A DNA stretch of 64,000 nucleotides. Source: an uncultured Clostridia bacterium (lineage in GTDB: Bacteria; Bacillota; Clostridia; Oscillospirales; Oscillospiraceae). The notes under the pieces are model-generated. The model saw nothing but the letters and a program-made list of their open reading frames with translations. It did no database searches and was not told the origin of the DNA. The position numbers and the translations under genes were made by a program. The stretch spans positions 1-64,000 of the forward strand of contig CAMCNO010000003.1 in NCBI GenBank assembly GCA_945876285.1. Direction: 5' to 3'. Every line of letters starts with the position of its first letter. The first letter of the stretch is position 1. This document shows positions 1 to 64,000 of the stretch, one piece after another.

Positions 1-96
1 GCAGAATATTTTTGTTTATTTCCCTGGTCAACTTGACAAGGGGCGGATCAAAAGCAGCTCTTTTTTTATGGTTCCGTATCAGTGAGGGAAACTGTT
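1..96. other. window edge with motif shared with the 28.9 kb repeat
   Basis: This short stretch beyond the stop codon of the first gene has no convincing coding frame. It contains GGTCAACTTGACA (26-38) followed by GGGCGGATCAA (41-51). Both words also occur in the palindrome at 28871-28906, in a different arrangement. It may be the end of a dispersed intergenic repeat cut by the window edge. Confidence 0.35.
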
Positions 97-1611
97 TCAG
101 GGCTGGCCCGACGCCAGAGTGGCGGAGAGGGACCAGGTGTGCCAGTCAGCGCACTCGGCGGCGGCTTCGGCACGGCGGTGGGAGATGAGGACGGCGAGGC
201 GGCGCTGGCTGCCGTTTTGCCAGTCGTGGCAGATCAAATTGCCGTCCAAACGTTCCAACTGGGAGAGCGTGTCGTAGGACAGGCTGTAGAGCAGGTATTC
301 GGCGTCGATGGCGGCGCTTTCCCCGGAGAGATAGCGGTCCACCTGGTTTTTCGCTACCAGATAGTCCGCCGGGACGCAGTTGATGACCAGCCAGCCCGCC
401 AGGGCCAGGGGGAAGGCGGCGCGGCAGAAGGCGAAGTCCGGCCTGCGGGTCTTATAGAGGGCGGTCAGCAGGAACAGGGCCATCATCGCCATGCCCCAGT
501 AGGTCATCAGCCGCTTGAAGCTGAGACCGTAGGCCGTCACGTACAGGGTCATCCGCCAGCAGGCGGAGACCAGCAGCACCAGGCTTTCCACCGCCAGCAG
601 GGCGGAGAGGAGACGGAGGACTTTCCAGGCCCGGCCCTCCCGGTGGGAGAGGGTGAGGGCTGGCAGCAGCACCGCCAGATTCAGGACGGTGACGCCCACC
701 ATCTGGAAGAAGCCGCCTCTCGCCCAGTCGGCGTAGGAGATGCCCCGGGCGGCCAGATAGTCCGCTCCGCCGAACAGCCCCGCCGACTGCACCGCCAGAA
801 ACAGGAGGTACAGCACGTCCAGAGCCGCCAGCATCACGACGAACAGCAGGCCGTCGGCCTTTGGAGACTTTTCAGCGGCGGGGACTTCCAAGGGCTGGGG
901 ACGGCGGAGGCTGACCAGCAGGCCGAATACAAAGGGCGTCAGTACCAGGCCCCAGAGGAGCTTCCACAGGGCGGTGGTAAAGTGGACTTGAATGAAGGCC
1001 CGCAGGTTCGCCGTGGCGGCGGCGAACAGGGCGTCCGCCGAGGCCAGAATGGGCAGCAGCAGGGCCACCAGGGCCAGAGCGCCGCAGCCCCCTGCCACGA
1101 GAACCAGAGTGCGGCGGTTGTCGCCTTTCTTCCCGGCGGTGAGGACGGCGGCGGGAGCGCTCAGGTGGCCGAACAGGCCCCGGAGAAAAAGTAGAGGGCG
1201 CTCCCAGAGGATGGCGGGCCGCCACCAGGGGAAGCGGCTGGCCCCGGACGCAGTGTGGAGGGGCAGGAGCACCAGCAGGGCCAGGCAGTTCCAGAGACGG
1301 AAGTACCAGTTGGAGCCCAGGGCGAAGGTCAGGCCCAGGAACAAATCAAACAGAAACAGCACCCGGCTGGAGGGGGCGGCGAGAAAGTTGGGGCCCAGCC
1401 AGGCCAGCAGCAGGGCATACCAGGCGAACACGGCGGCAGTCAGCCCGGCGGTGGGGCCGTGGAAGACCAGAGTGTCCACCAACAGCACACAGAACGCGGC
1501 GGTCAGGGCCAGAAACAGGCGGCCGTGGGGGACAGGGTTCATGATTTTTGCCGGATTTTGGGCAGGCTTCGCCCCACCCTCCGGCGGGAGGGCGTTTTTC
1601 GGATGTTCCAT
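97..1611 (-). CDS. DUF4173-family polytopic membrane protein
   Basis: A predicted integral membrane protein of about 504 residues whose function I do not know. A hydrophilic N-terminal stretch of roughly 30 residues is followed by about ten hydrophobic segments, and the last ~90 residues look soluble. The overall pattern resembles the DUF4173/DUF4153 family. The ATG at 1611 was preferred over one 13 codons upstream because AGGAGA lies 8 nt before it. It is the last gene of a minus-strand operon after a DUF2975 protein and a small HTH protein (66 nt after the HTH stop). This suggests a membrane-associated function controlled together with, or by, that regulator. Confidence 0.8.
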   Translation of the reverse strand: MEHPKNALPPEGGAKPAQNPAKIMNPVPHGRLFLALTAAFCVLLVDTLVFHGPTAGLTAAVFAWYALLLAWLGPNFLAAPSSRVLFLFDLFLGLTFALGSNWYFRLWNCLALLVLLPLHTASGASRFPWWRPAILWERPLLFLRGLFGHLSAPAAVLTAGKKGDNRRTLVLVAGGCGALALVALLLPILASADALFAAATANLRAFIQVHFTTALWKLLWGLVLTPFVFGLLVSLRRPQPLEVPAAEKSPKADGLLFVVMLAALDVLYLLFLAVQSAGLFGGADYLAARGISYADWARGGFFQMVGVTVLNLAVLLPALTLSHREGRAWKVLRLLSALLAVESLVLLVSACWRMTLYVTAYGLSFKRLMTYWGMAMMALFLLTALYKTRRPDFAFCRAAFPLALAGWLVINCVPADYLVAKNQVDRYLSGESAAIDAEYLLYSLSYDTLSQLERLDGNLICHDWQNGSQRRLAVLISHRRAEAAAECADWHTWSLSATLASGQP

Positions 1612-1677
1612 ATCAAATTCTCCTATTTGGTGTCCGCTGTGAGCGGACAAAATTTCGGTTCGGAACGGGGAAAGAAT

Positions 1678-1896
1678 TTAGATTTCTTCCCCGTCGGGGG
1701 CGTACTCCAGAATGTCACCGGGCTGGCAGTCCAGAGCGGCGCAGATGGCCTCCAGCGTGGAGAAGCGCACCGCCTTGGCCTTGTTGTTTTTCAGGATGGA
1801 CAGGTTGGCGAGGGTGATATCCACTTTTTCCGACAGCTCGCTGAGAGACATCTTCCGCTTCGCCATCATCACGTCCAGATTTACGATGATCGCCAT
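1678..1896 (-). CDS. small YozG-like HTH transcriptional regulator
   Basis: A 72-residue XRE/Cro-type DNA-binding protein with almost nothing outside the helix-turn-helix. The sequence MSLSELSEKVDITLANLSIL forms the HTH core, and the C-terminal CAALDCQPGDILEY motif is typical of YozG-like regulators. The start at 1896 is set by TAAGGAGG just upstream, which overlaps the stop region of the preceding DUF2975 gene (11 nt gap). Pairing of a YozG-like regulator with a DUF2975 membrane protein is also seen in Bacillus (yoaS-yozG). The target is unknown; autoregulation of the operon is the simplest guess. Confidence 0.88.
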   Translation of the reverse strand: MAIIVNLDVMMAKRKMSLSELSEKVDITLANLSILKNNKAKAVRFSTLEAICAALDCQPGDILEYAPDGEEI

Positions 1897-1907
1897 GGGC
1901 CGCCTCC

Positions 1908-2483
1908 TTAAATCGTCAGGTCGTTCTCCGCCTTCAGCTCCGCCGCCTGGCGGAACAGGGCGGACATGACCAGACACAGCAGGCCAAACATGGCGAAGAT
2001 GGGGACAAACAGGGCGTTATAGGTGGTGAGGGGCTGGAGGGAGCGGTAGTAAAACAGGCTGAACACCACCCGGACCAGGGCCGCGGCGGAAATCAGGAAG
2101 CCGCAGACGGCGGCACGGCGAAGGGCGCGGGCGTTTTGATGACAGAAGGGACTGCCGCTCAGGATACTCTCCAACACCAGGAGGGCCTGCACTAAAATGA
2201 CGGCGGTACAGACGCCGGAAAACAGCAGGAACAGGGTCAGGACCGCGGTGTAGGGCTGCTGCCATACCTCACGAAAATAGATGGCGAACAGGTTTCCAAT
2301 GGCCTCATGGCTTTCGTAGCTGTAAAGAGCTTGAAATTGGGAGAACGTCATGGCTTGTGGGCCTCCGACCCGGAAATAGACGAATCCGGGAACCAGGGGC
2401 AAGGCAATCAGATTGCAGATCAAGGCAATGATGACCAGATTGTTTAGGACGCCGGCGATTTTCTGGACGGAAGTGGGCTGCAT
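1908..2483 (-). CDS. DUF2975-family membrane protein
   Basis: A predicted four-helix membrane protein of 191 residues in the YoaS/DUF2975 family, with no known biochemical function. Hydrophobic segments are visible near residues 15-40, 80-105, 125-150 and 160-180. The start at 2483 has AAGGAGGAG 6 nt upstream, so the in-frame codon 11 residues earlier was not used. It is the first gene of the operon with the YozG-like regulator and the DUF4173 protein. The promoter is at 2507-2535. Confidence 0.85.
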   Translation of the reverse strand: MQPTSVQKIAGVLNNLVIIALICNLIALPLVPGFVYFRVGGPQAMTFSQFQALYSYESHEAIGNLFAIYFREVWQQPYTAVLTLFLLFSGVCTAVILVQALLVLESILSGSPFCHQNARALRRAAVCGFLISAAALVRVVFSLFYYRSLQPLTTYNALFVPIFAMFGLLCLVMSALFRQAAELKAENDLTI

Positions 2484-2506
2484 GGCAATCTCCTCCTTTT
2501 GCCTGT

Positions 2507-2535
2507 ATGGTATCATGGCGCTTATTGATTGTCAA
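2507..2535 (-). promoter_or_regulatory. sigma-A promoter of the DUF2975 operon
   Basis: On the minus strand TTGACA (2530-2535) is followed by a 17-nt spacer and TACCAT (2507-2512), with TGA directly before the -10 element, so it is also an extended -10 promoter. It lies 24 nt upstream of the DUF2975 start codon. Confidence 0.75.
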
Positions 2536-2564
2536 TGATTTTTTATTGAAATTCGATAAACTCA

Positions 2565-2618
2565 AAAAAGAAAAACAGAGGCCGGGGCAGCCCTTTCGGA
2601 CTGCCCCGGCCTCTGTTT
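2565..2618 (-). terminator. strong intrinsic terminator without an assigned gene
   Basis: An 18-bp perfect stem (2573-2590 with 2601-2618) is followed on the minus strand by TTTTTCTTTTTT. In that direction it ends a transcript coming from 2620-2860, where no gene is visible. It may belong to an unrecognised small RNA, mark a lost gene, or insulate the two divergent operons. Confidence 0.75.
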
Positions 2619-2805
2619 GATATAGAGAAAGGAGAGGGAAAATGGTGTGTGTATCGTTCAAGCGTCCTGCTTGATGGGTTCATCATACAGGGCCGGAGGA
2701 GAAAAGTCAACGGTCCGGAGCTAACCTTCACAATTTGTTTACAAGACTGGGAATTATATGGATTTTTGTTCATAAAACGTTCAAAATATATCGTGGTTTT
2801 GCACA

Positions 2806-2834
2806 TTGACGGCGGGGGCACATCGTGGTATTAT
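2806..2834 (+). promoter_or_regulatory. promoter of the marR-ABC exporter operon
   Basis: TTGACG (2806-2811), a 17-nt spacer and TATTAT (2829-2834) form a near-consensus sigma-A promoter. The operator palindromes begin at the base after the -10 element. Confidence 0.8.
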
Positions 2835-2861
2835 TTAGCATGCTAATAATTAGCACGCTAA
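2835..2861. promoter_or_regulatory. tandem palindromic operator, probably for the MarR protein
   Basis: TTAGCATGCTAA (2835-2846) is a perfect 12-bp palindrome. TTAGCACGCTAA (2850-2861) repeats it with one central mismatch. Their centres are 15 bp apart, and they cover the transcription start zone. This is the expected place for a repressor site that MarR-family dimers would occupy to control their own operon. Confidence 0.75.
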
Positions 2862-2882
2862 ATAAAAACGGAGGTGACCGCC

Positions 2883-3320
2883 ATGCATTGCGGAAATGCC
2901 CTGGGGCCCATGCTGGGGCGCTGCGCCCACTTAGCCCGGGAGCGGATGGACGCCCGGATGTCCCGGTTTGGCATGACGCCCGCCCAGACCCATGTGCTGC
3001 GGTATCTGCGGCAAAACGGTGGGCAGATGCCCCAGCGGGAGCTGCTGGAAAATTTAAAAGTGAAACCCTCCACCGTCAACGGTATTTTGGACCGGATGGA
3101 GGAAAAGGGGCTGGTGGAGCGGTCTGTCAGCGGTACCGACGCCCGCCAGCGGGTCGTTGCCCTGACGCCCGCCGGAGTGGAGCGGGAAGCGCAGGCAAAG
3201 AAGAGCTTCCTGGAGGCGGAGGCGCTCATCGCCCGGGGCCTGACGGAAGAGGAGACAGAGATGCTCCGCAGTTTGTTGGAGCGGGTGATACACAATCTGG
3301 AGGAGGATCGGAACCTATGA
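2883..3320 (+). CDS. MarR-family transcriptional regulator
   Basis: A 145-residue winged-helix regulator of the MarR family. The recognition region lies around residues 45-75 (QRELLENLKVKPSTVNGILD), followed by the wing with the conserved DARQR motif and the Leu-rich dimerisation helix at the C-terminus. GGAGG at 2870-2874 places the start at 2883. The stop codon overlaps the next start (ATGA), so it is translationally coupled to the ABC exporter genes. It most likely represses the operon through the tandem palindromes at 2835-2861 and is released by a ligand linked to the exported compound. The ligand is unknown. Confidence 0.93.
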   Translation: MHCGNALGPMLGRCAHLARERMDARMSRFGMTPAQTHVLRYLRQNGGQMPQRELLENLKVKPSTVNGILDRMEEKGLVERSVSGTDARQRVVALTPAGVEREAQAKKSFLEAEALIARGLTEEETEMLRSLLERVIHNLEEDRNL

Positions 3321-5053
3321 TGAAAAAACTTTGGCCCCACGCCAGGCCCTACGCCAAGTGGATCTGCGTGGGCGTGGCGTGCAGCGCCCTGGAGGCGGTG
3401 TTCGAGCTGCTCATCCCGCTGGTGATGAGCGACATCGTGGACGTCGGCATCGCCACCGGAGACCAGGCCTTTATCCTGCGCAAGGGCGGAGTGATGATGG
3501 CCATGGCGGTGGTGTCCCTCTGCTTCGGCGTAGGGGCGGCGGTCTGCTCCTCCGTGGCGGGGCAGGGCTTCGGCGCCAATCTGCGGCGGGCGGAGTACGG
3601 CCATATCCAGGACTTTGCCTTCTCCAACATCGAGAAGTTCTCCACTGCGTCCCTGGTGACCCGCCTGACCAACGATGTGAACAATATGCAGATGTCTCTG
3701 ATGATGGGGATGCGGCTGCTGGTCCGGGCCCCGGTCATGCTCGTCAGCGCCCTGATTTTGTCCGTCCGCATCAGCTATCAGCTCAGCAATGTGTTTCTGG
3801 TGGCTCTGCCCCTGCTGCTGGTGACCGTGGCTGTCATCCTGGTCCGGGTGGGGCCCATGTTCCGCTCCCTCCAGGAAAAGACGGATGCGCTGAACCTGGT
3901 GGTGCAGGAGAACCTGACGGGCATCCGCGTGGTAAAATCTTTCGTCCGGGAGGACCACGAGCGGGAGAAATTCGCAAAGCGGAACCAGGATTTGAAGGGA
4001 ACCTCCCTGCGGGCTTTCGGCACCGTGGTGGTGAATATGCCCATTATGATGCTCATCGTCTACGGCACCATCATCGCCGTCATGTGGTTCGGCGGCAAGA
4101 TGGTCTACGCCGGGACGCTGGAGCCGGGCAAGCTCATCACCTTCTTCACCTACATCACCCAGATCATGATGTCGCTGATGATGGTGTCCATGGTGTTCAT
4201 GATGCTGACCCGGTCCGTGGCCTGCGCCCGCCGTATCGTGGAGGTGCTGGACGAGCGGCCCGCCATCACGAATGACGAGGCGGCGGAGGGCGCCGCGGTG
4301 GAAACCGGCGACATCGGCTTCGACCATGTGTTTTTCAAATACAATGCGGAGAGTCCGGAGTGGATCTTGCAGGATGTGAACGTCCATATCCGTTCCGGCC
4401 AGACCGTGGGCATCCTGGGCGGCACCGGCAGCGGCAAGACCAGCCTGGTATCCCTCATCCCCCGGCTGTACAAGGCTCAGGAGGGCACCGTTTCCGTGGG
4501 CGGCCGCCCGGTGGCGGACTACACGATGGAACACCTGCGGGATGCGGTGAGCGTGGTTTTACAGAAGAACACCCTGTTCTCCGGCACCATCCGGGAGAAT
4601 CTGCTGTGGGGCGACCCCAATGCCACAGAGGAACAGCTCTGGGCCGCCTGCCGGGCTGCCTGCGCCGATGAATTTCTGGAGCGGATGCCCGAGGGCCTGG
4701 ATACCGACCTGGGCCAGGGCGGCGTCAACGTCTCCGGCGGACAGAAGCAGCGGCTGTGTATCGCCCGGGCCATTTTGAAGCAGCCAAAGGTGCTGATCCT
4801 GGACGACTCCACCAGCGCGGTGGATACCGCCACCGACGCGAAGATTCGGAGCGCCTTTGCGGGTGAATTGAAGGATACCACGAAGATCATCATTGCCCAG
4901 CGGGTGACCTCCGTCATGGACGCCGATTTGATTTTGGTGATGGACCAGGGCCGTGTGGCGGCCCAGGGCACCCATGAGGAATTGATGAAGACCTGCGATA
5001 TTTACCGCGAGGTCTACCAGTCCCAGCAGGAAGGAGCGAGCATCAATGACTGA
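3317..5053 (+). CDS. ABC exporter subunit A (degenerate nucleotide site)
   Basis: A fused permease-ATPase half-transporter of 578 residues. The six-helix type IV exporter domain covers about residues 1-310, and the nucleotide-binding domain follows. Walker A is GGTGSGKT (~368-375) and the signature is VSGGQ. The catalytic glutamate after Walker B is replaced by Asp (LILDDS, Asp497), and the switch histidine is replaced by Gln (IIAQR, Gln528). Such degeneration is typical of one half of heterodimeric multidrug exporters (TM287/288, BmrCD, LmrCD). The partner is the next gene, which overlaps it by 8 nt. Substrate unknown; drug, lipid or peptide export is plausible. Confidence 0.93.
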   Translation: MMKKLWPHARPYAKWICVGVACSALEAVFELLIPLVMSDIVDVGIATGDQAFILRKGGVMMAMAVVSLCFGVGAAVCSSVAGQGFGANLRRAEYGHIQDFAFSNIEKFSTASLVTRLTNDVNNMQMSLMMGMRLLVRAPVMLVSALILSVRISYQLSNVFLVALPLLLVTVAVILVRVGPMFRSLQEKTDALNLVVQENLTGIRVVKSFVREDHEREKFAKRNQDLKGTSLRAFGTVVVNMPIMMLIVYGTIIAVMWFGGKMVYAGTLEPGKLITFFTYITQIMMSLMMVSMVFMMLTRSVACARRIVEVLDERPAITNDEAAEGAAVETGDIGFDHVFFKYNAESPEWILQDVNVHIRSGQTVGILGGTGSGKTSLVSLIPRLYKAQEGTVSVGGRPVADYTMEHLRDAVSVVLQKNTLFSGTIRENLLWGDPNATEEQLWAACRAACADEFLERMPEGLDTDLGQGGVNVSGGQKQRLCIARAILKQPKVLILDDSTSAVDTATDAKIRSAFAGELKDTTKIIIAQRVTSVMDADLILVMDQGRVAAQGTHEELMKTCDIYREVYQSQQEGASIND

Positions 5054-6944
5054 ACATAAACGTCCCGGGATGCCCCCTCCCGGCCCCCACGGGCCCGGTC
5101 ACGGCCCCAAGGGCGGCTTCCGCAAGCCCAAGGATATGCGGGGCACCCTGCGTAAGCTGATGCGCTACCTGGGGCGGTATAAGGCCCATCTGGCGCTGGT
5201 GGTGGTGCTGCTGTTCATCAGCTCCGCCTGCACCGTGGGAGGCTCCTATCTCATTAAGCCCCTCATCAACGACTATATCCTGCCCGGCGACTTCCCGGGC
5301 CTTGCCAGAATGCTGGGCGTCATGGCGCTGGTCTACATCGTGGGCGCGGTCTGCTCCTTCGGCTATGCCAGAGTCATGGTCCATGTGTCCCAGAACACCG
5401 TGGCGAAGATTCGGACGGAGCTGTTCGACAAAATGCAGGAACTGCCTTTGAGGTACTTTGACGCCAACACCCATGGCGAGCTGATGAGCCGCTACACAAA
5501 TGACATCGAAACGGTGTCCGAGGCGCTGAACAACGGCTTCGCCAGCATGATCTCCTGCTCGCTGAACTTCCTGGGTACCATCGCCATGATGCTGGTGCTC
5601 AGTCCCGTGCTGACCCTCATCACCTTTGCCGTGCTGGCGGTGATGCTGCTGGTGGTGAAGGTCATCGGAGGCCGGAGCCGGCGGTATTTCGCGGCCCAGC
5701 AGAAGGCCGTGGGCGAGGTCAACGGCTATATCGAGGAGATGATCGAGGGACAGAAGGTCATCAAGGTCTTCAACCACGAGGGCGCCGCCAAGGAGGGCTT
5801 TGATGAGCGAAACGAGGCCTACTGCCAGGCGGGCACCCGGGCGCAAATTTACGCCGGCATGATGATGCCCGTCATGGGCAACCTCAGCTATATCAACTAC
5901 GCTGTCACCTGCTGCGTGGGCGGTCTGCTGGCCATCCGCAGCGGCGACCTGGGCGGTCTGGCGGCCTTTTTGCAGTACACCCGGCAGGTCAGCCAGCCCA
6001 TCACCCAGATCTCCCAGCAGGTGAACACCATTCTCTCCGCCGTGGCCGGCGCGGAACGGGTGTTTGAGGTCATGGAGGCCCAGCCGGAGGTGGACGCGGG
6101 CAAGGTCACCCTGGTCCGGGTCACGGAGGGCCGGGACGGCAGTCTTGCCGAGGCGGACTTTGACACCGGGGCCTGGGCCTGGAAGAAGCCGGATGGGGAG
6201 CTGGTGCCCCTGCGGGGCGACGTGCGGTTCGACCATGTGGTGTTCGGCTACGACGAGGACCAGACGGTGCTCCACGACGTGTCCCTGTTCGCAAAGCCGG
6301 GACAGAAGATTGCCTTCGTGGGCTCCACCGGCGCGGGCAAGACCACCATCACCAACCTCATCAACCGCTTTTATGAAATTCGCAGCGGCGCCATTACCTA
6401 TGACGGCATCGACGTGCGGGACATCCAGAAGGACTCCCTGCGGCGCTCCCTGGGCGTGGTGCTCCAGGATACCCACCTGTTCACCGGCACCGTGGCGGAC
6501 AATATCCGGTACGGCCGTCTGGACGCCACCGACGAGGAGGTGGAGGCTGCCGCCCGGCTGGCGGGAGCCGACGGGTTTATCCGCCACCTGCCCCACGGGT
6601 ATCAGACAGTTCTCTCCGGCGACGGCGGCAGCCTGAGCCAGGGCGAACGGCAGCTTCTGAACATCGCCCGCGCCGCCTGCGCCAACCCGCCGGTGCTGAT
6701 TTTGGACGAGGCGACCTCCTCCATCGACACCCGGACGGAGAAGCTCATCGAAAAGGGCATGGACCGCCTCATGGCGGGCCGGACCGTGTTCGTCATTGCC
6801 CACCGGCTCTCCACCGTGCGCAACGCCAAAGCCATCATGGTGCTGGAGCAGGGCGAGATCATCGAGCGGGGCGACCACGATGACCTCATCGCCCAGCATG
6901 GCAGATACTATCAGCTCTATACAGGCCAGTTGGAGCTGGATTAA
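5046..6944 (+). CDS. ABC exporter subunit B (catalytically competent)
   Basis: A 632-residue half-transporter and the partner of the preceding gene. A Pro/Gly/His-rich N-terminal tail of ~30 residues precedes the membrane domain. Walker A is GSTGAGKT, the signature is LSQGE, Walker B is LILDEATSS with the catalytic Glu (Glu555), and the H-loop His is present (IAHRL, His586). The heterodimer would therefore have one canonical and one degenerate ATP site. A ~30-residue insertion lies between the membrane domain and the ATPase domain. AAGGAG lies upstream of the start inside the preceding gene. A bidirectional terminator follows. Confidence 0.93.
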   Translation: MTEHKRPGMPPPGPHGPGHGPKGGFRKPKDMRGTLRKLMRYLGRYKAHLALVVVLLFISSACTVGGSYLIKPLINDYILPGDFPGLARMLGVMALVYIVGAVCSFGYARVMVHVSQNTVAKIRTELFDKMQELPLRYFDANTHGELMSRYTNDIETVSEALNNGFASMISCSLNFLGTIAMMLVLSPVLTLITFAVLAVMLLVVKVIGGRSRRYFAAQQKAVGEVNGYIEEMIEGQKVIKVFNHEGAAKEGFDERNEAYCQAGTRAQIYAGMMMPVMGNLSYINYAVTCCVGGLLAIRSGDLGGLAAFLQYTRQVSQPITQISQQVNTILSAVAGAERVFEVMEAQPEVDAGKVTLVRVTEGRDGSLAEADFDTGAWAWKKPDGELVPLRGDVRFDHVVFGYDEDQTVLHDVSLFAKPGQKIAFVGSTGAGKTTITNLINRFYEIRSGAITYDGIDVRDIQKDSLRRSLGVVLQDTHLFTGTVADNIRYGRLDATDEEVEAAARLAGADGFIRHLPHGYQTVLSGDGGSLSQGERQLLNIARAACANPPVLILDEATSSIDTRTEKLIEKGMDRLMAGRTVFVIAHRLSTVRNAKAIMVLEQGEIIERGDHDDLIAQHGRYYQLYTGQLELD

Positions 6945-6949
6945 ACGCA

Positions 6950-6981
6950 AAGACCCCCGCGCCGAATGGCGCGGGGGTCTT
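6950..6981. terminator. bidirectional terminator between convergent genes
   Basis: A 14-bp perfect stem (6950-6963 with 6968-6981) with a GAAT loop lies between the ABC exporter operon and the convergent XRE gene. Confidence 0.75.
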
Positions 6982-6983
6982 GA

Positions 6984-8222
6984 TCAGTATGTCCAGTTGA
7001 CGGGGGTATCAATATAACTGCTCCATCCGTCTATCCAGAGCAGTTCCGTGCCGCTCTCACTCAGAATGCACGAGGATCCCGTATAAATACTCTCCCGGCC
7101 ATATGTGTCGGTAACAACGGCGGCGAAGCAAAGCTCATCTCCCGCGGCCAGCCGGATCTGAAGGCCCGGCAGTACGCAGCAGAGATCGTATTGGTCAAAG
7201 CCCAGAAAATGGTCAGGGGTCTCGCAGGGTTCTGCCCAGGCGACAAGCTCCTTGTTTCTGAAGAATCCCACCCGGAGTTCCTTAACGGCGGTGGTGCCCT
7301 GCTGCTCCGTGTCCAGCATCACATATTCTACGGGCGTCTTGTCCGGAGCGGGAATGGTGTAAAGGAACGGCTCCGTCAGCGCGGAACGGCTCAGATTGTC
7401 GCAGATGTCTATATACGCGTAGGGCAGCGTCTTGCTGTACAGCCCCTCGTAGGTATCCAGCAGTTGGGTCTGCCGACTGCCGTCGGGAGAGATGAATACC
7501 ACGGAGAGGGTGATACTGTCCGTCAGCTGACAGGCCAATGTAGCGGAGAAGCGCTGGTTGAAGCCCTCCTCGCCCATGCTGCTCTGGATGCCCCCGGTGC
7601 CGTCATCAGCGGAGAACTTCACCGTCATGCCCTCCTCGTAGGTTTTGGGCACGGCATAAATGTTGAATACCACCTGATTCTTCTCGAGGTTGGTGAGGAC
7701 AAGCGCTGTGCCGTACTCCGCCGTCAGGTTATTCTGTGCCTTCAAAATCTCCTCTACCCGGCTGGAGATGCCGTTAATCTGGGAGTCGACGGAGTCCTGC
7801 ACGTGGGTGACCGTCATCTGCACCCGGTGGTATTGCTGGTCGATCTGGTCCAGACGGTTGATGAGATAGAAGAAGAGGACCAGCAGGGCAAAACCTGCCA
7901 GGATCCGCAGCCACTTCCTTTGGGGAGCGGGCTTGGGCAGGGCGGCGATGTATCGGTCCACGATCTCCTCCACCATCTTGCGCTGCGTTTTCGTCAGCTC
8001 TCCGCTGTTTTCCGGGGCGGCGACCTCCTCTACGCCCAGCAGCCATCCCACGGACACGCCGAAGAGCTTTGCAAGGGTGATGAGCTTCTCCACCTCCGGC
8101 AGGGCGGAGTCCGATTCCCATTTATAGATGGACTGCCGGGATACCCCCAGCCGGTCCCCCAGAGCCTCCTGAGAGAGGCCCATTTCCTTTCGCTTCTGCG
8201 CGATGCGCTGTCCCACGGTCAT
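6984..8222 (-). CDS. membrane-anchored XRE regulator with large extracytoplasmic domain
   Basis: A 412-residue protein. An XRE helix-turn-helix (residues ~5-60, with LSQEALGDRLGVSRQSIYKW) is followed by a linker, a single transmembrane segment (~105-122), a coiled-coil-like stretch (~125-165), and about 240 residues of mostly beta-like sequence that should lie outside the membrane. This resembles one-component transmembrane sensors, with a DNA-binding head inside and a sensory domain outside. I do not recognise the outer domain. AAAGGAG before 8222 sets the start; an upstream in-frame codon was rejected. It lies between an ABC exporter operon and a divergent MATE exporter, either of which could be a target. 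Confidence 0.8.
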   Translation of the reverse strand: MTVGQRIAQKRKEMGLSQEALGDRLGVSRQSIYKWESDSALPEVEKLITLAKLFGVSVGWLLGVEEVAAPENSGELTKTQRKMVEEIVDRYIAALPKPAPQRKWLRILAGFALLVLFFYLINRLDQIDQQYHRVQMTVTHVQDSVDSQINGISSRVEEILKAQNNLTAEYGTALVLTNLEKNQVVFNIYAVPKTYEEGMTVKFSADDGTGGIQSSMGEEGFNQRFSATLACQLTDSITLSVVFISPDGSRQTQLLDTYEGLYSKTLPYAYIDICDNLSRSALTEPFLYTIPAPDKTPVEYVMLDTEQQGTTAVKELRVGFFRNKELVAWAEPCETPDHFLGFDQYDLCCVLPGLQIRLAAGDELCFAAVVTDTYGRESIYTGSSCILSESGTELLWIDGWSSYIDTPVNWTY

Positions 8223-8357
8223 GGCATCGGCTCCTTTCTGTGATTTGAGACCAGTATAGCGGAAAATGGCTCCGGTTTCCACCAACTGGGGCCATTCTTT
8301 TTGTAAACCGGCGGTTGGCACCGGGGAAAACGGCGGGGAATTTGGGGGAAATCACGG

Positions 8358-8386
8358 TTGCCGGAGGCGTTGGGGCGTGGTACACT
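8358..8386 (+). promoter_or_regulatory. promoter of the MATE exporter gene
   Basis: TTGCCG (8358-8363), a 17-nt spacer and TACACT (8381-8386), with TGG before the -10 box, make a plausible extended -10 sigma-A promoter 35 nt before the start codon. Confidence 0.6.
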
Positions 8387-8421
8387 GGTGGGCGGCAAAA
8401 ACGCAAAGGAGCGTGAGAGGT

Positions 8422-9768
8422 ATGGCGGCGCAGAAGGACCTGACCACAGGCCCTCTTGGAAAGCAGGTGCTGGTGTTCAGCGTCCCGCTGATCGCATCGA
8501 ACCTGCTGCAGGTGCTGTTCAACATGGCGGATGTGGCGGTGGTGGGGCGGTTTGCCGGGACCATCGCTCTGGGCGCGGTGGGTTCCACTGTCATCCTGGT
8601 GTCGCTGTTCACCGGGCTGCTCATCGGCCTCTCCAGCGGCGTGAATGTGCTGGCGGCCCTCCACTTCGGCGCGAAAGCGAAGCGGGAGCTGGCAGAGACC
8701 GTCCACTCGGCGGCACTGGTGTGCGTCCTGGCGGGGACGCTGCTGCTGACGGTGGGCGTGGTGTTCGCCAGGAGCATCCTGGAACTGATGGGCACCAAGC
8801 CGGAGCTCATCGGCGGCGCGGTGCTGTACCTGCGCATCTACCTCCTGGGAATGCCCGCCCTGGGCGTCTACAACTTCGGCAACGCCGTGTTCAGCGCCGT
8901 GGGCGATACCCGGCGGCCGCTGCTTTACCTGTCTGTCGCCGGGGCGGTGAATGTGGCGCTGAACCTGTTTTTCGTTGTCGTATGCAAGCTGGATGTGGCG
9001 GGCGTTGCTATCGCCAGCGTGGCGTCCCAGTATATCTCGGCGGCGCTCATCGTCCGGGCGCTGTTCCGGGCGGGCAGTGAGCCTTACGGCCTGCGGGCAG
9101 GCGAGCTGCGGCTTTGCCGGAAGCGGGTAAAGGCCATTCTTGCTATCGGTGTGCCCTCTGGATTACAGAACGCCATCTTCTCTCTGGCGAACCTGTTCAT
9201 TCAGGCGGGCGTCAACACCTTTGACGCCGTCATGGTTGCGGGCAATTCCGCCGCCACCAACGCCGACGCCCTGGTCTACGACACCATGGCCGCCTTTTAC
9301 ACCGCGTGCAGCAGCTTCATGGGCCAGAATTTCGGCGCGGGGAAGAAGGAACGGGTCCGGCGGAGCTACCTCGTCAGCATGGGCTACTCCTTCGGCTTCG
9401 GCCTGGGGCTGGGACTGCTGCTTCTGGCCTTTGGCCCCCAGTTCCTGTCTCTGTTTACCAGGGACCCGGCGGTGGTGGAGGCGGGCATGAAGCGGCTGAC
9501 CATTATGAGCATATCCTACGGCTTCTCCGCCTTTATGGACTGCACCATTGCCGCCTCCCGGGGGCTGGGGCGGAGTCTGGGCCCCATGGTCATCGTCATT
9601 CTGGGGTCCTGCGTGTTCCGTATTCTCTGGGTGTACACCGTGTTCGCCTGGTTCGGGACCATCTCGTCGCTGTATCTGCTGTACATCTTCTCCTGGGCCA
9701 TCACGGCGGCGGCGGAAATTTGGTATTTTATCCGGGCTTACCGGAAAGAGACAGCGGGAATGACATAA
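8422..9768 (+). CDS. MATE-family efflux transporter
   Basis: A 448-residue polytopic membrane protein with twelve predicted helices and the two-repeat layout of MATE (MatE/DinF-like) exporters. These use a sodium or proton gradient to extrude cationic drugs or metabolites. Typical features are the N-terminal GPLGKQVLVFSVPLIASNLL segment and the paired motifs in each half. The start at 8422 follows AAAGGAG; an in-frame extension upstream has no ribosome site. It is divergent from the membrane-anchored XRE regulator and followed by a terminator shared with ftsH. Substrate unknown. Confidence 0.92.
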   Translation: MAAQKDLTTGPLGKQVLVFSVPLIASNLLQVLFNMADVAVVGRFAGTIALGAVGSTVILVSLFTGLLIGLSSGVNVLAALHFGAKAKRELAETVHSAALVCVLAGTLLLTVGVVFARSILELMGTKPELIGGAVLYLRIYLLGMPALGVYNFGNAVFSAVGDTRRPLLYLSVAGAVNVALNLFFVVVCKLDVAGVAIASVASQYISAALIVRALFRAGSEPYGLRAGELRLCRKRVKAILAIGVPSGLQNAIFSLANLFIQAGVNTFDAVMVAGNSAATNADALVYDTMAAFYTACSSFMGQNFGAGKKERVRRSYLVSMGYSFGFGLGLGLLLLAFGPQFLSLFTRDPAVVEAGMKRLTIMSISYGFSAFMDCTIAASRGLGRSLGPMVIVILGSCVFRILWVYTVFAWFGTISSLYLLYIFSWAITAAAEIWYFIRAYRKETAGMT

Positions 9769-9771
9769 AAA

Positions 9772-9806
9772 GAACGGCTTGGAGCAGCGCTCCAAGCCGT
9801 TTTTCG
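9772..9806. terminator. bidirectional terminator between MATE gene and ftsH
   Basis: AACGGCTTGGAGC (9773-9785) pairs with GCTCCAAGCCGTT (9789-9801) over a 3-nt loop. A T-rich tail is present on the plus side and A-rich sequence on the other side. Confidence 0.8.
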
Positions 9807-12008
9807 TTATTCCTTGGGTTCCTCGGGGGATTCACCGGCACCGTTTTCCGGCTCCGCCGGGGTCTCCGTGGGAGCTTCCTCCTGGGGGGCTTCCGGTGCT
9901 TCGATCTTCTGGGAGATCATGTGGACCTTTTTGGCGGGAGCCTCGATGACCTCCGGCTGAGAGGGACGGAAGCCGCCCTCCTCCCGGGCACGGGTGGAGG
10001 CGTAGGCATCCTCCACCAGCTCGGGGTCCCGGCCCTCGATGATGGCCACCATCTCGGCGCCGGTGATGGTCTCCTTCTCCAGAAGGTACGCCACGACCTT
10101 GTCCATGTCCTCCCGATTCTCTTTCAGGATCTCCACGGCGGTCTGGTAGCACTTGTCCAGGATCTCCTTCACCGCCTGATCCATGCGGGCGGCGGTGTCC
10201 TGGGCGCAGTCCATGCCATAGCCGCCGTCCAGGTACTGGTTGCGGCGGGAGGCCAGGGCCATCATGCCGAACTCGTCGCTCATGCCGAACATGGCCACCA
10301 TGTTCCGGGCCACGTTGGTGGCGTCCTGAATGTCCTGGGATGCGCCGTTGGTCATGGTGTTCATCACCACTTCCTCGGCGGCACGGCCGCCCATGGAGAC
10401 GGTGATCTTCGCCATCAGCTCGTCCTTGGTCCGCAGCTCCGTCTTGTCCTCCTCGGGCATCAGCAGGGTGTAGCCCAGAGAGCCCTGGGTGTGGGGGACG
10501 ATGGTGATTTTCTGCACCGGCTCGCTGTTCTTCTGCTTGTAGGCCACCATGGCGTGGCCGACCTCGTGGTAGGCCACCAGCTTTTTCTCGAACTCCGTGA
10601 GGACGCTGCCCTTTTTCTCCGTGCCGGCGATGACCAGCTCGAAGGCGGCCAGCAGGTCCTCCTGGGTCACCAGCCTGCGGCCCTTGCGGACGGCCCGCAG
10701 GGCGGCCTCGTTGACCAGGTTCGCCAAATCCGCGCCCACGCAGCCGGCGGTGGCGAGGGCGACTTTTTTCAGGTTCACGTCCTCCGCCAGCTTGATGTTC
10801 CGGGTGTGGACCTGGAGGGTCGCAAGTCTGCCCGCCAGGTTGGGCCGGTCGATGATGATGCGGCGGTCGAACCGGCCGGGACGCAGCAGCGCCTGGTCCA
10901 GCACCTCGGGCCGGTTGGTGGCGGCCAGCAGAATGATGCCCTTGGTGGGGTCGAAGCCGTCCATCTCGGCAAGGAGCTGATTCAATGTCTGCTCCCGCTC
11001 GTCGTTGCCGCCCATGCGGTTGTCACGGGACTTGCCGATGGTGTCGATCTCGTCGATGAACACGATGCAGGGGGCGACTTTGGATGCTTCCTTAAAGAGG
11101 TCGCGGACACGGGAGGCGCCCACGCCCACGAACATCTCCACAAAGTCGGAGCCGCTGATGGAGAAGAAGGGCACGTTGGCCTCGCCGGCCACGGCCTTTG
11201 CCAGCAGCGTTTTGCCGGTGCCCGGAGGGCCTACCAGCAGCGCACCCTTGGGGAGCTTGGCACCGATCTCGGTGTACTTGCCGGGGTTGTGGAGGAAGTC
11301 GATGATCTCCGTCAGGGACTCCTTGGCCTCGTCCTGACCCGCCACGTCGGCAAAGGTGACGCCGGTCTGCTTTTCCATATACACCTTGGCGTTGGCCTTG
11401 CCCACGCCGCCGATGCCGCCGATCCCGCCCATGCCGCCTTTTTTCGCCATCCAGCTCATCAGCAGGGACATCACCAGCAGAATGATGATGAAGGGCAGGA
11501 TGTTGATGAGGATGAGCATGAGGGTGCTCATGGGAGGCTCATACTCGGTGAGGATCTGCACGTCCGTGTTCTCCAGCCGGGCGATGGTGGCGTCGTTGGA
11601 CTCCGTCTGAACCGTGAAGAAGCGCAGGGTGGTCTGCTGCTCCTTGCCGATGGGGTTCAGGTAGGTGTAAATGATGTTGCCCCGGTCGTCCTCGCCGGTC
11701 TTGGTGTAGGTCACGCCCTGGCTGTCCGTGTAGGTGTAGCCGTCCTTCGGGGTGATGATCAGGATGGATTCGTCCTTGTCGAAGGCCACGGCTTCCGTCT
11801 GACTGTCTTCCAGCATCGCCAGGAAGTCGCCGTACACCAGCTCCACGGAGGAGGACTGGCGGACACTGTTGCTCATGTAGTTCCCGGCGAAGCTGAAGAT
11901 GGCGGTCAGCAGCACCGCCCAGCAGATCAGGGAGATGACGCCCCGCCAGTTGCCGTTGGACTTACTGCCGCCGGGCTTGTTGGGCTTGTTTTTGTTGTTT
12001 TGATCCAT
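9807..12008 (-). CDS. ftsH: ATP-dependent zinc metalloprotease FtsH
   Basis: A membrane-bound AAA+ protease of 733 residues that degrades misfolded or regulatory membrane and cytosolic proteins. There is one N-terminal transmembrane helix (~25-45), an extracytoplasmic domain, and a second helix (~165-185). The AAA module follows with Walker A GPPGTGKT, Walker B IVFIDEID and the arginine-finger region RPGRFDR. The zinc site is HEVGH at 481-485. A Pro/Glu-rich tail of ~45 residues ends the protein. The GGIGGIGG linker after the second helix is glycine-rich. AAAGGAG precedes the start. It is a monocistronic unit on the minus strand. Confidence 0.98.
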
Positions 12009-12058
12009 GTATGAAAGCTCCTTTCAGGGTAACGATCATTTTAAAAACATTAAGTTGC

Positions 12059-12087
12059 AGTATATCACAAAGGGAACGGAGCCACAA
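12059..12087 (-). promoter_or_regulatory. promoter of ftsH
   Basis: On the minus strand TTGTGG (12082-12087), 17 nt, then TATACT (12059-12064), with TGA immediately before the -10 element (extended -10). It lies about 50 nt upstream of the ftsH start. Confidence 0.6.
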
Positions 12088-12149
12088 GGACGGCGGCGCC
12101 TTTTTTCATGAAGTTTCTGTAAATTTAGCTTTATTGTAACCCGCCCGTG

Positions 12150-12158
12150 TGATATACT
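12150..12158 (+). promoter_or_regulatory. extended -10 promoter of the rlmB operon
   Basis: TGA-TATACT at 12150-12158 is a clean extended -10 element 42 nt before rlmB. No convincing -35 hexamer is present at 17 nt. Confidence 0.55.
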
Positions 12159-12200
12159 AACACAGAAATATGACAAATTTTTGACTGTGAGGTTACCGAT

Positions 12201-12968
12201 ATGGACGAACAGAAGAAAAACGCGCTGACCGCCGAGGCCGACGGCGTCATCGAGGGGCGCAACGCCGTCATCGAGGCCCTGCGGGCGGGGGAGAGCATCG
12301 ATAAAATCTATATCCTCAAGGGCGAGACGGACAAGACCCTGGGGCACATCGCCTCCAAGGCCCGGGCAGCGGGCATCGTGGTGGTGGACGCGGACAAGCG
12401 GAAGCTGGACAACATGAGCCGCACCCACGCCCACCAGGGCGTCATCGCCCTGGCGGCAGTGCGGGAGTACGTCAGCGTGGAGAGTATCCTGGAAGGCGCC
12501 GCCGCTAGAGGAGAGAAGCCTCTGCTGGTCATCTGTGACGAAATTTCCGACCCCCACAACCTGGGCGCCATCATCCGTACCGCCGAGTGCGCCGGAGCCC
12601 ACGGGGTCGTCATCCCCAAGCGCCGCAGCGCGGGACTGACCGCCGTGGTGGCGAAGACCTCCGCGGGAGCGGTGGCCCATGTGCCCGTGGCCCGGGTGCC
12701 CAATATTCCCGCTCTGCTGAAGGACCTGAAAAAGCAGGGCGTGTGGGTCTTCGGCACGGCGGCAGACGGTACCACCAGCCTGTATGACGCCGACCTGAAA
12801 GGCCCTGCCGCCATCGTCATCGGCAGCGAGGGCGAGGGCATGACCCGGCTGGCCGCCGAGAACTGCGACTTCCTGGTGAGCATCCCCATGCGGGGAAAGC
12901 TGAATTCTCTGAATGCCTCCGCCGCGGCGGCGATACTGCTGTACGAGGCCGTGCGGCAGCGGGGATAA
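12201..12968 (+). CDS. rlmB: 23S rRNA 2'-O-methyltransferase, RlmB/TrmH family
   Basis: A SpoU-class (SPOUT) methyltransferase of 255 residues that methylates the 2'-OH of a guanosine in 23S rRNA (G2251 in E. coli for RlmB). The N-terminal substrate-binding domain (GVIEGRNAVIEALRAG, ~15-30) is followed by the SPOUT domain with motif 1 SDPHNLGAIIRTAE (~114-127), motif 2 IVIGSEGEGM and motif 3 IPMRGKLNSLNAS, which form the trefoil knot. It heads a two-gene unit; the next gene starts 15 nt downstream. Confidence 0.93.
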   Translation: MDEQKKNALTAEADGVIEGRNAVIEALRAGESIDKIYILKGETDKTLGHIASKARAAGIVVVDADKRKLDNMSRTHAHQGVIALAAVREYVSVESILEGAAARGEKPLLVICDEISDPHNLGAIIRTAECAGAHGVVIPKRRSAGLTAVVAKTSAGAVAHVPVARVPNIPALLKDLKKQGVWVFGTAADGTTSLYDADLKGPAAIVIGSEGEGMTRLAAENCDFLVSIPMRGKLNSLNASAAAAILLYEAVRQRG

Positions 12969-12983
12969 GCGGGGGAGCGTGTC

Positions 12984-15077
12984 ATGGCTGACAAGAAAGA
13001 CGAACTGCGGCTGGACGACACTCTGCTGACCGACGTGCCGCCGGAGGGGGAGGACTACTCCCTGGAGGAAATTCTGGCAGAGTTCGGTGCCCGTCAGGAA
13101 CCAAAGCTCCTGACGGAGGAGCAAAGGGCGGAACGGAGACCCGAACCAAAGCCGGAGTCAAAGCCTGAACCAAAGCCGGAACCCGCACCCGAACCGGACC
13201 CCGCACTGGCGGCGGAGCTGGCCCGGCAGGAGGCCCGGGACAAGCTGTTGGCCCAGGCGGTGGACCTTGAAAAGCTGGAAAAGGAGCTGCCCAGGGCGCC
13301 CCAGCCCGTTTCCCTGGAGGAAGTGGTGGGCAGCACCGTGGATGCAGTGATGGAGGAGAACCAGGAGCCACTTTTAAAGCCCAGACGTGGACTGTTCTCC
13401 CGGCGGCCGCTGGAGGAAACGGAGGCGCTGTACGGCCCGCCGGAGCCGGAGCCGGAACCCGACCCGGAGCCCATCGGCCCGGAGGAGGAGCTGTGCAACG
13501 CGGCGGCGGACTGGCGGGAGCGGTATCAGGCCCGGCGGGGCACGGTAGTGCCGGCGCTGCTCATCGGCCTGGTGCCCACCATCCTGGCGGTTGTCGAACG
13601 GTATGGCGTCACGGTGCCCTTGTGGAACGGGGACATCCGTTTCCAGAGCATCGTGGTGCTGACCTGCCTGGCGCTGAATATCCTGCTGTGCCGGTGGGTG
13701 TTCGTGAAGGGCTTTTCCATGGCGGGCCGGAAGCGGTGCGTCAGTGAGCTTCTGATCTCCATATCCGCCCTGGCGGCGGCGGCGGACTGCGCCGCCTGCC
13801 TGCTGCTGGAGGGGCGGACGGCGGTGCCGCCCTACGGCGGCGCGGCCTGCCTGGCATTGGCCTTCGCCCAGTGGGGCGGCAGCCGGGAGTGCCGGGGGAT
13901 GTACGATATGTTCCGGGCGGCGTCTCTGGACGACGAGCCGCCCTATCTGGTGACGGACACCGACCGGGGCGCCTGCAAGCAGCGGGGCGCGGTGCCGGGG
14001 TTCTATACCACCGCCATGAAGGATGACGCGGCGACCCTCTGGCAGACGGCGCTGCTGCCGCTGGTGCTGGTGGGGACCGTGGTGTTCGCGGGCCTCAGCT
14101 CCCTGGGTCAGGGGCGGGGAAACGACTTCCTGCTGAACTGGTCCGCCATCCTGGCGGCGGGGGCCACCTTCGCCCTGCCGCTGTGCTGGGCCTTGCCCTG
14201 GTCTCGCCTGTCCCGCCACCTGCAGCGGACCGGCTGCGCCGTGGCGGGCTGGGCCGGCGCGGAGAAGATCAGCCGCCGCCGGAGTATGATCGTGACGGAC
14301 GGCGACCTGTTCCCGCCGGGGACCCTGCGGCTCAACGGCGAGCGGTTCTACGGCGAGGAGCGAAAAAAAGCGGTGACCTATGCCGCTTCTATGGCCCGGG
14401 GCGCGGGCAGCGGCCTGGAGCGGCTGTTCGGTTCCCTGCTGCGGGAGGAAGACGGCCGCTATGAAAAGGTGGATGATTTCAGCTTCTTCGAGGAGGGCGG
14501 CTGGTCCGCCGCCATCCACGGGGAATCCGTGCTGATGGGCACCGCCTCCTTTATGCGGAAGATGTCCGTGCGGCTGCCGGGAGACGTGAACCTCAAGACC
14601 GGCGTGTTCCTGGCGGTGGACCGCCAGCTCATCGCCGTCTTCGCAGTGAAGTATGAGCCTGCGGAAAACGTAGATTACGCCCTGCGGATGATGCGCCGCA
14701 GCCGCATCACCCCTATCCTGGCCGCCCGGGACCCCAACATCACCCCGGCGCTTTTGAAGCGCAAGTTCCACAAGGGCGTGAAGGTGGAGTATCCCGACCT
14801 CACCAGCCGGGTGGCCCTCAGCGAGGCGGAGCACGACCGGGACCTGCCCCGGGCGCTGCTGTTCCGGGAGGGACTGCTGCCCTACGCCGAAACGGTGACG
14901 GGGAGCCGGAGACTGTGCAAGTCCGTCCGGCGCTCGTCGGCGCTGGCCCTGCTGGGGAGCGCTGCCGGTACGCTGCTGGCATTTTACCTGGTGTTCCTGG
15001 GCGCCTATGAGCTGCTGACGCCGCTGTCGCTGGTGGTGTTCCTGCTGCTGTGGTTGGTGCCGGTGGCGCTGGTTTAA
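12984..15077 (+). CDS. P-type-ATPase-like membrane protein lacking catalytic motifs
   Basis: A 697-residue protein I recognise only as a divergent P-type ATPase relative. Residues 1-175 are soluble, acidic and rich in Pro-Glu/Pro-Lys repeats (~50-70 and ~152-163). Transmembrane segments follow around 185-210, 220-245, 255-275, 285-300, 355-375 and 385-410, with a final pair at ~645-697, matching the order in P1B pumps. The residues corresponding to the phosphorylation motif DKTGT read TDGDLF (438-443). The TGDN motif position reads AARDPN (580-585), and the CPC metal site is replaced by a PLC-like sequence. The nucleotide-domain core with GES..MGTASF near 513 is retained. It probably does not pump; a scaffold or sensor role is inference. 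It is 15 nt after rlmB, so co-transcribed. Confidence 0.6.
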   Translation: MADKKDELRLDDTLLTDVPPEGEDYSLEEILAEFGARQEPKLLTEEQRAERRPEPKPESKPEPKPEPAPEPDPALAAELARQEARDKLLAQAVDLEKLEKELPRAPQPVSLEEVVGSTVDAVMEENQEPLLKPRRGLFSRRPLEETEALYGPPEPEPEPDPEPIGPEEELCNAAADWRERYQARRGTVVPALLIGLVPTILAVVERYGVTVPLWNGDIRFQSIVVLTCLALNILLCRWVFVKGFSMAGRKRCVSELLISISALAAAADCAACLLLEGRTAVPPYGGAACLALAFAQWGGSRECRGMYDMFRAASLDDEPPYLVTDTDRGACKQRGAVPGFYTTAMKDDAATLWQTALLPLVLVGTVVFAGLSSLGQGRGNDFLLNWSAILAAGATFALPLCWALPWSRLSRHLQRTGCAVAGWAGAEKISRRRSMIVTDGDLFPPGTLRLNGERFYGEERKKAVTYAASMARGAGSGLERLFGSLLREEDGRYEKVDDFSFFEEGGWSAAIHGESVLMGTASFMRKMSVRLPGDVNLKTGVFLAVDRQLIAVFAVKYEPAENVDYALRMMRRSRITPILAARDPNITPALLKRKFHKGVKVEYPDLTSRVALSEAEHDRDLPRALLFREGLLPYAETVTGSRRLCKSVRRSSALALLGSAAGTLLAFYLVFLGAYELLTPLSLVVFLLLWLVPVALV

Positions 15078-15086
15078 GAAAAAGGG

Positions 15087-15118
15087 GGAGAGATGGACAT
15101 ACATCTCTCCTCTTTTTT
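15087..15118 (+). terminator. terminator of the rlmB operon
   Basis: GGAGAGATG (15087-15095) pairs with CATCTCTCC (15102-15110), followed by TCTTTTTTG. Confidence 0.75.
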
Positions 15119-15190
15119 GCCTCTCTTGCCAAAAAAATAGGGCGTTTTTTCTCCCTCCTGCCCAAAATGTTGAACCTGCCAAAATTTATG

Positions 15191-15219
15191 TTGTATTGGG
15201 CGGGGGAACGTTGTATAAT
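15191..15219 (+). promoter_or_regulatory. promoter of the EF-G-like gene
   Basis: TTGTAT (15191-15196), a 17-nt spacer and a perfect TATAAT (15214-15219). The predicted start of transcription is near 15226, giving a leader of about 65 nt. Confidence 0.7.
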
Positions 15220-15234
15220 TTCTACATTAGGGCT

Positions 15235-15255
15235 GGCGGCGCCGGCGGCGCCGCC
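15235..15255 (+). other. very GC-rich hairpin at the 5' end of the EF-G-like mRNA
   Basis: GGCGGCGCC (15235-15243), loop GGC, GGCGCCGCC (15247-15255): a perfect 9-bp all-G/C stem about 10 nt after the predicted transcript start and well before the ribosome site. It has no U-tract, so it is not a terminator. It may stabilise the mRNA end. Confidence 0.6.
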
Positions 15256-15291
15256 GCGGACCACAGCACAACATAAGGAGTGGAATGAACA

Positions 15292-17367
15292 ATGAGCTAT
15301 TCAGTACAGAACATCCGCAACGTCTGCCTGCTGGGCCACAGCGGCAGCGGTAAGACCGCCCTGGCGGAGAGCCTGCTTTATATGACCGGCGCCATCGACC
15401 GGATGGGCCGTGTGGCGGACGGCAACACCGTCTGCGATTATGATCCCGAGGAGACCAAGCGGCAGATCTCCCTGTCCACCGCTGTGGCGCCCCTGGAGTT
15501 CACGGGCTGCCGTCTCAACGTGCTGGACACCCCGGGTGCTTTTGATTTCTCCGGCGAGGTCATGGAGGCCCTGCGGGCCGCCGACGCCGCCGTCATCGTC
15601 TGCTCCGCCAAGGACGGCGTTTCCGTGGGCCTGGAGAAGGCCTGGAAATACTGCGAGGAGCGGAATATGCCCCGCTTTATCTATATCTCTAAGACCGACG
15701 AGGACAACAGTGACTACAATGCCACCTTCGACGCCCTGCGTGAGCGCTTCGGTAAGAAGATCGCCCCCCTGGTGGTCCCCATCTGGGACGAGAACAAGAA
15801 GGTCACCGGCATCATCGACGTGCTGAACAAGCGCGCCTATGAGATGCAGAACCTCAAGCGGGTGGAGATTGAGGTCCCCGAGGACAAGATGGCCGTCATC
15901 TCTGAGTTCAACGACGCGCTGAAGGAGTCCGTGGCCGAGACCAGTGAGGAGTTCATGGACAAGTTCTTCGGCGGCGAGGACTTCACCTATGCCGAGATGA
16001 TCCAGGGCCTGCGCCAGGGCGTCCGTGAGCTGAGCCTGTTCCCCGTGCTGTGCGGCTCTGCCGTCAATTGCATGGGCAGCCTGATGCTGATGGACTACAT
16101 GGTGGACCTGCTGCCCAACCCCATGGAGGGTAACTACCACAAGGCAACCCGCGCTGACGGCGAGACCGAGGAGTTCGTGGTCTCTCCCGGCGGCGTGCCT
16201 GCTGCGTTTGTGTTCAAGACCGTCTCCGACCAGTACGGCAAGTATTCCTTCGTGAAGGTGCTCTCCGGCTCCATTACTCCCGATATGTCTCTGATCAACG
16301 CCCGTACCGGCTCCGCTGAGAAGCTGGGCCGCCTGTACACCATGCGGGGCAAGAAAGCCACCGAGGTCAAGGAGCTGACCTGCGGCGACATCGGCGCCAT
16401 CGCCAAGATGGACAGGGTCAAGACCGGCGACACCCTGTGCGACCAGCGCAAGGTCGTGGCTCTGAAGAACATCCCCTTCGCCGAGCCCTGCTACTCCGTG
16501 GCCATCGCCCCCAAGACCCGGGGCCAGGAGGACAAGATCGCCCAGGGTCTTGCCCGTCTGAACGAGGAGGACCCCTCCTTCTCTGTCACCAACAACGCCG
16601 AGACCCACCAGATGGTCCTCTCCGGCGCCGGCGATATGCAGGTGGATGTGCTCATCAGCAAGCTGAAGAGCCGCTTCAACGTGGAGGCTGAGCTGAAGCC
16701 CGTCCGCGTTCCCTACCGTGAGAAGATCCGCAAGACCGTCCAGAAGCAGGGCCGCCATAAGAAGCAGACCGGCGGCAGCGGCCAGTTCGGTGACGTGTGG
16801 ATCCGCTTCGAGCCTCAGACCGAGCAGGACGACATGATCTTTGCCGAGGAAGTGTTCGGCGGCTCTGTGCCCAAGAACTTCTTCCCCGCCGTGGAAAAGG
16901 GCCTGCGCGAGGCCTGCGTCCACGGACCTCTGGCTGGTTATCCCGTGGTGAACCTGAAGGCCGTCCTGTACGATGGCTCCTATCACCCCGTGGACTCCTC
17001 CGAAATCGCCTTCAAGACCGCGGCCCAGCTGGCCTACAAGGCCGCTCTGCCCGAGGCCAACCCCGTGCTGCTGGAGCCCGTGGGTGAGCTGAAGGTCACC
17101 GTGCCCGACAGCTACATGGGCGACGTCATCGGCGACCTGAACAAGCGCCGGGGCCGCGTCATGGGTATGGATCCCACCGGCGACGGCGACCAGGTCATCA
17201 CCGCCGAGGTCCCCATGGGCGAGATGGGCAGCTACGCCATCGACCTGCGGGCTATGACCCAGTCCCGCGGCAGCTTCACCTTCCACTTTGTCCGCTATGA
17301 GGATTGCCCCCCCGCGGCTCAGGAGAAGGCCATTGCCGAGGCCAAGGCGCTGGCTGAGAAAGAGTAA
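15292..17367 (+). CDS. elongation factor G-like GTPase (EF-G paralogue)
   Basis: A 691-residue translational GTPase with the full five-domain EF-G layout. G1 is GHSGSGKT (15-22). The switch II motif reads DTPGAFDF (79-86), where classical EF-G has DTPGHVDF, so the catalytic histidine is Ala83. G4 reads SKTD (133-136) instead of NKxD. These changes fit the class of EF-G-like/EF-G-2 paralogues rather than the main translocase or a TetM-type protection protein. The role is unproven; ribosome rescue, stress or a non-translocating function is inference. AAGGAG lies upstream of 15292. It is a single gene with its own promoter and terminator. Confidence 0.85.
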   Translation: MSYSVQNIRNVCLLGHSGSGKTALAESLLYMTGAIDRMGRVADGNTVCDYDPEETKRQISLSTAVAPLEFTGCRLNVLDTPGAFDFSGEVMEALRAADAAVIVCSAKDGVSVGLEKAWKYCEERNMPRFIYISKTDEDNSDYNATFDALRERFGKKIAPLVVPIWDENKKVTGIIDVLNKRAYEMQNLKRVEIEVPEDKMAVISEFNDALKESVAETSEEFMDKFFGGEDFTYAEMIQGLRQGVRELSLFPVLCGSAVNCMGSLMLMDYMVDLLPNPMEGNYHKATRADGETEEFVVSPGGVPAAFVFKTVSDQYGKYSFVKVLSGSITPDMSLINARTGSAEKLGRLYTMRGKKATEVKELTCGDIGAIAKMDRVKTGDTLCDQRKVVALKNIPFAEPCYSVAIAPKTRGQEDKIAQGLARLNEEDPSFSVTNNAETHQMVLSGAGDMQVDVLISKLKSRFNVEAELKPVRVPYREKIRKTVQKQGRHKKQTGGSGQFGDVWIRFEPQTEQDDMIFAEEVFGGSVPKNFFPAVEKGLREACVHGPLAGYPVVNLKAVLYDGSYHPVDSSEIAFKTAAQLAYKAALPEANPVLLEPVGELKVTVPDSYMGDVIGDLNKRRGRVMGMDPTGDGDQVITAEVPMGEMGSYAIDLRAMTQSRGSFTFHFVRYEDCPPAAQEKAIAEAKALAEKE

Positions 17368-17376
17368 GAACATCCC

Positions 17377-17417
17377 AAAAGACCGGGGAGGTCAGTCTCC
17401 CCGGTCTTTTGAAAAAA
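17377..17417 (+). terminator. terminator of the EF-G-like gene
   Basis: A 14-bp perfect stem (17377-17390 with 17397-17410) closes a 6-nt loop. The stem's 3' end is TTTT, followed by GAAAAAAATT. Confidence 0.8.
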
Positions 17418-17427
17418 ATTCTGTTCT

Positions 17428-17470
17428 GTTGCATAAGCAACTAGCGAAGACGAGGTTAGTCTGTTATAAT
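17428..17470 (+). promoter_or_regulatory. rubrerythrin promoter region with inverted repeat
   Basis: A perfect TATAAT occurs at 17465-17470, 62 nt before the start codon, without a convincing -35 box. GTTGC-ATAA-GCAAC (17428-17441) is an inverted repeat just upstream and could be a regulator site. It does not match the PerR consensus. Confidence 0.4.
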
Positions 17471-17532
17471 CATACCATCCTGAAAAGGACTTCAATTGAT
17501 TTCAACATATTCAACATAAGGAGGAAACAACT

Positions 17533-18096
17533 ATGAAAAAGTGGGTTTGCCAGGTTTGCGGTTATGTTTGGGAGGGCGAGACCGCTCCCGAGAAGTGCCC
17601 CCAGTGCGGTGTTCCCGCCTCTAAGTTCACCGAGCAGAAGGGTGAGATGAGCTGGGCTGCCGAGCACGTTGTGGGCGTGGGCAAGTCCTTCGGCGCTGAC
17701 GTGCCCGAGGAGGTCCAGAAGGAGATCATCGACGGTCTGAACGCCAACTTCATGGGCGAGTGCACCGAAGTCGGTATGTATCTGGCTATGGCCCGTGTGG
17801 CCCATCGTGAGGGCTATCCCGAGATCGGTGAGTATTGGCGCCGCGCCGCTCTGGAAGAGGCTGAGCACGCTGCCAAGTTCGCCGAGCTGCTGGGCGACGT
17901 CGTGACCGACTCCACCAAGAAGAACCTGGAGATGCGCGTCGAGGCCGAGAACGGCGCTACCCTGGGCAAGTTCGAGCTGGCTAAGCTGGCCAAGAAGTAC
18001 AACCTGGACGCCATTCACGACACCGTGCATGAGATGGCCCGCGACGAGGCCCGTCACGGCAAAGCTTTCGCCGGCCTGCTGAAGCGTTACTTCTAA
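17533..18096 (+). CDS. rubrerythrin with N-terminal rubredoxin domain
   Basis: A 187-residue reverse rubrerythrin that reduces hydrogen peroxide (NADH peroxidase activity) in anaerobes. The rubredoxin iron site comes first (CQVCGY and CPQCG, residues 6-27). The four-helix diiron domain follows with the Glu/His ligands [18 protein letters not shown] and [16 protein letters not shown] lies 7 nt before the start. The gene has its own promoter and terminator, and its codon use is strongly biased to C/T-ending highly used codons, which fits abundant expression. Confidence 0.95.
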
Positions 18097-18120
18097 GCAA
18101 AAGTCAAAAAGGTACATCAA

Positions 18121-18152
18121 GAGGGCAGGACGAAAGTCCTGCCCTCGTTTTT
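18121..18152 (+). terminator. terminator of the rubrerythrin gene
   Basis: GAGGGCAGGAC, GAAA loop, GTCCTGCCCTC, then GTTTTTG: a classic intrinsic terminator. Confidence 0.85.
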
Positions 18153-18267
18153 GCGGCAGAATCAGGGCATATCTGCGCTCCGCAGACAAAATCCCGGGAT
18201 GGGGGATGGCCGGATTTCCCGAAGTGTTGTATCATAAAAACAGAAAACCGAAGGGGAGTGTGAGGAT

Positions 18268-19206
18268 ATGGACGCCCAAAAGACAGGGGCCTATCTGGCG
18301 ATGCTGCGAAAAATAAAGGGAATGACCCAGCAGGAGGTCGCTGACCGGCTGGGCGTGTCCAACAAGACCGTCAGCAAATGGGAATCCGGCGGCGGATTTC
18401 CGGACATCACTGTGCTGCCCGCCCTGGCGGAGCTGTACGGCGTCACCGCCGACGATATTTTGGCGGGGGAGAGCCTGAAAAGAGCACACACGGAGAGCAA
18501 CGGCCCTACGGAGGTACAGAAGTACCTGGAGCGCCGGGATGAGTTCCGGTTCCGGCTGGGAGCCGCGTTGGCGATGGTGTGCGCTATGGCGGCGGTGTGG
18601 TACCGGGGTGACTGGACGCTTTGCCCGCTGCTGATGACGGCCAGCCTGCTGGCGGTCTGGGTGGGGTGGAGCAACGGTGGGTACCGCCTGGCACCGAGGC
18701 TGCGGCTTTTGCTGCCCGTTGGGGCTGCTCTGCTGTATGCGGCGGTGTATCGTTTCGAAAATTTTAGGTGGCTGGGAAATTTGCTGTGGAAAGAGGAAAT
18801 GTATAACCAACCGTATTTTGAGGTTTTTCAAATTCTCAAGGAACGGGTAATGTGGAGCCTTTGGCTCGTACTGCTGCCGGTGCTGTATGGAGTGCTGCGG
18901 CTGCTGCTGAAACGGCAGGGCGAGAAGGGACCGCTGCTGTCCCGCCCGTATTTTGGCATTACGCTGGCGGGCTGGTGCGCGTCGGTGGGACTGTGCGTAC
19001 TGCGGTGGTGTCTGGAAGTGCCGAAGTGGCAAGCGTATGCGGCACTCAATTCGTTTTGGAGAGAACGGAGGAAAGCTGTGCTGCTGTATGCCTATATGGA
19101 TCTGGACGGCGTGGCAAAGGGCATCCTCTGGGTCACAGGGCTTGCCCTGGTTTTGACATGGCTGTGGAAAAATGCCCGCCACCCCCTTGCGGACCCACAG
19201 AAATGA
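18268..19206 (+). CDS. XRE-family regulator with C-terminal membrane domain
   Basis: A 312-residue protein with a Cro/CI helix-turn-helix at residues ~7-65 (MTQQEVADRLGVSNKTVSKW, then PDITVLPALAELYGVTADD). A membrane part follows with about six hydrophobic segments from residue ~95 to the end. Such HTH-membrane proteins are common in gut Clostridia, and their signals are mostly unknown. The start at 18268 follows AAGGGGAGTG. A HAD phosphatase gene begins 35 nt after the stop and may be co-transcribed. Confidence 0.82.
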   Translation: MDAQKTGAYLAMLRKIKGMTQQEVADRLGVSNKTVSKWESGGGFPDITVLPALAELYGVTADDILAGESLKRAHTESNGPTEVQKYLERRDEFRFRLGAALAMVCAMAAVWYRGDWTLCPLLMTASLLAVWVGWSNGGYRLAPRLRLLLPVGAALLYAAVYRFENFRWLGNLLWKEEMYNQPYFEVFQILKERVMWSLWLVLLPVLYGVLRLLLKRQGEKGPLLSRPYFGITLAGWCASVGLCVLRWCLEVPKWQAYAALNSFWRERRKAVLLYAYMDLDGVAKGILWVTGLALVLTWLWKNARHPLADPQK

Positions 19207-19241
19207 TGATAAAATCTCCCCGACAGAAAGGGAGAATCATC

Positions 19242-19898
19242 ATGTATCATTACATTTTCTTTGATTTGGACGGTACGCTGACCGACTCCAAGGAGGGTAT
19301 CCTCAACTGCCTGCGGTACGCCTTTGAGAAGCTGGGGGAGCCCACGCCGCCGGAGAGCACCCTCATCAAGTTTATCGGCCCGCCGCTGCAGGATTCCTTC
19401 ATGCGCTTCTGCGGCTTTGACGAGGCCAAGGCCATCCGGGGTATCGAGACCTTCCGGGAGCGGTACGCGCCCATCGGCAAGTTTGAAAACGCCCCCGCGC
19501 CGGGGATGGCGGAGCTGTGCGCACGGCTGAAGGAGCAGGGCTATGTGCTGGCACTGGCGTCCTCCAAGCCGGAGGAGATGTGCGTGCCCATCTGCGAGAA
19601 ATTCGGGTTCGCTTCCTCAATGGAGACCATTACCGGCAGCCCGCCTGTGGGGGACTGGGAAAAGACCGACGTTATCCGGGAGACCATGCGCCGCCTGGGA
19701 CTGTCGGAGACGGACAAGGGCGCCATTTTGATGGTGGGTGACCGAAAGTTTGACGTGCTGGGTGCCCGGGAATGCGGCATCGACTGCGTGGGCGTGGAGT
19801 TCTTCGGCTACGCCGCCCCCGGTGAGCTGGAGGAGGCAGGCGCCGTGGCGGTGGTGCAGACGGCGGAGGAGCTGGAACAGTTCATTTTGAGTCACTGA
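19242..19898 (+). CDS. HAD-superfamily phosphatase, phosphoglycolate phosphatase-like
   Basis: A 218-residue HAD hydrolase. Motif I is FFDLDGTLTDS (residues 5-15) with the nucleophilic Asp, motif II is LASSKP, motif III is the Lys in GDWEKTD, and motif IV is MVGDRKFDVLGA. A small alpha-helical cap lies at ~20-80. Enzymes of this type dephosphorylate small sugar phosphates or phosphoglycolate; the substrate cannot be read from sequence. GGGAGAATCATC precedes the start. An in-frame extension upstream overlaps the previous gene and was rejected. Confidence 0.9.
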   Translation: MYHYIFFDLDGTLTDSKEGILNCLRYAFEKLGEPTPPESTLIKFIGPPLQDSFMRFCGFDEAKAIRGIETFRERYAPIGKFENAPAPGMAELCARLKEQGYVLALASSKPEEMCVPICEKFGFASSMETITGSPPVGDWEKTDVIRETMRRLGLSETDKGAILMVGDRKFDVLGARECGIDCVGVEFFGYAAPGELEEAGAVAVVQTAEELEQFILSH

Positions 19899-19907
19899 GA
19901 TAAAAGC

Positions 19908-19942
19908 AGGGCGTCCCGGTTTCGGGACGCCCTTTCTGTTTA
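19908..19942. terminator. terminator between HAD gene and convergent protease gene
   Basis: An 11-bp stem, 19908-19918 with 19923-19933, loop GTTT, then TTCTGTTTAAT. It overlaps the last codons of the protease gene on the other strand. Confidence 0.75.
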
Positions 19943-21232
19943 ATCTTCTGCTTTGGCGGATTCGTTTTTTGCGACCTCTTCCAGCGTCAGACCGGAGGCG
20001 GTGAGGTCGGCTTCCAGTACCGGGTCCGCCGGGACGGCCAGATACATATTGTTGCCGTATGTATAGGCGCCGGAGGTGACGGCGATGACGTGGCCATAGA
20101 CGTTCAGCAGGGCGCCGCCGCTGCTGCCTTGGGAGATGTCAGCGGTGTTCATCACGCAGGGGAGGGCGTAACGGTCCACATCCCGGGCGGTTGCACTGAT
20201 GATGCCGGAGCTGACCGCCAGCCCCAACCCCAGGGGATTGCCCAGGGTATACACCGTGTCGCCGGAACGGATATCCGCCGTGCCCGCCAGCTCCAGGTAA
20301 GCAAAGGCAGAGGTGGTTTTGCCGTCAGTGGAGGTGGGAGAGATGCGAAGAACGGCCAGGTCGATATTCGGGTCGTACCAGACCACAGCTCCCACGGGGT
20401 AAGTCTCCCCAGTGGAGAGGGTGGCGGTGACGTGGATAGCGCCGTCGATGGAGTGGTAGTTGGTGACGGCCAGGCCGTCAGAGGAGATGAAGAAGCCGCT
20501 GGCGTTGCCGGAGGGGGTGCCCTCGTCAATTTCCTCCTGGGTGTCATATTTGTCCAGGCAGAACACGGCGGCCGCATGGCGGTCCGCCACCTGCCGGGCG
20601 GTCAGCTCCGGCTCCAGCAGGCCCAGGGCACTGACGGTGGCCCGGGAGGCGGCACCCCGCTCCACCAGCCGTTCCGCCACGGTGGCGGAGCCGTCCTTAT
20701 AGGAGAAGGTCAGGGCATCCCAGATAGACTGGAACACCTGGCCCCGGGTCAGTTCACCGGAGAGAGGCTGAGACAGCAGGCCGATGCGCTGGGCAAAAAC
20801 CGCCGCGTCGGAGGCAGTAAAATCTCCGGCCTTGTCGCTGTATCCCAGCATCCGCAGCAGCATGGTACACCAGGCGTCGGCGGTAAGAGGCGCGTCGGGG
20901 CGGTACGCTTGGGCGGAGGCGCTGGTGGTCCAGCCCTGGGAAGCGGCGTAGGCGATGGAGGAACGGGCGTAGGCCGGGGCGGCGTAGTATGGAGAGCGGG
21001 TGGTGACCGCCTGCCGGGCGGCTGCCTGTTCAGCACCGGCTAGGCGGACCAGCAGCACCGCGGCGTGGGCCCGGGTGGCGGCACTATCCAGGGCGTAGTC
21101 CCCCCGGACGATATTGAGCGCGGCCAGCGTATCCGCGGCGCGGCTGGCCTCTCCCTCCAGGGCGGAAGCGGCGGGGACGGCGCTCACCAGCAGGACCAGA
21201 GCGCACAGCAGGGCGAAAAAGCGGTTTTTCAT
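19940..21232 (-). CDS. secreted HtrA-like (S1C) serine protease with SLH-like repeats
   Basis: A 430-residue exported protein. The signal peptide (residues 1-24, ending SAVPAASA) is followed by ~170 residues resembling S-layer-homology repeats (NIVRGDYALDSAATRAHAAVLLVRL, cut here as three segments of about 55 residues). These could bind the cell wall. The trypsin-like protease domain comes next, with the catalytic triad visible as His in VTNYHSI, Asp in PNIDLAVL and Ser in QGSSGGAL. No PDZ domain is evident at the C-terminus. GGAGG lies 8 nt before the start. It probably acts in the cell envelope. Confidence 0.85.
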   Translation of the reverse strand: MKNRFFALLCALVLLVSAVPAASALEGEASRAADTLAALNIVRGDYALDSAATRAHAAVLLVRLAGAEQAAARQAVTTRSPYYAAPAYARSSIAYAASQGWTTSASAQAYRPDAPLTADAWCTMLLRMLGYSDKAGDFTASDAAVFAQRIGLLSQPLSGELTRGQVFQSIWDALTFSYKDGSATVAERLVERGAASRATVSALGLLEPELTARQVADRHAAAVFCLDKYDTQEEIDEGTPSGNASGFFISSDGLAVTNYHSIDGAIHVTATLSTGETYPVGAVVWYDPNIDLAVLRISPTSTDGKTTSAFAYLELAGTADIRSGDTVYTLGNPLGLGLAVSSGIISATARDVDRYALPCVMNTADISQGSSGGALLNVYGHVIAVTSGAYTYGNNMYLAVPADPVLEADLTASGLTLEEVAKNESAKAED

Positions 21233-21262
21233 GGGGATACCTCCGAATTTTAAGGTGATGTT

Positions 21263-21291
21263 ATTTTAGCATCGTCCGGTCCCGCGCGCAA
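21263..21291 (-). promoter_or_regulatory. promoter of the HtrA-like protease
   Basis: On the minus strand TTGCGC (21286-21291), 17 nt, TAAAAT (21263-21268), with TGC in front of the -10 box (extended -10). Confidence 0.6.
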
Positions 21292-21302
21292 GAGCGGCCC
21301 GC

Positions 21303-21331
21303 TGGACAGGCGGAAGAAAAACTGGTATGAT
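21303..21331 (+). promoter_or_regulatory. promoter of deoC
   Basis: TGGACA (21303-21308), 17 nt, TATGAT (21326-21331), with TGG before the -10 box. It matches the consensus at 10 of 12 positions and is an extended -10 promoter. Confidence 0.75.
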
Positions 21332-21396
21332 AGATTCAATATATAACAGACAACAGCGGCAGCTGACACATTTAAATTGTGAAGGAGAAATCTCAA

Positions 21397-22053
21397 ATGG
21401 AACTGAAAGACATTTTGAGCAAGTGCGACCACACGCTGCTGGCACAGACAGCGACCTGGGACGAAATCAAGGTCATCTGCGACGACGGAATGAAGTACGG
21501 CTGCGCCAGCGTGTGTATCCCCGCCTCCTATGTAAAACAGGCGGCGGAATATGTGGCAGGCAAGCTGCCCATCTGCACCGTTATCGGCTTCCCCAACGGT
21601 TATGACACCACTGCCGCCAAGTGCTTCATGGCGTCCGACGCCGTGGAGAACGGTGCTGAGGAAGTAGACATGGTCATCAACATCGGCTGGGTGAAGGACA
21701 AGAAATGGGACGAGCTGCTTGCGGAGATCAAGGCTGTCAAGGCCGCCTGCAAGGGAAAGCTCCTGAAGGTCATCATCGAGTGCTGCTTCCTCACCGACGA
21801 GGAAAAGGTCAAAATGTGCGAGATCGTCACAGCCTCCGGCGCGGACTATATCAAGACCTCCACCGGCTTCGGGGGCGGCGGCGCCACCCGGGAGGACGTG
21901 GCCCTGTTCGCAAAGCACGTCGGCCCCAACGTGAAGATCAAGGCTGCCGGCGGTATCGCCGATTTGAAGGACGCCGAGGACTTTATTGCTCTGGGTGCCT
22001 TCCGCCTGGGTACCAGCCGCATCGTGAAGGCTGTCAAGGCGATGGAGAAATGA
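21397..22053 (+). CDS. deoC: deoxyribose-phosphate aldolase
   Basis: A class I aldolase of 218 residues that cleaves 2-deoxyribose 5-phosphate to glyceraldehyde 3-phosphate and acetaldehyde in nucleoside catabolism. The Schiff-base lysine lies in DYIKTSTGF and the second active-site lysine in [14 protein letters not shown] and the phosphate-binding Gly-rich motif are present. The start at 21397 follows AAGGAGA; a start 6 codons upstream would overlap that site. It is a single gene with its own promoter. A cytidine deaminase is encoded 14 kb away, but no nucleoside phosphorylase is nearby. Confidence 0.96.
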
Positions 22054-22125
22054 GCCGGGGGAACATCGCCGGACGTGGCGATGAACAGTCTCGGCCTTTT
22101 TGAAGTGTAAATTACCCCAATAAAG

Positions 22126-22166
22126 AATACCCTCTGTTGTCAGCAATGACGGCAGAGGGTATTTTT
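22126..22166. terminator. bidirectional terminator between deoC and ylbJ
   Basis: AATACCCTCTG (22126-22136) pairs with CAGAGGGTATT (22153-22163), with a short inner stem and a TTT tail. It serves both convergent genes. A second structured element with a CTTTTT tail lies at about 22053-22102 directly after deoC. Confidence 0.8.
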
Positions 22167-23083
22167 CAGTCCAGCACATAGCCGGAGAGGATCAGGGCCA
22201 GAGCGGCGGAGAGGAGGGCCTGGAGCAGCTTTCCCCAGACGCAGGGGACCAGACGCAGGCCGGTGCCGTCCAGCACCGCCGCCGTCTGGCACAGGACAGA
22301 CAGGCCGCCCCAGCCCGCGCAGGCGGCAGCCAGGACAAATCCAAAGGTGTCCGGCGTCAGCAGCGGCGTCAGGGAGAACAGCTCCACCAACCCCACCAGC
22401 GCCGTGGGCAGGAGGCCGCTTCGCTCCGCCAGAGGGCTGACGAGCACATAAAAGAGGGTGACGAAGGCACAGACGGAGAGCATCCCGTTGGCGGCGGAGC
22501 GGACGGAGGACACCACCGCGGCGGGCAGGGACACGGCCCGGCAGGAGACGGGGCGGGCTGCTCCCCGACGGGCGGCGGCCTTGCTCCCCCGGAACAAAAA
22601 GCCCGTCAGCAGGGCGGAGAGCAGGTGGATGAGCCACAGCCATACTCCCGCCCGGACGCTGCCGAACATGCCGCTTCCCAGGACGCTGATGAGGAACACG
22701 GGGTTGGAGTTGTTGCAGAAGGTCAACAGCCGCTCCGCCTCGTCACGGGTCAAAAGCCCCTGCTGATACAGCTCCGCCGCCGACTGGGCGCCGATGGGGT
22801 AGCCACCCACCAGCCCTAACAGCAGCGGGCCGCTGGCCTGCCCCGGCAGGCGGAACAGGGGCGTCATCAGGCCTGCAAAATGTGGCGCCAGCCACTCCCC
22901 GAAGCCCAGGGCGATCAGGAGGCTGGAAATCACCAGAAAGGGGAACAGGGAGGGGATGACCGTCCCGGCGCAGAGAGTCAGCGCCCGGGCTGCCGCCGCC
23001 CGGACCGCCTGGGCGTCCCGCAGGAGCCACAGCAGCACGCCGCACAGCACCAGACAGGCGTCCCGCCGCCAATGGTTTTTCAT
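22166..23083 (-). CDS. ylbJ: YlbJ-like sporulation integral membrane protein
   Basis: A membrane protein of 305 residues with about eight helices and the nucleoside-recognition (Gate) type sequence VIPSLFPFLV, GGYPIGAQ and TFCNNSNPVF that typifies YlbJ. YlbJ is needed for spore cortex formation in Bacillus. The start is uncertain. I chose ATG 23083, preceded by GGTGAT, over a GTG at 23092 and an ATG at 23089. It is divergent from the sporulation genes yqfC-yqfD, which supports the assignment. Confidence 0.85.
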   Translation of the reverse strand: MKNHWRRDACLVLCGVLLWLLRDAQAVRAAAARALTLCAGTVIPSLFPFLVISSLLIALGFGEWLAPHFAGLMTPLFRLPGQASGPLLLGLVGGYPIGAQSAAELYQQGLLTRDEAERLLTFCNNSNPVFLISVLGSGMFGSVRAGVWLWLIHLLSALLTGFLFRGSKAAARRGAARPVSCRAVSLPAAVVSSVRSAANGMLSVCAFVTLFYVLVSPLAERSGLLPTALVGLVELFSLTPLLTPDTFGFVLAAACAGWGGLSVLCQTAAVLDGTGLRLVPCVWGKLLQALLSAALALILSGYVLD

Positions 23084-23164
23084 ATGCATCACCGGGAGAT
23101 TTCTATGCGCCGCCGGGCAAGTTTAGGACTGCCGCGTCATAGAGTTGCAGCAGAGGTGAAGCAT

Positions 23165-23464
23165 ATGGAACGAAACCGAAAGGACCGGGAGGGCGGCGTC
23201 CTCAGCACCGTGGCGGAACTGTTTGACCTGCCGGCGGATGTGGTGGCGGGGCTGCCCCGTCTGGAGATGATCGGCAGCCGCCAGCTCTATCTGGAGCACC
23301 ACACCGGCATTCTGGCATACAGCCAGGATCAGGTGGACGCCAATACCTCCGCCGGAGTGCTGCGGATACGGGGGTCGGACCTGACCCTGCTGGCCATGAC
23401 GGCGGGGGAGCTGCGCATCGGTGGCCGTATTCGCTCCGTGGAGTGGCTGGGGGCGGACGAATGA
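23165..23464 (+). CDS. yqfC: sporulation protein YqfC
   Basis: A 99-residue protein with the YabP/YqfC fold, including LPRLEMIGSRQLYLEHHTGI and the GELRIGG motif. The gene is expressed in the mother cell during sporulation in Bacillus. AGGTGA precedes the start at 23165. The stop overlaps the yqfD start (ATGA), so the two are translationally coupled, as in Bacillus. Confidence 0.9.
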   Translation: MERNRKDREGGVLSTVAELFDLPADVVAGLPRLEMIGSRQLYLEHHTGILAYSQDQVDANTSAGVLRIRGSDLTLLAMTAGELRIGGRIRSVEWLGADE

Positions 23465-24657
23465 TGAAAGAGCTCATCAACCGCATCCGGGGACAGGTGC
23501 GCGTCCGGGTGGAGTGCGCCTTCCCGGAGCGGGTGCTGAACCTGTGCGGCGCCCGGGATCTGGCTTTCTGGGATTTGGAGTGGGAGTCCCCCACTGCCTT
23601 TACCTGCCGCCTGAGCAGGAGCGACTTTGGAAAGCTCCGCCGGGCGGCGGAAAAACTGGACTGCGAGCTGACAGTGGTAGGCCGGGAGGGGGCGCCCTTT
23701 TTCCTCCGGCGGTTCCGCCACCGGACGGCCCTGGTGACGGGGCTGGTGGCCTGCGGCCTGGGACTGTTCGTGGGTTCCTTTTTCGTGTGGGACTACCAGG
23801 TGGAGGGCAACGAGATGGTGTCCACCGAGCGCATCCTCCGGGCGCTGGAGAAAAACGGCGTGGGACTGGGATCCTTCGGATTGTCCCTGGACGGAGAGGA
23901 CATCCGCAACCACGTTCTGCTGGACATCCCGGAGCTGAGCTGGATCGCGGTGAACGTGTCCGGCTGCCGGGCCCATGTCCAGGTGCGGGAGCGGGTGCAG
24001 CCGCCGGAGATCGTGGACGAAAAGACCCCCAGCAACGTGGTGGCCCGGCGGGCGGGCCTGGTGCTGGAGGTCCGGGCGCTGGACGGCGTGACCTGCGTGC
24101 TGCCGGGGACTTCCGTGGAGGAGGGGCAGCTTCTCATCTCCGGCGTGGCGGACACGGATACCTTCGGCGCCCGCATCCTGGCGGGGATGGGGAAGGTCCG
24201 GGCCAGGACCTGGTACAGCCTGACTGCCGAGATGCCGCTGACAGTCCAGGCAAAACAGTACACGGGAAAGGAAAAGACTTGCGTCTCTCTGGTGCTGGGG
24301 ACCCGCCGCGTAAAATTCTTCCGAAACAGTAGCATCGAAGGGGAGAAATATGATAAAATAACCCAAAGACATCCCGGTTCCCTTTTTGGCATTCCCCTGC
24401 CGGTGACGCTGGTGACGGAAACCTGCCGCTTTTATGAGACGGAGCCTCAGGCCCGTTCTCCTGTTGAAGCGGAACGGGCGGCGGAGCAGGTGCTGACGGA
24501 GCAGCTTCAGTGCATGGTGGAGCCTTACGGCGCCGTGCGGTCCACGCTGTGTTCCTCCCGTCAGCGGGGAGACACCCTGACTGTTACCCTGACGGCGGAG
24601 TGCGAGGAAGAGATCGGGGAGAGCGTTCCTATCTATACGGAAGATGCACAGGAGTGA
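23461..24657 (+). CDS. yqfD: sporulation protein YqfD
   Basis: A 398-residue membrane protein. A soluble N-terminal ~85 residues precede one transmembrane helix (ALVTGLVACGLGLFVGSFFVW, ~86-106) and a large extracytoplasmic domain. YqfD is made in the mother cell during sporulation; its molecular role is poorly known. It is coupled to yqfC upstream and overlaps phoH downstream by 14 nt, reproducing the conserved order yqfC-yqfD-phoH-ybeY of Firmicutes. Confidence 0.9.
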   Translation: MMKELINRIRGQVRVRVECAFPERVLNLCGARDLAFWDLEWESPTAFTCRLSRSDFGKLRRAAEKLDCELTVVGREGAPFFLRRFRHRTALVTGLVACGLGLFVGSFFVWDYQVEGNEMVSTERILRALEKNGVGLGSFGLSLDGEDIRNHVLLDIPELSWIAVNVSGCRAHVQVRERVQPPEIVDEKTPSNVVARRAGLVLEVRALDGVTCVLPGTSVEEGQLLISGVADTDTFGARILAGMGKVRARTWYSLTAEMPLTVQAKQYTGKEKTCVSLVLGTRRVKFFRNSSIEGEKYDKITQRHPGSLFGIPLPVTLVTETCRFYETEPQARSPVEAERAAEQVLTEQLQCMVEPYGAVRSTLCSSRQRGDTLTVTLTAECEEEIGESVPIYTEDAQE

Positions 24658-25636
24658 TACGATTTTGGAACAGAGGATCAGTATTGAGCGGCTGGAACAG
24701 GCCGTGAACATTTTTGGCTCGTTTGACGAGAATATCCGGCTTTTGGAGCAGGAATTCAACGTCACTGTGGTGAACCGGGACGGCGAACTGCGGGTGGAGG
24801 GCGACGCGGAGAATACCATGCTGGCCTGCAAGGCCATTCAGGCCCTGCTGACCCTGTCCAGCCGGGGGGAGGCCATCGGCGAGCAGAACGTGCGCTACGT
24901 CATCGGCCTGGTCCGCTCCGGCAAGGAGGAACAGATCACGGAGCTGACCGGCGACGTGCTGTGCATCTCCGCCAAGGGCCGGCCCGTGAAGCCCAAGACC
25001 ATCGGCCAGAAAGAGTATATCAAATCCGTGCTGAAAAACACCGTCACCATCGGCGTGGGCCCGGCGGGCACCGGCAAGACCTACCTTGCAGTGGCCGCTG
25101 CGGTCCAGGCCTTCCGGGACAAGCAGGTCAACCGCATCATCCTCACCCGCCCGGCGGTGGAGGCCGGCGAGCGGCTGGGCTTCCTGCCCGGCGATTTGCA
25201 GAGCAAGGTCGACCCGTACCTGCGGCCCCTGTACGACGCCCTGTTTGATATGCTGGGGGCGGAGACGTATCAGAAGTACCTGGAGCGGGGCAACATCGAG
25301 GTGGCCCCCCTGGCCTACATGCGGGGCCGGACGCTGGACGACAGCTTCATTATCCTGGACGAGGCACAGAACACCAGCCGGGAGCAGATGAAGATGTTCC
25401 TGACCCGTCTGGGCTTTGGCTCCAAGATCGTCATCACCGGTGACGTGACCCAGATCGACCTGCCGGACGGCAAGCCCTCCGGCCTGCGGGAGGCCATGCG
25501 GGTGCTGAAGAACGTGGAGGGCATCGGCATCTGCGAGCTGACCAACGCCGACGTGGTGCGCCACGTGATGGTCCAGCGCATCGTGGAGGCCTACGAGCGG
25601 GACGCCAACCGGAAAAACGGGAAAGGGACAAGATAA
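24644..25636 (+). CDS. phoH: PhoH-like ATPase
   Basis: A 330-residue P-loop ATPase of the PhoH/YbeZ family with Walker A GPAGTGKT (~139-146) and Walker B FIILDEAQN. It works with YbeY in RNA/rRNA metabolism, probably as an RNA-acting ATPase. The start is ambiguous: ATG 24644 lies inside the end of yqfD with weak GGAAG upstream, while TTG 24665 has AGGAG at 10 nt. The stop overlaps the ybeY start (TAATG). Confidence 0.93.
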   Translation: MHRSDTILEQRISIERLEQAVNIFGSFDENIRLLEQEFNVTVVNRDGELRVEGDAENTMLACKAIQALLTLSSRGEAIGEQNVRYVIGLVRSGKEEQITELTGDVLCISAKGRPVKPKTIGQKEYIKSVLKNTVTIGVGPAGTGKTYLAVAAAVQAFRDKQVNRIILTRPAVEAGERLGFLPGDLQSKVDPYLRPLYDALFDMLGAETYQKYLERGNIEVAPLAYMRGRTLDDSFIILDEAQNTSREQMKMFLTRLGFGSKIVITGDVTQIDLPDGKPSGLREAMRVLKNVEGIGICELTNADVVRHVMVQRIVEAYERDANRKNGKGTR

Positions 25637-26136
25637 TGGCTAAAAAGCACTATATACCAATTACTTCGGATGTGTCCGGCGCAGACAGCGCCAGCCGGTG
25701 CGCCTTCATCCGCAAGGTCATCCGCACCGCCCTGGCGGCAGAGGGAGTGGACTTTCCCTGCGAAGTGGACGTGCTGCTGACCGATGACGAGAACATCCAC
25801 ACCGTCAACCGGGAGATGCGGGAGGTGGACCGGGCCACGGATGTGCTGAGCTTCCCGGAGTTTGACCTGACCCCCGGCGAGCTGCCCGACCCGGAGGACG
25901 CGGACCCCGGCACCGGACTGGTGCCCCTGGGGGACATGGTCATCTCCATAGAGCACGTGGCGGCCCAGGCAAAGGAATACGGCCACTCCCAGCGCCGGGA
26001 GCTGGCGTACCTGGTGACCCATTCCGTGCTGCACCTTCTGGGCTACGACCACCTGGACGAGGGACCGCAGAAGAAACAGATGCGGGCCCGCGAGGAGGCC
26101 ATCCTGGCGGAACTGGGCATCACCCGGGAGGACTGA
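25636..26136 (+). CDS. ybeY: endoribonuclease YbeY
   Basis: A 166-residue zinc-dependent endoribonuclease that matures the 3' end of 16S rRNA and takes part in ribosome quality control. The metal motif HSVLHLLGYDH (H-x3-H-x5-H) is intact, and RATDVLSFP is present. An acidic insertion (DPEDADPGT) occurs in mid-protein. It is translationally coupled to phoH. Confidence 0.96.
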   Translation: MAKKHYIPITSDVSGADSASRCAFIRKVIRTALAAEGVDFPCEVDVLLTDDENIHTVNREMREVDRATDVLSFPEFDLTPGELPDPEDADPGTGLVPLGDMVISIEHVAAQAKEYGHSQRRELAYLVTHSVLHLLGYDHLDEGPQKKQMRAREEAILAELGITRED

Positions 26137-26204
26137 GACGCCTGCCTGCGGGGAGATGAACCCCTGTTTTTGATTCCGCATACACTATCCCGAGGTGATG
26201 CGGA

Positions 26205-26528
26205 ATGACATTGCTGCAAGACGGTATCCTGGCGTTTTTTTCGGCGGTGGGTATGACCACCGTAGTATGGCTGGTGGCCGGGGCCCTGCTCCACGCCGGA
26301 CGGCCCACGGTGCCGGGACTGCTGCTGGTGCTGCCCCTGCGGGGGGAGGCGCTGGCGATGGAGAACGACGTGCGGGAGCTGCGGCGGGTCCAGGGACGGC
26401 TGCCGGGGGCCAAAATCGTGCTGGCGGACTGCGGCATGACGGAAGACGCCCGGGAACTGGCGGTGTATCTCGCCGAGCGGGAGAAAAACGCGGAACTGGT
26501 AAACGCGACAGAATTTCAAGTAAAGTAG
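26205..26528 (+). CDS. small membrane protein of unknown function
   Basis: A 107-residue protein with one N-terminal hydrophobic helix (residues ~8-30) and a soluble domain of about 70 residues containing KIVLADCGMTEDARELA. I do not recognise the family. A good ribosome site (AGGTGATGCGGA) precedes the start. Codon use matches the neighbours, and recD2 begins 9 nt after its stop, so it is a real gene in the ybeY-recD2 run. Confidence 0.75.
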   Translation: MTLLQDGILAFFSAVGMTTVVWLVAGALLHAGRPTVPGLLLVLPLRGEALAMENDVRELRRVQGRLPGAKIVLADCGMTEDARELAVYLAEREKNAELVNATEFQVK

Positions 26529-26537
26529 GATGGAAAC

Positions 26538-28742
26538 ATGGAAGAACTGGTCACCTGGGAGGGCACGGTACATAGCGTGATTTTTCAAAATGCCGAGAAC
26601 GGCTATACGGTGCTCCGCCTCCTCACCGAGGAGGGCGAGGTGGTCACAGTGGTGGGGTGCATTCCCTGCGCCGCGCCGGGAGAGCATCTGACGGTCTCTG
26701 GCGTGTGGGAGACCCACCCCCAGCACGGCGAGCAGCTGCGGGCGGTGGAGCTGGAGCGGAGCCTGCCGGAGGACGAGGAGGAGATTTTCAATTACCTGTC
26801 CTCCGGTGTGTGCAAGGGCGTGGGCCCCGCCACCGCCCGGCGCATCGTGGACCGCTTCGGCTCTGAGACGCTGGACATTCTGGAACAGGACCCGGGGCGG
26901 CTGAGCCTCATTAAAGGCATCACGGAGAAGAAGGCCCAGGAGATTGCCGCCAGCTTCCGGCAGGCCATGGGCCTGCGGCGGCTGATGGCATTCCTGGCCC
27001 AGTACCAGCTGCCTCCCGTGCTTGCCATGCGGCTTCGGCAGGTCTACGGCGACGCGGCGCTGGAAAAGGTGCGGGAAAATCCCTACCTCCTGTCCTCCGA
27101 TGACTGCGGCGTGGAGTTTTCCGCCACAGACGAGATCGCCATGAGCATGGGGTTTTCCGCTGACTGCGGCGAGCGGCTGCGGGCGGCGGTGACCTTTGAA
27201 CTGAGCCACAACGAGAATAACGGCCATGTGTTCCTGCCCCGGCCCAAGCTGGTGGCGGCCACCTGCCAGCTTCTGGACTGTTCCGGAGAGCTGGTGGAAA
27301 GCGCCCTGGATGACCTGATCGAGCGCCGGGCTGTGGTGCAGGAGCCGGTGGCGAACGTGGAGGCCTGCTACCTCCGGCGGCTGTGGGAGGCGGAGGCGTC
27401 CGCCTGCGTACGCTTGAACGGCCTGCTGGCGGTGGATGCCGACGAAAGTCGCCAGGCGGATAAGGCTGTCTCCGAAATTGAGACGGAGCAGGGCATTACT
27501 TACGCGCCCCAGCAGCGGCAGGCGGTGGAGCTGGCGGCAAAAACCGGGGTGGTCATCCTCACCGGCGGCCCCGGCACCGGCAAGACCACCACCGTCCGGG
27601 GTATCGTGGCGCTGTTTGAAAAGATGGGGCTGGACATCGTGCTGGCGGCCCCCACCGGGCGGGCGGCGAAGCGCATGAGCGAGCTGACGGGCCGGGAGGC
27701 CCAGACCGTCCACCGGCTGCTGGGGATGAGCTGGAATGAGGCCACTCAGCAGGTGACGTTTACCAAGACGGAAAAGGAGCCGCTGGAGACCGACGCCGTC
27801 ATTGTGGACGAGATGAGCATGGTCGACCTGACGCTGTTTTCCGCCCTGCTGCGGGCCTTGCGGCCCGGCACCCGGCTGGTGCTGGTGGGCGACGCCGACC
27901 AGCTGCCCTCCGTGGGGGCGGGAAATGTGTTCTCCGACCTTATCCGCAGTGGACGGGTGGAGACGGTTTTCCTGCGGGAGGTGTTCCGCCAGGCGGAGCA
28001 GTCCGCCATCATCCGCAACGCCCACGCCGTCAACCTGGGCCAGCCGCCCCAGCTGACCAACGACCAGGGAGATTTCTTCTTTATGTGCCGCCGGGACGGC
28101 GAGCGGACGGTCTCCACCATCGTGGAGCTGTGCAAGACCCGCCTGCCGGAGAAAATGGGTATCCCGGCGGACCAGATTCAGGTATTGACCCCCACCCGGA
28201 AGGGGGCCAGCGGAACCATCAATCTGAACCGCTGCCTTCAGGCGGCCCTGAACCCCGCCGGGCCGGACAAGCGGGAAATTATATGGGGGGACAGGCTGTT
28301 CCGGGAGGGCGACCGCATCATGCAGACCCGGAACGACTACAACGTGGTCTGGGGCCGGGAGGACGGCACCATCGGCACGGGGATTTTCAACGGCGACGTG
28401 GGGAAGATCCTGCAGATCGACCCCTCCGGCGAGTGGCTAGCCGTGGAGTTCGACGGCCGGGCGGCCACCTACGGCGTGGAGATGCTGAACGAGATCGACC
28501 TGGCCTACGCCATGACCGTCCACAAGGCGCAGGGCAGCGAGTACCGCTGCGTGGTGATGGCGGCCATGCCGGCGGCCCAGTCCCTGATGGTCCGGGGCGT
28601 GCTGTACACCGCCCTGACCCGGGCGCGGGAGCTGCTGATCGTGGTGGGCGACGACGCGGCCATCCGGGCCATGGCGGCAAACGATAAGCAGCAGAAGCGC
28701 TATTCCGGCCTGCGGTGGCGGTTGGCGCACAGTGAGGGGTGA
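26538..28742 (+). CDS. recD2: RecD2-type ATP-dependent DNA helicase
   Basis: A superfamily 1B 5'-3' helicase of 734 residues. An N-terminal OB-like region and tandem helix-hairpin-helix segments (SSGVCKGVGPATARRI, then IKGITEKKAQEI) precede the helicase core with Walker A TGGPGTGKTTT (~341-351), Walker B VDEMSM, and C-terminal motifs TVHKAQGSE and YTALTRARE. RecD2 acts without RecBC in DNA repair and replication fork maintenance. It is the last gene of the run that starts at yqfC and is followed by a terminator. Confidence 0.96.
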   Translation: MEELVTWEGTVHSVIFQNAENGYTVLRLLTEEGEVVTVVGCIPCAAPGEHLTVSGVWETHPQHGEQLRAVELERSLPEDEEEIFNYLSSGVCKGVGPATARRIVDRFGSETLDILEQDPGRLSLIKGITEKKAQEIAASFRQAMGLRRLMAFLAQYQLPPVLAMRLRQVYGDAALEKVRENPYLLSSDDCGVEFSATDEIAMSMGFSADCGERLRAAVTFELSHNENNGHVFLPRPKLVAATCQLLDCSGELVESALDDLIERRAVVQEPVANVEACYLRRLWEAEASACVRLNGLLAVDADESRQADKAVSEIETEQGITYAPQQRQAVELAAKTGVVILTGGPGTGKTTTVRGIVALFEKMGLDIVLAAPTGRAAKRMSELTGREAQTVHRLLGMSWNEATQQVTFTKTEKEPLETDAVIVDEMSMVDLTLFSALLRALRPGTRLVLVGDADQLPSVGAGNVFSDLIRSGRVETVFLREVFRQAEQSAIIRNAHAVNLGQPPQLTNDQGDFFFMCRRDGERTVSTIVELCKTRLPEKMGIPADQIQVLTPTRKGASGTINLNRCLQAALNPAGPDKREIIWGDRLFREGDRIMQTRNDYNVVWGREDGTIGTGIFNGDVGKILQIDPSGEWLAVEFDGRAATYGVEMLNEIDLAYAMTVHKAQGSEYRCVVMAAMPAAQSLMVRGVLYTALTRARELLIVVGDDAAIRAMAANDKQQKRYSGLRWRLAHSEG

Positions 28743-28748
28743 ACTCTG

Positions 28749-28771
28749 AAAAGAGGGAGCCCCTCTTTTTG
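28749..28771 (+). terminator. terminator of recD2
   Basis: AAAAGAGGG (28749-28757), loop AGC, CCCTCTTTT, then TG: a 9-bp stem with T-rich 3' side immediately after the stop codon. Confidence 0.8.
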
Positions 28772-28805
28772 TCCGCCCACGGGGCGGGGACGGGGGACGG
28801 CCCCC

Positions 28806-28836
28806 ACTTTTCTTTGGGTTGCGCCCAAAGAAAAGT
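28806..28836. repeat. 13-bp-stem palindrome
   Basis: ACTTTTCTTTGGG (28806-28818), loop TTGCG, CCCAAAGAAAAGT (28824-28836): a perfect inverted repeat. A relative with the same TTTTCTTT core lies at 29333-29358, so the pair may mark the ends of one element. Confidence 0.7.
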
Positions 28837-28876
28837 CGCCGCCGCAGCGGTGGAAAAGAAAGGCGCTTTGGGCGGA

Positions 28877-28904
28877 TCAACTTGACACATTTGTGTCAAG
28901 TTGA
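28877..28904. repeat. 28-bp near-perfect palindrome
   Basis: TCAACTTGACACA (28877-28889), two T bases, TGTGTCAAGTTGA (28892-28904). Half of it (TCAACTTGACA) recurs at 28-38. It could be a cruciform, a regulator site or the end of a mobile repeat. Confidence 0.7.
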
Positions 28905-29332
28905 CCGCGGGACGGGAGTCGAGCGAGCCGGTGCGGCAGAAACTTGAGGGCTTGTACCGGGTGCGCTTGAGCCTTGGGGGACAGAGAGGGTGCTTCCCCG
29001 CATTTGGGGGTGTGGGAGCGGCTTTCGGGGTGGTTGTCGAATTTGGCACGCTTCTGGCCCCGCGCGTTCCGCTTCGCTACGCGCTACCTGGGCGCGCCAG
29101 TGCAGCGGCAGCGAAAAGGGACGCAGACCAAATCGGTTTTGCACCCCGACCTTGCAATTCCTGGTCGCGGGCCACAGACCGAAACATTCAGCAAAATCGG
29201 GCCCGCGCCCAACGCTGGAGCTTGCCTCGACTGCACAATGTCTCTTGCTGGGACCCCTCGTTTTAAGCAAATGAGGCGCCAACGGCGCCGGTTTTGCGCA
29301 GAGCGGTTTTCTTTTACACCGGGCGCGGCGCG

Positions 29333-29358
29333 TTTTCTTTTGGCAAGACAAAAGAAAA
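29333..29358. repeat. 10-bp-stem hairpin
   Basis: TTTTCTTTTG (29333-29342), loop GCAAGA, CAAAAGAAAA (29349-29358). Confidence 0.65.
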
Positions 29359-29490
29359 TGGGGGGCGCCTCCCCGTGCAGGGAGCTGCACCAATTTAAAA
29401 AAGGACTGAAACGAGAACCTTTTGCATATCCTGACTCCATAGAATGAAAGCAAAGATGGACCGAAATGGGTTCAATTTGCGGAGGCCCCT

Positions 29491-29727
29491 ATGGAGCAAA
29501 AAATCAAACAAGACATCAATATAGGTGCAAATATCAAGGCGATTCGGAAGCGGAAGAAGATCAAACAGGTGGATTTGGTGCGCCTTCTACAGTTGGAGGG
29601 CGTGGATATGACGCGAGAGACGCTGGTAAAGATCGAGGGTGGTATCCAGCACATTAAGGCGTCCCAACTGCGCGGTATCCGGGATGCGCTGAAAACCACT
29701 TACGACGAGCTTTTGGCAGAGCAATGA
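29491..29727 (+). CDS. small XRE-family regulator
   Basis: A 78-residue helix-turn-helix protein made up almost only of the Cro/CI domain. KKIKQVDLVRLLQLEGVDMT is the first half and RETLVKIEGGIQHIKASQL the recognition part. GCGGAGG precedes the start. Its stop overlaps the start of the comF-like gene (ATGA), so the two are coupled. Target unknown. Confidence 0.85.
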   Translation: MEQKIKQDINIGANIKAIRKRKKIKQVDLVRLLQLEGVDMTRETLVKIEGGIQHIKASQLRGIRDALKTTYDELLAEQ

Positions 29728-30380
29728 ACCTGCTGGACCGTATCCTGGACCTCCTGTTCCCGCCGAAGTGTCCGTTCTGCGGCCGGGTGCGGGAACATGG
29801 CGGTATCTGTCCGGAATGTGAAAAAACCCTGCCGTGGACGGCGGAAAACGAGGTTTGCCGGGAACTCCCTGGCGCTCTGCGGTGCGCCGCGCCTTTATGG
29901 TATGAGGAACTGGCCCGGGAGGGCATCCTGCGGTTCAAGTTCCAGGGCGCGTCCGCTTTGGCCACGGCCCTGGGCGAGTTGGCGGCACGCTGCGCCGCCG
30001 AGCAATTTCCCGGGGAGTTCGATACCGTGACCTGGGTGCCCGTCAGCAAAAAACGGCTGCGGAAGCGGGGCTACGACCAGGCGGAGCTGCTGGCCCGGGC
30101 CGCCTGCCGCTTGTGGGACACGGAGCCGGTGTGCCTTTTGCACAAGACCGTGGACAATCCTGCCCAGTCCGGCATTTCCGATGCCGCCGCCCGCCGGGCC
30201 AACGTCCTGGGCGTCTATGAGGTATGCGGGGACGCGGCGGGAAAGCGGGTGCTGCTCATGGATGACATCTGTACCACCGGGGCCACCCTGTCGGAGTGCG
30301 CCCAAGTGCTGAAGGACGCCGGGGCGGAGAGCGTCGTCTGTGTTGCTGTGTCCAAAACCAGGGGAACGTTCAAAAAATAA
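29724..30380 (+). CDS. comF: ComF-family phosphoribosyltransferase-like protein
   Basis: A 218-residue ComF protein. The N-terminal four-cysteine zinc finger (CPFCGRV and CPEC, residues 15-34) is followed by a type I phosphoribosyltransferase domain with the PRPP-binding motif VLLMDDICTTGAT. ComF is linked to natural transformation in Firmicutes; its reaction is unknown. The KKRLRKRGYDQAELLA segment is typical of the family. It is coupled to an XRE regulator upstream and ends 100 nt before the mreB-like gene. Confidence 0.9.
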   Translation: MNLLDRILDLLFPPKCPFCGRVREHGGICPECEKTLPWTAENEVCRELPGALRCAAPLWYEELAREGILRFKFQGASALATALGELAARCAAEQFPGEFDTVTWVPVSKKRLRKRGYDQAELLARAACRLWDTEPVCLLHKTVDNPAQSGISDAAARRANVLGVYEVCGDAAGKRVLLMDDICTTGATLSECAQVLKDAGAESVVCVAVSKTRGTFKK

Positions 30381-30382
30381 TA

Positions 30383-30411
30383 TTGCATTCCCGGAAAACT
30401 ATTGGTATAAT
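30383..30411 (+). promoter_or_regulatory. promoter of the MreB/Mbl gene
   Basis: TTGCAT (30383-30388), 17 nt, perfect TATAAT (30406-30411), preceded by TGG (extended -10). The leader to the start codon is about 65 nt. Confidence 0.7.
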
Positions 30412-30480
30412 ATACCCTGTATGATTGCGCACGGTGAAAATCGTTCATAATACGGACAGAAAATCAAATGAGGTGGATTT

Positions 30481-31506
30481 ATGCCTATGGCTAAGGATAT
30501 TGGTATCGATTTGGGAACCGCATCGGTTCTGGTTTACGTGAAGGGTAAGGGGATCGTACTGAACGAGCCCTCTGTGGTGGCGCTGGATAAGAACACCGGC
30601 AAGCTGCTGAAGGTGGGCGCCGAGGCGCAGGCCATGCTGGGCCGTACCCCCGGCAACATTGTGGCTATCCGTCCCCTGCGGGAGGGCGTCATCTCCGACT
30701 ACGACATGACGGAGCGGATGCTGAAGGAATTCATTCATAAGGTGGCCGGGTTCTCCTTCTTCAAGCCCCGGGTCATCATCTGCGTACCCTCCGGCATCAC
30801 CGAGGTCGAGGAGCGTGCCGTCATCGACGCGGGCATCCAGGCCGGTGCCCGGAAGGTGTTCCTGATCGAGGAACCCGTGGCAGCCGCCATCGGCGCCGGC
30901 ATTGACATTGCCAAGCCCGACGGCCACATGGTGGTGGATATCGGCGGCGGTACCGCTGACATCGCCGTCATCTCCCTTTCTGGCGTGGTGGAGAGCGCCT
31001 CCATCAAGATCGCCGGCGACCAGCTCAACGAGGCTGTGGTGAAGTATATGCGCCGCACCCACAACCTGCTGGTGGGCGAGCGCACCGCCGAGGAGATGAA
31101 GAAACAGATCGGCTGCGTGTTCCCCAAGGACGAGGAGGAGACCATGGACGTGAAGGGCCGCTGCCTGCTCACCGGCCTGCCCAAGGTCGTCACCGTCAGC
31201 TCCACTGAAATGATGGACGCCTTCGAGGAGCCTGTGGAGCGCATCATGGAGGCCATCCACTCCGTGCTGGAGCGGACGCCCCCCGAACTGGTGGCGGATA
31301 TCTCCACCAACGGCATCGTGATGACCGGCGGCGGCAGCCTGGTATCCGGCTTTGACAAGCTGGTCTCCGCCCGCACCGGTATCCACACCGTCATTGCGGA
31401 TGATGCGATTTCCTGCGTCGCTCTGGGCACCGGCAAGAGCCTGGACTCCCTGAACAACATGCAGGATGGCACCATGAACCTTTCCCGGCGGAAGCAGATG
31501 AACTAA
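30481..31506 (+). CDS. mreB: rod-shape-determining protein of the MreB/Mbl family
   Basis: A 341-residue bacterial actin that organises cell-wall elongation under the membrane. The phosphate-1 motif IGIDLGTASVLVYVKGKGI, the connect and phosphate-2 motif VVDIGGGTADIAV and the adenosine motif MTGGGSLVSGFD are intact. The gene stands alone, without mreC-mreD, which fits the Mbl or MreBH type paralogues found outside the mre operon. The exact paralogue cannot be told from sequence alone. GAGGTGG precedes the ATG at 30481; a second ATG 6 nt later is possible. Confidence 0.9.
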   Translation: MPMAKDIGIDLGTASVLVYVKGKGIVLNEPSVVALDKNTGKLLKVGAEAQAMLGRTPGNIVAIRPLREGVISDYDMTERMLKEFIHKVAGFSFFKPRVIICVPSGITEVEERAVIDAGIQAGARKVFLIEEPVAAAIGAGIDIAKPDGHMVVDIGGGTADIAVISLSGVVESASIKIAGDQLNEAVVKYMRRTHNLLVGERTAEEMKKQIGCVFPKDEEETMDVKGRCLLTGLPKVVTVSSTEMMDAFEEPVERIMEAIHSVLERTPPELVADISTNGIVMTGGGSLVSGFDKLVSARTGIHTVIADDAISCVALGTGKSLDSLNNMQDGTMNLSRRKQMN

Positions 31507-31508
31507 TT

Positions 31509-31739
31509 CCAGAGGGGACTGTGTCTCCCCCTGGACGAAAACGAATAAAGAAAACGGAGTCTTTTGGCTCCGTTTTCTTTTTCCGTTTGCTGCCCCCCAC
31601 CACCAGTGACGTCGGTCACTGGTGTGTTTGCCCCAAGGGCAAACAGGTCGGGGTATTTTCGCCACACACATGTCGCGGCGAAAATGATTTCATTTTATTC
31701 ATTCGCCAGCGGCGAAAGAACCGGGGAACCTTGGTTCCC
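31509..31739 (+). repeat. intergenic hairpin array A
   Basis: A series of hairpins directly after the mreB-like stop codon: a GGGGA..TCCCC hairpin (31509-31534), the terminator (31547-31584), CACCAGTGAC/GTCACTGGTG (31601-31624), GTTTGCCC/GGGCAAAC (31626-31644), ATTTTCGCC/GGCGAAAAT with ACATGT in its loop (31655-31685), TTCGCC-AGC-GGCGAA (31702-31716) and GGGAACC/GGTTCCC (31724-31739). The same order, apart from the terminator and the last hairpin, recurs in array B (46140-46287, minus strand). Confidence 0.75.
31547..31584. terminator. terminator of the MreB/Mbl gene
   Basis: AAAGAAAACGGAG (31547-31559) pairs with CTCCGTTTTCTTT (31568-31580), followed by TTCC. It sits inside hairpin array A. 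Confidence 0.75.
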
Positions 31740-31750
31740 TGGACCTTCCT

Positions 31751-32356
31751 CTAACGGGAATGATACTCCTGCTGGGCGGCTTCCCACTTCTCCCGGTCAG
31801 CGTCCGTGATGGGACGCAGGACGCGGCAGGGGGTCCCGGCGGCGATGACGTTGGGCGGGATGTCCTTCGTCACCACGGAGCCCGCGGCAATGACGCTGTT
31901 CCGGCCGATGGTCACGCCGGGACAGACCACCACATTCCCGCCCAGCCAGACGCTGTCCTCCAGGGTGATGGGCAGGCCGTATTCCAGGCCTGCGTCCCGG
32001 ACCTCCGGCGCGATGGGATGTCCGGCGGTATAGAGGCCCGCCCGGGGGCCGATGAGGACCCGGTCTCCGATGGTGATGTGCGCCACGTCCAGGAAAATAC
32101 AGTCATAATTGATGAATACATGGTCGCCCAGGGTAATGTGGGCACCATAGTCGCAGCGGAAGCTGGGTTCGATCCAACTGTTTTCTCCCAAATGGCCCAG
32201 CAACTCCCGCAGGAGCGCTGTCCGGCTTTCGTAGTCCGTGGGGTCCATCTGGTTGTAGCGCCAGGTCAGCTTTTTCGCCCGGTCCCTGGCCGCCGCAAGG
32301 GCCTCGTCTCCGGCGTCGTATAGCCTGCCCGACAGCATCCGTTCCAGTTCTGTCAT
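31751..32356 (-). CDS. sugar O-acetyltransferase (maltose/galactoside acetyltransferase-like)
   Basis: A 201-residue left-handed beta-helix (hexapeptide repeat) acetyltransferase that transfers acetyl from acetyl-CoA to a sugar hydroxyl. The N-terminal Mac domain (MTELERMLSGRLYDAGDEAL) is followed by the repeats. The active-site His is in YTAGHPI, and the typical WLGGNVVVCPGVTIG and GSVVTKDIP motifs are present. AAAGGAG precedes the start. It is a single gene with its own extended -10 promoter. Confidence 0.93.
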   Translation of the reverse strand: MTELERMLSGRLYDAGDEALAAARDRAKKLTWRYNQMDPTDYESRTALLRELLGHLGENSWIEPSFRCDYGAHITLGDHVFINYDCIFLDVAHITIGDRVLIGPRAGLYTAGHPIAPEVRDAGLEYGLPITLEDSVWLGGNVVVCPGVTIGRNSVIAAGSVVTKDIPPNVIAAGTPCRVLRPITDADREKWEAAQQEYHSR

Positions 32357-32385
32357 GATACCAGCTCCTTTTCTTTCTTGGACAA

Positions 32386-32415
32386 ACTATACCATACCGG
32401 AGGAGCGGGAGTAAA
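32386..32415 (-). promoter_or_regulatory. promoter of the acetyltransferase gene
   Basis: On the minus strand TTTACT (32410-32415), 18 nt, TATAGT (32386-32391) preceded by TGG. Confidence 0.55.
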
Positions 32416-32514
32416 CAAAAACGATGGAAATTCCTTGCTTTTTGTTGTGGATTTGGGTATAGTAAAGCTGTCTTTTGCAAATTTTTTCTGCCGATGTTCG
32501 GGTCTGCCGCCGGA

Positions 32515-32551
32515 AGAAAAAACGGAAGCAGAGTCGCAAGACTCTGCTTCC
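32515..32551 (-). terminator. terminator of the NSS transporter gene
   Basis: A 12-bp perfect stem (32524-32535 with 32540-32551), GCAA-type loop, followed on the minus strand by GTTTTTTC. Confidence 0.85.
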
Positions 32552-32611
32552 TGTTGCGAAAACGACTGTATGGAACTTGTATCAGGTGTATCCTGACGGG
32601 GAATCCTGTAC

Positions 32612-34069
32612 TCAGCCGAAAATGCCCAGACCGAAGAAGTCGTTGATCTGGCCCAGCAGGATCAGCACCATGCCCAGCGGCACGATGAACTTGATGCAGA
32701 AGGCGAAGAAGCCGTCGATCTTGCTGGAGGCGCCGCTGTGGATCTCGTCCAGCAGCGTCTTGGGCTTGATCTCCCAGCCCACCATGATGCTCATCAGCAG
32801 AGCGCCCAGAGGCATGGCGATGCCTTCGGACATCATATCCATGAAGTCCAGCCAGCAGTCGTTCCAGCCGTGGATGCCGAAGGTAGCCTGACCGGGGACC
32901 CAGATGCCGTTGCTGCCCAGGCCGTCCACGGCCACCAGCGCAGCCTCCACCATGATAGCCAGACACACCAGCAGGACGATGCGGTGGCGGTTGCCCTCCT
33001 GGCCCTTGGCGGCGGCGCGGTCCATGAAGAAGGTGGCGACCACTTCCACCAGGGAGATGGCGGAGGAAATGGCGGCGATCAGCACCAGCAGGTAGAAGAT
33101 GACACCGAACAGGGGGCCGATGGTACCCATGGCCTGGAACACGTCCTGCAGGGTGACGAACAGCAGGCTGGGGCCGCCCAGCTTGATCTCGTTCAGGGGG
33201 ATGCCGTTCTGGATGCCGTTGGCCACGGCGGCGGGGATGACGGCGATGCCGGCCATGGTGGCGACCACGGTGTCCGCCACCACGATGACGGCGGAGTTTT
33301 TCACCAGATCCTCTTTCTTATCCAGATAGGAGCCGTAGGTGATCATGACGCCCATGGCCAGAGACAGGGAGAAGAACATCTGGCCGCCGGCGGTGGCGAG
33401 GACGGTGGCGAAGTTGGGTTCCGCGGCGATGAAGCCCGCCTTCACGGCGTAGCCGGGGACGAACATGAACTTCAGACCCTCCATGGCGCCGGGCAGAGTC
33501 AGGGAGCGGATGATAATGATGACCAGCATGACGAACAGAGCGGGCATACCCACCTTGTTGAACTTCTCGATGCCGCCGGACACGCCGCCCCGGTTGATTA
33601 AGTAGCAGATGATGAGGAACAGCAGCGTAAACGCCACGCAGCCGAAGGGATTGGTCAGCATGGCGCCGAACAGGTCGGAGCCGGTCTTGATCTCCGCCCC
33701 GGCGAAGGCCAGGTTGCTCAGGTTCAGGGCCATGTACTCAATGCAGTAGCCGCCCAGAACGGAGTAGAAGCTCATGATGACAAAGGGAGAAAAGACTGCC
33801 AGCCAGCCCACCCATTTGAACTTCTTGGACAGGGCGTGGTAAGCGCCAACAGTGCCCTTGCCGGTCTTGCGGCCCATGGCAAGCTCGCCCATCATGATGA
33901 CGAAGCCTACGAATACCGCCAGCAGCAGGTAGATCAGCAGGAAGGTGAAGCCGCCGGACTTACCCATTTTATACGGGAAGCCCCAGATGTTGCCCAGGCC
34001 AACAGCAGAGCCGATGGCCGCCAGCAGGAAGCCGATATTACTTCCCCAGGAACCTCTTTCATTTGCCAT
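32612..34069 (-). CDS. sodium-dependent transporter, NSS (SNF) family
   Basis: A 485-residue LeuT-fold symporter with about eleven or twelve helices that uses sodium to import amino acids or related amines. The signature GSAVGLGNIWGFPYKMGKSGGF region lies in helix 1 (residues ~18-40, quoted motif shortened in meaning to GLGNIWGFPY). It has the extended C-terminus typical of the bacterial tyrosine/tryptophan-type members. The substrate cannot be inferred. It is a single gene with its own consensus promoter and terminator. Confidence 0.93.
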   Translation of the reverse strand: MANERGSWGSNIGFLLAAIGSAVGLGNIWGFPYKMGKSGGFTFLLIYLLLAVFVGFVIMMGELAMGRKTGKGTVGAYHALSKKFKWVGWLAVFSPFVIMSFYSVLGGYCIEYMALNLSNLAFAGAEIKTGSDLFGAMLTNPFGCVAFTLLFLIICYLINRGGVSGGIEKFNKVGMPALFVMLVIIIIRSLTLPGAMEGLKFMFVPGYAVKAGFIAAEPNFATVLATAGGQMFFSLSLAMGVMITYGSYLDKKEDLVKNSAVIVVADTVVATMAGIAVIPAAVANGIQNGIPLNEIKLGGPSLLFVTLQDVFQAMGTIGPLFGVIFYLLVLIAAISSAISLVEVVATFFMDRAAAKGQEGNRHRIVLLVCLAIMVEAALVAVDGLGSNGIWVPGQATFGIHGWNDCWLDFMDMMSEGIAMPLGALLMSIMVGWEIKPKTLLDEIHSGASSKIDGFFAFCIKFIVPLGMVLILLGQINDFFGLGIFG

Positions 34070-34125
34070 AAAAACCCCTCTTTCCCATTAAAAAAACTCA
34101 TGCCCAACATTAAGTTCCTTCATAT

Positions 34126-34154
34126 ATGATACGATATTTCCCTCTGACCGTCAA
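34126..34154 (-). promoter_or_regulatory. promoter of the NSS transporter gene
   Basis: On the minus strand TTGACG (34149-34154), 17 nt, TATCAT (34126-34131). Confidence 0.75.
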
Positions 34155-34234
34155 GAGCGTATAAAAACATATTTTGAGAGTTTGTCCACAAAAGAACGAC
34201 AAAACTTTCACAAACAAAAGAAAAGGATGAGAGT

Positions 34235-35638
34235 ATGATTCAATTCAAGGCAGTGACCCAACAGGACGGCGGCAAGCTGCGCAAATATTACAAGGACTGC
34301 CAGTACGGCCTCTGTGAGTATTCCGTGGGCACCAAGCTGATGTGGCGGCCGGTGCTGCACGCCGCCTGGGCGGAGGTCGCCGGGTGCCTGGTGATACGGA
34401 ATACGGATGATGGCCGCTGGGTGTTCGACTATCCGGTGCCCGGCCCGGAGGGGGACGAAGATGCCGCCCTCACTGCCATTGAGCAGTACTGCCTGGAGCA
34501 GGGCGTCCTGCCGGTGATCTCTGTGGTGCCGGAGTGCAAGGCGGCCCGGCTGCTGGCCCGGTATCCTTATGTCCATGTCAGCGATATCCGCACCTGGCGG
34601 GATTATATCTACTACCGGGAGGACCTCCAGCTCTTTGCCGGACGGCGGTATTCCGGGCAGAGGAACCACATCAAGAAATTCCGGGCCCGGTGTCCGGACG
34701 CCTGTTTCCGCCGACTGACGGGGGCGGATGAGGCGGTCATCCAGCAGTTCTGGGCAGACTATGAGGCGGAGTTTCCCAAGGGGGATAACGCCAAGGCCCG
34801 GAGCGAGCTGAATCTGGCAAAAAAAATGCTGCGGATGGTGGGCAAGCCCTGGTTTATCGGCGGAGGCATGTTCGATGGCGAGAAGTTGGTGGCGCTGGCC
34901 CTGGCGGAAAAATGCGGAGACACCCTCATCATCCATATCGAAAAAGCGCTGTACTCCTATCCCGGTGTGTATCCCGCCATGGTGCAGGCTTTTGCCGACA
35001 ACTGTGGAGACGGCTGCCGGTGGATCGACCGGGAGGACGACGCTGCCGACCGGGGTCTGCGGACCTCCAAGCTGCAGTACGGCCCAGCCAAGCTGGCGCC
35101 TAAATACTGCTTTGAGCCCCAGAACGAGCTGCTCAAGCATGTAAAGGAGATTCCGGAGCTGAAAACAGAGCGGCTGACGCTGTCGGCCCTGACCGAGGCG
35201 GACATCCCCGCTTACAACGCCCTGGTGCTGGACGGCGAGCGGAACCGCTGGTGGGGCTACGACGATGTGGGCGGCCTGGGGGGGCCGGTGGAGGAGCGGA
35301 GCTTCTTCGACGTGGCCCGGAAGGATTTTGAGAAACGGCAGGCGGTAAATTTTGCTGTCCGTCTGGATGGAAAGCTCATCGGCGAGGCGGTGCTGTACCG
35401 CTTCGACTGCCGGGGCGGCGCGGAGCTGGGCTGCCGCATCGACGCTGCCTGCGCCGGACACGGCTACGGCACAGAGGCCTTCGCCGCTGTGGCGGACTGG
35501 GCGCTATACAAGGTCAAGCTGACGAGGGTGGTGGCCAAGTGCTTCAAGGAAAATCAGGCGTCCTATAAGATGTTGTCCTCCTGTATGCGGAAAAACGGGG
35601 AGGACGAGACCTTCTTCTATTTTGAAAAATTGGTGTAA
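34235..35638 (+). CDS. DUF2156 domain fused to a GNAT acetyltransferase
   Basis: A 467-residue fusion. Residues ~1-300 match the DUF2156/phosphatidylglycerol-lysyltransferase C-terminal domain, itself a double GNAT-like fold (SGQRNHIKKFRA and EKALYSYPGVYPAMVQAFA are typical). Residues ~305-467 form a second N-acetyltransferase domain of the RimJ/RimL type, with ELKTERLTLSALTEADI at its start and the acetyl-CoA loop region AGHGYGTEAFAAV. No membrane domain is present, unlike MprF. The substrates of both parts are unknown. AAAGGATG precedes the start. Confidence 0.82.
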   Translation: MIQFKAVTQQDGGKLRKYYKDCQYGLCEYSVGTKLMWRPVLHAAWAEVAGCLVIRNTDDGRWVFDYPVPGPEGDEDAALTAIEQYCLEQGVLPVISVVPECKAARLLARYPYVHVSDIRTWRDYIYYREDLQLFAGRRYSGQRNHIKKFRARCPDACFRRLTGADEAVIQQFWADYEAEFPKGDNAKARSELNLAKKMLRMVGKPWFIGGGMFDGEKLVALALAEKCGDTLIIHIEKALYSYPGVYPAMVQAFADNCGDGCRWIDREDDAADRGLRTSKLQYGPAKLAPKYCFEPQNELLKHVKEIPELKTERLTLSALTEADIPAYNALVLDGERNRWWGYDDVGGLGGPVEERSFFDVARKDFEKRQAVNFAVRLDGKLIGEAVLYRFDCRGGAELGCRIDAACAGHGYGTEAFAAVADWALYKVKLTRVVAKCFKENQASYKMLSSCMRKNGEDETFFYFEKLV

Positions 35639-35644
35639 AAACAC

Positions 35645-35670
35645 GCGCCTGCCGCTTTCGCGGCAGGCGC
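35645..35670. terminator. terminator between convergent genes
   Basis: GCGCCTGCCGC, TTTC loop, GCGGCAGGCGC. The T-rich tail (GTGTTTTTAC) is on the minus strand, so it mainly ends the cdd operon. Confidence 0.75.
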
Positions 35671-35678
35671 ATATTCGT

Positions 35679-36322
<644 letters not shown>

Positions 36323-37600
36323 TTATTGCCAGCCGACCTCTCTTTGAGGCCTGACGCCCAAGTCGATGATGTCCTTGGCGTCATAGAATTTCATGTACTT
36401 CTCCCGGCTCTTGGCGGAGCGGAGGGTGGTGCCGTCGGGATGGAGGCGGTCGCAGATGACGGCGCTGATGTCGCTCTTGCACTTGGACCAGGAGTCGATG
36501 CCCACGGAGCAGAAGATGCGGAAGCCATGCTGCTGCATCCACTGGAAAGCGGGACCGGACTGCTTCACATCGTCGCCGTCCAGACGGCCGCCGAAGGGAT
36601 AGAACAGCACGGGGGTCTCACCCACCAGGGAGCCTACCTCATCAAACCACTTCTGCATATCCGCCGTCACTGTTTCCACGGTACGGGTGTTCAGGCTGAT
36701 GTGGCCCCAGGTGTGGCTGCCGAAGGTCCATCCGGTGCGCTTCAGCTCCGCCACGATGGGCTTCACGGCTTCGATCTCCTTCTGCCGGTTGGCCTCCTGT
36801 TCTGCAGTCCAGCTTTTACTGTCGGTCTGGGTGCGGTAGCCCAGGATGCCCTCGTAGCCCGTCAGGCTCAGGCAGCCCTTGGCGCCGAAGGGGGAGAAGT
36901 CCGGGTGCTCCTCCACGAATTTGTCCAGAATGGTCACAGCGTCCAGATCCCGGCTGACCACCTCGTTGCCCTGGGGGTCCAGGCCCCAGGACCAGAGCTT
37001 GCCGTCCTCCCCGATGATCAATTTATATGTGAAGCCGTTGGTCAGCATGTACTCATAGTAATTCACATCGTCGTAGGAGAGGATGAGGGGCTTTTTGCCC
37101 TCGGGGAGGTAGAGGGTGTTTTTCACCATGCGGGTCTGGCCGTCCTCGCCCGTCTGCTCGCTCCAGCAGTCCGCGATGTCCACCAGAACGTAGCCCTTGT
37201 CGTAGACGCTCTGGAGAATTTTCAGGTACTCCCCGGCGGTGACCATCCAGTCGTCGATGCCGTCGGACTTGGAGTCCCCGTCAAAGGCCAACTCCGGGTA
37301 GGCTACCACGGGATGGAAGAACAGGTGCTCCACCACGCCGTCGTAGGCAACGTAAGTCACGCCGTCCCGGACGCCGCCCTCCGGCTGGACGGTGGGGTCC
37401 AGAATGGTATAGGGCTCGGGCTCCGGTTCCGGTTCCGGCTCAGGCTCGGCGGGAGCGTCAGATGCCGGGGTCTCCTCTTGTGCGGGGACTTCAGGCTGTG
37501 AGGGGCCGCTGGAGCCGGGGGCGGCAGGGGCGGAGCTTCCGCAGGCTGTCAGGTTCAGCAGCAGGAGCAGGGCGAGAAGCAGGCTGGTGATACGGCGCAT
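36323..37600 (-). CDS. lipoprotein with polysaccharide-deacetylase domain
   Basis: A 425-residue lipoprotein. The signal peptide ends in the lipobox LNLTAC (Cys20), followed by a Pro/Glu-rich linker of ~45 residues containing a run of alternating E-P. The deacetylase (NodB-like, CE4) domain follows with the metal Asp pair in ILSYDDVNYY and the His pair in SHTWGH. FYPFGGR matches the substrate-groove motif. It would act outside the membrane on cell-wall or exopolysaccharide N-acetyl groups. The ~100 residues between the first Asp motif and the His motif form an unusually long insertion. The target is unknown. Confidence 0.85.
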   Translation of the reverse strand: MRRITSLLLALLLLLNLTACGSSAPAAPGSSGPSQPEVPAQEETPASDAPAEPEPEPEPEPEPYTILDPTVQPEGGVRDGVTYVAYDGVVEHLFFHPVVAYPELAFDGDSKSDGIDDWMVTAGEYLKILQSVYDKGYVLVDIADCWSEQTGEDGQTRMVKNTLYLPEGKKPLILSYDDVNYYEYMLTNGFTYKLIIGEDGKLWSWGLDPQGNEVVSRDLDAVTILDKFVEEHPDFSPFGAKGCLSLTGYEGILGYRTQTDSKSWTAEQEANRQKEIEAVKPIVAELKRTGWTFGSHTWGHISLNTRTVETVTADMQKWFDEVGSLVGETPVLFYPFGGRLDGDDVKQSGPAFQWMQQHGFRIFCSVGIDSWSKCKSDISAVICDRLHPDGTTLRSAKSREKYMKFYDAKDIIDLGVRPQREVGWQ

Positions 37601-37683
37601 ATGTACGGTTCCTTTCTGTCGATGATTTTATATATCTCAGTATAACAGGTATTTTGACAAAAAAGAAGAACAAAAGAATTACA

Positions 37684-37715
37684 AAAACACGGATGGCAAA
37701 GGCCATCCGTGTTTT
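37684..37715 (-). terminator. terminator of spoVAE
   Basis: A 14-bp perfect stem (37684-37697 with 37702-37715) with an AAAG loop; TTTTTGTAATTC follows on the minus strand. Confidence 0.8.
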
Positions 37716-37722
37716 GCGGGAA

Positions 37723-38079
37723 TCACCGTTTTTCTCCGGGCTTGAAAATCAGCGCCATGAGGACGCCGAAGACCACTGCCGCCGCGATGCCGCCGGCGGT
37801 GGCGGTGAGGCCTCCGGTGAGGACGCCCAGCCAGCCCTTTTCCGCCACGGCCTTGGAAACGCCCTTCGCCAGGGCGTGGCCGAAGCCTGTCAGGGGCACC
37901 GTGGCCCCGGCGCCGCCCCAGTCGGCAATGGGCTGGTACACGCCCAGAGCGCTGAGGATGACGCCCGCCACCACGTAGCCCGTCAGGATGCGGGCGGGGG
38001 TGAGGTTGGTCTTGTCAATGAATATCTGGCCGATGGCACACAGGATGCCGCCGCAGAGGAATGCGTTGAGATAGTCCAT
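37723..38079 (-). CDS. spoVAE: stage V sporulation protein AE
   Basis: A 118-residue protein with three or four transmembrane helices. It is part of the SpoVA channel that moves dipicolinic acid into the forespore and out during germination. Typical sequences are FLCGGILCAIGQIFID and the VPLTGFGHALAKGV region. GGGGAGG precedes the start at 38079; a longer in-frame start was rejected. It stands alone here: the related spoVAD is 10 kb away and spoVAC is not in the window. Confidence 0.92.
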   Translation of the reverse strand: MDYLNAFLCGGILCAIGQIFIDKTNLTPARILTGYVVAGVILSALGVYQPIADWGGAGATVPLTGFGHALAKGVSKAVAEKGWLGVLTGGLTATAGGIAAAVVFGVLMALIFKPGEKR

Positions 38080-38146
38080 AGAGATGCCTCCCCGATGTTT
38101 TCTGCGGTCAGTTTTCCCGAAAGAGGGAGAACTATGCAAAAGCGAA

Positions 38147-38172
38147 GACGCCCGGCCTTTTGGCCGGGCGTC
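38147..38172 (-). terminator. terminator of the amt-PII gene
   Basis: GACGCCCGGCC, 4-nt loop, GGCCGGGCGTC, followed on the minus strand by TTCGCTTTTG. Confidence 0.75.
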
Positions 38173-38204
38173 CTCTATATGAAGGGAGAAAAGGGAAGAG
38201 CGAA

Positions 38205-39917
38205 TTACTGGGCCTCGTCCTGGAGGGCGTCATAGCCCTGCTCACCGGTACGGACCTTGATGACGTTCTCCACGTTGGAGATGAAGATCTTGCCGTCGCC
38301 GAAGTTGCCGGTGTAGAGGACCTTGCGGGCGGTGTTGACCACCAGGGAGACAGGCAGCTTGCTGACCACGATGGACACCTGCAGGCTGGGCAGCATGGTG
38401 GCCTCCACCTTGGCGCCGCGGAAGTAGCCCTCGGTCTTGCCCCGCTGCTCGCCGCAGCCCATGACGTTGGTGGCGGTCATGCCGGTGATGCCGATGTCGA
38501 ACATGGCCCGCTTGAGCGCGTCGAACCGCTCCATCTTGCACAGAATGTCGATCTTGGTCATCTTCACGCCGCCCACGGGAGCGGAGGGCTCCACAGCGGC
38601 AGCGGCGACCTCCACGGGGACGGCCTCCTTGACGGGAACGTCGCCGGTGGCCTGGGCGATGAGGTCGGCGGGGGTGTCGTCATAGACGAAGGCGAAGCCG
38701 CCGTAAGCGGAGGGCAGACCGTGCTCGGTGATGTCCAGGCCCTTCAGCTCCTCCTCAGCGGAGACCCGGAGGCCGATGGTGCTCTTGATGATGACGAAGA
38801 CAATGGTAATCATCACAGCGGCCCAGGCAGCGGTAGCCAGAACGCCCAGGCACTGGATCAGGAAGAAGTGGAAGCCGCCGCCGTAGAAGGTGCCGCCGTC
38901 CACGGCCAGCAGGCCGGTGAGGATGGTGCCCAGGGCGCCGCAGATACCGTGCACGGAGATGGCACCCACGGGGTCGTCGATCTTCAACACAGAATCGAAG
39001 AAGTTGACGGAGATGGGGAGCACCAGGCCCGCCACAAGTCCGATGATGGCGGCGCCCACAGGGGAGACGGCATCGCAGCCGGCGGTGATGGCAACCAGGC
39101 CAGCCAGAGCGGCGTTCAACGTCATGCCGACATCGGGCTTCTTATAGCGCAGCCAGGTGTAGAGCATGGTGACGCAGGAGGCCACAGCGGCAGCCAGGTT
39201 GGTGTTGACGAAGATGAGGCCGGCGGAGACCAGGGCCTCGTCGTTGTCCATCGCCACGGTGGAGCAGCCGTTGAAGCCGAACCAGCAGAACCACAGGATG
39301 AACACGCCCAGAGCGCCCAGGGACAGGTTGTGGCCGATGATGGCACGGGGATTGCCGTCCTTGTCGTACTTGCCGATGCGGGGGCCGAGAAAAGCGGCGC
39401 CGATGCAGGCGCACACGCCGCCTACCATGTGGACTGCGGTGGAGCCGGCGAAATCATGGAAGCCCAGCTGGCTCAGCCAGCCGCCGCCCCAGATCCAGTG
39501 GCCGGAAACGGGATAGATGAAAGCGGAGATGCAGAAGGAGTAGATGCAGTAGGAAATAAACTTGGTGCGCTCCGCCATGGAGCCGGAGACGATGGTTGCG
39601 GCGGTGGCGCAGAAGACCGTCTGGAAGATCAGGAACGCGAACAGGGGGACGCCGGAGGGGAGCACGTCGGCGTAGTCGCCCAGGACAAAGGGGTCAAAGC
39701 CGCCGATGATGGCGCCGGCGCCGCCGAACATGAGGCCGAAGCCCAAGATCCAATAGGTGGGGGTGCCGATGCAGAAGTCCATCAGGTTTTTCATCAGAAT
39801 GTTGCCGGTGTTCTTGGCACGGGTGAAGCCCGCCTCGCACATGGCGAAACCGGCCTGCATGAAGAAGACCAGGGCCGCGCCTAACAGGACCCATATCGTG
39901 TTGACTGCTGAATACAT
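38205..39917 (-). CDS. amt: ammonium transporter fused to a PII signalling domain
   Basis: A 570-residue fusion. Residues 1-~400 are an eleven-helix Amt/Rh channel that imports ammonium (FFMQAGFAMCEAGFTRAKN, GHWIWGGGW, FGFNGCS and the pore His motif SVHGICGALG are present). After a linker (~400-452) rich in Ala/Val/Pro comes a complete PII (GlnK-type) domain at 453-570. The T-loop sequence RGAKV has Val504 where GlnB has the uridylylated Tyr51. The ATP-binding B-loop TGNFGDGKIF is kept. The PII part probably gates the channel in response to 2-oxoglutarate and ATP/ADP. It is the last gene of the nitrogen cluster, with its own promoter and leader hairpin. Confidence 0.95.
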   Translation of the reverse strand: MYSAVNTIWVLLGAALVFFMQAGFAMCEAGFTRAKNTGNILMKNLMDFCIGTPTYWILGFGLMFGGAGAIIGGFDPFVLGDYADVLPSGVPLFAFLIFQTVFCATAATIVSGSMAERTKFISYCIYSFCISAFIYPVSGHWIWGGGWLSQLGFHDFAGSTAVHMVGGVCACIGAAFLGPRIGKYDKDGNPRAIIGHNLSLGALGVFILWFCWFGFNGCSTVAMDNDEALVSAGLIFVNTNLAAAVASCVTMLYTWLRYKKPDVGMTLNAALAGLVAITAGCDAVSPVGAAIIGLVAGLVLPISVNFFDSVLKIDDPVGAISVHGICGALGTILTGLLAVDGGTFYGGGFHFFLIQCLGVLATAAWAAVMITIVFVIIKSTIGLRVSAEEELKGLDITEHGLPSAYGGFAFVYDDTPADLIAQATGDVPVKEAVPVEVAAAAVEPSAPVGGVKMTKIDILCKMERFDALKRAMFDIGITGMTATNVMGCGEQRGKTEGYFRGAKVEATMLPSLQVSIVVSKLPVSLVVNTARKVLYTGNFGDGKIFISNVENVIKVRTGEQGYDALQDEAQ

Positions 39918-39945
39918 ATCGTTTCCTCCTTAAACACAAATAAGA

Positions 39946-39988
39946 CAAGGGCGCCGGAGAGTGTTACGTTCACTCTCAGGCGCCCTTG
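39946..39988 (-). promoter_or_regulatory. long hairpin in the amt-PII mRNA leader
   Basis: CAAGGGCGCC (39946-39955) pairs with GGCGCCCTTG (39979-39988). After one mismatch, GAGAGTG pairs with CACTCTC around a 7-nt loop. On the minus strand the stem is followed by TCTTATTTGTG, a weak U-rich tail, and it sits between promoter and ribosome site. It could be an attenuator acted on by the ANTAR protein NitR. The canonical tandem hexaloop pair of ANTAR targets is not evident. Confidence 0.55.
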
Positions 39989-40004
39989 CCTTAACGATGG
40001 TATG

Positions 40005-40034
40005 ACTTTACACCACCAAAGCGGAAATCGTCAA
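40005..40034 (-). promoter_or_regulatory. promoter of the amt-PII gene
   Basis: On the minus strand TTGACG (40029-40034), 18 nt, TAAAGT (40005-40010). Confidence 0.5.
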
Positions 40035-40117
40035 TGTGCGAAATCGACAAGCATTTTGCTGTTTCTCACAAAAAGTTCTCTGGAATTTATAGAGGTTGAA
40101 TAATACGGCTGAAAGCA

Positions 40118-40147
40118 GGAAAAAGCCGGGGCACATGGCCCCGGCTT
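40118..40147 (-). terminator. terminator of the gltBD unit
   Basis: AAGCCGGGGC (40123-40132) pairs with GCCCCGGCTT (40138-40147), with TTTTTCC following on the minus strand. Confidence 0.85.
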
Positions 40148-40156
40148 GGAAGATGT

Positions 40157-41554
40157 TTACACAGTGTGCATCAGGTTGGTGTATCCCATCAGGTATTCGT
40201 CCACCTCGGCGGCCACGGCGCGGCCCTCGGCGATGGCCCACACCACCAGGGACTGGCCCCGGCGCATGTCGCCCGCCGCGAAGACCTTTTCCGCGCTGGC
40301 GGCGAAGCTGCCCTCTGCGGTGGTGACGGTTTTGTCCGCCTCCACACCGAAGGCGGCGCACACGTCCTCCCGGCAGCCGGCAAAGCCGGTGGCGCCGATG
40401 AGGAGCTGGCAGGGCAGGGTGTCACCTTCCGTGGTGACGACTCCGGTGAGGCTGCCGTTCTCGTCCTTCACCAGCTCTTTGACCTGCACGCCGAAGCGGC
40501 GGGGGTCATGGCCTGCGACGGCCAGGGCCTCCTCGTGGGCGTAGTCCATGGGGAACTGGCCGTTTTGCAGGTAGTCGCTCTCCGGGCGGCGCACCAGCTG
40601 GGTCACAGAGGCACAGCCCTCCCGCAGGGCGGTAGCCACGCAGTCGCTGGCGGTGTCGCCGGTGCCGATGATGACCACATCCCGGCCCTCCGCCGTGGGG
40701 ACGGAGGGGTTCAGGCCGAACTGGTGGCGCTCTACGGCGGCCTTCAGGTATTCCGTGCCGAAGTACACGCCGGAAACGCCCTCGGTGTCCAGACCCAGGG
40801 GCCGGGGCTTGCCAGCGCCGCAGCAGAGGATGACGGCGTCGTATTCCCGCAGCAGCCGCTGGGCGGTCTTGGGGTCCGCGGCGTCCACGCCGCAGACGAA
40901 GGTGACGCCCTCGTCGGTCATCAGCTCCACCCGGCGCTTCACCACGCTCTTGGGCAGCTTCATATTGGGGATGCCGTAGGTCAGCAGGCCGCCGGGGCGG
41001 TCCTCCTTCTCGATGACAGTGACGGAGTGGCCCCGGTGGTTCAGTTGATCCGCCGCGGCAAGACCCGCCGGGCCGGAGCCGATGACGGCCACCTTTTTGC
41101 CCGACCACTGGGGCGGGCGGCGGCGCTTCATGGTCTTGTTGGCGTAGGCCTCCTCAATGACGCACAGCTCGTTGTCCCGGACGGTAACGGGGCTGCCGTA
41201 GATACCGCAGATGCAGCTCTTTTCGCACAGCGCCGGGCACACCCGGCCGGTGAACTCCGGGAAGTTGTTGGTTTTCAGCAGGCGGCTCAGGGCGTGGGCC
41301 CGGTTGCCCGCGTAGATCATGTCGTTCCACTCGGGGATGAGGTTGTGCAGCGGGCAGCCAAAGGTCTTGCCCTCGTATGTAATGCCCGCCTGACAGTAGG
41401 GCACGCCGCAGTTCATGCAGCGCCCGCCCTGCTGGACCCGGTACTCGTCGGGCAGGGGGAGACGGAACTCCTCCCAGTCATGCACCCGCTCCTGGGGAGG
41501 GCGGTGCGCTTCGTCCCTGCGGACGTATTCCAAAAATCCGGTGGTCTTTCCCAT
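40157..41554 (-). CDS. gltD: glutamate synthase (NADPH) small subunit
   Basis: A 465-residue FAD- and NAD(P)H-binding protein that passes electrons to GltB for glutamate synthesis from glutamine and 2-oxoglutarate. The N-terminal cysteine clusters for 4Fe-4S centres (CMNCGVPYC and CPALCEKSC) are intact. They are followed by the FAD site [12 protein letters not shown] and the NADPH site [21 protein letters not shown] precedes the start. It follows gltB by 18 nt. Confidence 0.97.
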
Positions 41555-41572
41555 ATCGTTCGCCCTCCTTTC

Positions 41573-44500
41573 TCAAGCTCTGGTGTTGGCGTAGAACGCC
41601 TCGATCTCCGCCTGCTCCCGGCTCATGCCCTTTTCCTCGTATTGGGCGATGGAGCGCAGCATCCGGTCATAGTCCTTAGGCATGACCTTCTTGAAGCAGG
41701 GAACGTAGCTCTTGAAGGCCGCCAGAATTTTCTTGCCCCGGGGAGACCCGGTGGCGGCCACATGTTCTTCAATGAGCGTTCGTAGCTCCTGAATATCGTG
41801 ATCCTCCGTCAGGGTGTCGATGAGCACCTGCTCCTTGTTCAGCCGCAGGTACAGGTCGTGATGCTCGTCCAGCACGTAGGCGATGCCGCCGGACATGCCT
41901 GCCGCGAAGTTCTTGCCAGTAGGGCCGAGGATGACCACTCGGCCGCCGGTCATGTACTCGCAGCCGTGGTCGCCCACGCCTTCCACCACGGCCACCGCGC
42001 CGGAGTTGCGGACGCAGAACCGCTCGCCGGCCATGCCGTTGATGTAGGCCCGGCCGCTGGTGGCGCCGTACAGGGCCACGTTGCCCACGATAATGTTTTC
42101 ACCGGGCTTGAACTTGGAACCCTTGGGAGGATACAAAATCAGCTTGCCGCCGGAGAGGCCCTTGCCGAAACCGTCGTTGCAGTCGCCCTCCAAAGCCAGG
42201 GTCAGGCCCTTGGGGATGAAAGCGCCGAAGGACTGTCCGCCGCCGCCGTGGCAGGTGATGACGTAGCTGTCGTCGCTCAGGGTATCGCCGCTACTCCGGG
42301 TGATCTCGGAGCCGAACAGGGTGCCGAAGGCGCGGTCCGTGGAGGACACCTGCAGGTCCAGCTTGCCGGACTTCTTGCCCTTCAGGCTCTTGCCCAGCTT
42401 CTCCATCAGCACGCTCATGTCCACCGTCTTTTCCAAATGGAAGTCGTAGACGGTGCTGGGGTCGAAGTGGGGCACATGGTCGCCGTAGGGGTTCTGCAGC
42501 AGGGCCGTCAGGTCCAATGTCTCCGCCCGGTGGGTGACCAGCTTTTCCCGGACCCGCAGCAGGTCGCTGCGGCCCACCAGCTCGTCCACGGTGCGGATGC
42601 CCAACTTCGCCATGTACTCCCGTAGCTCCTGGGCCACGAAGTACATGAAGTTGATAACGTATTCCGGCTTGCCAGCGAACCGCTTGCGGAGCTGGGGGTT
42701 CTGGGTGGCGATGCCGGCGGGGCAGGTGTCCAGATTGCACACCCGCATCATGCAGCAGCCCATGGTGACCAGGGGCGCGGTGGCGAAGCCGAATTCCTCG
42801 GCGCCCAGCATACAGGCGATCGCCACGTCCCGCCCGGTCATCAGCTTGCCGTCAGCCTCGATGACCACCTGGGTCCGCAGGCCGTTTTTGATGAGGGTCT
42901 GGTGGGCCTCCGCCACGCCCAGCTCCCAGGGCAGGCCCGCGCCATGGATGGAGTTCCGGGGGGCCGCGCCGGTGCCGCCGTCGTGGCCGGAGATGAGCAC
43001 TACCTGGGCGCCCGCCTTGGCGACGCCCGCGGCAATGGTTCCCACACCCGCCTCGCTCACCAGCTTTACGCTGATGCGGGCGCTGCGGTTGGCGTTCTTC
43101 ATGTCGTAAATGAGCTGGGCCAGGTCCTCGATGGAGTAGATGTCGTGGTGAGGTGGGGGAGAGATCAGGCTGACGCCGGGGGTGGAGTACCGGGTCTTGG
43201 CGATCCATGGGTACACCTTCTTACCGGGTAGGTGGCCGCCCTCGCCGGGCTTGGCGCCCTGGGCCATTTTAATTTGAATCTCCTGGGCGCTGCACAGGTA
43301 CTCGCTGGTGACGCCGAAGCGGCCGGAGGCGATCTGCTTGATGGCGGAGCACCGCTCGTCGTGGAGCCGCTCCCGGGCCTCGCCGCCCTCGCCGGAGTTG
43401 GACTTGCCGCCGATGCGGTTCATGGCGATGGCCATGCACTCGTGGGCCTCCTGGGAGATGGAGCCGTAGCTCATGGCGCCGGTCTTGAACCGCTTGACGA
43501 TGGATTCCACGCTCTCCACCTCATCGATGGGGATACCGCCGTCCTCCGCGAACTGGAAGCCCAGCAGTCCCCGCAGAGTGTGGGGCTTGTCGGCGAAGTC
43601 CACCAGGGCGGTGTACTCCTTGAAGGTCTCGTAGCTGCCCTCCCGGGTGGCCTTCTGCAGCAGCAAAATGGTCTTGGGGTTGTACATGTGGTCCTCTTTG
43701 TCGGGACCGGAGCGCAGCTTGTGGATGCCCATGGAGTCCAGGGTGGGGTCAAAGCCCAGGCCCAGGGGATCGAAGGCCTGGTTGTGGTTCCACTCCACGC
43801 CCTCACCGATCTCCTCCAGGCCCACGCCCTCCACACGGGAGACGGTGTTGGTGAAGTACTTGTCGATGACCTCTTTGTTGATGCCCACGCACTCGAAAAT
43901 CTGGGCGGACTGGTAGGACTGGATGGTGGAGATGCCCATTTTGGAGGCGATCTTCACGATACCGTGGAGAATGGCGCTGTTGTAGTCGTTGACGGCGGCG
44001 GTGGGGTCCTTGTCCAGCAGCCCCAGGGTCACCAGCTCCTCCACACACTCCTGGGCGAGGTAGGGGTTGATGGCCTGGGCGCCGTAGCCCAGGAGGGTCG
44101 CGAAGTGGTGCACGTCCCGCGGCTCAGCGCTCTCCAAAATCATGGAGACGGCGGTGCGCTTTTTCGTGCGGACCAGATACTGCTCCAGGGCGGAGACCGC
44201 CAGCAGGGAGGGGATGGCGACGTGGTTCTCATCCACGCCCCGGTCGGACAGGATGAGGATGTTGGCGCCCTTCTTGTAGGCCCGGTCCACGTTGACGAAC
44301 AGCTGGTCCAGGGCGTTTTCCAGGGGGGAGCCCTTGTAGTACAGCAGGGAGATGGTCTCCACATGGAAGCCAGGGCGGTTCATGTGACGGATCTTCATCA
44401 GATCCACGGAGGTCAGGATGGGGTTGTGGATCTGCAGAACAGTGCAGTTTTCCGCCTTTTCCTGCAGCAGGTTGCCGCCGGAGCCGACGTACACCGTGGT

Positions 44501-46105
44501 GTCGGTGACGATCTCCTCCCGGATGGCGTCCATGGGCGGGTTCGTCACCTGGGCGAAAAGCTGCTTGAAGTAGTTGAACAGGGGCTGGTGGCGCTCGCTG
44601 AGCACCGCCAGGGGGGTGTCCACGCCCATGGCGGAGGTGGGCTCGGCGCCGTCCCGGGCCATGGGGAGGATGGAGTCCTTGACCTCCTCATAGGTGTAGC
44701 CGAAGGCCTTGTACAACCGGTCCCGCAGCTCCTGGGAGTGGGTCTCCACCCGCTTGTTGGGGATGGGGAGGTCCTTCAGGTAGACCAGATGGGCATCCAG
44801 CCACTCGCCGTAGGGCTGCTGGAGAGCGTAGCGGCGCTTCAGCTCACCATCGTCCACCAGACGGCCTTGGCGCAGGTCGGCCAGCAGCATCCGCCCGGGC
44901 TGGAGCCGGGATTTCTTCACGATTTTCTCCGGCGGGATGTCCAGCACGCCCACCTCGGAGGAGAGGATGAGCTGGTCGTCGTCGGTGAGATACCAGCGGC
45001 AGGGCCGCAGGCCGTTGCGGTCCAGCACCGCGCCCACGGTGTCGCCGTCGGAGAACACGATGGCGGCGGGGCCGTCCCAGGGCTCCATCATGGTGGCGTA
45101 GTAGTGGTAGAAGTCCCGCTTCTCCCGCTCCATCTTCTTGTCGTTGGCCCAGGGCTCGGGAATGCACATCATCACCGCCTGGGGCAGGTCGATGCCGTTC
45201 ATCATCAAAAACTCCAGGGTGTTGTCCAGCATGGAGCTGTCGGAGCCGCTCTGGTCGATGACGGGCAGGACCTTGTCCATGTCGTCCTCCATCACAGCGG
45301 AGGACATGGTCTCCTCCCGGGCCAGCATACGGTCCACGTTGCCCCGGATGGTGTTGATCTCACCGTTGTGCATGATGTAGCGGTTGGGATGGGCACGCTC
45401 CCAGCTGGGATTCGTGTTGGTGGAGAACCGGGAGTGGACCAGGGCGATGGCGCTCTCGCAGTCCGGGTCCGTCAGGTCGGCATAGAACTTGCGGAGCTGG
45501 CCCACCAGGAACATACCCTTGTAGACGATGGTCCGGCTGGAGAAAGAGGAGATGTAGGTATTGACGTTGGACTGCTCGAACACCCGGCGGGCCACATACA
45601 GCTTGCGGTCAAAGTCCAGACCCTTTTCGCAGTCGGCGGGGCGCTTCACAAAGCACTGGCAGATGGTGGGCATACAGGCCAGGGCCTTTTCGCCCAGGAC
45701 TTCCGGGTGGGTGGGGACGTCCCGCCAGCCCAGGAACTCCATGCCCTCCTTGACCACGATGATCTCCATCATCTTCTTAGCCTGGGCACGCTTGAGGCGG
45801 TCGTTGGGGAAGAAGAACATGCCCACGCCGTAGTCCCGCTCACCGCCCAGGGCGATGCCCTCGGCAGCCGCGGCCTTCACCATCAGCTTGTGGGGAACCT
45901 GGAGCATCAGGCCAACGCCGTCGCCGGTCTCGCCGGCGGCGTCCTTGCCGGCGCGGTGCTCCAGCTTTTCCACGATTTTCAGGGCGTTGTCCACGGTCTG
46001 ATAGGATTTTCCGCCCTTCAGGTCCACCACCGCGCCGATGCCGCAGGCATCGTGCTCAAATTGGGGGGAGTAGAGAGGATAATTTTTCTGGTCAGTTCCC
46101 GTCAT
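41573..46105 (-). CDS. gltB: glutamate synthase large subunit
   Basis: A 1510-residue multidomain enzyme. The glutaminase domain starts with the nucleophile Cys21 (HDACGIG), preceded by a short propeptide. The central domain and the FMN/TIM-barrel synthase domain with SGEGGEARERL follow, then the 3Fe-4S cysteines (CNLDTCPAGIATQ) and the C-terminal beta-helix (GERFCVRNSGA, GMSGGIAYV). The start at 46105 was chosen over a GTG three codons upstream because GGAGTGATCC directly precedes it. It sits between nitR, separated by hairpin array B, and gltD. Confidence 0.97.
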   Translation of the reverse strand: MTGTDQKNYPLYSPQFEHDACGIGAVVDLKGGKSYQTVDNALKIVEKLEHRAGKDAAGETGDGVGLMLQVPHKLMVKAAAAEGIALGGERDYGVGMFFFPNDRLKRAQAKKMMEIIVVKEGMEFLGWRDVPTHPEVLGEKALACMPTICQCFVKRPADCEKGLDFDRKLYVARRVFEQSNVNTYISSFSSRTIVYKGMFLVGQLRKFYADLTDPDCESAIALVHSRFSTNTNPSWERAHPNRYIMHNGEINTIRGNVDRMLAREETMSSAVMEDDMDKVLPVIDQSGSDSSMLDNTLEFLMMNGIDLPQAVMMCIPEPWANDKKMEREKRDFYHYYATMMEPWDGPAAIVFSDGDTVGAVLDRNGLRPCRWYLTDDDQLILSSEVGVLDIPPEKIVKKSRLQPGRMLLADLRQGRLVDDGELKRRYALQQPYGEWLDAHLVYLKDLPIPNKRVETHSQELRDRLYKAFGYTYEEVKDSILPMARDGAEPTSAMGVDTPLAVLSERHQPLFNYFKQLFAQVTNPPMDAIREEIVTDTTVYVGSGGNLLQEKAENCTVLQIHNPILTSVDLMKIRHMNRPGFHVETISLLYYKGSPLENALDQLFVNVDRAYKKGANILILSDRGVDENHVAIPSLLAVSALEQYLVRTKKRTAVSMILESAEPRDVHHFATLLGYGAQAINPYLAQECVEELVTLGLLDKDPTAAVNDYNSAILHGIVKIASKMGISTIQSYQSAQIFECVGINKEVIDKYFTNTVSRVEGVGLEEIGEGVEWNHNQAFDPLGLGFDPTLDSMGIHKLRSGPDKEDHMYNPKTILLLQKATREGSYETFKEYTALVDFADKPHTLRGLLGFQFAEDGGIPIDEVESVESIVKRFKTGAMSYGSISQEAHECMAIAMNRIGGKSNSGEGGEARERLHDERCSAIKQIASGRFGVTSEYLCSAQEIQIKMAQGAKPGEGGHLPGKKVYPWIAKTRYSTPGVSLISPPPHHDIYSIEDLAQLIYDMKNANRSARISVKLVSEAGVGTIAAGVAKAGAQVVLISGHDGGTGAAPRNSIHGAGLPWELGVAEAHQTLIKNGLRTQVVIEADGKLMTGRDVAIACMLGAEEFGFATAPLVTMGCCMMRVCNLDTCPAGIATQNPQLRKRFAGKPEYVINFMYFVAQELREYMAKLGIRTVDELVGRSDLLRVREKLVTHRAETLDLTALLQNPYGDHVPHFDPSTVYDFHLEKTVDMSVLMEKLGKSLKGKKSGKLDLQVSSTDRAFGTLFGSEITRSSGDTLSDDSYVITCHGGGGQSFGAFIPKGLTLALEGDCNDGFGKGLSGGKLILYPPKGSKFKPGENIIVGNVALYGATSGRAYINGMAGERFCVRNSGAVAVVEGVGDHGCEYMTGGRVVILGPTGKNFAAGMSGGIAYVLDEHHDLYLRLNKEQVLIDTLTEDHDIQELRTLIEEHVAATGSPRGKKILAAFKSYVPCFKKVMPKDYDRMLRSIAQYEEKGMSREQAEIEAFYANTRA

Positions 46106-46139
46106 GGGGATCACTCCAATCGATTAGGAATTAGGGGAT

Positions 46140-46287
46140 ATTCGCCGGAGGCGAATCAACTTTAATTATTTTTGTCAGGACATGTGCCTGACAAAAATAC
46201 TTTGACCTAGCCGCCGGGGGCGGCGTTCACCAGTGACCGATGTCACTGGTGGGGGGAATCTAAAGGGGGGACGCAGTCCCCTCTTTA
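46140..46287 (-). repeat. intergenic hairpin array B (nitR-gltB gap)
   Basis: Read on the minus strand: a 12-bp GGGGAC-type stem that includes the nitR stop codon (46261-46287), CACCAGTGAC/GTCACTGGTG (46228-46251), GCCGCC/GGCGGC (46210-46224), an 11-bp stem ATTTTTGTCAG/CTGACAAAAAT with ACATGT in its loop (46168-46198), and ATTCGCC/GGCGAAT (46140-46156). It has the same order and shapes as array A at 31509-31739. It occupies the leader region of gltB. Confidence 0.75.
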
Positions 46288-46824
46288 CTTTGTATAGGAA
46301 TCGATGATGTATTGGGCCATCTCCGCCAGCTTCATGCCGCTGTCCATGCTGCGCTTCTGCAAGAAGCGGTGGGCTTCGGCTTCCGTCATGCGGTTGACGT
46401 CCATCAGCAGCTCCTTAGCGGTGCGGATGAGCTTTTGCTCCTCCTCCTTTCGCTTGGGAGGCGGGTGGTGGAGGTTCTTTTCCTCGAACCGCCGGAGCAT
46501 ATCGAGGCTTGCGAAGAAGTCGGACCGGGCGGCGGGGGTGGCCAGCTTGTAGAGGTTTTCCCCCTCGCACATGTCCAGATTCACGGCGGAGGACACCACC
46601 AGCAGCACCGCGGTGCTCCGCAGGTCGGCGGCCAGGTCGGTGGCGGTCATGTCCCGGAGCTTGAAGCCGCAGACTACGATGGCGCTGCCCAGCTTCCGGA
46701 CGGTGCGGATGGCCTCGGCGCCGGAGGTGCAGCAGGCGGCAGGCTCCCAGCCGTCGGATGCCAGCAGGCGCAGGATGCGGCGCTGGGCCTCTTCATTGGC
46801 AAAGGCAACCACGATCCTGTCCAT
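46285..46824 (-). CDS. nitR: ANTAR-domain antiterminator with degenerate receiver (NitR-like)
   Basis: A 179-residue protein. Residues 1-~112 have the shape of a response-regulator receiver, but the acidic pocket and phosphorylation Asp are gone: the beta-3 strand reads IVVCGFKL where an Asp is expected. Residues ~127-179 are an ANTAR RNA-binding domain (LIRTAKELLMDVNRMTEAEA, then MKLAEMAQYII). ANTAR proteins bind leader RNA hairpins and prevent termination. The order glnA-nitR-glt genes is known from Clostridium saccharobutylicum. AAGGAG precedes the start, 44 nt after glnA, so it is co-transcribed with glnA. Signal input must differ from phosphorylation. Confidence 0.88.
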   Translation of the reverse strand: MDRIVVAFANEEAQRRILRLLASDGWEPAACCTSGAEAIRTVRKLGSAIVVCGFKLRDMTATDLAADLRSTAVLLVVSSAVNLDMCEGENLYKLATPAARSDFFASLDMLRRFEEKNLHHPPPKRKEEEQKLIRTAKELLMDVNRMTEAEAHRFLQKRSMDSGMKLAEMAQYIIDSYTK

Positions 46825-46868
46825 TTGGCTTCAACTCCTTTTGATGAAAAACGCTTGGGTGGGTAGGC

Positions 46869-48200
46869 TTAGTACGTTACGAGGTATTTTTCCAGCTCCC
46901 ACTGGGAGACCTGGGTGCGGTATTCCTCCCATTCCCGCAGCTTGCCGTTGATATACTGGGCGGAGGTGTGGGGGCCCAGGGCGTCCAGCACCACGCTGTC
47001 CGATTCCATGGCGTGGATGGCGGCCTCCAGGGTTCCCGGCAGGCTTTCGATGCCCCGGGCGGCCCGGGCGTCGGGGGTCATGGCGTAGATGTTCTCCGCG
47101 ATCTCCGGCGGCGGGGTCAGGCCGCGCTCGATGCCGTCCAGGCCGGCGGCCAGGCAGGCGGCAAACACCAGATAGGGGTTGCAGGAGGGGTCCGGGCTCC
47201 GCAGCTCCACCCGGGTGCCCTGGCCCCGGGGGGCCGGGATGCGGATGAGGGCGGAGCGGTTGGAGGAGGACCAGGCCGCGTAGCAGGGGGCCTCGTAGCC
47301 CGGCACCAGCCGCTTGTAGGAGTTCACCAGGGGATTGGTCAGGGCGCAGAAGCCCTGGACGTGGGCCAGCAGGCCCGCGATGAACTGGTAAGCCAGGGGG
47401 GAGAGCTGTCCGGGGGCGTCGGGGTCAAAAAAGGCGTTTCGCCCGTCCTTGAACAGGGACATATTGATGTGCATCCCGCTGCCGGAGGCGCCGTAGACCG
47501 GCTTTGGCATGAAGGTGGCGTGAAGGCCGTTCTTCTGGGCCAGAGTCTTCACCGCCAGCTTGAAGGTCATGATGTTGTCGGCGGCCCGGAGGGCGTCGGC
47601 GTACTTGAAGTCGATCTCGTGCTGTCCGGCGGCTACCTCGTGGTGGCTGGCCTCGATCTCAAAGCCCATCTCCTCCAGGGAGAGGCAGATCTCCCGCCGG
47701 GTGCTCTCGCCGTGGTCCAGGGGGCCCAGGTCGAAGTAGCCCGCCTCATCGCTGGTGCGGGTAGTGGGACGGCCGTCCTCGTCTGTCTGGAACAGGAAGA
47801 ACTCCAGCTCCGGGCCTGCGTTGAAGGTGTAGCCCATGTCCTCCGCCCGCTTCAGAACCCGCTTCAGTACGTTCCGGGGATCGCCGGCGAAGGGGGTGCC
47901 GTCGGGGTTGTGGACCTCGCAGATGAGCCGGGCCACCTTGCCGTACTGGGGCCGCCAGGGCAGGATGGCGAAGGTGTCCAGGTCGGGATAGAGGTACTGG
48001 TCGGATTCCTCGATGCGGACGAAGCCCTCGATGGAGCTGCCGTCCATCATGATCTCATTGTCCAGCGCCCGCTGGATCTGGGAGGCGGTGATGGCCACGT
48101 TTTTCAGCTGGCCGAAAATGTCGGTGAACTGCATCCGGATGAACTGGATGTCCTCGTCTTCGACCAGGCGGAGGATGTCCTCCTTGGTGTATCTGCCCAT
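46869..48200 (-). CDS. glnA: glutamine synthetase type I
   Basis: A 443-residue GS of the I-alpha type found in Firmicutes. It makes glutamine from glutamate, ammonium and ATP. Visible active-site motifs are [51 protein letters not shown] and [15 protein letters not shown]. The adenylylation loop of GSI-beta is absent, so feedback or protein binding should control it. The ATG at 48200 was preferred over 48218 because AAGGAG lies between them. It is the first gene of the nitrogen locus, driven by the promoter at 48321-48350. Confidence 0.97.
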
Positions 48201-48320
48201 GAACAGTCTCCTTTCCATATGGAAATCTATAATTTATTACTTTAAAGCATATTGAAAAAGGGTACAAAAAATGAGCGCGGACGACCCAAGAGGGGGCGCC
48301 TTTGCTCTCTCTACTTTCGT
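48201..48320 (-). other. glnA leader region
   Basis: About 110 nt of transcribed leader between the glnA promoter and start. A small CTAC-GAAA-GTAG hairpin starts it, followed by a GAGC...GCTC pairing with ATTTTTTG after it, which may act as a weak attenuator. The last 50 nt are AT-rich. I could not find a tandem hexaloop ANTAR target. Confidence 0.4.
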
Positions 48321-48350
48321 AGTATACGTGCAAAAAACCCGTCCTGTCAA
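48321..48350 (-). promoter_or_regulatory. promoter of glnA, embedded in the upstream terminator
   Basis: On the minus strand a perfect TTGACA (48345-48350), 18 nt, TATACT (48321-48326). The -35 box lies within the 3' arm of the terminator at 48332-48374, and the terminator T-tract lies in the spacer. Confidence 0.8.
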
Positions 48351-48374
48351 CGGTTTTGACCGTGACAGGGCGGG
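48332..48374 (-). terminator. terminator of the spoVAD unit
   Basis: CCCG-C-CCTGTCA-CGGT, CAAA loop, then the complementary ACCG-T-TGACAGG-A-CGGG and TTTTTT on the minus strand. One mismatch and a one-base bulge interrupt the stem. Confidence 0.8.
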
Positions 48375-48475
48375 CTTTCGGCAGATTTCGGGAACTCTTC
48401 TAAATGCGGCTGGTACGGGAAAAAAACCTTTGTGCAATTTCCATACGGCTTACGTTTGTTTTTGGCGGGCGTACA

Positions 48476-49492
48476 TTACTTTTCGGCGGAGATACAGAGC
48501 GCGTGGCAGATGCCGGGGATGGACTCCCCCTGGAAGCTGGAGGTGGGGGACAGCAGCGCCCCGGTGGGGGCGAAGACGATGCGCTTCCACCGCCCGGACC
48601 GCATCCCGGAGAGGAGGTAGCCGTTGAGCACCGAGGCGGAGCAGCCGCAGCCGGAGGCCCCGGCGTGCATATCCTGGGCCTGGCGGTCGTAGAGCAGCAA
48701 TCCGCAGTCCTGGAAATTCTCCCCCAGGTCCACGCCGTCCCGGGAGAAGAAGTCCCGGACGATGGCGTGGCCCAGCTCTCCCAGGTCGCCGGTGACCACC
48801 AGGTCGTAGTCCTGGGGCTTTGTCTCCGTATCCCGGAAAAAGGCGGCCAGGGTATCGTAGGCGGCGGGGGCCATGGCCGCGCCCATGTTGTTCACGTCGC
48901 TGACGCCCCGGTCCACGATCTTGCCGCAGGTGACGTGGGTGATATAGGGTCCGGGGCCGTCCTCCGCCAGAATGGTGCACCCGGCGGCGGTGGCGGTCCA
49001 CTGGGCGGTGGGAGGCCGCTGGTTGCCGTAGGGCACCGGCATCCGGTACTGCCGCTCGGCGGTGCAGAAGTGGGAGCTGGTGACGGCTGCCACCCGGCTG
49101 GCGTAGCCGCCGTCGATGAGCATGGCCGCCAGGGACAGCGACTCGCCCATGGTGGAGCAGGCGCCGTACAGGCCGTAGAAGGGGATGCCGAAGTCCCGCA
49201 GGCCGAAGGAGGAGCCGATGCACTGGTTCAGCAGGTCCCCGGCGCAGATATAGTCCAGGTCGTCGGGTTTCAGCTTGGCCTGATCCAGCGCCCGCTGGAC
49301 CACCTTTTTCTGCATGGTGGACTCCGCCTTCTCCCAGGTCTTTTCCCCGAAGAAGGAATCGTCGGACAGCTCGTCAAAGTAGGAGGACAGGGGGCCCTCC
49401 GCCTCCTGCCTGCCGCCGATGTTGGCGTAGGAGATGACGGAGGGGGGATGGGACAGGGCGATGGTGCGTTTGCCGACACGCTTTTCGTTCAT
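48476..49492 (-). CDS. spoVAD: stage V sporulation protein AD
   Basis: A 338-residue soluble component of the SpoVA dipicolinic acid channel, with a thiolase-like fold that binds DPA. Typical sequences are CAGDLLNQCIGSSFGLRD, YGACSTMGESLSLAAM and VVTGDLGELGH. Cysteines occur at the thiolase-like site (GACSTM). GAGGTG sets the start at 49492; a long upstream in-frame extension has no ribosome site. A 61-codon gene lies 62 nt upstream on the same strand. spoVAC is not adjacent, and spoVAE is 10 kb away. Confidence 0.95.
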   Translation of the reverse strand: MNEKRVGKRTIALSHPPSVISYANIGGRQEAEGPLSSYFDELSDDSFFGEKTWEKAESTMQKKVVQRALDQAKLKPDDLDYICAGDLLNQCIGSSFGLRDFGIPFYGLYGACSTMGESLSLAAMLIDGGYASRVAAVTSSHFCTAERQYRMPVPYGNQRPPTAQWTATAAGCTILAEDGPGPYITHVTCGKIVDRGVSDVNNMGAAMAPAAYDTLAAFFRDTETKPQDYDLVVTGDLGELGHAIVRDFFSRDGVDLGENFQDCGLLLYDRQAQDMHAGASGCGCSASVLNGYLLSGMRSGRWKRIVFAPTGALLSPTSSFQGESIPGICHALCISAEK

Positions 49493-49554
49493 GGAGGACA
49501 CCTCGTTTTTGTGGGTTGTCCGTAGGGTGCCCGCAAACAGGAAAATTATGAGCG

Positions 49555-49740
49555 TCATTCCGCGGCCGCGGATTTTTCCGGAGGTTCCGCCTGCCCGCCG
49601 GACGGTGAGAGGACCCGCAGAGCCGGGCTGTCCTCCCGGAGGTACAGCTCCTCGCAGTCCTGCTGGGCTTTCACCAGGATGCGGAGGGCTTTTTCGGTCT
49701 CCCGCATCAGGTGCAAGTACATTTCCTGATAGTCTGGCAT
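49555..49740 (-). CDS. small conserved-type hypothetical protein
   Basis: A 61-residue acidic, probably helical protein beginning MPDYQEMYLHLMRETEKAL, followed by LVKAQQDCEELYL. It resembles short proteins of Clostridia with a similar tyrosine/glutamate-rich start whose function is unknown, some of them near phage or mobile genes. AAGGAGATAGAT precedes the start, and a consensus promoter at 49796-49823 reads into it, so it is very likely expressed. It may be co-transcribed with spoVAD. Confidence 0.7.
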   Translation of the reverse strand: MPDYQEMYLHLMRETEKALRILVKAQQDCEELYLREDSPALRVLSPSGGQAEPPEKSAAAE

Positions 49741-49768
49741 ATCTATCTCCTTTCTCTATCGACATAGG

Positions 49769-49811
49769 CATTATTGCCTATAACGTTGCAGCTCTATTAT
49801 AGGCAATAATG
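49769..49811. promoter_or_regulatory. long inverted-repeat operator between divergent genes
   Basis: CATTATTGCCTATAA (49769-49783) and TTATAGGCAATAATG (49797-49811) form a perfect 15-bp inverted repeat separated by 13 nt. A third half-site makes the extra palindrome ATAGGCA-TTAT-TGCCTAT (49764-49781). The right half overlaps the spacer and -10 box of the minus-strand promoter. The small HTH protein encoded at 49843 is the obvious candidate to bind here. Confidence 0.8.
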
Positions 49812-49823
49812 AGAATATGTCAA
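49796..49823 (-). promoter_or_regulatory. consensus promoter of the 61-codon gene
   Basis: On the minus strand a perfect TTGACA (49818-49823), 16 nt, perfect TATAAT (49796-49801). It points toward the small ORF and spoVAD. Confidence 0.8.
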
Positions 49824-49842
49824 AGGGAAAGGCGGGGTGAAC

Positions 49843-50049
49843 ATGATTTCTTACGAGCGGTTGTGGGAGACCATGAAACAACGCGGGGCAACGACATATA
49901 CGCTGCAGGTAAAAGGGGGAATCAGCAGCTCCACCATCCGACGGCTGAGAGCCGGGGAATCCGTTTCGACCAATACGCTGGACGCCTTATGCAGGATTCT
50001 GGACTGCACGCTGCAGGATATTGTGGAATATCTGCCTGACAAAACATAA
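49843..50049 (+). CDS. small XRE/Cro-type regulator
   Basis: A 68-residue helix-turn-helix protein. TYTLQVKGGISSSTIRRLRA is the HTH, and CRILDCTLQDIVEYLP the characteristic C-terminal helix of YozG-like regulators. It is preceded by GGCGGGGTGAAC at the ATG. It faces away from the 61-codon gene and spoVAD, and the region between carries the long inverted repeat that it probably binds, so divergent autoregulation is likely. It is followed by a terminator. Confidence 0.88.
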   Translation: MISYERLWETMKQRGATTYTLQVKGGISSSTIRRLRAGESVSTNTLDALCRILDCTLQDIVEYLPDKT

Positions 50050-50093
50050 CACGGGAAGCGGACGGACGATCCTGCTTCCCGTGTTGCTTTTTC
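50048..50093. terminator. terminator between HTH gene and convergent bioY
   Basis: AACACGGGAAGC (50048-50059) pairs with GCTTCCCGTGTT (50074-50085), followed by GCTTTTTCC. Confidence 0.8.
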
Positions 50094-50094
50094 C

Positions 50095-50652
50095 TTATTT
50101 CAGGAATTTCCGTACTCTCCCGGAGAGCAGCAGCGCCAGCGCCAGCTTCAGGAGGTCCGGGATGATGTAGGGGAAGACGCACCAGCCCAGGGCGGTGGTC
50201 ACGCCGATGGGGCCGGTGGTCCTGGCGTAGAGAACCAGGAACCAGGCGGTGCCGAAGGCGTAGCACACCGCAAGGCCCAGCACGCAGGCGATGGCTTTGA
50301 CCGGGAGGGAGTCCCCCAGCCTGGCCGTCAGCAGCCAGTAGACCAGAGCGGCGGCCACAAAGCCGATGATATAGCCGCCGGTGGTGTCCAGCAGGACGCC
50401 CACGCCGCCCCGGAAGCCGGAGAACACCGGCACGCCCACGGCGCCCAGCAGCAGGTAGACCACCATGGCGTACAGCCCGCGGCGTCCGCCCAGGGTGGCG
50501 AGGGCCATGAACATGGCGAAGGTCTGCATGGTGAACTGCACCAGGGGCTTTGGCAGGGGAACGGTGATCCAGGCGCAGACGGCCATCAGAACGGCGAACA
50601 GCGCGATATAGGCCATATCCAGCGTCCGCAGACGGGACGGAGAAGAAGTCAT
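50095..50652 (-). CDS. bioY: biotin transporter BioY (S component)
   Basis: A 185-residue membrane protein with six helices. It is the biotin-binding S component of an ECF transporter. Characteristic motifs are VPLPKPLVQFTMQTFAMFMA and the GGRRGLYAMVVYLLLGAVGVPVFSG stretch (quoted in part: LGAVGVPVFSG), plus TGGYIIGF and PYIIPDLLK. The energising ECF ATPases and T component are not nearby, so it should share the cell's common ECF module. AAGGAGG precedes the start. A BirA-type operator overlaps its promoter. Confidence 0.93.
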   Translation of the reverse strand: MTSSPSRLRTLDMAYIALFAVLMAVCAWITVPLPKPLVQFTMQTFAMFMALATLGGRRGLYAMVVYLLLGAVGVPVFSGFRGGVGVLLDTTGGYIIGFVAAALVYWLLTARLGDSLPVKAIACVLGLAVCYAFGTAWFLVLYARTTGPIGVTTALGWCVFPYIIPDLLKLALALLLSGRVRKFLK

Positions 50653-50683
50653 AGTCGATACCTCCTTGTGTTTCCTGCATCAG

Positions 50684-50712
50684 AAAATACCGCGTGTCGG
50701 CCCAATTGTCAA
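50684..50712 (-). promoter_or_regulatory. promoter of bioY
   Basis: On the minus strand a perfect TTGACA (50707-50712), 17 nt, TATTTT (50684-50689). Confidence 0.75.
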
Positions 50713-50737
50713 CCTAAAAATTTAAACTGGTTAACAA
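50706..50737. promoter_or_regulatory. BirA-type biotin operator
   Basis: TTGTCAACC (50706-50714), 14-nt AT-rich spacer, GGTTAACAA (50729-50737). The half-sites are complementary at 8 of 9 positions and match the BirA consensus TTGTAAACC-N14-16-GGTTTACAA well. One half covers the bioY -35 box, so biotin-loaded BirA should repress bioY. Confidence 0.85.
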
Positions 50738-50746
50738 TAGGGACGA

Positions 50747-50777
50747 AAAAGTCCGGCGGGAATCCCCGCCGGACTTT
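50747..50777 (-). terminator. terminator of the uracil-DNA glycosylase gene
   Basis: AAAGTCCGGCGGG (50748-50760) pairs with CCCGCCGGACTTT (50765-50777), with TTTTTCG following on the minus strand. Confidence 0.8.
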
Positions 50778-51348
50778 AAACATCCGTATGCTCGCACAGC
50801 TCCCGAACCTTGGACTGGATGGATTTCAGGTCCTCGAAGGTCTCCGGCCGCTTGCTCTCATCCCGCAGCAGGGCGGCGGGGTGGTAGATGGCGGTCATCT
50901 GGACGCCGCCCCGGGCGAACCACTGGCCATGCTCGCTGGTGATTTTGAAGTCCTCCTTGATGATGGCCTTGGCGGCGATGCGCCCCAGACACACGATGAT
51001 TTTGGGCCGGATGAGAGCCGTCTGCCGCCGCAGGAAGCCGATGCAGGCGTCCTGCTCCACGTTCAGCGGGTCCCGGTTCTGGGGCGGACGGCATTTTACC
51101 ACATTGGCGATATAGACCTTGGTGCGGTCCAGGCCGATGATCTCCAGCATATCGTCCAGAAGCTGGCCCGCCCGGCCCACAAAGGGGATGCCCTGCTCGT
51201 CCTCGTGCTGGCCGGGGCCCTCGCCGATGAGCATGATCTCCGCGTCCTCGGCGCCATCGCCGAAGACCACGTTGGTGCGGGTGTCCGCCAGGGCGCAGCC
51301 ATGGCAGGCCATACAGTCTTGTTTCAGAGCTTCCCAGGTATCCGCCAT
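50776..51348 (-). CDS. uracil-DNA glycosylase, family 4
   Basis: A 190-residue 4Fe-4S uracil-DNA glycosylase that removes uracil from DNA. Cluster cysteines are visible as CMACHGC near the N-terminus (Cys12-Cys18) and in VVKCRPPQNRDPLNVEQDAC. Motif A is GEGPGQHEDEQG and motif B HPAALLR. AAAGGAGG precedes the start. It is a single gene with its own terminator. Confidence 0.94.
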   Translation of the reverse strand: MADTWEALKQDCMACHGCALADTRTNVVFGDGAEDAEIMLIGEGPGQHEDEQGIPFVGRAGQLLDDMLEIIGLDRTKVYIANVVKCRPPQNRDPLNVEQDACIGFLRRQTALIRPKIIVCLGRIAAKAIIKEDFKITSEHGQWFARGGVQMTAIYHPAALLRDESKRPETFEDLKSIQSKVRELCEHTDV

Positions 51349-51465
51349 GGGGAAACGCCTCCTTTTCTGCTGAATGAATGTAGTATACTACGAAAAAACT
51401 GCCAGCGCAACGCGGGTATCAGCCGCCGTTTCCCGGAGAAACTGAGGGAAAAGGAGGGCGGCGGA

Positions 51466-51984
51466 ATGGCGCACTGGCTTTGGATCTTCTGGATATACAG
51501 CTTTTTGGGATATTGGTTGGAAAAAGCCTTCGCGGCAGCTACCCATGCGCCGAACCAGGGGCGGAAATGCTTTCTGCTGCTGCCCCTGTGCCCGGTGTAC
51601 GGCCTGGGGATGGCAGCGGTGCTGGCCCTGCCGGTGCGGGGATGGTGGCTGGTGCTGTGGGGCGGATTGGCGGCTACGGCGGTGGAATACGTGTATCACT
51701 GGGTCTGCGAGATCTTTCTGGGGGTGCGGTTTTGGGATTACTCCCGCGTTCCCGGCAATCTCCGGGGCCGGGTCTGCCTGCCCTTCACCGCCATTTGGGG
51801 CCTGCTGACGGTCCTGGCGGTGTGGTGGGTGCAGCCGTGGGTGGAAGTAATCGCGTCGGCGATTCCCTGGCAGGTGACCTATATCTTCTTGCTGATTTTC
51901 ACTGCCGACGCGGTCTGCTCCGCCCGGTTCCTTCGGAAGACCCACGACATCGAGGGTCTGCGCTGGGCGGCTCACACCACCTGA
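51466..51984 (+). CDS. CmpB-type putative ABC-transporter membrane protein
   Basis: A 172-residue membrane protein with four or five helices, resembling the 'putative ABC-transporter type IV' family (PF06541-like), with FWIYSFLGYWLEKAF at the start and CLPFTAIWGLLTV. No ATPase gene is adjacent, so transport activity is doubtful. AAGGAGG sets the start at 51466. Its last 13 bp overlap the 3' end of the convergent methyltransferase gene. Confidence 0.78.
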   Translation: MAHWLWIFWIYSFLGYWLEKAFAAATHAPNQGRKCFLLLPLCPVYGLGMAAVLALPVRGWWLVLWGGLAATAVEYVYHWVCEIFLGVRFWDYSRVPGNLRGRVCLPFTAIWGLLTVLAVWWVQPWVEVIASAIPWQVTYIFLLIFTADAVCSARFLRKTHDIEGLRWAAHTT

Positions 51985-53201
51985 AACAGGTAGAATTTCA
52001 AATAGTTCGTTTCCTCCACGCCCCAGAGGATGGGGTGGTCACAGCTCTGCTGCCGGGCCTCGATCTGCCGGAGCTGCACCCCGGCATCCTTGGCGGCGTC
52101 GTGGAGCATGGCGATGAACTTCTCCTCCGTGGCGAAGTGGGAGCAGGAGCAGGTAGCCAGATACCCGCCCCGGGGCAGCAGCTTCATGGCCCGGTAGTTG
52201 ATCTCCTTATAGCCGGTGATGGCGTTGGCCACGGTCTTGCGGCTCTTGGTAAAGGCCGGCGGGTCCAGGATGATGAAGTCGTACTTCGGCGGCTCCTTTT
52301 CCAGAGCGGGCAGCAGGTCGAAGACGTTGGCGGCCACGCAGTCCACCACTTCGGAAAGCCCGTTGCGCTCCGCGTTGGCCCGGGCCATCTCCACGGCGGC
52401 TTCGGACACATCCACGGCGGTGACGTGCTTCGCCCCGCCCATGGCGGCGTTCAGGGCAAAGGAGCCGGTGTGGGTGAAGCAGTCCAGCACGGTTTTGCCC
52501 CTTGCCAGCCGGCCCACCGCCCGGCGGTTGTACTTCTGGTCCAAAAAGAACCCGGTTTTCTGCCCGTTCTCTACATCCACCAAATATTTGATGCCGTTTT
52601 CGGTAATTTCCACGACAGGGGACCCCGGCGTCTCCTCGCCGGGCAGGGGGAACCAGCCCTTGTACTGGGGCAGACCCTCCTTGTCCCGCAGGGCCACGTC
52701 GTTCCGCTCGAACACGCCCCGGATGGCCTGGCCGTCCTCCCGGAGAATATTCACCAGTGCGGGCAGCAGCATCTCCTTGATACCCTCCATGCCCACGGAC
52801 AGCACCTGGACGCTGAGCAGGTCGTGGAACTTGTCCACCGTCAGGCCGGGGAAGGCGTCCGCCTCGCCGAAGATGACGCGGCAGCAGTCCAGGTCTGCCT
52901 CGTCCATGACGCTCTTGCGGTAGTCCCAGGCCCAGCGGAGCTTCCGCTGCCAGAAGGCCTCGTCAAAGCGGTCGTTGGCGTTCCGGGAGATGAGCCGGAC
53001 GCGAATTTTGGACTGCTCCGACAGGAAGCCTGTGCCAAGATACCGGCCTTTTTTGCTGATGATATCCACCAATTTTCCGTTTTCCGGGGCGCCTTCCACA
53101 GAAAGCACCTCCGCGTCGTAGACCCAGGGATGGCCCCGGAGGATGGCGGCTTCGGCTTTTGGAGTGACGGTAAAGCGGGGATAGGGACGGTCGGTTTTCA
53201 T
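51972..53201 (-). CDS. class I rRNA methyltransferase, RlmI-like
   Basis: A 409-residue protein with an N-terminal PUA RNA-binding domain (GHPWVYDAEV, ~18-27, through ~90), an EEHEE-like middle region, and a Rossmann methyltransferase domain with the SAM site VLDCFTHTGSFAL and the catalytic DPPAF motif. TGFFLDQKYNR is typical of RlmI/RlmK-like m5C methyltransferases of 23S rRNA. The start at 53201 was preferred to a longer frame because GGAGGGCCTCCT directly precedes it. Confidence 0.9.
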   Translation of the reverse strand: MKTDRPYPRFTVTPKAEAAILRGHPWVYDAEVLSVEGAPENGKLVDIISKKGRYLGTGFLSEQSKIRVRLISRNANDRFDEAFWQRKLRWAWDYRKSVMDEADLDCCRVIFGEADAFPGLTVDKFHDLLSVQVLSVGMEGIKEMLLPALVNILREDGQAIRGVFERNDVALRDKEGLPQYKGWFPLPGEETPGSPVVEITENGIKYLVDVENGQKTGFFLDQKYNRRAVGRLARGKTVLDCFTHTGSFALNAAMGGAKHVTAVDVSEAAVEMARANAERNGLSEVVDCVAANVFDLLPALEKEPPKYDFIILDPPAFTKSRKTVANAITGYKEINYRAMKLLPRGGYLATCSCSHFATEEKFIAMLHDAAKDAGVQLRQIEARQQSCDHPILWGVEETNYLKFYLFQVV

Positions 53202-53294
53202 AGGAGGCCCTCCAGTGTCGTTCAAATTCGGCAAATAGTATATCACGTTTTTCGGCGGAGCGCCATAGAATCAAGTGAGAAGGAGGGACTTTCT

Positions 53295-54035
53295 ATGCCT
53301 ATTATTTATTTGAGCCCGTCCACCCAGGAGTGGAATATGTATGTCACCGGCAGCGGCTCCGAGGAGTACAACATGAACCTGCTGGCGGACGCCCTGGTGC
53401 CCTATCTGCTGTCCAACGGCATCCAGTACACCCGCAACACCCCGGATATGACCGCCGGAAGCTCCGTCCGGCAGGCCAATCAGGGCTACTACGACTTCTA
53501 TCTGGCCCTCCATTCCAACGCCGCGCCGGAGGGCCGCTACGGCGAGGAGCGGGGCATCATCGCCTTTTACTACCCCGGCAGCACCGAGGGTCAGCGGGGC
53601 GCGGAGCTGATCGCGGAGGAGCTGCGGAAGATTTATCCCCTTCCGGGCAGGGTGACCACCCGCGCCACCACCACCCTGGGGGAGGTGCGGCTGTCCCGGG
53701 CCCCGGCGGTGTTGGTGGAGATCGGCTATCACGACAATTACGCCGATGCTGTCTGGGTGGAGGGCCATATGGACGACATCGCCCAGCAGCTTGCCCGTGC
53801 GTTGACCCGGCTGTTCGGCCTGCCCTTCATTTATCCCATGACCCCGGTGGGCGGCACTGTGAACGTCAGCTACGGCACGCTGAACCTCCGCAGCCGCCCC
53901 ACGCCCACCGGGACCATCATTGCCAACATGCCCGACGGCGCCGCCGTCACCGTCTACGGCGAATGGCAGGGCTGGTACGTGGTTCATTATCAGAATTATG
54001 TGGGCTACGCCGCGGCGGCTTATATCAACACATAA
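53295..54035 (+). CDS. N-acetylmuramoyl-L-alanine amidase-like protein with SH3 domain
   Basis: A 246-residue protein. Residues 1-~180 match the Amidase_3 fold: the Glu ligand region SEEYNMN, the His motif LALHSNAA and the catalytic Glu in VLVEIGYHDN are present. The first zinc motif, usually DPGHGG, reads LSPSTQEWN, so the first His ligand is missing or replaced. A bacterial SH3 domain follows (~186-246, GTLNLRSRPTPTG). No signal peptide is visible, so it could act on the wall from inside a spore or after lysis, or be inactive. GAAGGAGG precedes the start. Confidence 0.82.
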   Translation: MPIIYLSPSTQEWNMYVTGSGSEEYNMNLLADALVPYLLSNGIQYTRNTPDMTAGSSVRQANQGYYDFYLALHSNAAPEGRYGEERGIIAFYYPGSTEGQRGAELIAEELRKIYPLPGRVTTRATTTLGEVRLSRAPAVLVEIGYHDNYADAVWVEGHMDDIAQQLARALTRLFGLPFIYPMTPVGGTVNVSYGTLNLRSRPTPTGTIIANMPDGAAVTVYGEWQGWYVVHYQNYVGYAAAAYINT

Positions 54036-54095
54036 GGCCCAACAATATCTTGTTGTAAATGGCGTTTGGATTTTCAACTTCTGGGAATGAAATGC

Positions 54096-54124
54096 TTGAC
54101 ACTGGAACTGCAAACGATTAAACT
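54096..54124 (+). promoter_or_regulatory. promoter of rny
   Basis: A perfect TTGACA (54096-54101), 17 nt, TAAACT (54119-54124). The ~88-nt leader includes a CGGCAGGCG/CGTTTGCCG hairpin with two G-U pairs near 54141-54164. Confidence 0.75.
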
Positions 54125-54217
54125 AGAAAAGGATAATTATCGGCAGGCGTAGGGGCGTTTGCCGGTCGTTTCCTGATGTGAGTGATAAAATACGATACCG
54201 AAGAATAGGAGGAAGCC

Positions 54218-55768
54218 GTGGAACCCATCACCATTATTCTGGCCCTGGTGGGCCTGGTGGTCGGCGGCGCCATCTGCTTCCCTCTCGGTATTCGCTACCG
54301 CAAAGCTGTTTCCGAGAAGGAGATCTCCAGCGCTGAAGAAGAAGGAACGCGCATCATCAATGAGGCTATCAAGAGTGCCGAATCCAAGAAGCGTGAGGCC
54401 CTGCTGGAAGCCAAAGAAGAGATTTTGAAGAGCCGCAGCGAGTATGAGAAGGAAGTAAAAGAGCGCAGAGCCGATCTGCAGCGGCAGGAAAACCGTCTGC
54501 AGCAGAAGGAAGAGAACCTGGACCGCAAGCTGGAAGCCATGGAGAAGAAGGAAGAATCCCTGGCTCAGAAGCACGCGGCCATCGACAAGGAAAACGAAGA
54601 GATCAAAGTCATCAAGCGCAGCCAGACGGAAATGCTGGAGCGCATTTCCGGTTTCACCGCCGAGGAGGCGAAGCAGTACCTCATCGACCAGGTGGAGGCC
54701 GAGGTGACCCATGAGACCGCCCTCAAGATCAAAGAGGTCGAGTCCCGCATGAAGGAAGAGTGTGAAGCCCGCGCCCGCGAAGTGGTGGCCCAGGCCATCC
54801 AGCGCTGCGCCGCGGATTCCGTGGCCGAAATGACCGTCAGTGTGGTTCCCCTGCCCAATGACGAGATGAAGGGCCGCATCATCGGCCGCGAGGGCCGCAA
54901 CATCCGCACCATCGAGACCCTGACCGGCGTAGACCTTATCATCGACGACACGCCGGAGGCTATCACCGTCTCCTGCTTCGAGCCCGTCCGCAGGGAGATC
55001 GCCCGTCTGGCGCTGGAGAAGCTCATCGCCGACGGCCGCATCCACCCCACCCATATCGAGGAGATGGTGGAGAAGGCCCGCCGGGAGGTGGAGGCCACCA
55101 TCAAGGCCGAGGGCGAGCGTGTGGTGTTCGAGTGCGGCGTCCGCAATCTGCACCCCGAGCTGGTGAAGATGCTGGGCCGCCTGCACTACCGTACCAGCTA
55201 CGGCCAGAATGTGCTGCAGCACTCTGTGGAGGTGTCCCATATTGCCGGCATGATGGCCGCTGAGCTGGGCGCCGATGTTCAGGCCGCCAAGCGCGCTGGA
55301 TTGCTCCACGATCTGGGCAAGTCCATCGACCATGAGATGGAAGGCACCCATGTGGCCCTGGGCGTGGAGTTTGCCCGGAAGTACAAGGAGAAGGAAGACA
55401 TCATCCACGCCATCGAGGCCCACCACAACGATGTGGAGCCCCGCACTATCATCGCCTGCCTGGTCCAGGCAGCGGATGCCATTTCCGCCGCCCGTCCCGG
55501 CGCCCGCCGCGAGAACCTGGAGAACTACATCAAGCGCCTGGAGCAGCTGGAGACCATCACCGGCACCTATCCCGGTGTTGACAAGGCCTTTGCCATCCAG
55601 GCCGGCCGCGAGGTCCGGGTCATGGTGAAGCCCGAACAGGTCAGCGAGGACCAGATGGTCATTCTGGCCCGGGACCTGGCCAAGAAGATCGAGGAAGAGA
55701 TGGAATATCCCGGCCAGATCAAGGTCCATGTCCTGCGGGAGACCAAAGTGGTCGAATACGCAAAGTAA
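54218..55768 (+). CDS. rny: ribonuclease Y
   Basis: A 516-residue membrane-anchored endoribonuclease that starts mRNA decay in Firmicutes. The N-terminal transmembrane helix (residues ~4-24) is followed by a long coiled coil (~30-190), the KH RNA-binding domain ([15 protein letters not shown], ~222-236) and the HD domain ([13 protein letters not shown]). It starts with GTG at 54218, preceded by AGGAGGAAGCC. It has its own promoter and terminator. Confidence 0.97.
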
Positions 55769-55773
55769 AAAAC

Positions 55774-55820
55774 GCGCAAAAAGTCCTCCGTGGGAATCTC
55801 CACGGAGGATTTTTTTGCGC
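55774..55820 (+). terminator. terminator of rny
   Basis: TCCTCCGTGG (55784-55793) pairs with CCACGGAGGA (55800-55809), continuing into A5/T6 pairs, with TTTTTT on the 3' side. Confidence 0.85.
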
Positions 55821-55966
55821 TGCCGATGGAAAATGTCCAAGGCCGGAGGAATGCAAACAATTCGTAAACCTTTGGCGAAACAGTTGACGGTGGCGGTAAA
55901 TATCCTTAAAATAGGAAAAAACAAGGCACCCCTCCGGGACATGCGGAGGAGGGAAAGGAGCAGTCC

Positions 55967-56992
55967 ATGGGCAGATCAGGCGGAGGAGGCGGTTTCTCCG
56001 GCGGCGGTTTTTCCGGCGGAGGCAGGTCCTCCGGCGGCTTCTCCGGCGGTGGACGCAGCGGAGGCGGTTTTGGCGGCGGGCGCAGCGGCGGTTCTCGCTC
56101 CGGGTTCGGCGGCTTCGGCGGCCCGGTGGGCGGCTTCGGCGGTCCCCGGCCTATCCGTACCGGCCCCATCATCATCAACAATGCGCCCCGCTACGGCGGA
56201 GGTGGGAACAATCCCCGCCAGCCCCGGAAGCAGGATAGCGGCAGAGGCACGGCCATTGCCACTGTCTGCGTCGTCCTGGTGATGCTGGTCCTCTTTTTCG
56301 TCATCATGGGCGCTGTCTCCGGCGGCGGTGATATTCAGAAATCTACTTATCAGCGGGAGAAGCTGCCTGCCTCGGCGGTGACGGAGACCGCCTACTATAC
56401 CGATGAGGGCGGCTGGTTCAGCAACCGCGGTAAGCTGGAGAGCGGCATGAAGGCCTTTTACCGGGAGACCGGCGTGCAGCCCTACCTGTACCTGCTCCCC
56501 AACGGCGTCACCACCTCCACCACAGAGCTGACATCCTATGCCGAGGAGCTGTATCCTCAGCTCTTCACCGATGAGGGCCACTTCCTCCTGGTGTTCTGCG
56601 ACGATGACCGGGGCTCCTACAACTGCGGCTACGTGATGGGCAGCCAGGCCAAGACTGTCATGGACAACGAGGCCGTGGCCATCCTGGCAGACTATCTGGA
56701 CCGCTATTACAACGATTACTCCATCAGCGAGGAGGAGATCTTCTCCAAAGCCTTCGAGGATACCGGCGAGCGCATCATGACGGTGACAAAGTCGCCTCTG
56801 CCCACCGTCGCCGTCTGCATCGCGGTGGTTGTGGTGGCAGTACTCCTGTTCGTCACCCTGAAAAAGCGCCGGGAGCAGCGGGAGCGGGAGCAGAAGCGGG
56901 CCGAGGAGATCTTAAAGACCCCACTGGAAAAATTCAGCGACAAAGAAGTGGAAGACCTGGCGAAAAAATACGAAAATCAGGAAAAACCGTAA
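55967..56992 (+). CDS. glycine-rich membrane protein with TPM-like domain
   Basis: A 341-residue protein. The first ~75 residues are a low-complexity Gly/Ser/Arg/Phe tail (SGGGFSGGG-type repeats). A transmembrane helix (~96-118) is followed by an extracytoplasmic domain (~125-280) that resembles TPM domains, with FLLVFCDDDRG. A second helix (~283-303) and a charged C-terminal coil (KKRREQREREQKRAEEIL) end the protein. TPM proteins are often linked to PspA, and pspA follows 24 nt later. Its role is probably in membrane stress or a membrane-bound complex. The glycine-rich part on the cytoplasmic side is unusual. Confidence 0.75.
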   Translation: MGRSGGGGGFSGGGFSGGGRSSGGFSGGGRSGGGFGGGRSGGSRSGFGGFGGPVGGFGGPRPIRTGPIIINNAPRYGGGGNNPRQPRKQDSGRGTAIATVCVVLVMLVLFFVIMGAVSGGGDIQKSTYQREKLPASAVTETAYYTDEGGWFSNRGKLESGMKAFYRETGVQPYLYLLPNGVTTSTTELTSYAEELYPQLFTDEGHFLLVFCDDDRGSYNCGYVMGSQAKTVMDNEAVAILADYLDRYYNDYSISEEEIFSKAFEDTGERIMTVTKSPLPTVAVCIAVVVVAVLLFVTLKKRREQREREQKRAEEILKTPLEKFSDKEVEDLAKKYENQEKP

Positions 56993-57016
56993 CAATATTT
57001 GAGAGGAGATACAACG

Positions 57017-57697
57017 ATGGCAATTCTGGAACGTTTCACGGACATTATCAAGGCAAATATCAACGAGCTGCTGGACAAGTGCGAGGACCCCGCCAAGATG
57101 ATCGACCAGTACCTGCGGAACATGACCGAGGACCTGGCGGAGGTGAAGAAGGAGACCGCCGCCGTCATGGCGGAGGAGACCCGGGCCAAGCGGATGCTGG
57201 ATGACAATGCTGCTGAGATGAAGCGGTATGAGGACCTGGCCCGCAAGGCGCTGACCGCCGGGAACGAGGGCGACGCCCGGGTGTTCCTGGGCAAGAAGCA
57301 GCAGCTTGCGGAGAAGGCCGCCAGCCTGCAGGCTACTTACGACGCCGCCCACACCAACGCCCAGAAGATGCGCCAGATGCACGACAAGCTGGTGAGCGAC
57401 ATCGAGACGCTGAATGGCCGCCGGGAGATGATCAAGGCCAAGGTGGCTGTGGCCAAGACCCAGGAGAAGGTCAACAAGCTGGGCGCCAGCGCCGACAAGG
57501 CCGCCGGAGCCATGAGCGCCTTTGAGCGCATGGAGCAGAAGGCCGACCAGATGCTGGACAAGGCCAACGCCATGGCGGAGCTGAACACCGCACCCGTGGA
57601 CGAGGCTGCCGCACTGGAGGCCAAGTACGCCGCCGACGCCGGCAATGCCGCTGTGGAGGACGAGCTGGCGAAGCTGAAAGAGGAAATGGGCCTGTAA
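57017..57697 (+). CDS. pspA: PspA/IM30 family membrane-stress protein
   Basis: A 226-residue, almost entirely helical coiled-coil protein of the PspA/Vipp1 (ESCRT-III-like) family that binds and protects damaged membrane. FTDIIKANINELLDKCEDPAKMIDQYLR is the characteristic start (quoted in part: DKCEDPAKMIDQYLR). The start at 57017 has GAGAGGAG upstream; a start 6 codons earlier overlaps that site. It forms a pair with the TPM-like membrane protein. Confidence 0.93.
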   Translation: MAILERFTDIIKANINELLDKCEDPAKMIDQYLRNMTEDLAEVKKETAAVMAEETRAKRMLDDNAAEMKRYEDLARKALTAGNEGDARVFLGKKQQLAEKAASLQATYDAAHTNAQKMRQMHDKLVSDIETLNGRREMIKAKVAVAKTQEKVNKLGASADKAAGAMSAFERMEQKADQMLDKANAMAELNTAPVDEAAALEAKYAADAGNAAVEDELAKLKEEMGL

Positions 57698-57709
57698 AGA
57701 GCGCAAAAG

Positions 57710-57746
57710 AAGTACCGCTGTCCGAGATGAACAGCGGTACTTTTTT
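57710..57746. terminator. terminator between pspA and convergent sufB-like gene
   Basis: AAGTACCGCTGT (57710-57721) pairs with ACAGCGGTACTT (57731-57742), followed by TTTTG. Confidence 0.8.
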
Positions 57747-57753
57747 GATGAAA

Positions 57754-58680
57754 TCAGGCAAGGAAGCCTTTCAGGATGCAGTCCTCGGCCTCCTCCTCGG
57801 TCAGTCCCAGGGTCTCCAGCTTTAAAAGCTGATCGCCCGCGATCTTGCCGATGGCGGCCTCGTGGACCAGCTGGGCCTCGGTGCAGTTGGCGGTGATGGC
57901 GGGAATGGACTTGATCTTGGCGTTCCCCATGATGATGGAGTCGCACTGCACATGGCCGAAGCACTGGGCGTTGCCCACCATCCGGGGATAGAACACCTGG
58001 CTGGACTCGTCCTGGGCCACGGAACGGGAGATGACCCGGCCCTTGGAATCCTCGCCGTCCAGCACGATCTCCATGTCGCTCTCGGCAATCTGGTCGCCGT
58101 GGGTCAGCAGCCGCTCGGTGATGACGGCCTCGGCTCCCTTGCCGCAGACGATCTTCGTGTTCCGCTTGGTGGAGTCGATACCCCGGATCTGGGTGGTCTC
58201 CATCTGAATGGAGGCGCCCTCCTCCAGGTACACGACGGTCTGGGGGTTCATGATTTTGCCGCCCTTGCCGTCACCCTCGCCGTAGTGCTTCTCCGTATAC
58301 TTCACGTGGGAGTTCTTTCCCACGTAAAAGGTGTGCACGCCGTCGTGGCGGCTGGCCTGGTCGCCGCAGTTGTGGATGCCGCAGCCTGCCACAATATCCA
58401 CATCGCAGTTTTCACCGATATAGAAGTCGTTGTAGACCATTTCCTCGATGCCGGGCTTCGTGATGATGACAGGGATGTGGCAGGTCTCGCCCACGGTGCC
58501 GTCCTTCACCCGGATGTCAATGCCCGACTTGCCGTCGGTCTTGCTGGTGATCTCAATGTGCTCGGTGCTCTGACGGCCGTCACAGCCGCTGTCCTTGCGG
58601 ATGTTGAAGGCGCCCACGGGCTTTCCCAGCATGTCCGCGATTTTCTCCAGAAGCTCGCGGTCGATCTCGTTCTCCATCAT
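57754..58680 (-). CDS. sufB: SufB/SufD-like scaffold of a minimal SUF (SMS-type) system
   Basis: A 308-residue beta-helix protein of the SufB/SufD family, much shorter than SufB (~470 residues), because the N-terminal helical region is reduced. It should assemble Fe-S clusters together with the adjacent ATPase. The conserved C-terminal part with SRSVAQDESSQVFYPRM and HEAAIGKI is present, and the N-terminal region has CGIHNCGDQ. Only sufC accompanies it, with no sufS, sufU or second sufD, as in the minimal SMS systems of anaerobic Clostridia and archaea. Its start overlaps the sufC stop (TAATG). Confidence 0.9.
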   Translation of the reverse strand: MMENEIDRELLEKIADMLGKPVGAFNIRKDSGCDGRQSTEHIEITSKTDGKSGIDIRVKDGTVGETCHIPVIITKPGIEEMVYNDFYIGENCDVDIVAGCGIHNCGDQASRHDGVHTFYVGKNSHVKYTEKHYGEGDGKGGKIMNPQTVVYLEEGASIQMETTQIRGIDSTKRNTKIVCGKGAEAVITERLLTHGDQIAESDMEIVLDGEDSKGRVISRSVAQDESSQVFYPRMVGNAQCFGHVQCDSIIMGNAKIKSIPAITANCTEAQLVHEAAIGKIAGDQLLKLETLGLTEEEAEDCILKGFLA

Positions 58681-59417
58681 TACGCCTTCACCTCCTTCGT
58701 CAGGACCGGGCAGCCGCCCAGGGTGTCCGCCAAAATCCGGGGCAGGATGTCCGCCGCCGGACCCCGGTGGCGGATGGCGCCGTCGCCTACAACAATGACC
58801 TCGTCTGCCAGGGAGATGATGCGCTCCTGGTGGGAAATGATGATCATGGTGGCGCTGCCAGTCTCGTGGATCTGCTCAAAGGTCTCTGTCAGCCGGGCGA
58901 AGGACCACAGGTCGATACCGGCCTCAGGCTCGTCGAAGATCATGAGTTGGCTGTTCCGGGCCAGAATGGTGGCGATCTCGATGCGCTTCACCTCGCCGCC
59001 GGAGAGGGACACGTCCACCTCCCGGTCCAGGTAGTCGTTGGCGCACAGACCGACCTTGGTCAGGTACTGGCAGCACTTGTCCTTGGACAGCTTCTCGTCG
59101 CCGGATGCCAGAGTCAGCAGATTGCGGACGGTCAGGCCCTTGAACCGGGGCGGCTGCTGGAAGCCGTAGCTGATGCCGAGGCGTGCCCGCTCCGTGATAC
59201 CCAGGTCCGTGATGTCCTGCCCGTTCCAGAGGATGCGGCCCGCAGTGGGTTTTACCAGACCCATGATGACTTTTGCCAGGGTGGTCTTGCCGCCGCCGTT
59301 GGGGCCGGTGAAAACCACCAGCTTGTGGTCGTCGATAGTGAGGGAAATATCATTCAGAATGCCCAGCTCTCCGTCGCCCTCCCGGACAACGTAGCTGATA
59401 TGCTGCAATTCCAGCAT
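58680..59417 (-). CDS. sufC: SufC-like ATPase of a minimal SUF system
   Basis: A 245-residue soluble ABC-type ATPase that powers Fe-S cluster assembly on the SufB-like scaffold. Walker A is GPNGGGKTT, the signature is LSGGEVKRIEIA, Walker B is MIFDEPEAGID, and the switch His is in IISHQERI. The start at 59417 has GGAGGTCCCCATT upstream; a start 13 codons earlier was rejected. It is the first gene of the pair. Confidence 0.94.
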   Translation of the reverse strand: MLELQHISYVVREGDGELGILNDISLTIDDHKLVVFTGPNGGGKTTLAKVIMGLVKPTAGRILWNGQDITDLGITERARLGISYGFQQPPRFKGLTVRNLLTLASGDEKLSKDKCCQYLTKVGLCANDYLDREVDVSLSGGEVKRIEIATILARNSQLMIFDEPEAGIDLWSFARLTETFEQIHETGSATMIIISHQERIISLADEVIVVGDGAIRHRGPAADILPRILADTLGGCPVLTKEVKA

Positions 59418-59458
59418 AATGGGGACCTCCTTTGATGGAAAAATGCTCAAGCTCAATT

Positions 59459-59487
59459 ATTTTATCAGAACCGGTCGGAAAATGCAA
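59459..59487 (-). promoter_or_regulatory. promoter of the sufCB pair
   Basis: On the minus strand TTGCAT (59482-59487), 17 nt, TAAAAT (59459-59464) preceded by TGA (extended -10). TTGAGC occurs twice in tandem just downstream and could be a regulator site. Confidence 0.65.
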
Positions 59488-59536
59488 TCATTCCCCGGCG
59501 GGTTTCAGGGTTATTTTATCCCATCCGCGGAGAAAA

Positions 59537-59560
59537 TACCTGTTGCGGGCGCAACAGGTA
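59537..59560. promoter_or_regulatory. inverted repeat between sufC and the ferritin-like gene
   Basis: TACCTGTTGC (59537-59546), GGGC, GCAACAGGTA (59551-59560): a perfect 10-bp inverted repeat in the divergent region. It may be an operator or an mRNA hairpin of the plus-strand gene; no U-tract follows. Confidence 0.5.
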
Positions 59561-59609
59561 CGCCGGGAACCATCTTTGCATAGACTGGGGGGAAAAGGAG
59601 GCGACCGTG

Positions 59610-60245
59610 ATGGAACAAAACCTGCGTACCCCGGAACCGTACGATTACCGTCAGTATGACCGCATCTGGCAGCGGGTGGCCCCGACGCTGGAGCCCTACC
59701 CGGCGGCGGAGGATGCCGCGCCCCAGCCCCCATCGTCTCAGCAGGAGCTGACCCCCGCCCAGGTCCGGCAGGAGAGCCAGCTTCCCGGCGCGGTACCCAA
59801 CCCCTGCTGCATGGGTACCGCGGCGGCGGACATGATGGAGGTGCTGACGGGCTTTCTGGAGGAGGCCCTCAGCGACCGGCGGCACTATCTGGCCCTGGCT
59901 CGCCAGGCGCCGGTGTGGGCCCGGCAGCGGCTGCGGGACATTGCTGATGGAAAGCTGCAGCACGCCCGGCACCTGCTGGCCATCCACTACCTGGTCACCG
60001 GGGAATGCTATCAGCCGGCAGTGAACTGTGAGCGCATCTATGTGGGCCGCTGGTGCCCCGCCCTGCGGGAGCGGTATCACGCCGAGGCCTGCAACGGCCT
60101 GAATTACGCCCGGGCGGCGGACGGCACCACCGACCTATGCCTGGCCCGTGTGCTGAACGGCATGAGCGCCGACGCCTACCGCTGGGCACGGGAGCTGATG
60201 GTCATGCTGGAGCGGGGCATCCAGGGCATCCAAAGCGAAAAATAA
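59610..60245 (+). CDS. ferritin-like domain protein
   Basis: A 211-residue protein. The N-terminal ~65 residues are disordered and rich in Pro/Gln. The C-terminal part looks like a ferritin/rubrerythrin-type four-helix bundle (FLEEALSDRRHYLALA, DGKLQHARHLLAIHYLVTG, LRERYHAEACNGLNYA), with some Glu/His positions that could bind metal. Several cysteines (CCMG, GECY, NCER, WCP) stand out. Similar proteins occur in Clostridia, some called spore-associated, but the function is not established. AAGGAGG precedes ATG 59610; a GTG one codon earlier is less well placed. Confidence 0.7.
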   Translation: MEQNLRTPEPYDYRQYDRIWQRVAPTLEPYPAAEDAAPQPPSSQQELTPAQVRQESQLPGAVPNPCCMGTAAADMMEVLTGFLEEALSDRRHYLALARQAPVWARQRLRDIADGKLQHARHLLAIHYLVTGECYQPAVNCERIYVGRWCPALRERYHAEACNGLNYARAADGTTDLCLARVLNGMSADAYRWARELMVMLERGIQGIQSEK

Positions 60246-60319
60246 GTTGTAACCAGGTGGAGAATGTGGTAAAATACCTCCCAGAAAATGCCGCAGTCGG
60301 CGGCCACAGGGGGCATTAC

Positions 60320-60922
60320 ATGGATAAGATCATCACCATCAGCCGGGAATTCGGCGCCGGCGGCCATACCATCGGCAAGCGTGTGGCACAGGAGCTGGGC
60401 ATTGAGTTTTATGACCGGGACATCGTCCGGGAGACCGCCAAGGCCAGCGGCTTCGACCCCGAATTGATCGAAAACGAGGGAGAGGATGTCTCCCGCACCG
60501 ATTCCATCCTCAAAACCATCTGCTCCGCGTCCAGCCTGCAGTTCCACGATACCCAGGAGGTCATCCACGACGTCCAGCAGGCCATCATCGTGCAGCTGGC
60601 GAAGAAAGGCCCCTGCGTCATTCTGGGCCGCTGCGCCGACGAGATCCTGCGGGAGGCGGGCATCGACAGCCTGAATGTATTCATCCACGCCGATGATATC
60701 CACCGGGCCGTCCGGGTCAGCGAGCTGACGGGCAGCACCAACGCCACAGAGATCCAGAAGCTGATGGCGAAGAAGGACAACAGCCGCCACACCTATTACA
60801 CCCACTATACCGGCAAGAAGTGGGGCGACTGCCACAACTACCACCTGACCCTGGACAGCGGCATCCTGGGTGCCGACACGTGCGTGAAGCTGATCGTGGA
60901 GGCTGCCAGGAACTGCGAATGA
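60320..60922 (+). CDS. cytidylate kinase-like protein
   Basis: A 200-residue P-loop kinase of the cytidylate-kinase-like (AAA_26) family. The start MDKIITISREFGAGGHTIGK carries a degenerate P-loop, and FYDRDIV, VILGRCAD and NSRHTYYTHYTGKKWGD are typical of this Firmicutes family. It is distinct from the canonical Cmk, and its substrate is unknown. AGGGGG precedes the start. It is followed by a terminator. Confidence 0.85.
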   Translation: MDKIITISREFGAGGHTIGKRVAQELGIEFYDRDIVRETAKASGFDPELIENEGEDVSRTDSILKTICSASSLQFHDTQEVIHDVQQAIIVQLAKKGPCVILGRCADEILREAGIDSLNVFIHADDIHRAVRVSELTGSTNATEIQKLMAKKDNSRHTYYTHYTGKKWGDCHNYHLTLDSGILGADTCVKLIVEAARNCE

Positions 60923-60930
60923 GCATCCAC

Positions 60931-60960
60931 CGGCCCGGGATCGCACCCCGGGCCGTTTTC
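60931..60960 (+). terminator. terminator of the cytidylate kinase-like gene
   Basis: CGGCCCGGG (60931-60939) pairs with CCCGGGCCG (60947-60955), followed by TTTTC. Confidence 0.75.
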
Positions 60961-60983
60961 ACGAAAACTAACGGAGGAGACCC

Positions 60984-61664
60984 ATGTTTACCGGATTTAC
61001 CGACGAGACCGTGGACTTCATGTGGGGCATCCGCTTCAACAATGAGCGGAGCTGGTTCGAGGCCCACAAGGAGATTTATCTGACCCAGCTTTACCAGCCC
61101 ATGCGGGAGCTGGGGAACGAGCTGTATGATTTTATCCGGGACAAGCGCCCGGACAGCGGCCTGATGTGCAAGGTGAGCCGCATTTACCGGGACGCTCGCC
61201 GCCTCCATGGCCGGGGGCCCTATAAGGACCACCTGTGGATCGGCATCCGGCAGCCGGCGGATGAGTGGACTGCCCGTCCCACGTTCTGGTTTGAGATCAC
61301 GCCGGACGGATGGAGCTACGGCATGGGCTATTGGATGCCCAAGCCCGTCACCATGGCCAAGCTCCGCGCCCGCATCGACCGGGACCCCACGGCCATGGAG
61401 AAGCTGACCCGTGCCCTGAACAAGCAGACGGAGTTCATTCTGGAGACGGCAGACTATAAAAAGCCCCGGAGCCAGGCTCCCTCGGAGCTGCTGGCACCCT
61501 GGTACCAGGCCAAGTCCTTCTCCATCTGCCACGAGGACAAGCTGACAGAGGAGCTGTTCAGCCGGGATGTGGTGGACCGGGTGAAAAGGGGCTACGAGTT
61601 CCTTCTGCCCTACTATGATTATTTTGCCACCCTGGACGGCGACGGCGACCCTAGGGACGCATGA
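60984..61664 (+). CDS. DUF2461-family protein
   Basis: A 226-residue soluble protein of the DUF2461 family, with FNNERSWFEAHKEIYL at the start, RIYRDARRLHGRGPYKDHL in the middle and FWFEITPDGWSYGMGYW (Trp/Tyr-rich). The biochemical function is unknown. ACGGAGGAGACCC precedes the start. The HD-domain gene follows 16 nt later, so they form a two-gene unit. Confidence 0.88.
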   Translation: MFTGFTDETVDFMWGIRFNNERSWFEAHKEIYLTQLYQPMRELGNELYDFIRDKRPDSGLMCKVSRIYRDARRLHGRGPYKDHLWIGIRQPADEWTARPTFWFEITPDGWSYGMGYWMPKPVTMAKLRARIDRDPTAMEKLTRALNKQTEFILETADYKKPRSQAPSELLAPWYQAKSFSICHEDKLTEELFSRDVVDRVKRGYEFLLPYYDYFATLDGDGDPRDA

Positions 61665-61680
61665 GAAGGAGAGATAACCA

Positions 61681-62265
61681 ATGAAAACCTGCCCTGACAG
61701 AGAGACAGCCCTGGCGCTGCTGAAAAAGTACAATGCCGAGCCCTTCCACATCCAGCACGCCCTGACAGTGGAGGGCACCATGCGCTGGTACGCAAACGAG
61801 CTGGGCTACGGCGAGGATGCGGACTTCTGGGCCACCGTGGGCCTGCTCCACGACGTGGACTTCGAGAAGTGGCCGGAGGAGCACTGCAAAAAGGCCCCGG
61901 AGCTGCTCTCGGAGATCGGCTGCTCCGATGAACTGATCCACGCCGTCTGCTCCCACGGCTTTGGGCTTTGCTGCGACGTGGAGCCCACCCATGAGATGGA
62001 GAAGGTCCTCTTCGCGGCGGACGAGCTGACGGGCCTTATCGGCGCCGCCGCCCGGATGCGCCCCAGCAAAAGTGTCTCCGATATGGAGGTCAGCTCCCTG
62101 AAGAAGAAATTCAAGGACAAGAAGTTCGCCGCCGGCTGCTCCCGGGATGTCATCAAGGAAGGTGCCGAGCGCCTGGGCTGGACCCTGGAGGACCTGATGG
62201 AGAAGACCATCCTGGCGATGCGCTCCTGCGAGGAGGAAGTCAACGCTGCTGTGGAGGCGCTGTAA
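61681..62265 (+). CDS. HD-domain phosphohydrolase
   Basis: A 194-residue HD-superfamily protein of the HDIG-related type. The metal-binding residues are visible as His in FHIQHALTVE, HD in VGLLHDVDFEKW and later His in VCSHGFG and an Asp in FAADELTG. Such proteins hydrolyse nucleotides or phosphate esters; the substrate is unknown. AGAAGGAGAG precedes the start. It is co-transcribed with the DUF2461 gene. Confidence 0.88.
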   Translation: MKTCPDRETALALLKKYNAEPFHIQHALTVEGTMRWYANELGYGEDADFWATVGLLHDVDFEKWPEEHCKKAPELLSEIGCSDELIHAVCSHGFGLCCDVEPTHEMEKVLFAADELTGLIGAAARMRPSKSVSDMEVSSLKKKFKDKKFAAGCSRDVIKEGAERLGWTLEDLMEKTILAMRSCEEEVNAAVEAL

Positions 62266-62270
62266 AGATG

Positions 62271-62307
62271 AAAAAGGAATGTCCGCCCGGACATTCCTTT
62301 TTCTTTT
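62271..62307. terminator. bidirectional terminator between HD gene and lysE-like gene
   Basis: A 14-bp perfect stem (62271-62284 with 62289-62302), GCCC loop, then CTTTT. A-rich sequence on the 5' side gives a T-tract in the other direction. Confidence 0.85.
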
Positions 62308-62887
62308 ACAGAAACAGCCGCACCGCGCACCAGACCATCAGCAGCGCCATGACTTTGTTGACCACGGCGGCGTACCGGGAGAACAGCACCCGAAGCAGCG
62401 AGCCGAAGCCCGCCCAGCACAGGTTCAGGCAGAAACCCAAAAAGGCCAGCAGCAGGGCAAACAGGAACAGCGTCACCGGCTGGCCCTGGTACAGGGGCAG
62501 CACATAGCTCTGCATGGAGACGATACAGTAGATGTAGATTTTCGGATTGACGAACTGGAGGAAAAAGCCGTCCCGAAAGCTGGCGCGGACGTCGGCGGTA
62601 TCGGACACGGCGCCCGCCCGCCATGTCTTCCAGGCTAAGTACAGGATGTAGCAGGCCCCCAGCACCAGCATGGGCTTCCGGATAGCGGGGATGAGGGCAT
62701 CGAGGGTGCTGCACAGCAGCGTACACGCCGTGGAGACGATGGAGAAGCCCGCCCAGATGCCGAAGATGTAGGGCAGAGTCCGCCGGAAGCCCAGGCGGCT
62801 GCCATTTGACATGGAGGACAGGGTGTTGGGCCCCGGCGTCCCGGCGGTGACCAGCACATAGAGGAAAAACTGCGCCCAGGGAAACAT
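62306..62887 (-). CDS. LysE-family amino acid exporter
   Basis: A 193-residue membrane protein with six helices of the LysE/RhtB exporter family. The family's conserved Gly/Pro motif TAGTPGPNTLSSMSNG lies after helix 1, and GFFLQFVNPKIYIY in mid-protein. The substrate (basic or neutral amino acid) is unknown. AGGAGGTATCCCC sets the start at 62887; the longer open frame upstream overlaps the terminator region of the preceding gene. Confidence 0.9.
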   Translation of the reverse strand: MFPWAQFFLYVLVTAGTPGPNTLSSMSNGSRLGFRRTLPYIFGIWAGFSIVSTACTLLCSTLDALIPAIRKPMLVLGACYILYLAWKTWRAGAVSDTADVRASFRDGFFLQFVNPKIYIYCIVSMQSYVLPLYQGQPVTLFLFALLLAFLGFCLNLCWAGFGSLLRVLFSRYAAVVNKVMALLMVWCAVRLFL

Positions 62888-62908
62888 GGGGATACCTCCT
62901 GACATGGC

Positions 62909-62934
62909 ACAGCCCGGACGAACGTCCGGGCTGT
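62909..62934. other. hairpin between the yloV-like and lysE-like genes
   Basis: ACAGCCCGGACG (62909-62920) pairs with CGTCCGGGCTGT (62923-62934). It has no T-tract on the minus strand, so termination of the yloV-like transcript here is uncertain. Confidence 0.5.
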
Positions 62935-62952
62935 TTGCAAAGCGTGACCGCT

Positions 62953-64000
62953 TTATTCCATGGAAATGATATAGTAGTAAACAGGCTGTCCGCCGGAGAG
63001 GACGGCCACCTCCGCGTCGGGGCACCGCGCCTCAAAGACCTGGGCGGCGTTCTGGGCCTCCTCCTTGGAGACGTCCTCACCGAAGTACAGGGAGATAAAG
63101 CCGGATTCCCGCTCCACAGCGTCGTCGGCCAGCTTTTCCAACAGCACGTTCAGGGAGCTGTCAGTGCCGAAGAGCTTGCCCTCCTCCAGCGCCAGATAGT
63201 CGCCCTCCTTGATGTCGAACCCGTCGAAATCGGAGTTCCGGGCGGCGTAGGTGATCTGGGCGGTGGTGACGGTGGAGAGGCTCTCGTTCATGGCCTCGGC
63301 GATGCTGTCGGCGTCGGGGGCCTCGAAGTCCACGTTCATCATGGCGGTGATGCCCTGGGGCACGGTCTTGGTGGGGATGACGATGACCCGCTTTTCTGTC
63401 AGGGCGTCGCACTGCTGGGCGGCCATGATGATGTTGCCGTTGTTGGGCAGAACGAACACGGTCTCGGCGGGAATTTTCTCCACACCCTCCAGGATGCTCT
63501 CGGTGGAGGGGTTCATGGTCTGTCCGCCGGAAACCACGCCATCGGCGCCCAGGTCCCGGAACACGGCGGCCAGGCCGTCACCGGCGCACACCGCCAGGAA
63601 GCCGTAGGGCTTCTCCGGCGCGGCGGGGGCGGCGGGCGCCTCCAGCTCGGCCTCCACAGCCTCCAGATCGTCGGTGCTCTGGGCCTGCCGTCCGGCAGCC
63701 AGGTCCTCCGCCTGGGTCCGCATATTCTCGATCTTCGCCAGCTCCAGTGTGCCGTACTTCTGGGCCTCGGTCAGGGCGGCGCCGGGGATGTCGGTATGGA
63801 CGTGGACCTTGAATGCGTCGTCGTCCTCGCCGATGACCAGGCTGTCGCCGATGCTGTTCAGGTAGGCCCGGAAGGGCTCCAGCGGCTTGTCGACGGTCTT
63901 GCGGACGATGAATACTGTGTCAAAGGTAAAGGTGATGTCTTCCTCGCTCAGGGCGGCGAAGTCCGCCTTCTCCTTGGATTCGCCGTCGTCGGAAATCTCC
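62953..64000 (-). CDS. YloV/FakA-like DAK2-domain protein, 5' end outside the window
   Basis: The 3' portion (about 349 codons) of a gene that runs off the right edge. The visible part holds the end of the middle domain (DDDAFKVHVHTDIPGAALTEA, here marking the HVHTD motif) and the C-terminal DegV-like domain with VSGGQTMNPSTESIL and FVLPNNGNIIMAAQQ. These match YloV and FakA, the fatty-acid kinase subunit that phosphorylates fatty acids bound to FakB. A Glu/Ala/Pro-rich linker of ~35 residues separates the two domains. The frame stays open across 63724-64000, so the start is upstream of the window. Confidence 0.9.
   Translation of the reverse strand, partial: EISDDGESKEKADFAALSEEDITFTFDTVFIVRKTVDKPLEPFRAYLNSIGDSLVIGEDDDAFKVHVHTDIPGAALTEAQKYGTLELAKIENMRTQAEDLAAGRQAQSTDDLEAVEAELEAPAAPAAPEKPYGFLAVCAGDGLAAVFRDLGADGVVSGGQTMNPSTESILEGVEKIPAETVFVLPNNGNIIMAAQQCDALTEKRVIVIPTKTVPQGITAMMNVDFEAPDADSIAEAMNESLSTVTTAQITYAARNSDFDGFDIKEGDYLALEEGKLFGTDSSLNVLLEKLADDAVERESGFISLYFGEDVSKEEAQNAAQVFEARCPDAEVAVLSGGQPVYYYIISME

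Follow-up and report, generated by a model that had tools for sequence, protein, structure and literature searches.

REP and BIME repeats are palindromic intergenic sequences located at gene ends and linked to the REP-associated tyrosine transposase (RAYT); they are recognised as palindromes of 20-40 bp in alternating orientation and by a RAYT gene flanked by the repeats. Two other repeats are composed or positioned in a way that is relevant here. According to the excerpts of its description considered here, YPAL/RU-2 of Yersinia is an intergenic element of about 168 bp, not A+T-rich, with internal inverted repeats, target duplications of variable length (3-26 bp) at targets that span or adjoin a dyad symmetry, and a possible influence on upstream transcripts (PMC2229807). 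In the excerpts dealing with BOX of Streptococcus, this repeat is a composite of ordered modules near gene ends, over-represented between convergent genes, with an optional module that barely disturbs the fold of the remainder and ends that resemble an IS (PMC3049150); its nesting with other repeats is also described (PMC10969869). Among open-licence PMC papers, we found no description of the Oscillospirales repeats presented below.

The window, i.e. the whole stretch of 64,000 nucleotides of an uncultured Clostridia bacterium analysed here, carries two intergenic arrays of hairpins, A and B, in which a first-pass annotation had recognised the same ordered series. All the parts that it named were found in place, both arrays beginning at the 3' end of a gene (Table 1), and its hairpin list is to be completed for array A by a long palindrome between H0 and H1, absent from array B, and by a last hairpin, H5. 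The long palindrome matches an intrinsic terminator on both strands (31547-31580). As announced, the second of the listed hairpins (H1) differs by one loop base between the two copies (GTCG/ATCG), and the “short GC stem” (H2) is present in both, although that of array A is not wholly composed of G+C (GTTTGCCC/GGGCAAAC). Array A is flanked by mreB and, in convergent orientation, a maltose-acetyltransferase-type gene; array B separates an ANTAR-domain gene from a glutamate synthase gene on the same strand. The double occurrence of the H0 and H1 motifs is more than chance: the H1 pattern with up to 3 mismatches gave 4 matches, two sites counted on both strands, where 0.15 were expected, and the H0 pattern with up to 2 mismatches gave 2 matches against 0.08 expected, a number reached in 1 of 100 shuffles. 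The folding z-scores of the two arrays are -8.6 and -8.1, with none of 200 shuffles equally stable.

Table 1 Parts of the two hairpin arrays, with their coordinates in the window
Part	Array	Coordinates	Strand	Description
H0	A	31509-31534	+	GAGGGGACTG hairpin; begins 2 nt past the mreB stop (31504-31506)
Long palindrome	A	31539-31588	.	Between H0 and H1; the G028 and G029 orthologues have it in this position too
H1	A	31601-31624	+	CACCAGTGAC stem
H2	A	31626-31644	+	Short variable stem; slot that is home to palindrome E2 in other copies
H3	A	31655-31685	+	Stem with CACATGT loop; slot that is home to palindrome E3 in other copies; wider-family core
H4	A	31702-31716	+	TTCGCC/GGCGAA
H5	A	31721-31742	+	CCGGGGAACC/GGTTCCCTGG; present in some copies only
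H0	B	46287-46261	-	Stem includes the TAA stop of the ANTAR gene (TAAAGAGGGG..CCCCCCTTTA)
H1	B	46251-46228	-	H1 stem
H2	B	46224-46210	-	Short stem
H3	B	46198-46168	-	CACATGT loop
H4	B	46155-46141	-	TTCGCC/GGCGAA

Both arrays belong to a composite family of repeats located at the 3' ends of genes. A covariance model built from nine own-genome copies of H1-H2-H3 (model R1) retrieved 13 copies in the genome to which the window belongs, all at E <= 1.4e-6, the weakest being a short copy. At E <= 0.01, it matched 26 of 37 genomes of the same genus, own genome counted, and a single one of 23 genomes from elsewhere in the order. The 26 genus genomes total at least about 320 matches, weak palindrome echoes counted; copy numbers per genome are lower bounds, at most 70 candidates per genome having been scored with R1 and at most 17 with the model R2 described below, and part of the weak matches are reverse-strand echoes. 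The E-values of all the models built here are rough. The search of this genome and its relatives suggested by the first-pass annotation has therefore yielded many more than the two initial copies, and both a shared hairpin order and covariation were found at other loci. The exact H1 pattern occurs in at least 116 stretches, most of them in assemblies that carry the name Oscillibacter, Dysosmobacter, Oscillospiraceae or Clostridia, with matches also in Xanthomonas, Limnochordaceae and Alcanivoracaceae; the Xanthomonas locus was discarded as a family copy, its R1 score being only 25 bits. No exact H1-pattern match was found in viral contigs, and carriage by phages was rejected. Rfam gave no match at gathering score in the window or in 18 sister-genus loci, the best sub-threshold one (E = 0.00084), which relates the terminator palindrome to a microRNA family, being taken as chance.

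The family extends beyond the genus through part of its hairpins. Weak R1 matches in a genome of another family (G042) shared H3, the following spacer and H4 with the window's genus, and a model of this core (R2), combining 10 sequences of the window's genus and 8 of G042, matched 22 of 295 genomes of the order, distributed among 13 genera and 4 families. A third model, R3, was built from 38 copies, none from the window's genus, but is not wholly blind since they were selected with R2, which included the window's lineage. Of 14 own-genome copies, it recovered 13 at E <= 0.01, those of the window at 1.1e-9 and 1.2e-8; in a further 20 stretches of the own genome, 400 kb in total, nothing did better than E = 0.64. 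The last two hairpins common to the window arrays (H3 and H4) are thus part of a wider Oscillospirales family. The 5' half of the element differs in the sister genera, where a CAGCCCGC/GCGGGCTG stem around GCA..ACAC is followed by GAG, H3, a T-rich spacer, H4 and CTCTGC; in the branch of the window, hereafter Oscillibacter-type, H0-H1-H2 stands in place of this different half. One sister-type copy (L026) is present in the own genome, between nrdD and nrdG as read from their translated ends. The 38 foreign copies have a covariation score of 0.474, compared with 0.183 when shuffled and at most 0.161 when slid, with 97.5% of cells forming pairs against 80.3% in shuffles and 124 double changes against 42.6. 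Further pair types are not in excess in these copies (20 versus 22.2 in shuffles). In a longer alignment, double changes affect 14 of 25 predicted pairs.

The position of the element relative to genes was analysed on 91 Oscillibacter-type copies, 10 from the own genome and 81 from named loci; the latter were chosen by the exact H1 pattern from the first 80 of at least 116 loci and include orthologous sites, so that they are not independent. Neighbour genes, here and in the sister genera, were called with our own codon-usage script. The upstream gene could be resolved for 81 copies and is on the strand of the element in all of them, one (L079) being 3 kb off with a gene call over the element. 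When both neighbours were resolved (73 copies), 70 elements lie between two genes of their own strand and three, including array A, do not; for comparison, 231 of 310 adjacent gene pairs in these named loci share a strand, element-bearing pairs counted. The core starts 26-39 nt past the stop codon in 56 of 81 copies, the gap being occupied by H0, and in 27 of the 91 copies H0 is of a TAAAG type whose first pair can be formed by the TAA stop, as in array B. Among 66 resolved sister-genus copies, also at gene 3' ends, 34 are between convergent genes, 18 are on the strand of both neighbours, 13 oppose both and 1 lies between divergent genes. The 13 opposed copies indicate that transcription of the element strand is not general.

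Orthologous sites are irregularly filled. The site behind the ANTAR gene contains the element in 5 of 29 loci (G000, G029, G007, G028, G013) and that behind mreB in 3 of 30 (G000, G028, G029), one locus having only 94 nt of flank; G007 is filled at one of these two sites and empty at the other. Each of the three filled mreB sites has a long palindrome between H0 and H1, and many of the remaining mreB loci show one terminator-like hairpin after the stop. A sister-type site whose element has a flanking duplication (L332) is filled in 1 of 30 orthologous loci, with a single hairpin after the stop in many of the empty ones. L382, considered as a second filled locus of this site, was discarded: its motif lies over 100 nt past a plain terminator, in what appears to be coding sequence. 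The occupation of orthologous sites in several species shows that many copies are old. At the orthologue of the array B site in G070 (L207), a lone H0-like hairpin follows the stop in place of the whole array.

The flanks of the sister-type copies retain probable traces of insertion. Upstream and downstream flanks align with a score of 15 or more in 19 of 73 copies, against 6 of 1228 control pairings of flanks from different genomes; an earlier control that included same-genome pairings had a maximum of 23 in 289, a value exceeded by 14 of the 73 copies. The duplicated stretches are locus-specific, 16 of the 19 fold mostly as a hairpin and 17 of the 19 measure 22-42 bp. Six genomes of family f1 account for 18 of the flanked copies and family f13 for the remaining one, and none of the 25 copies of family f7 has a flanking duplication; L417 is an additional clear case. 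Among Oscillibacter-type copies (87), one clear duplication was found, of 34 bp of gene end (L068), together with a tandem copy (L069), and neither array A nor array B has any. In another locus (L122:3770-4226), the final ~50 bp of a gene is present three times in tandem, with a ~150 bp spacer before the element, which looks like a separate tandem duplication.

Bounded by these flanks, the sister-genus elements (18, one of them weak) are 183-274 bp long. Some have similar inverted ends, of a AGNNTGTCGAAAAA type, and among the 19 flanked copies AGNNTGTCGA-type end motifs are present at the 5' end in 17, inverted at the 3' end in 12, and at both ends in 12, compared with 30 of 1205 random windows for each end (~2.5% per window). 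The family therefore has the short, non-coding and multi-copy nature of a MITE, as regards both these sister-genus copies and the 13 own-genome ones; candidates for the terminal inverted repeats expected of a MITE were seen outside the window copies only, in the 12 flanked copies with both end motifs, and the direct repeats around the 19 sister-type copies and the single clear Oscillibacter-type case are putative target-site duplications, the two arrays of the window being devoid of them. Based on the many copies, the hairpin order, the orientation in this branch, the shared core, the sister-genus duplications and the presence/absence pattern, we consider it likely that the arrays represent a MITE-like element of Oscillospirales, mobile but non-autonomous, whose insertion sites are the 3' ends of genes and which, in the Oscillibacter-type branch, probably forms a transcribed mRNA tail or intercistronic region.

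The copies also differ by exchange of parts. The third and fourth hairpins had been noted to keep their shape and not their sequence, with selection for structure or recombination of modules as possible reasons, and evidence of both paired, structure-keeping changes and module recombination was found. H0 exists in several types, in which the stem and the following unpaired letters vary together, and the copies behind one gene (argG, as read from its end) differ in their H0 and H3 types among five genomes, which is better explained by replacement of modules than by point changes. An alternative 5' module, of a CTCGAAACAGCC..GGCTGTTTC type with an inner hairpin, replaces H0 in L066, L070, L080, L094, L108, L131 and L062. 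Smaller palindromes are nested in fixed slots, E3 occupying the H3 loop in 8 and E2 the H2 loop in 4 of the 91 copies; at the array B locus of G029, E2 is present both between H0 and H1 and in H2, and a reversed E3 in H3, all three being absent from the window copy. An E2-like sequence was also observed inside an unrelated TTCACAAAC/GTTTGTGAA palindrome (L132:2962), as if E2 favoured hairpin loops. Three tandem pairs (L065, L069, L085) are joined inside the H3 loop, the first copy stopping at CATGTCC.

Across 464 kb of own-genome sequence, the patterns of H1, H3, E3 and E4 match only the two arrays of the window, and loose H0 and E2 patterns have 21 and 3 matches, respectively; free-standing H0 or E2 modules were not retained, the matches outside the arrays resembling coding sequence or ordinary terminators. 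Over 588 kb of named loci, a set picked by H1 and hence biased for such counts, modules lie within 250 bp of H1 in 62 of 64 cases for H0, 15 of 15 for H5, 5 of 5 for E4, 8 of 10 for E2 and 9 of 13 for E3. The different module types at one orthologous site and the tandem copies joined inside H3 would also be expected from a mosaic produced by ordinary recombination or gene conversion of old repeats, with no active transposition. We nevertheless hold this to be quite improbable, locus-specific hairpins being duplicated at the element ends and an insertion step being required for the spread to new sites.

The first-pass annotation had described a composite REP/BIME-like family, of which the composite repeat family at gene ends is confirmed and the REP/BIME membership is not. 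Like REP/BIME, the element is a palindromic, intergenic and multi-copy repeat at gene ends, and 7 of 37 genus genomes have matches to RAYT-type genes, the copy-rich G013 and G018 among them, as would suit a REP/BIME element moved by RAYT. However, no RAYT match was found in G007, G024, G025 and G029, the genomes with the most element matches (29-39), six Y1/RAYT loci of 3.2-3.3 kb each contain no R1 match, and the units are made of several unlike hairpins, placed behind genes in a single orientation in the Oscillibacter-type branch instead of alternating. RAYT was consequently discarded as the mobiliser, and we regard this origin as very improbable. In L182, L184 and L185 (G015, G016, G018), a RAYT-like gene lies in the same gap, which on reading is bounded on one side by, or close to, the end of a parE-type gene and on the other by the start of a parC-type gene, with no family repeats nearby.

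Other transposases were also considered. The IS1634-type family is characterised by long target duplications, and its transposases were matched in 5 of 21 genomes; they were rejected as mobilisers, the ends at three inspected loci not matching those of the element. No pairs of element ends 0.7-3.5 kb apart occur in the loci searched, and a search of six genomes for the end pattern led to copies of the element and to some sites unrelated to it, with no recognised transposon. A parental transposase with the same ends was therefore not found within this one transposase family, these six genomes and these loci. IS200-type Y1 transposases are present in the own genome and in others, including an intact-looking gene with an open frame of 144 aa (G000:C6:77387-77746), and may be candidate mobilisers.

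The suggestion that the arrays are a structured RNA tail has arguments on both sides. The unpaired motifs GCA, ACAC, GAG and CTCTGC are conserved, and the H3 apex occurs as two linked variants, GC-GU being swapped for GU-GC, with a single G.U on the element strand in either case. This single G.U is found in 33 of 33 sister-type copies (alignment A6) and in 77 of 77 scorable Oscillibacter-type copies, a constancy that favours pairing on the element strand. On the other hand, the other Oscillibacter-type stems do not display G.U in excess of A.C, with 36 versus 67 in all (H0 7/22, H3 4/19, H4 9/11, H5 15/14, H2 1/1 and H1 0/0), a tally driven by two fixed A.C haplotypes; in the foreign core the ratio is 20/6, driven by one apical pair. 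Depending on so few haplotypes or on one pair, these tallies give no firm verdict on selection at the RNA level. Together with the covarying stems and the single orientation and position behind stop codons, the conserved motifs and the H3 apex would fit a selected cis-acting RNA between operon genes, such as a processing site, an mRNA stabiliser or an attenuator, whose mobility is long past. We find this unlikely, considering that no common gene class was noticed, that presence is patchy among close relatives, that G.U does not exceed A.C in the Oscillibacter-type stems, that the flanking duplications indicate insertion and that some sister copies oppose both neighbours.

Retaining a mobile element as the preferred reading, we propose a mode of insertion as part of it. 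A trans-acting enzyme would cut both strands at either foot of the terminator hairpin, or near the stop codon, the element would be joined in between the cuts, and gap filling would duplicate the hairpin. With the duplicated hairpin, termination would still be possible downstream and the element would be an untranslated tail. In the Oscillibacter-type branch, where the element is probably transcribed as an mRNA tail or intercistronic region, the smaller palindromes E2 and E3 would have entered the hairpin loops. In a bolder version, to which we give somewhat less than an even chance, the element would recognise intrinsic terminators as hairpins, in the form of extruded DNA or by way of the nascent transcript, insert at their foot and copy the whole hairpin to its far side, thereby becoming a structured 3' tail with termination restored behind it; the Oscillibacter-type branch would have moved to stop codons between operon genes and would have become a target for smaller palindromes in its turn. 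In the preferred reading, the effect on the host would most likely be passive, stable intergenic hairpins altering mRNA decay or read-through.

Among described elements, YPAL/RU-2 is the nearest that we found, an analogy drawn from the excerpts of its description: the intergenic position and a composition that is not A+T-rich are shared, the size is similar, the target duplications are variable and located at dyad symmetry, and upstream transcripts may be influenced. It belongs to another phylum and is described as having internal inverted repeats. The Oscillospirales element mostly duplicates a whole terminator-like hairpin, within the size range given above for 17 of 19 copies, and is built around two conserved hairpins, with a loop that is conserved as well and with nested palindromes, features that differ from YPAL/RU-2 as these excerpts present it. 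The likeness to BOX, also judged by description in the excerpts considered, concerns the modular build, the optional module, the gene-end positions and the nesting; in contrast to BOX, the Oscillibacter-type branch lies between same-strand genes and has no known IS partner.

This family, which has no Rfam entry, is located at gene ends, where mRNA tails can be altered. With its hairpins exchanged and nested at fixed slots, it offers a natural experiment on how palindromes move. Terminators are sites where an insertion can be nearly harmless, and the duplication of the terminator, if true, would explain how the element is common yet tolerated. A structure-guided, hairpin-duplicating insertion of this kind is directly testable in cultured Oscillospiraceae.
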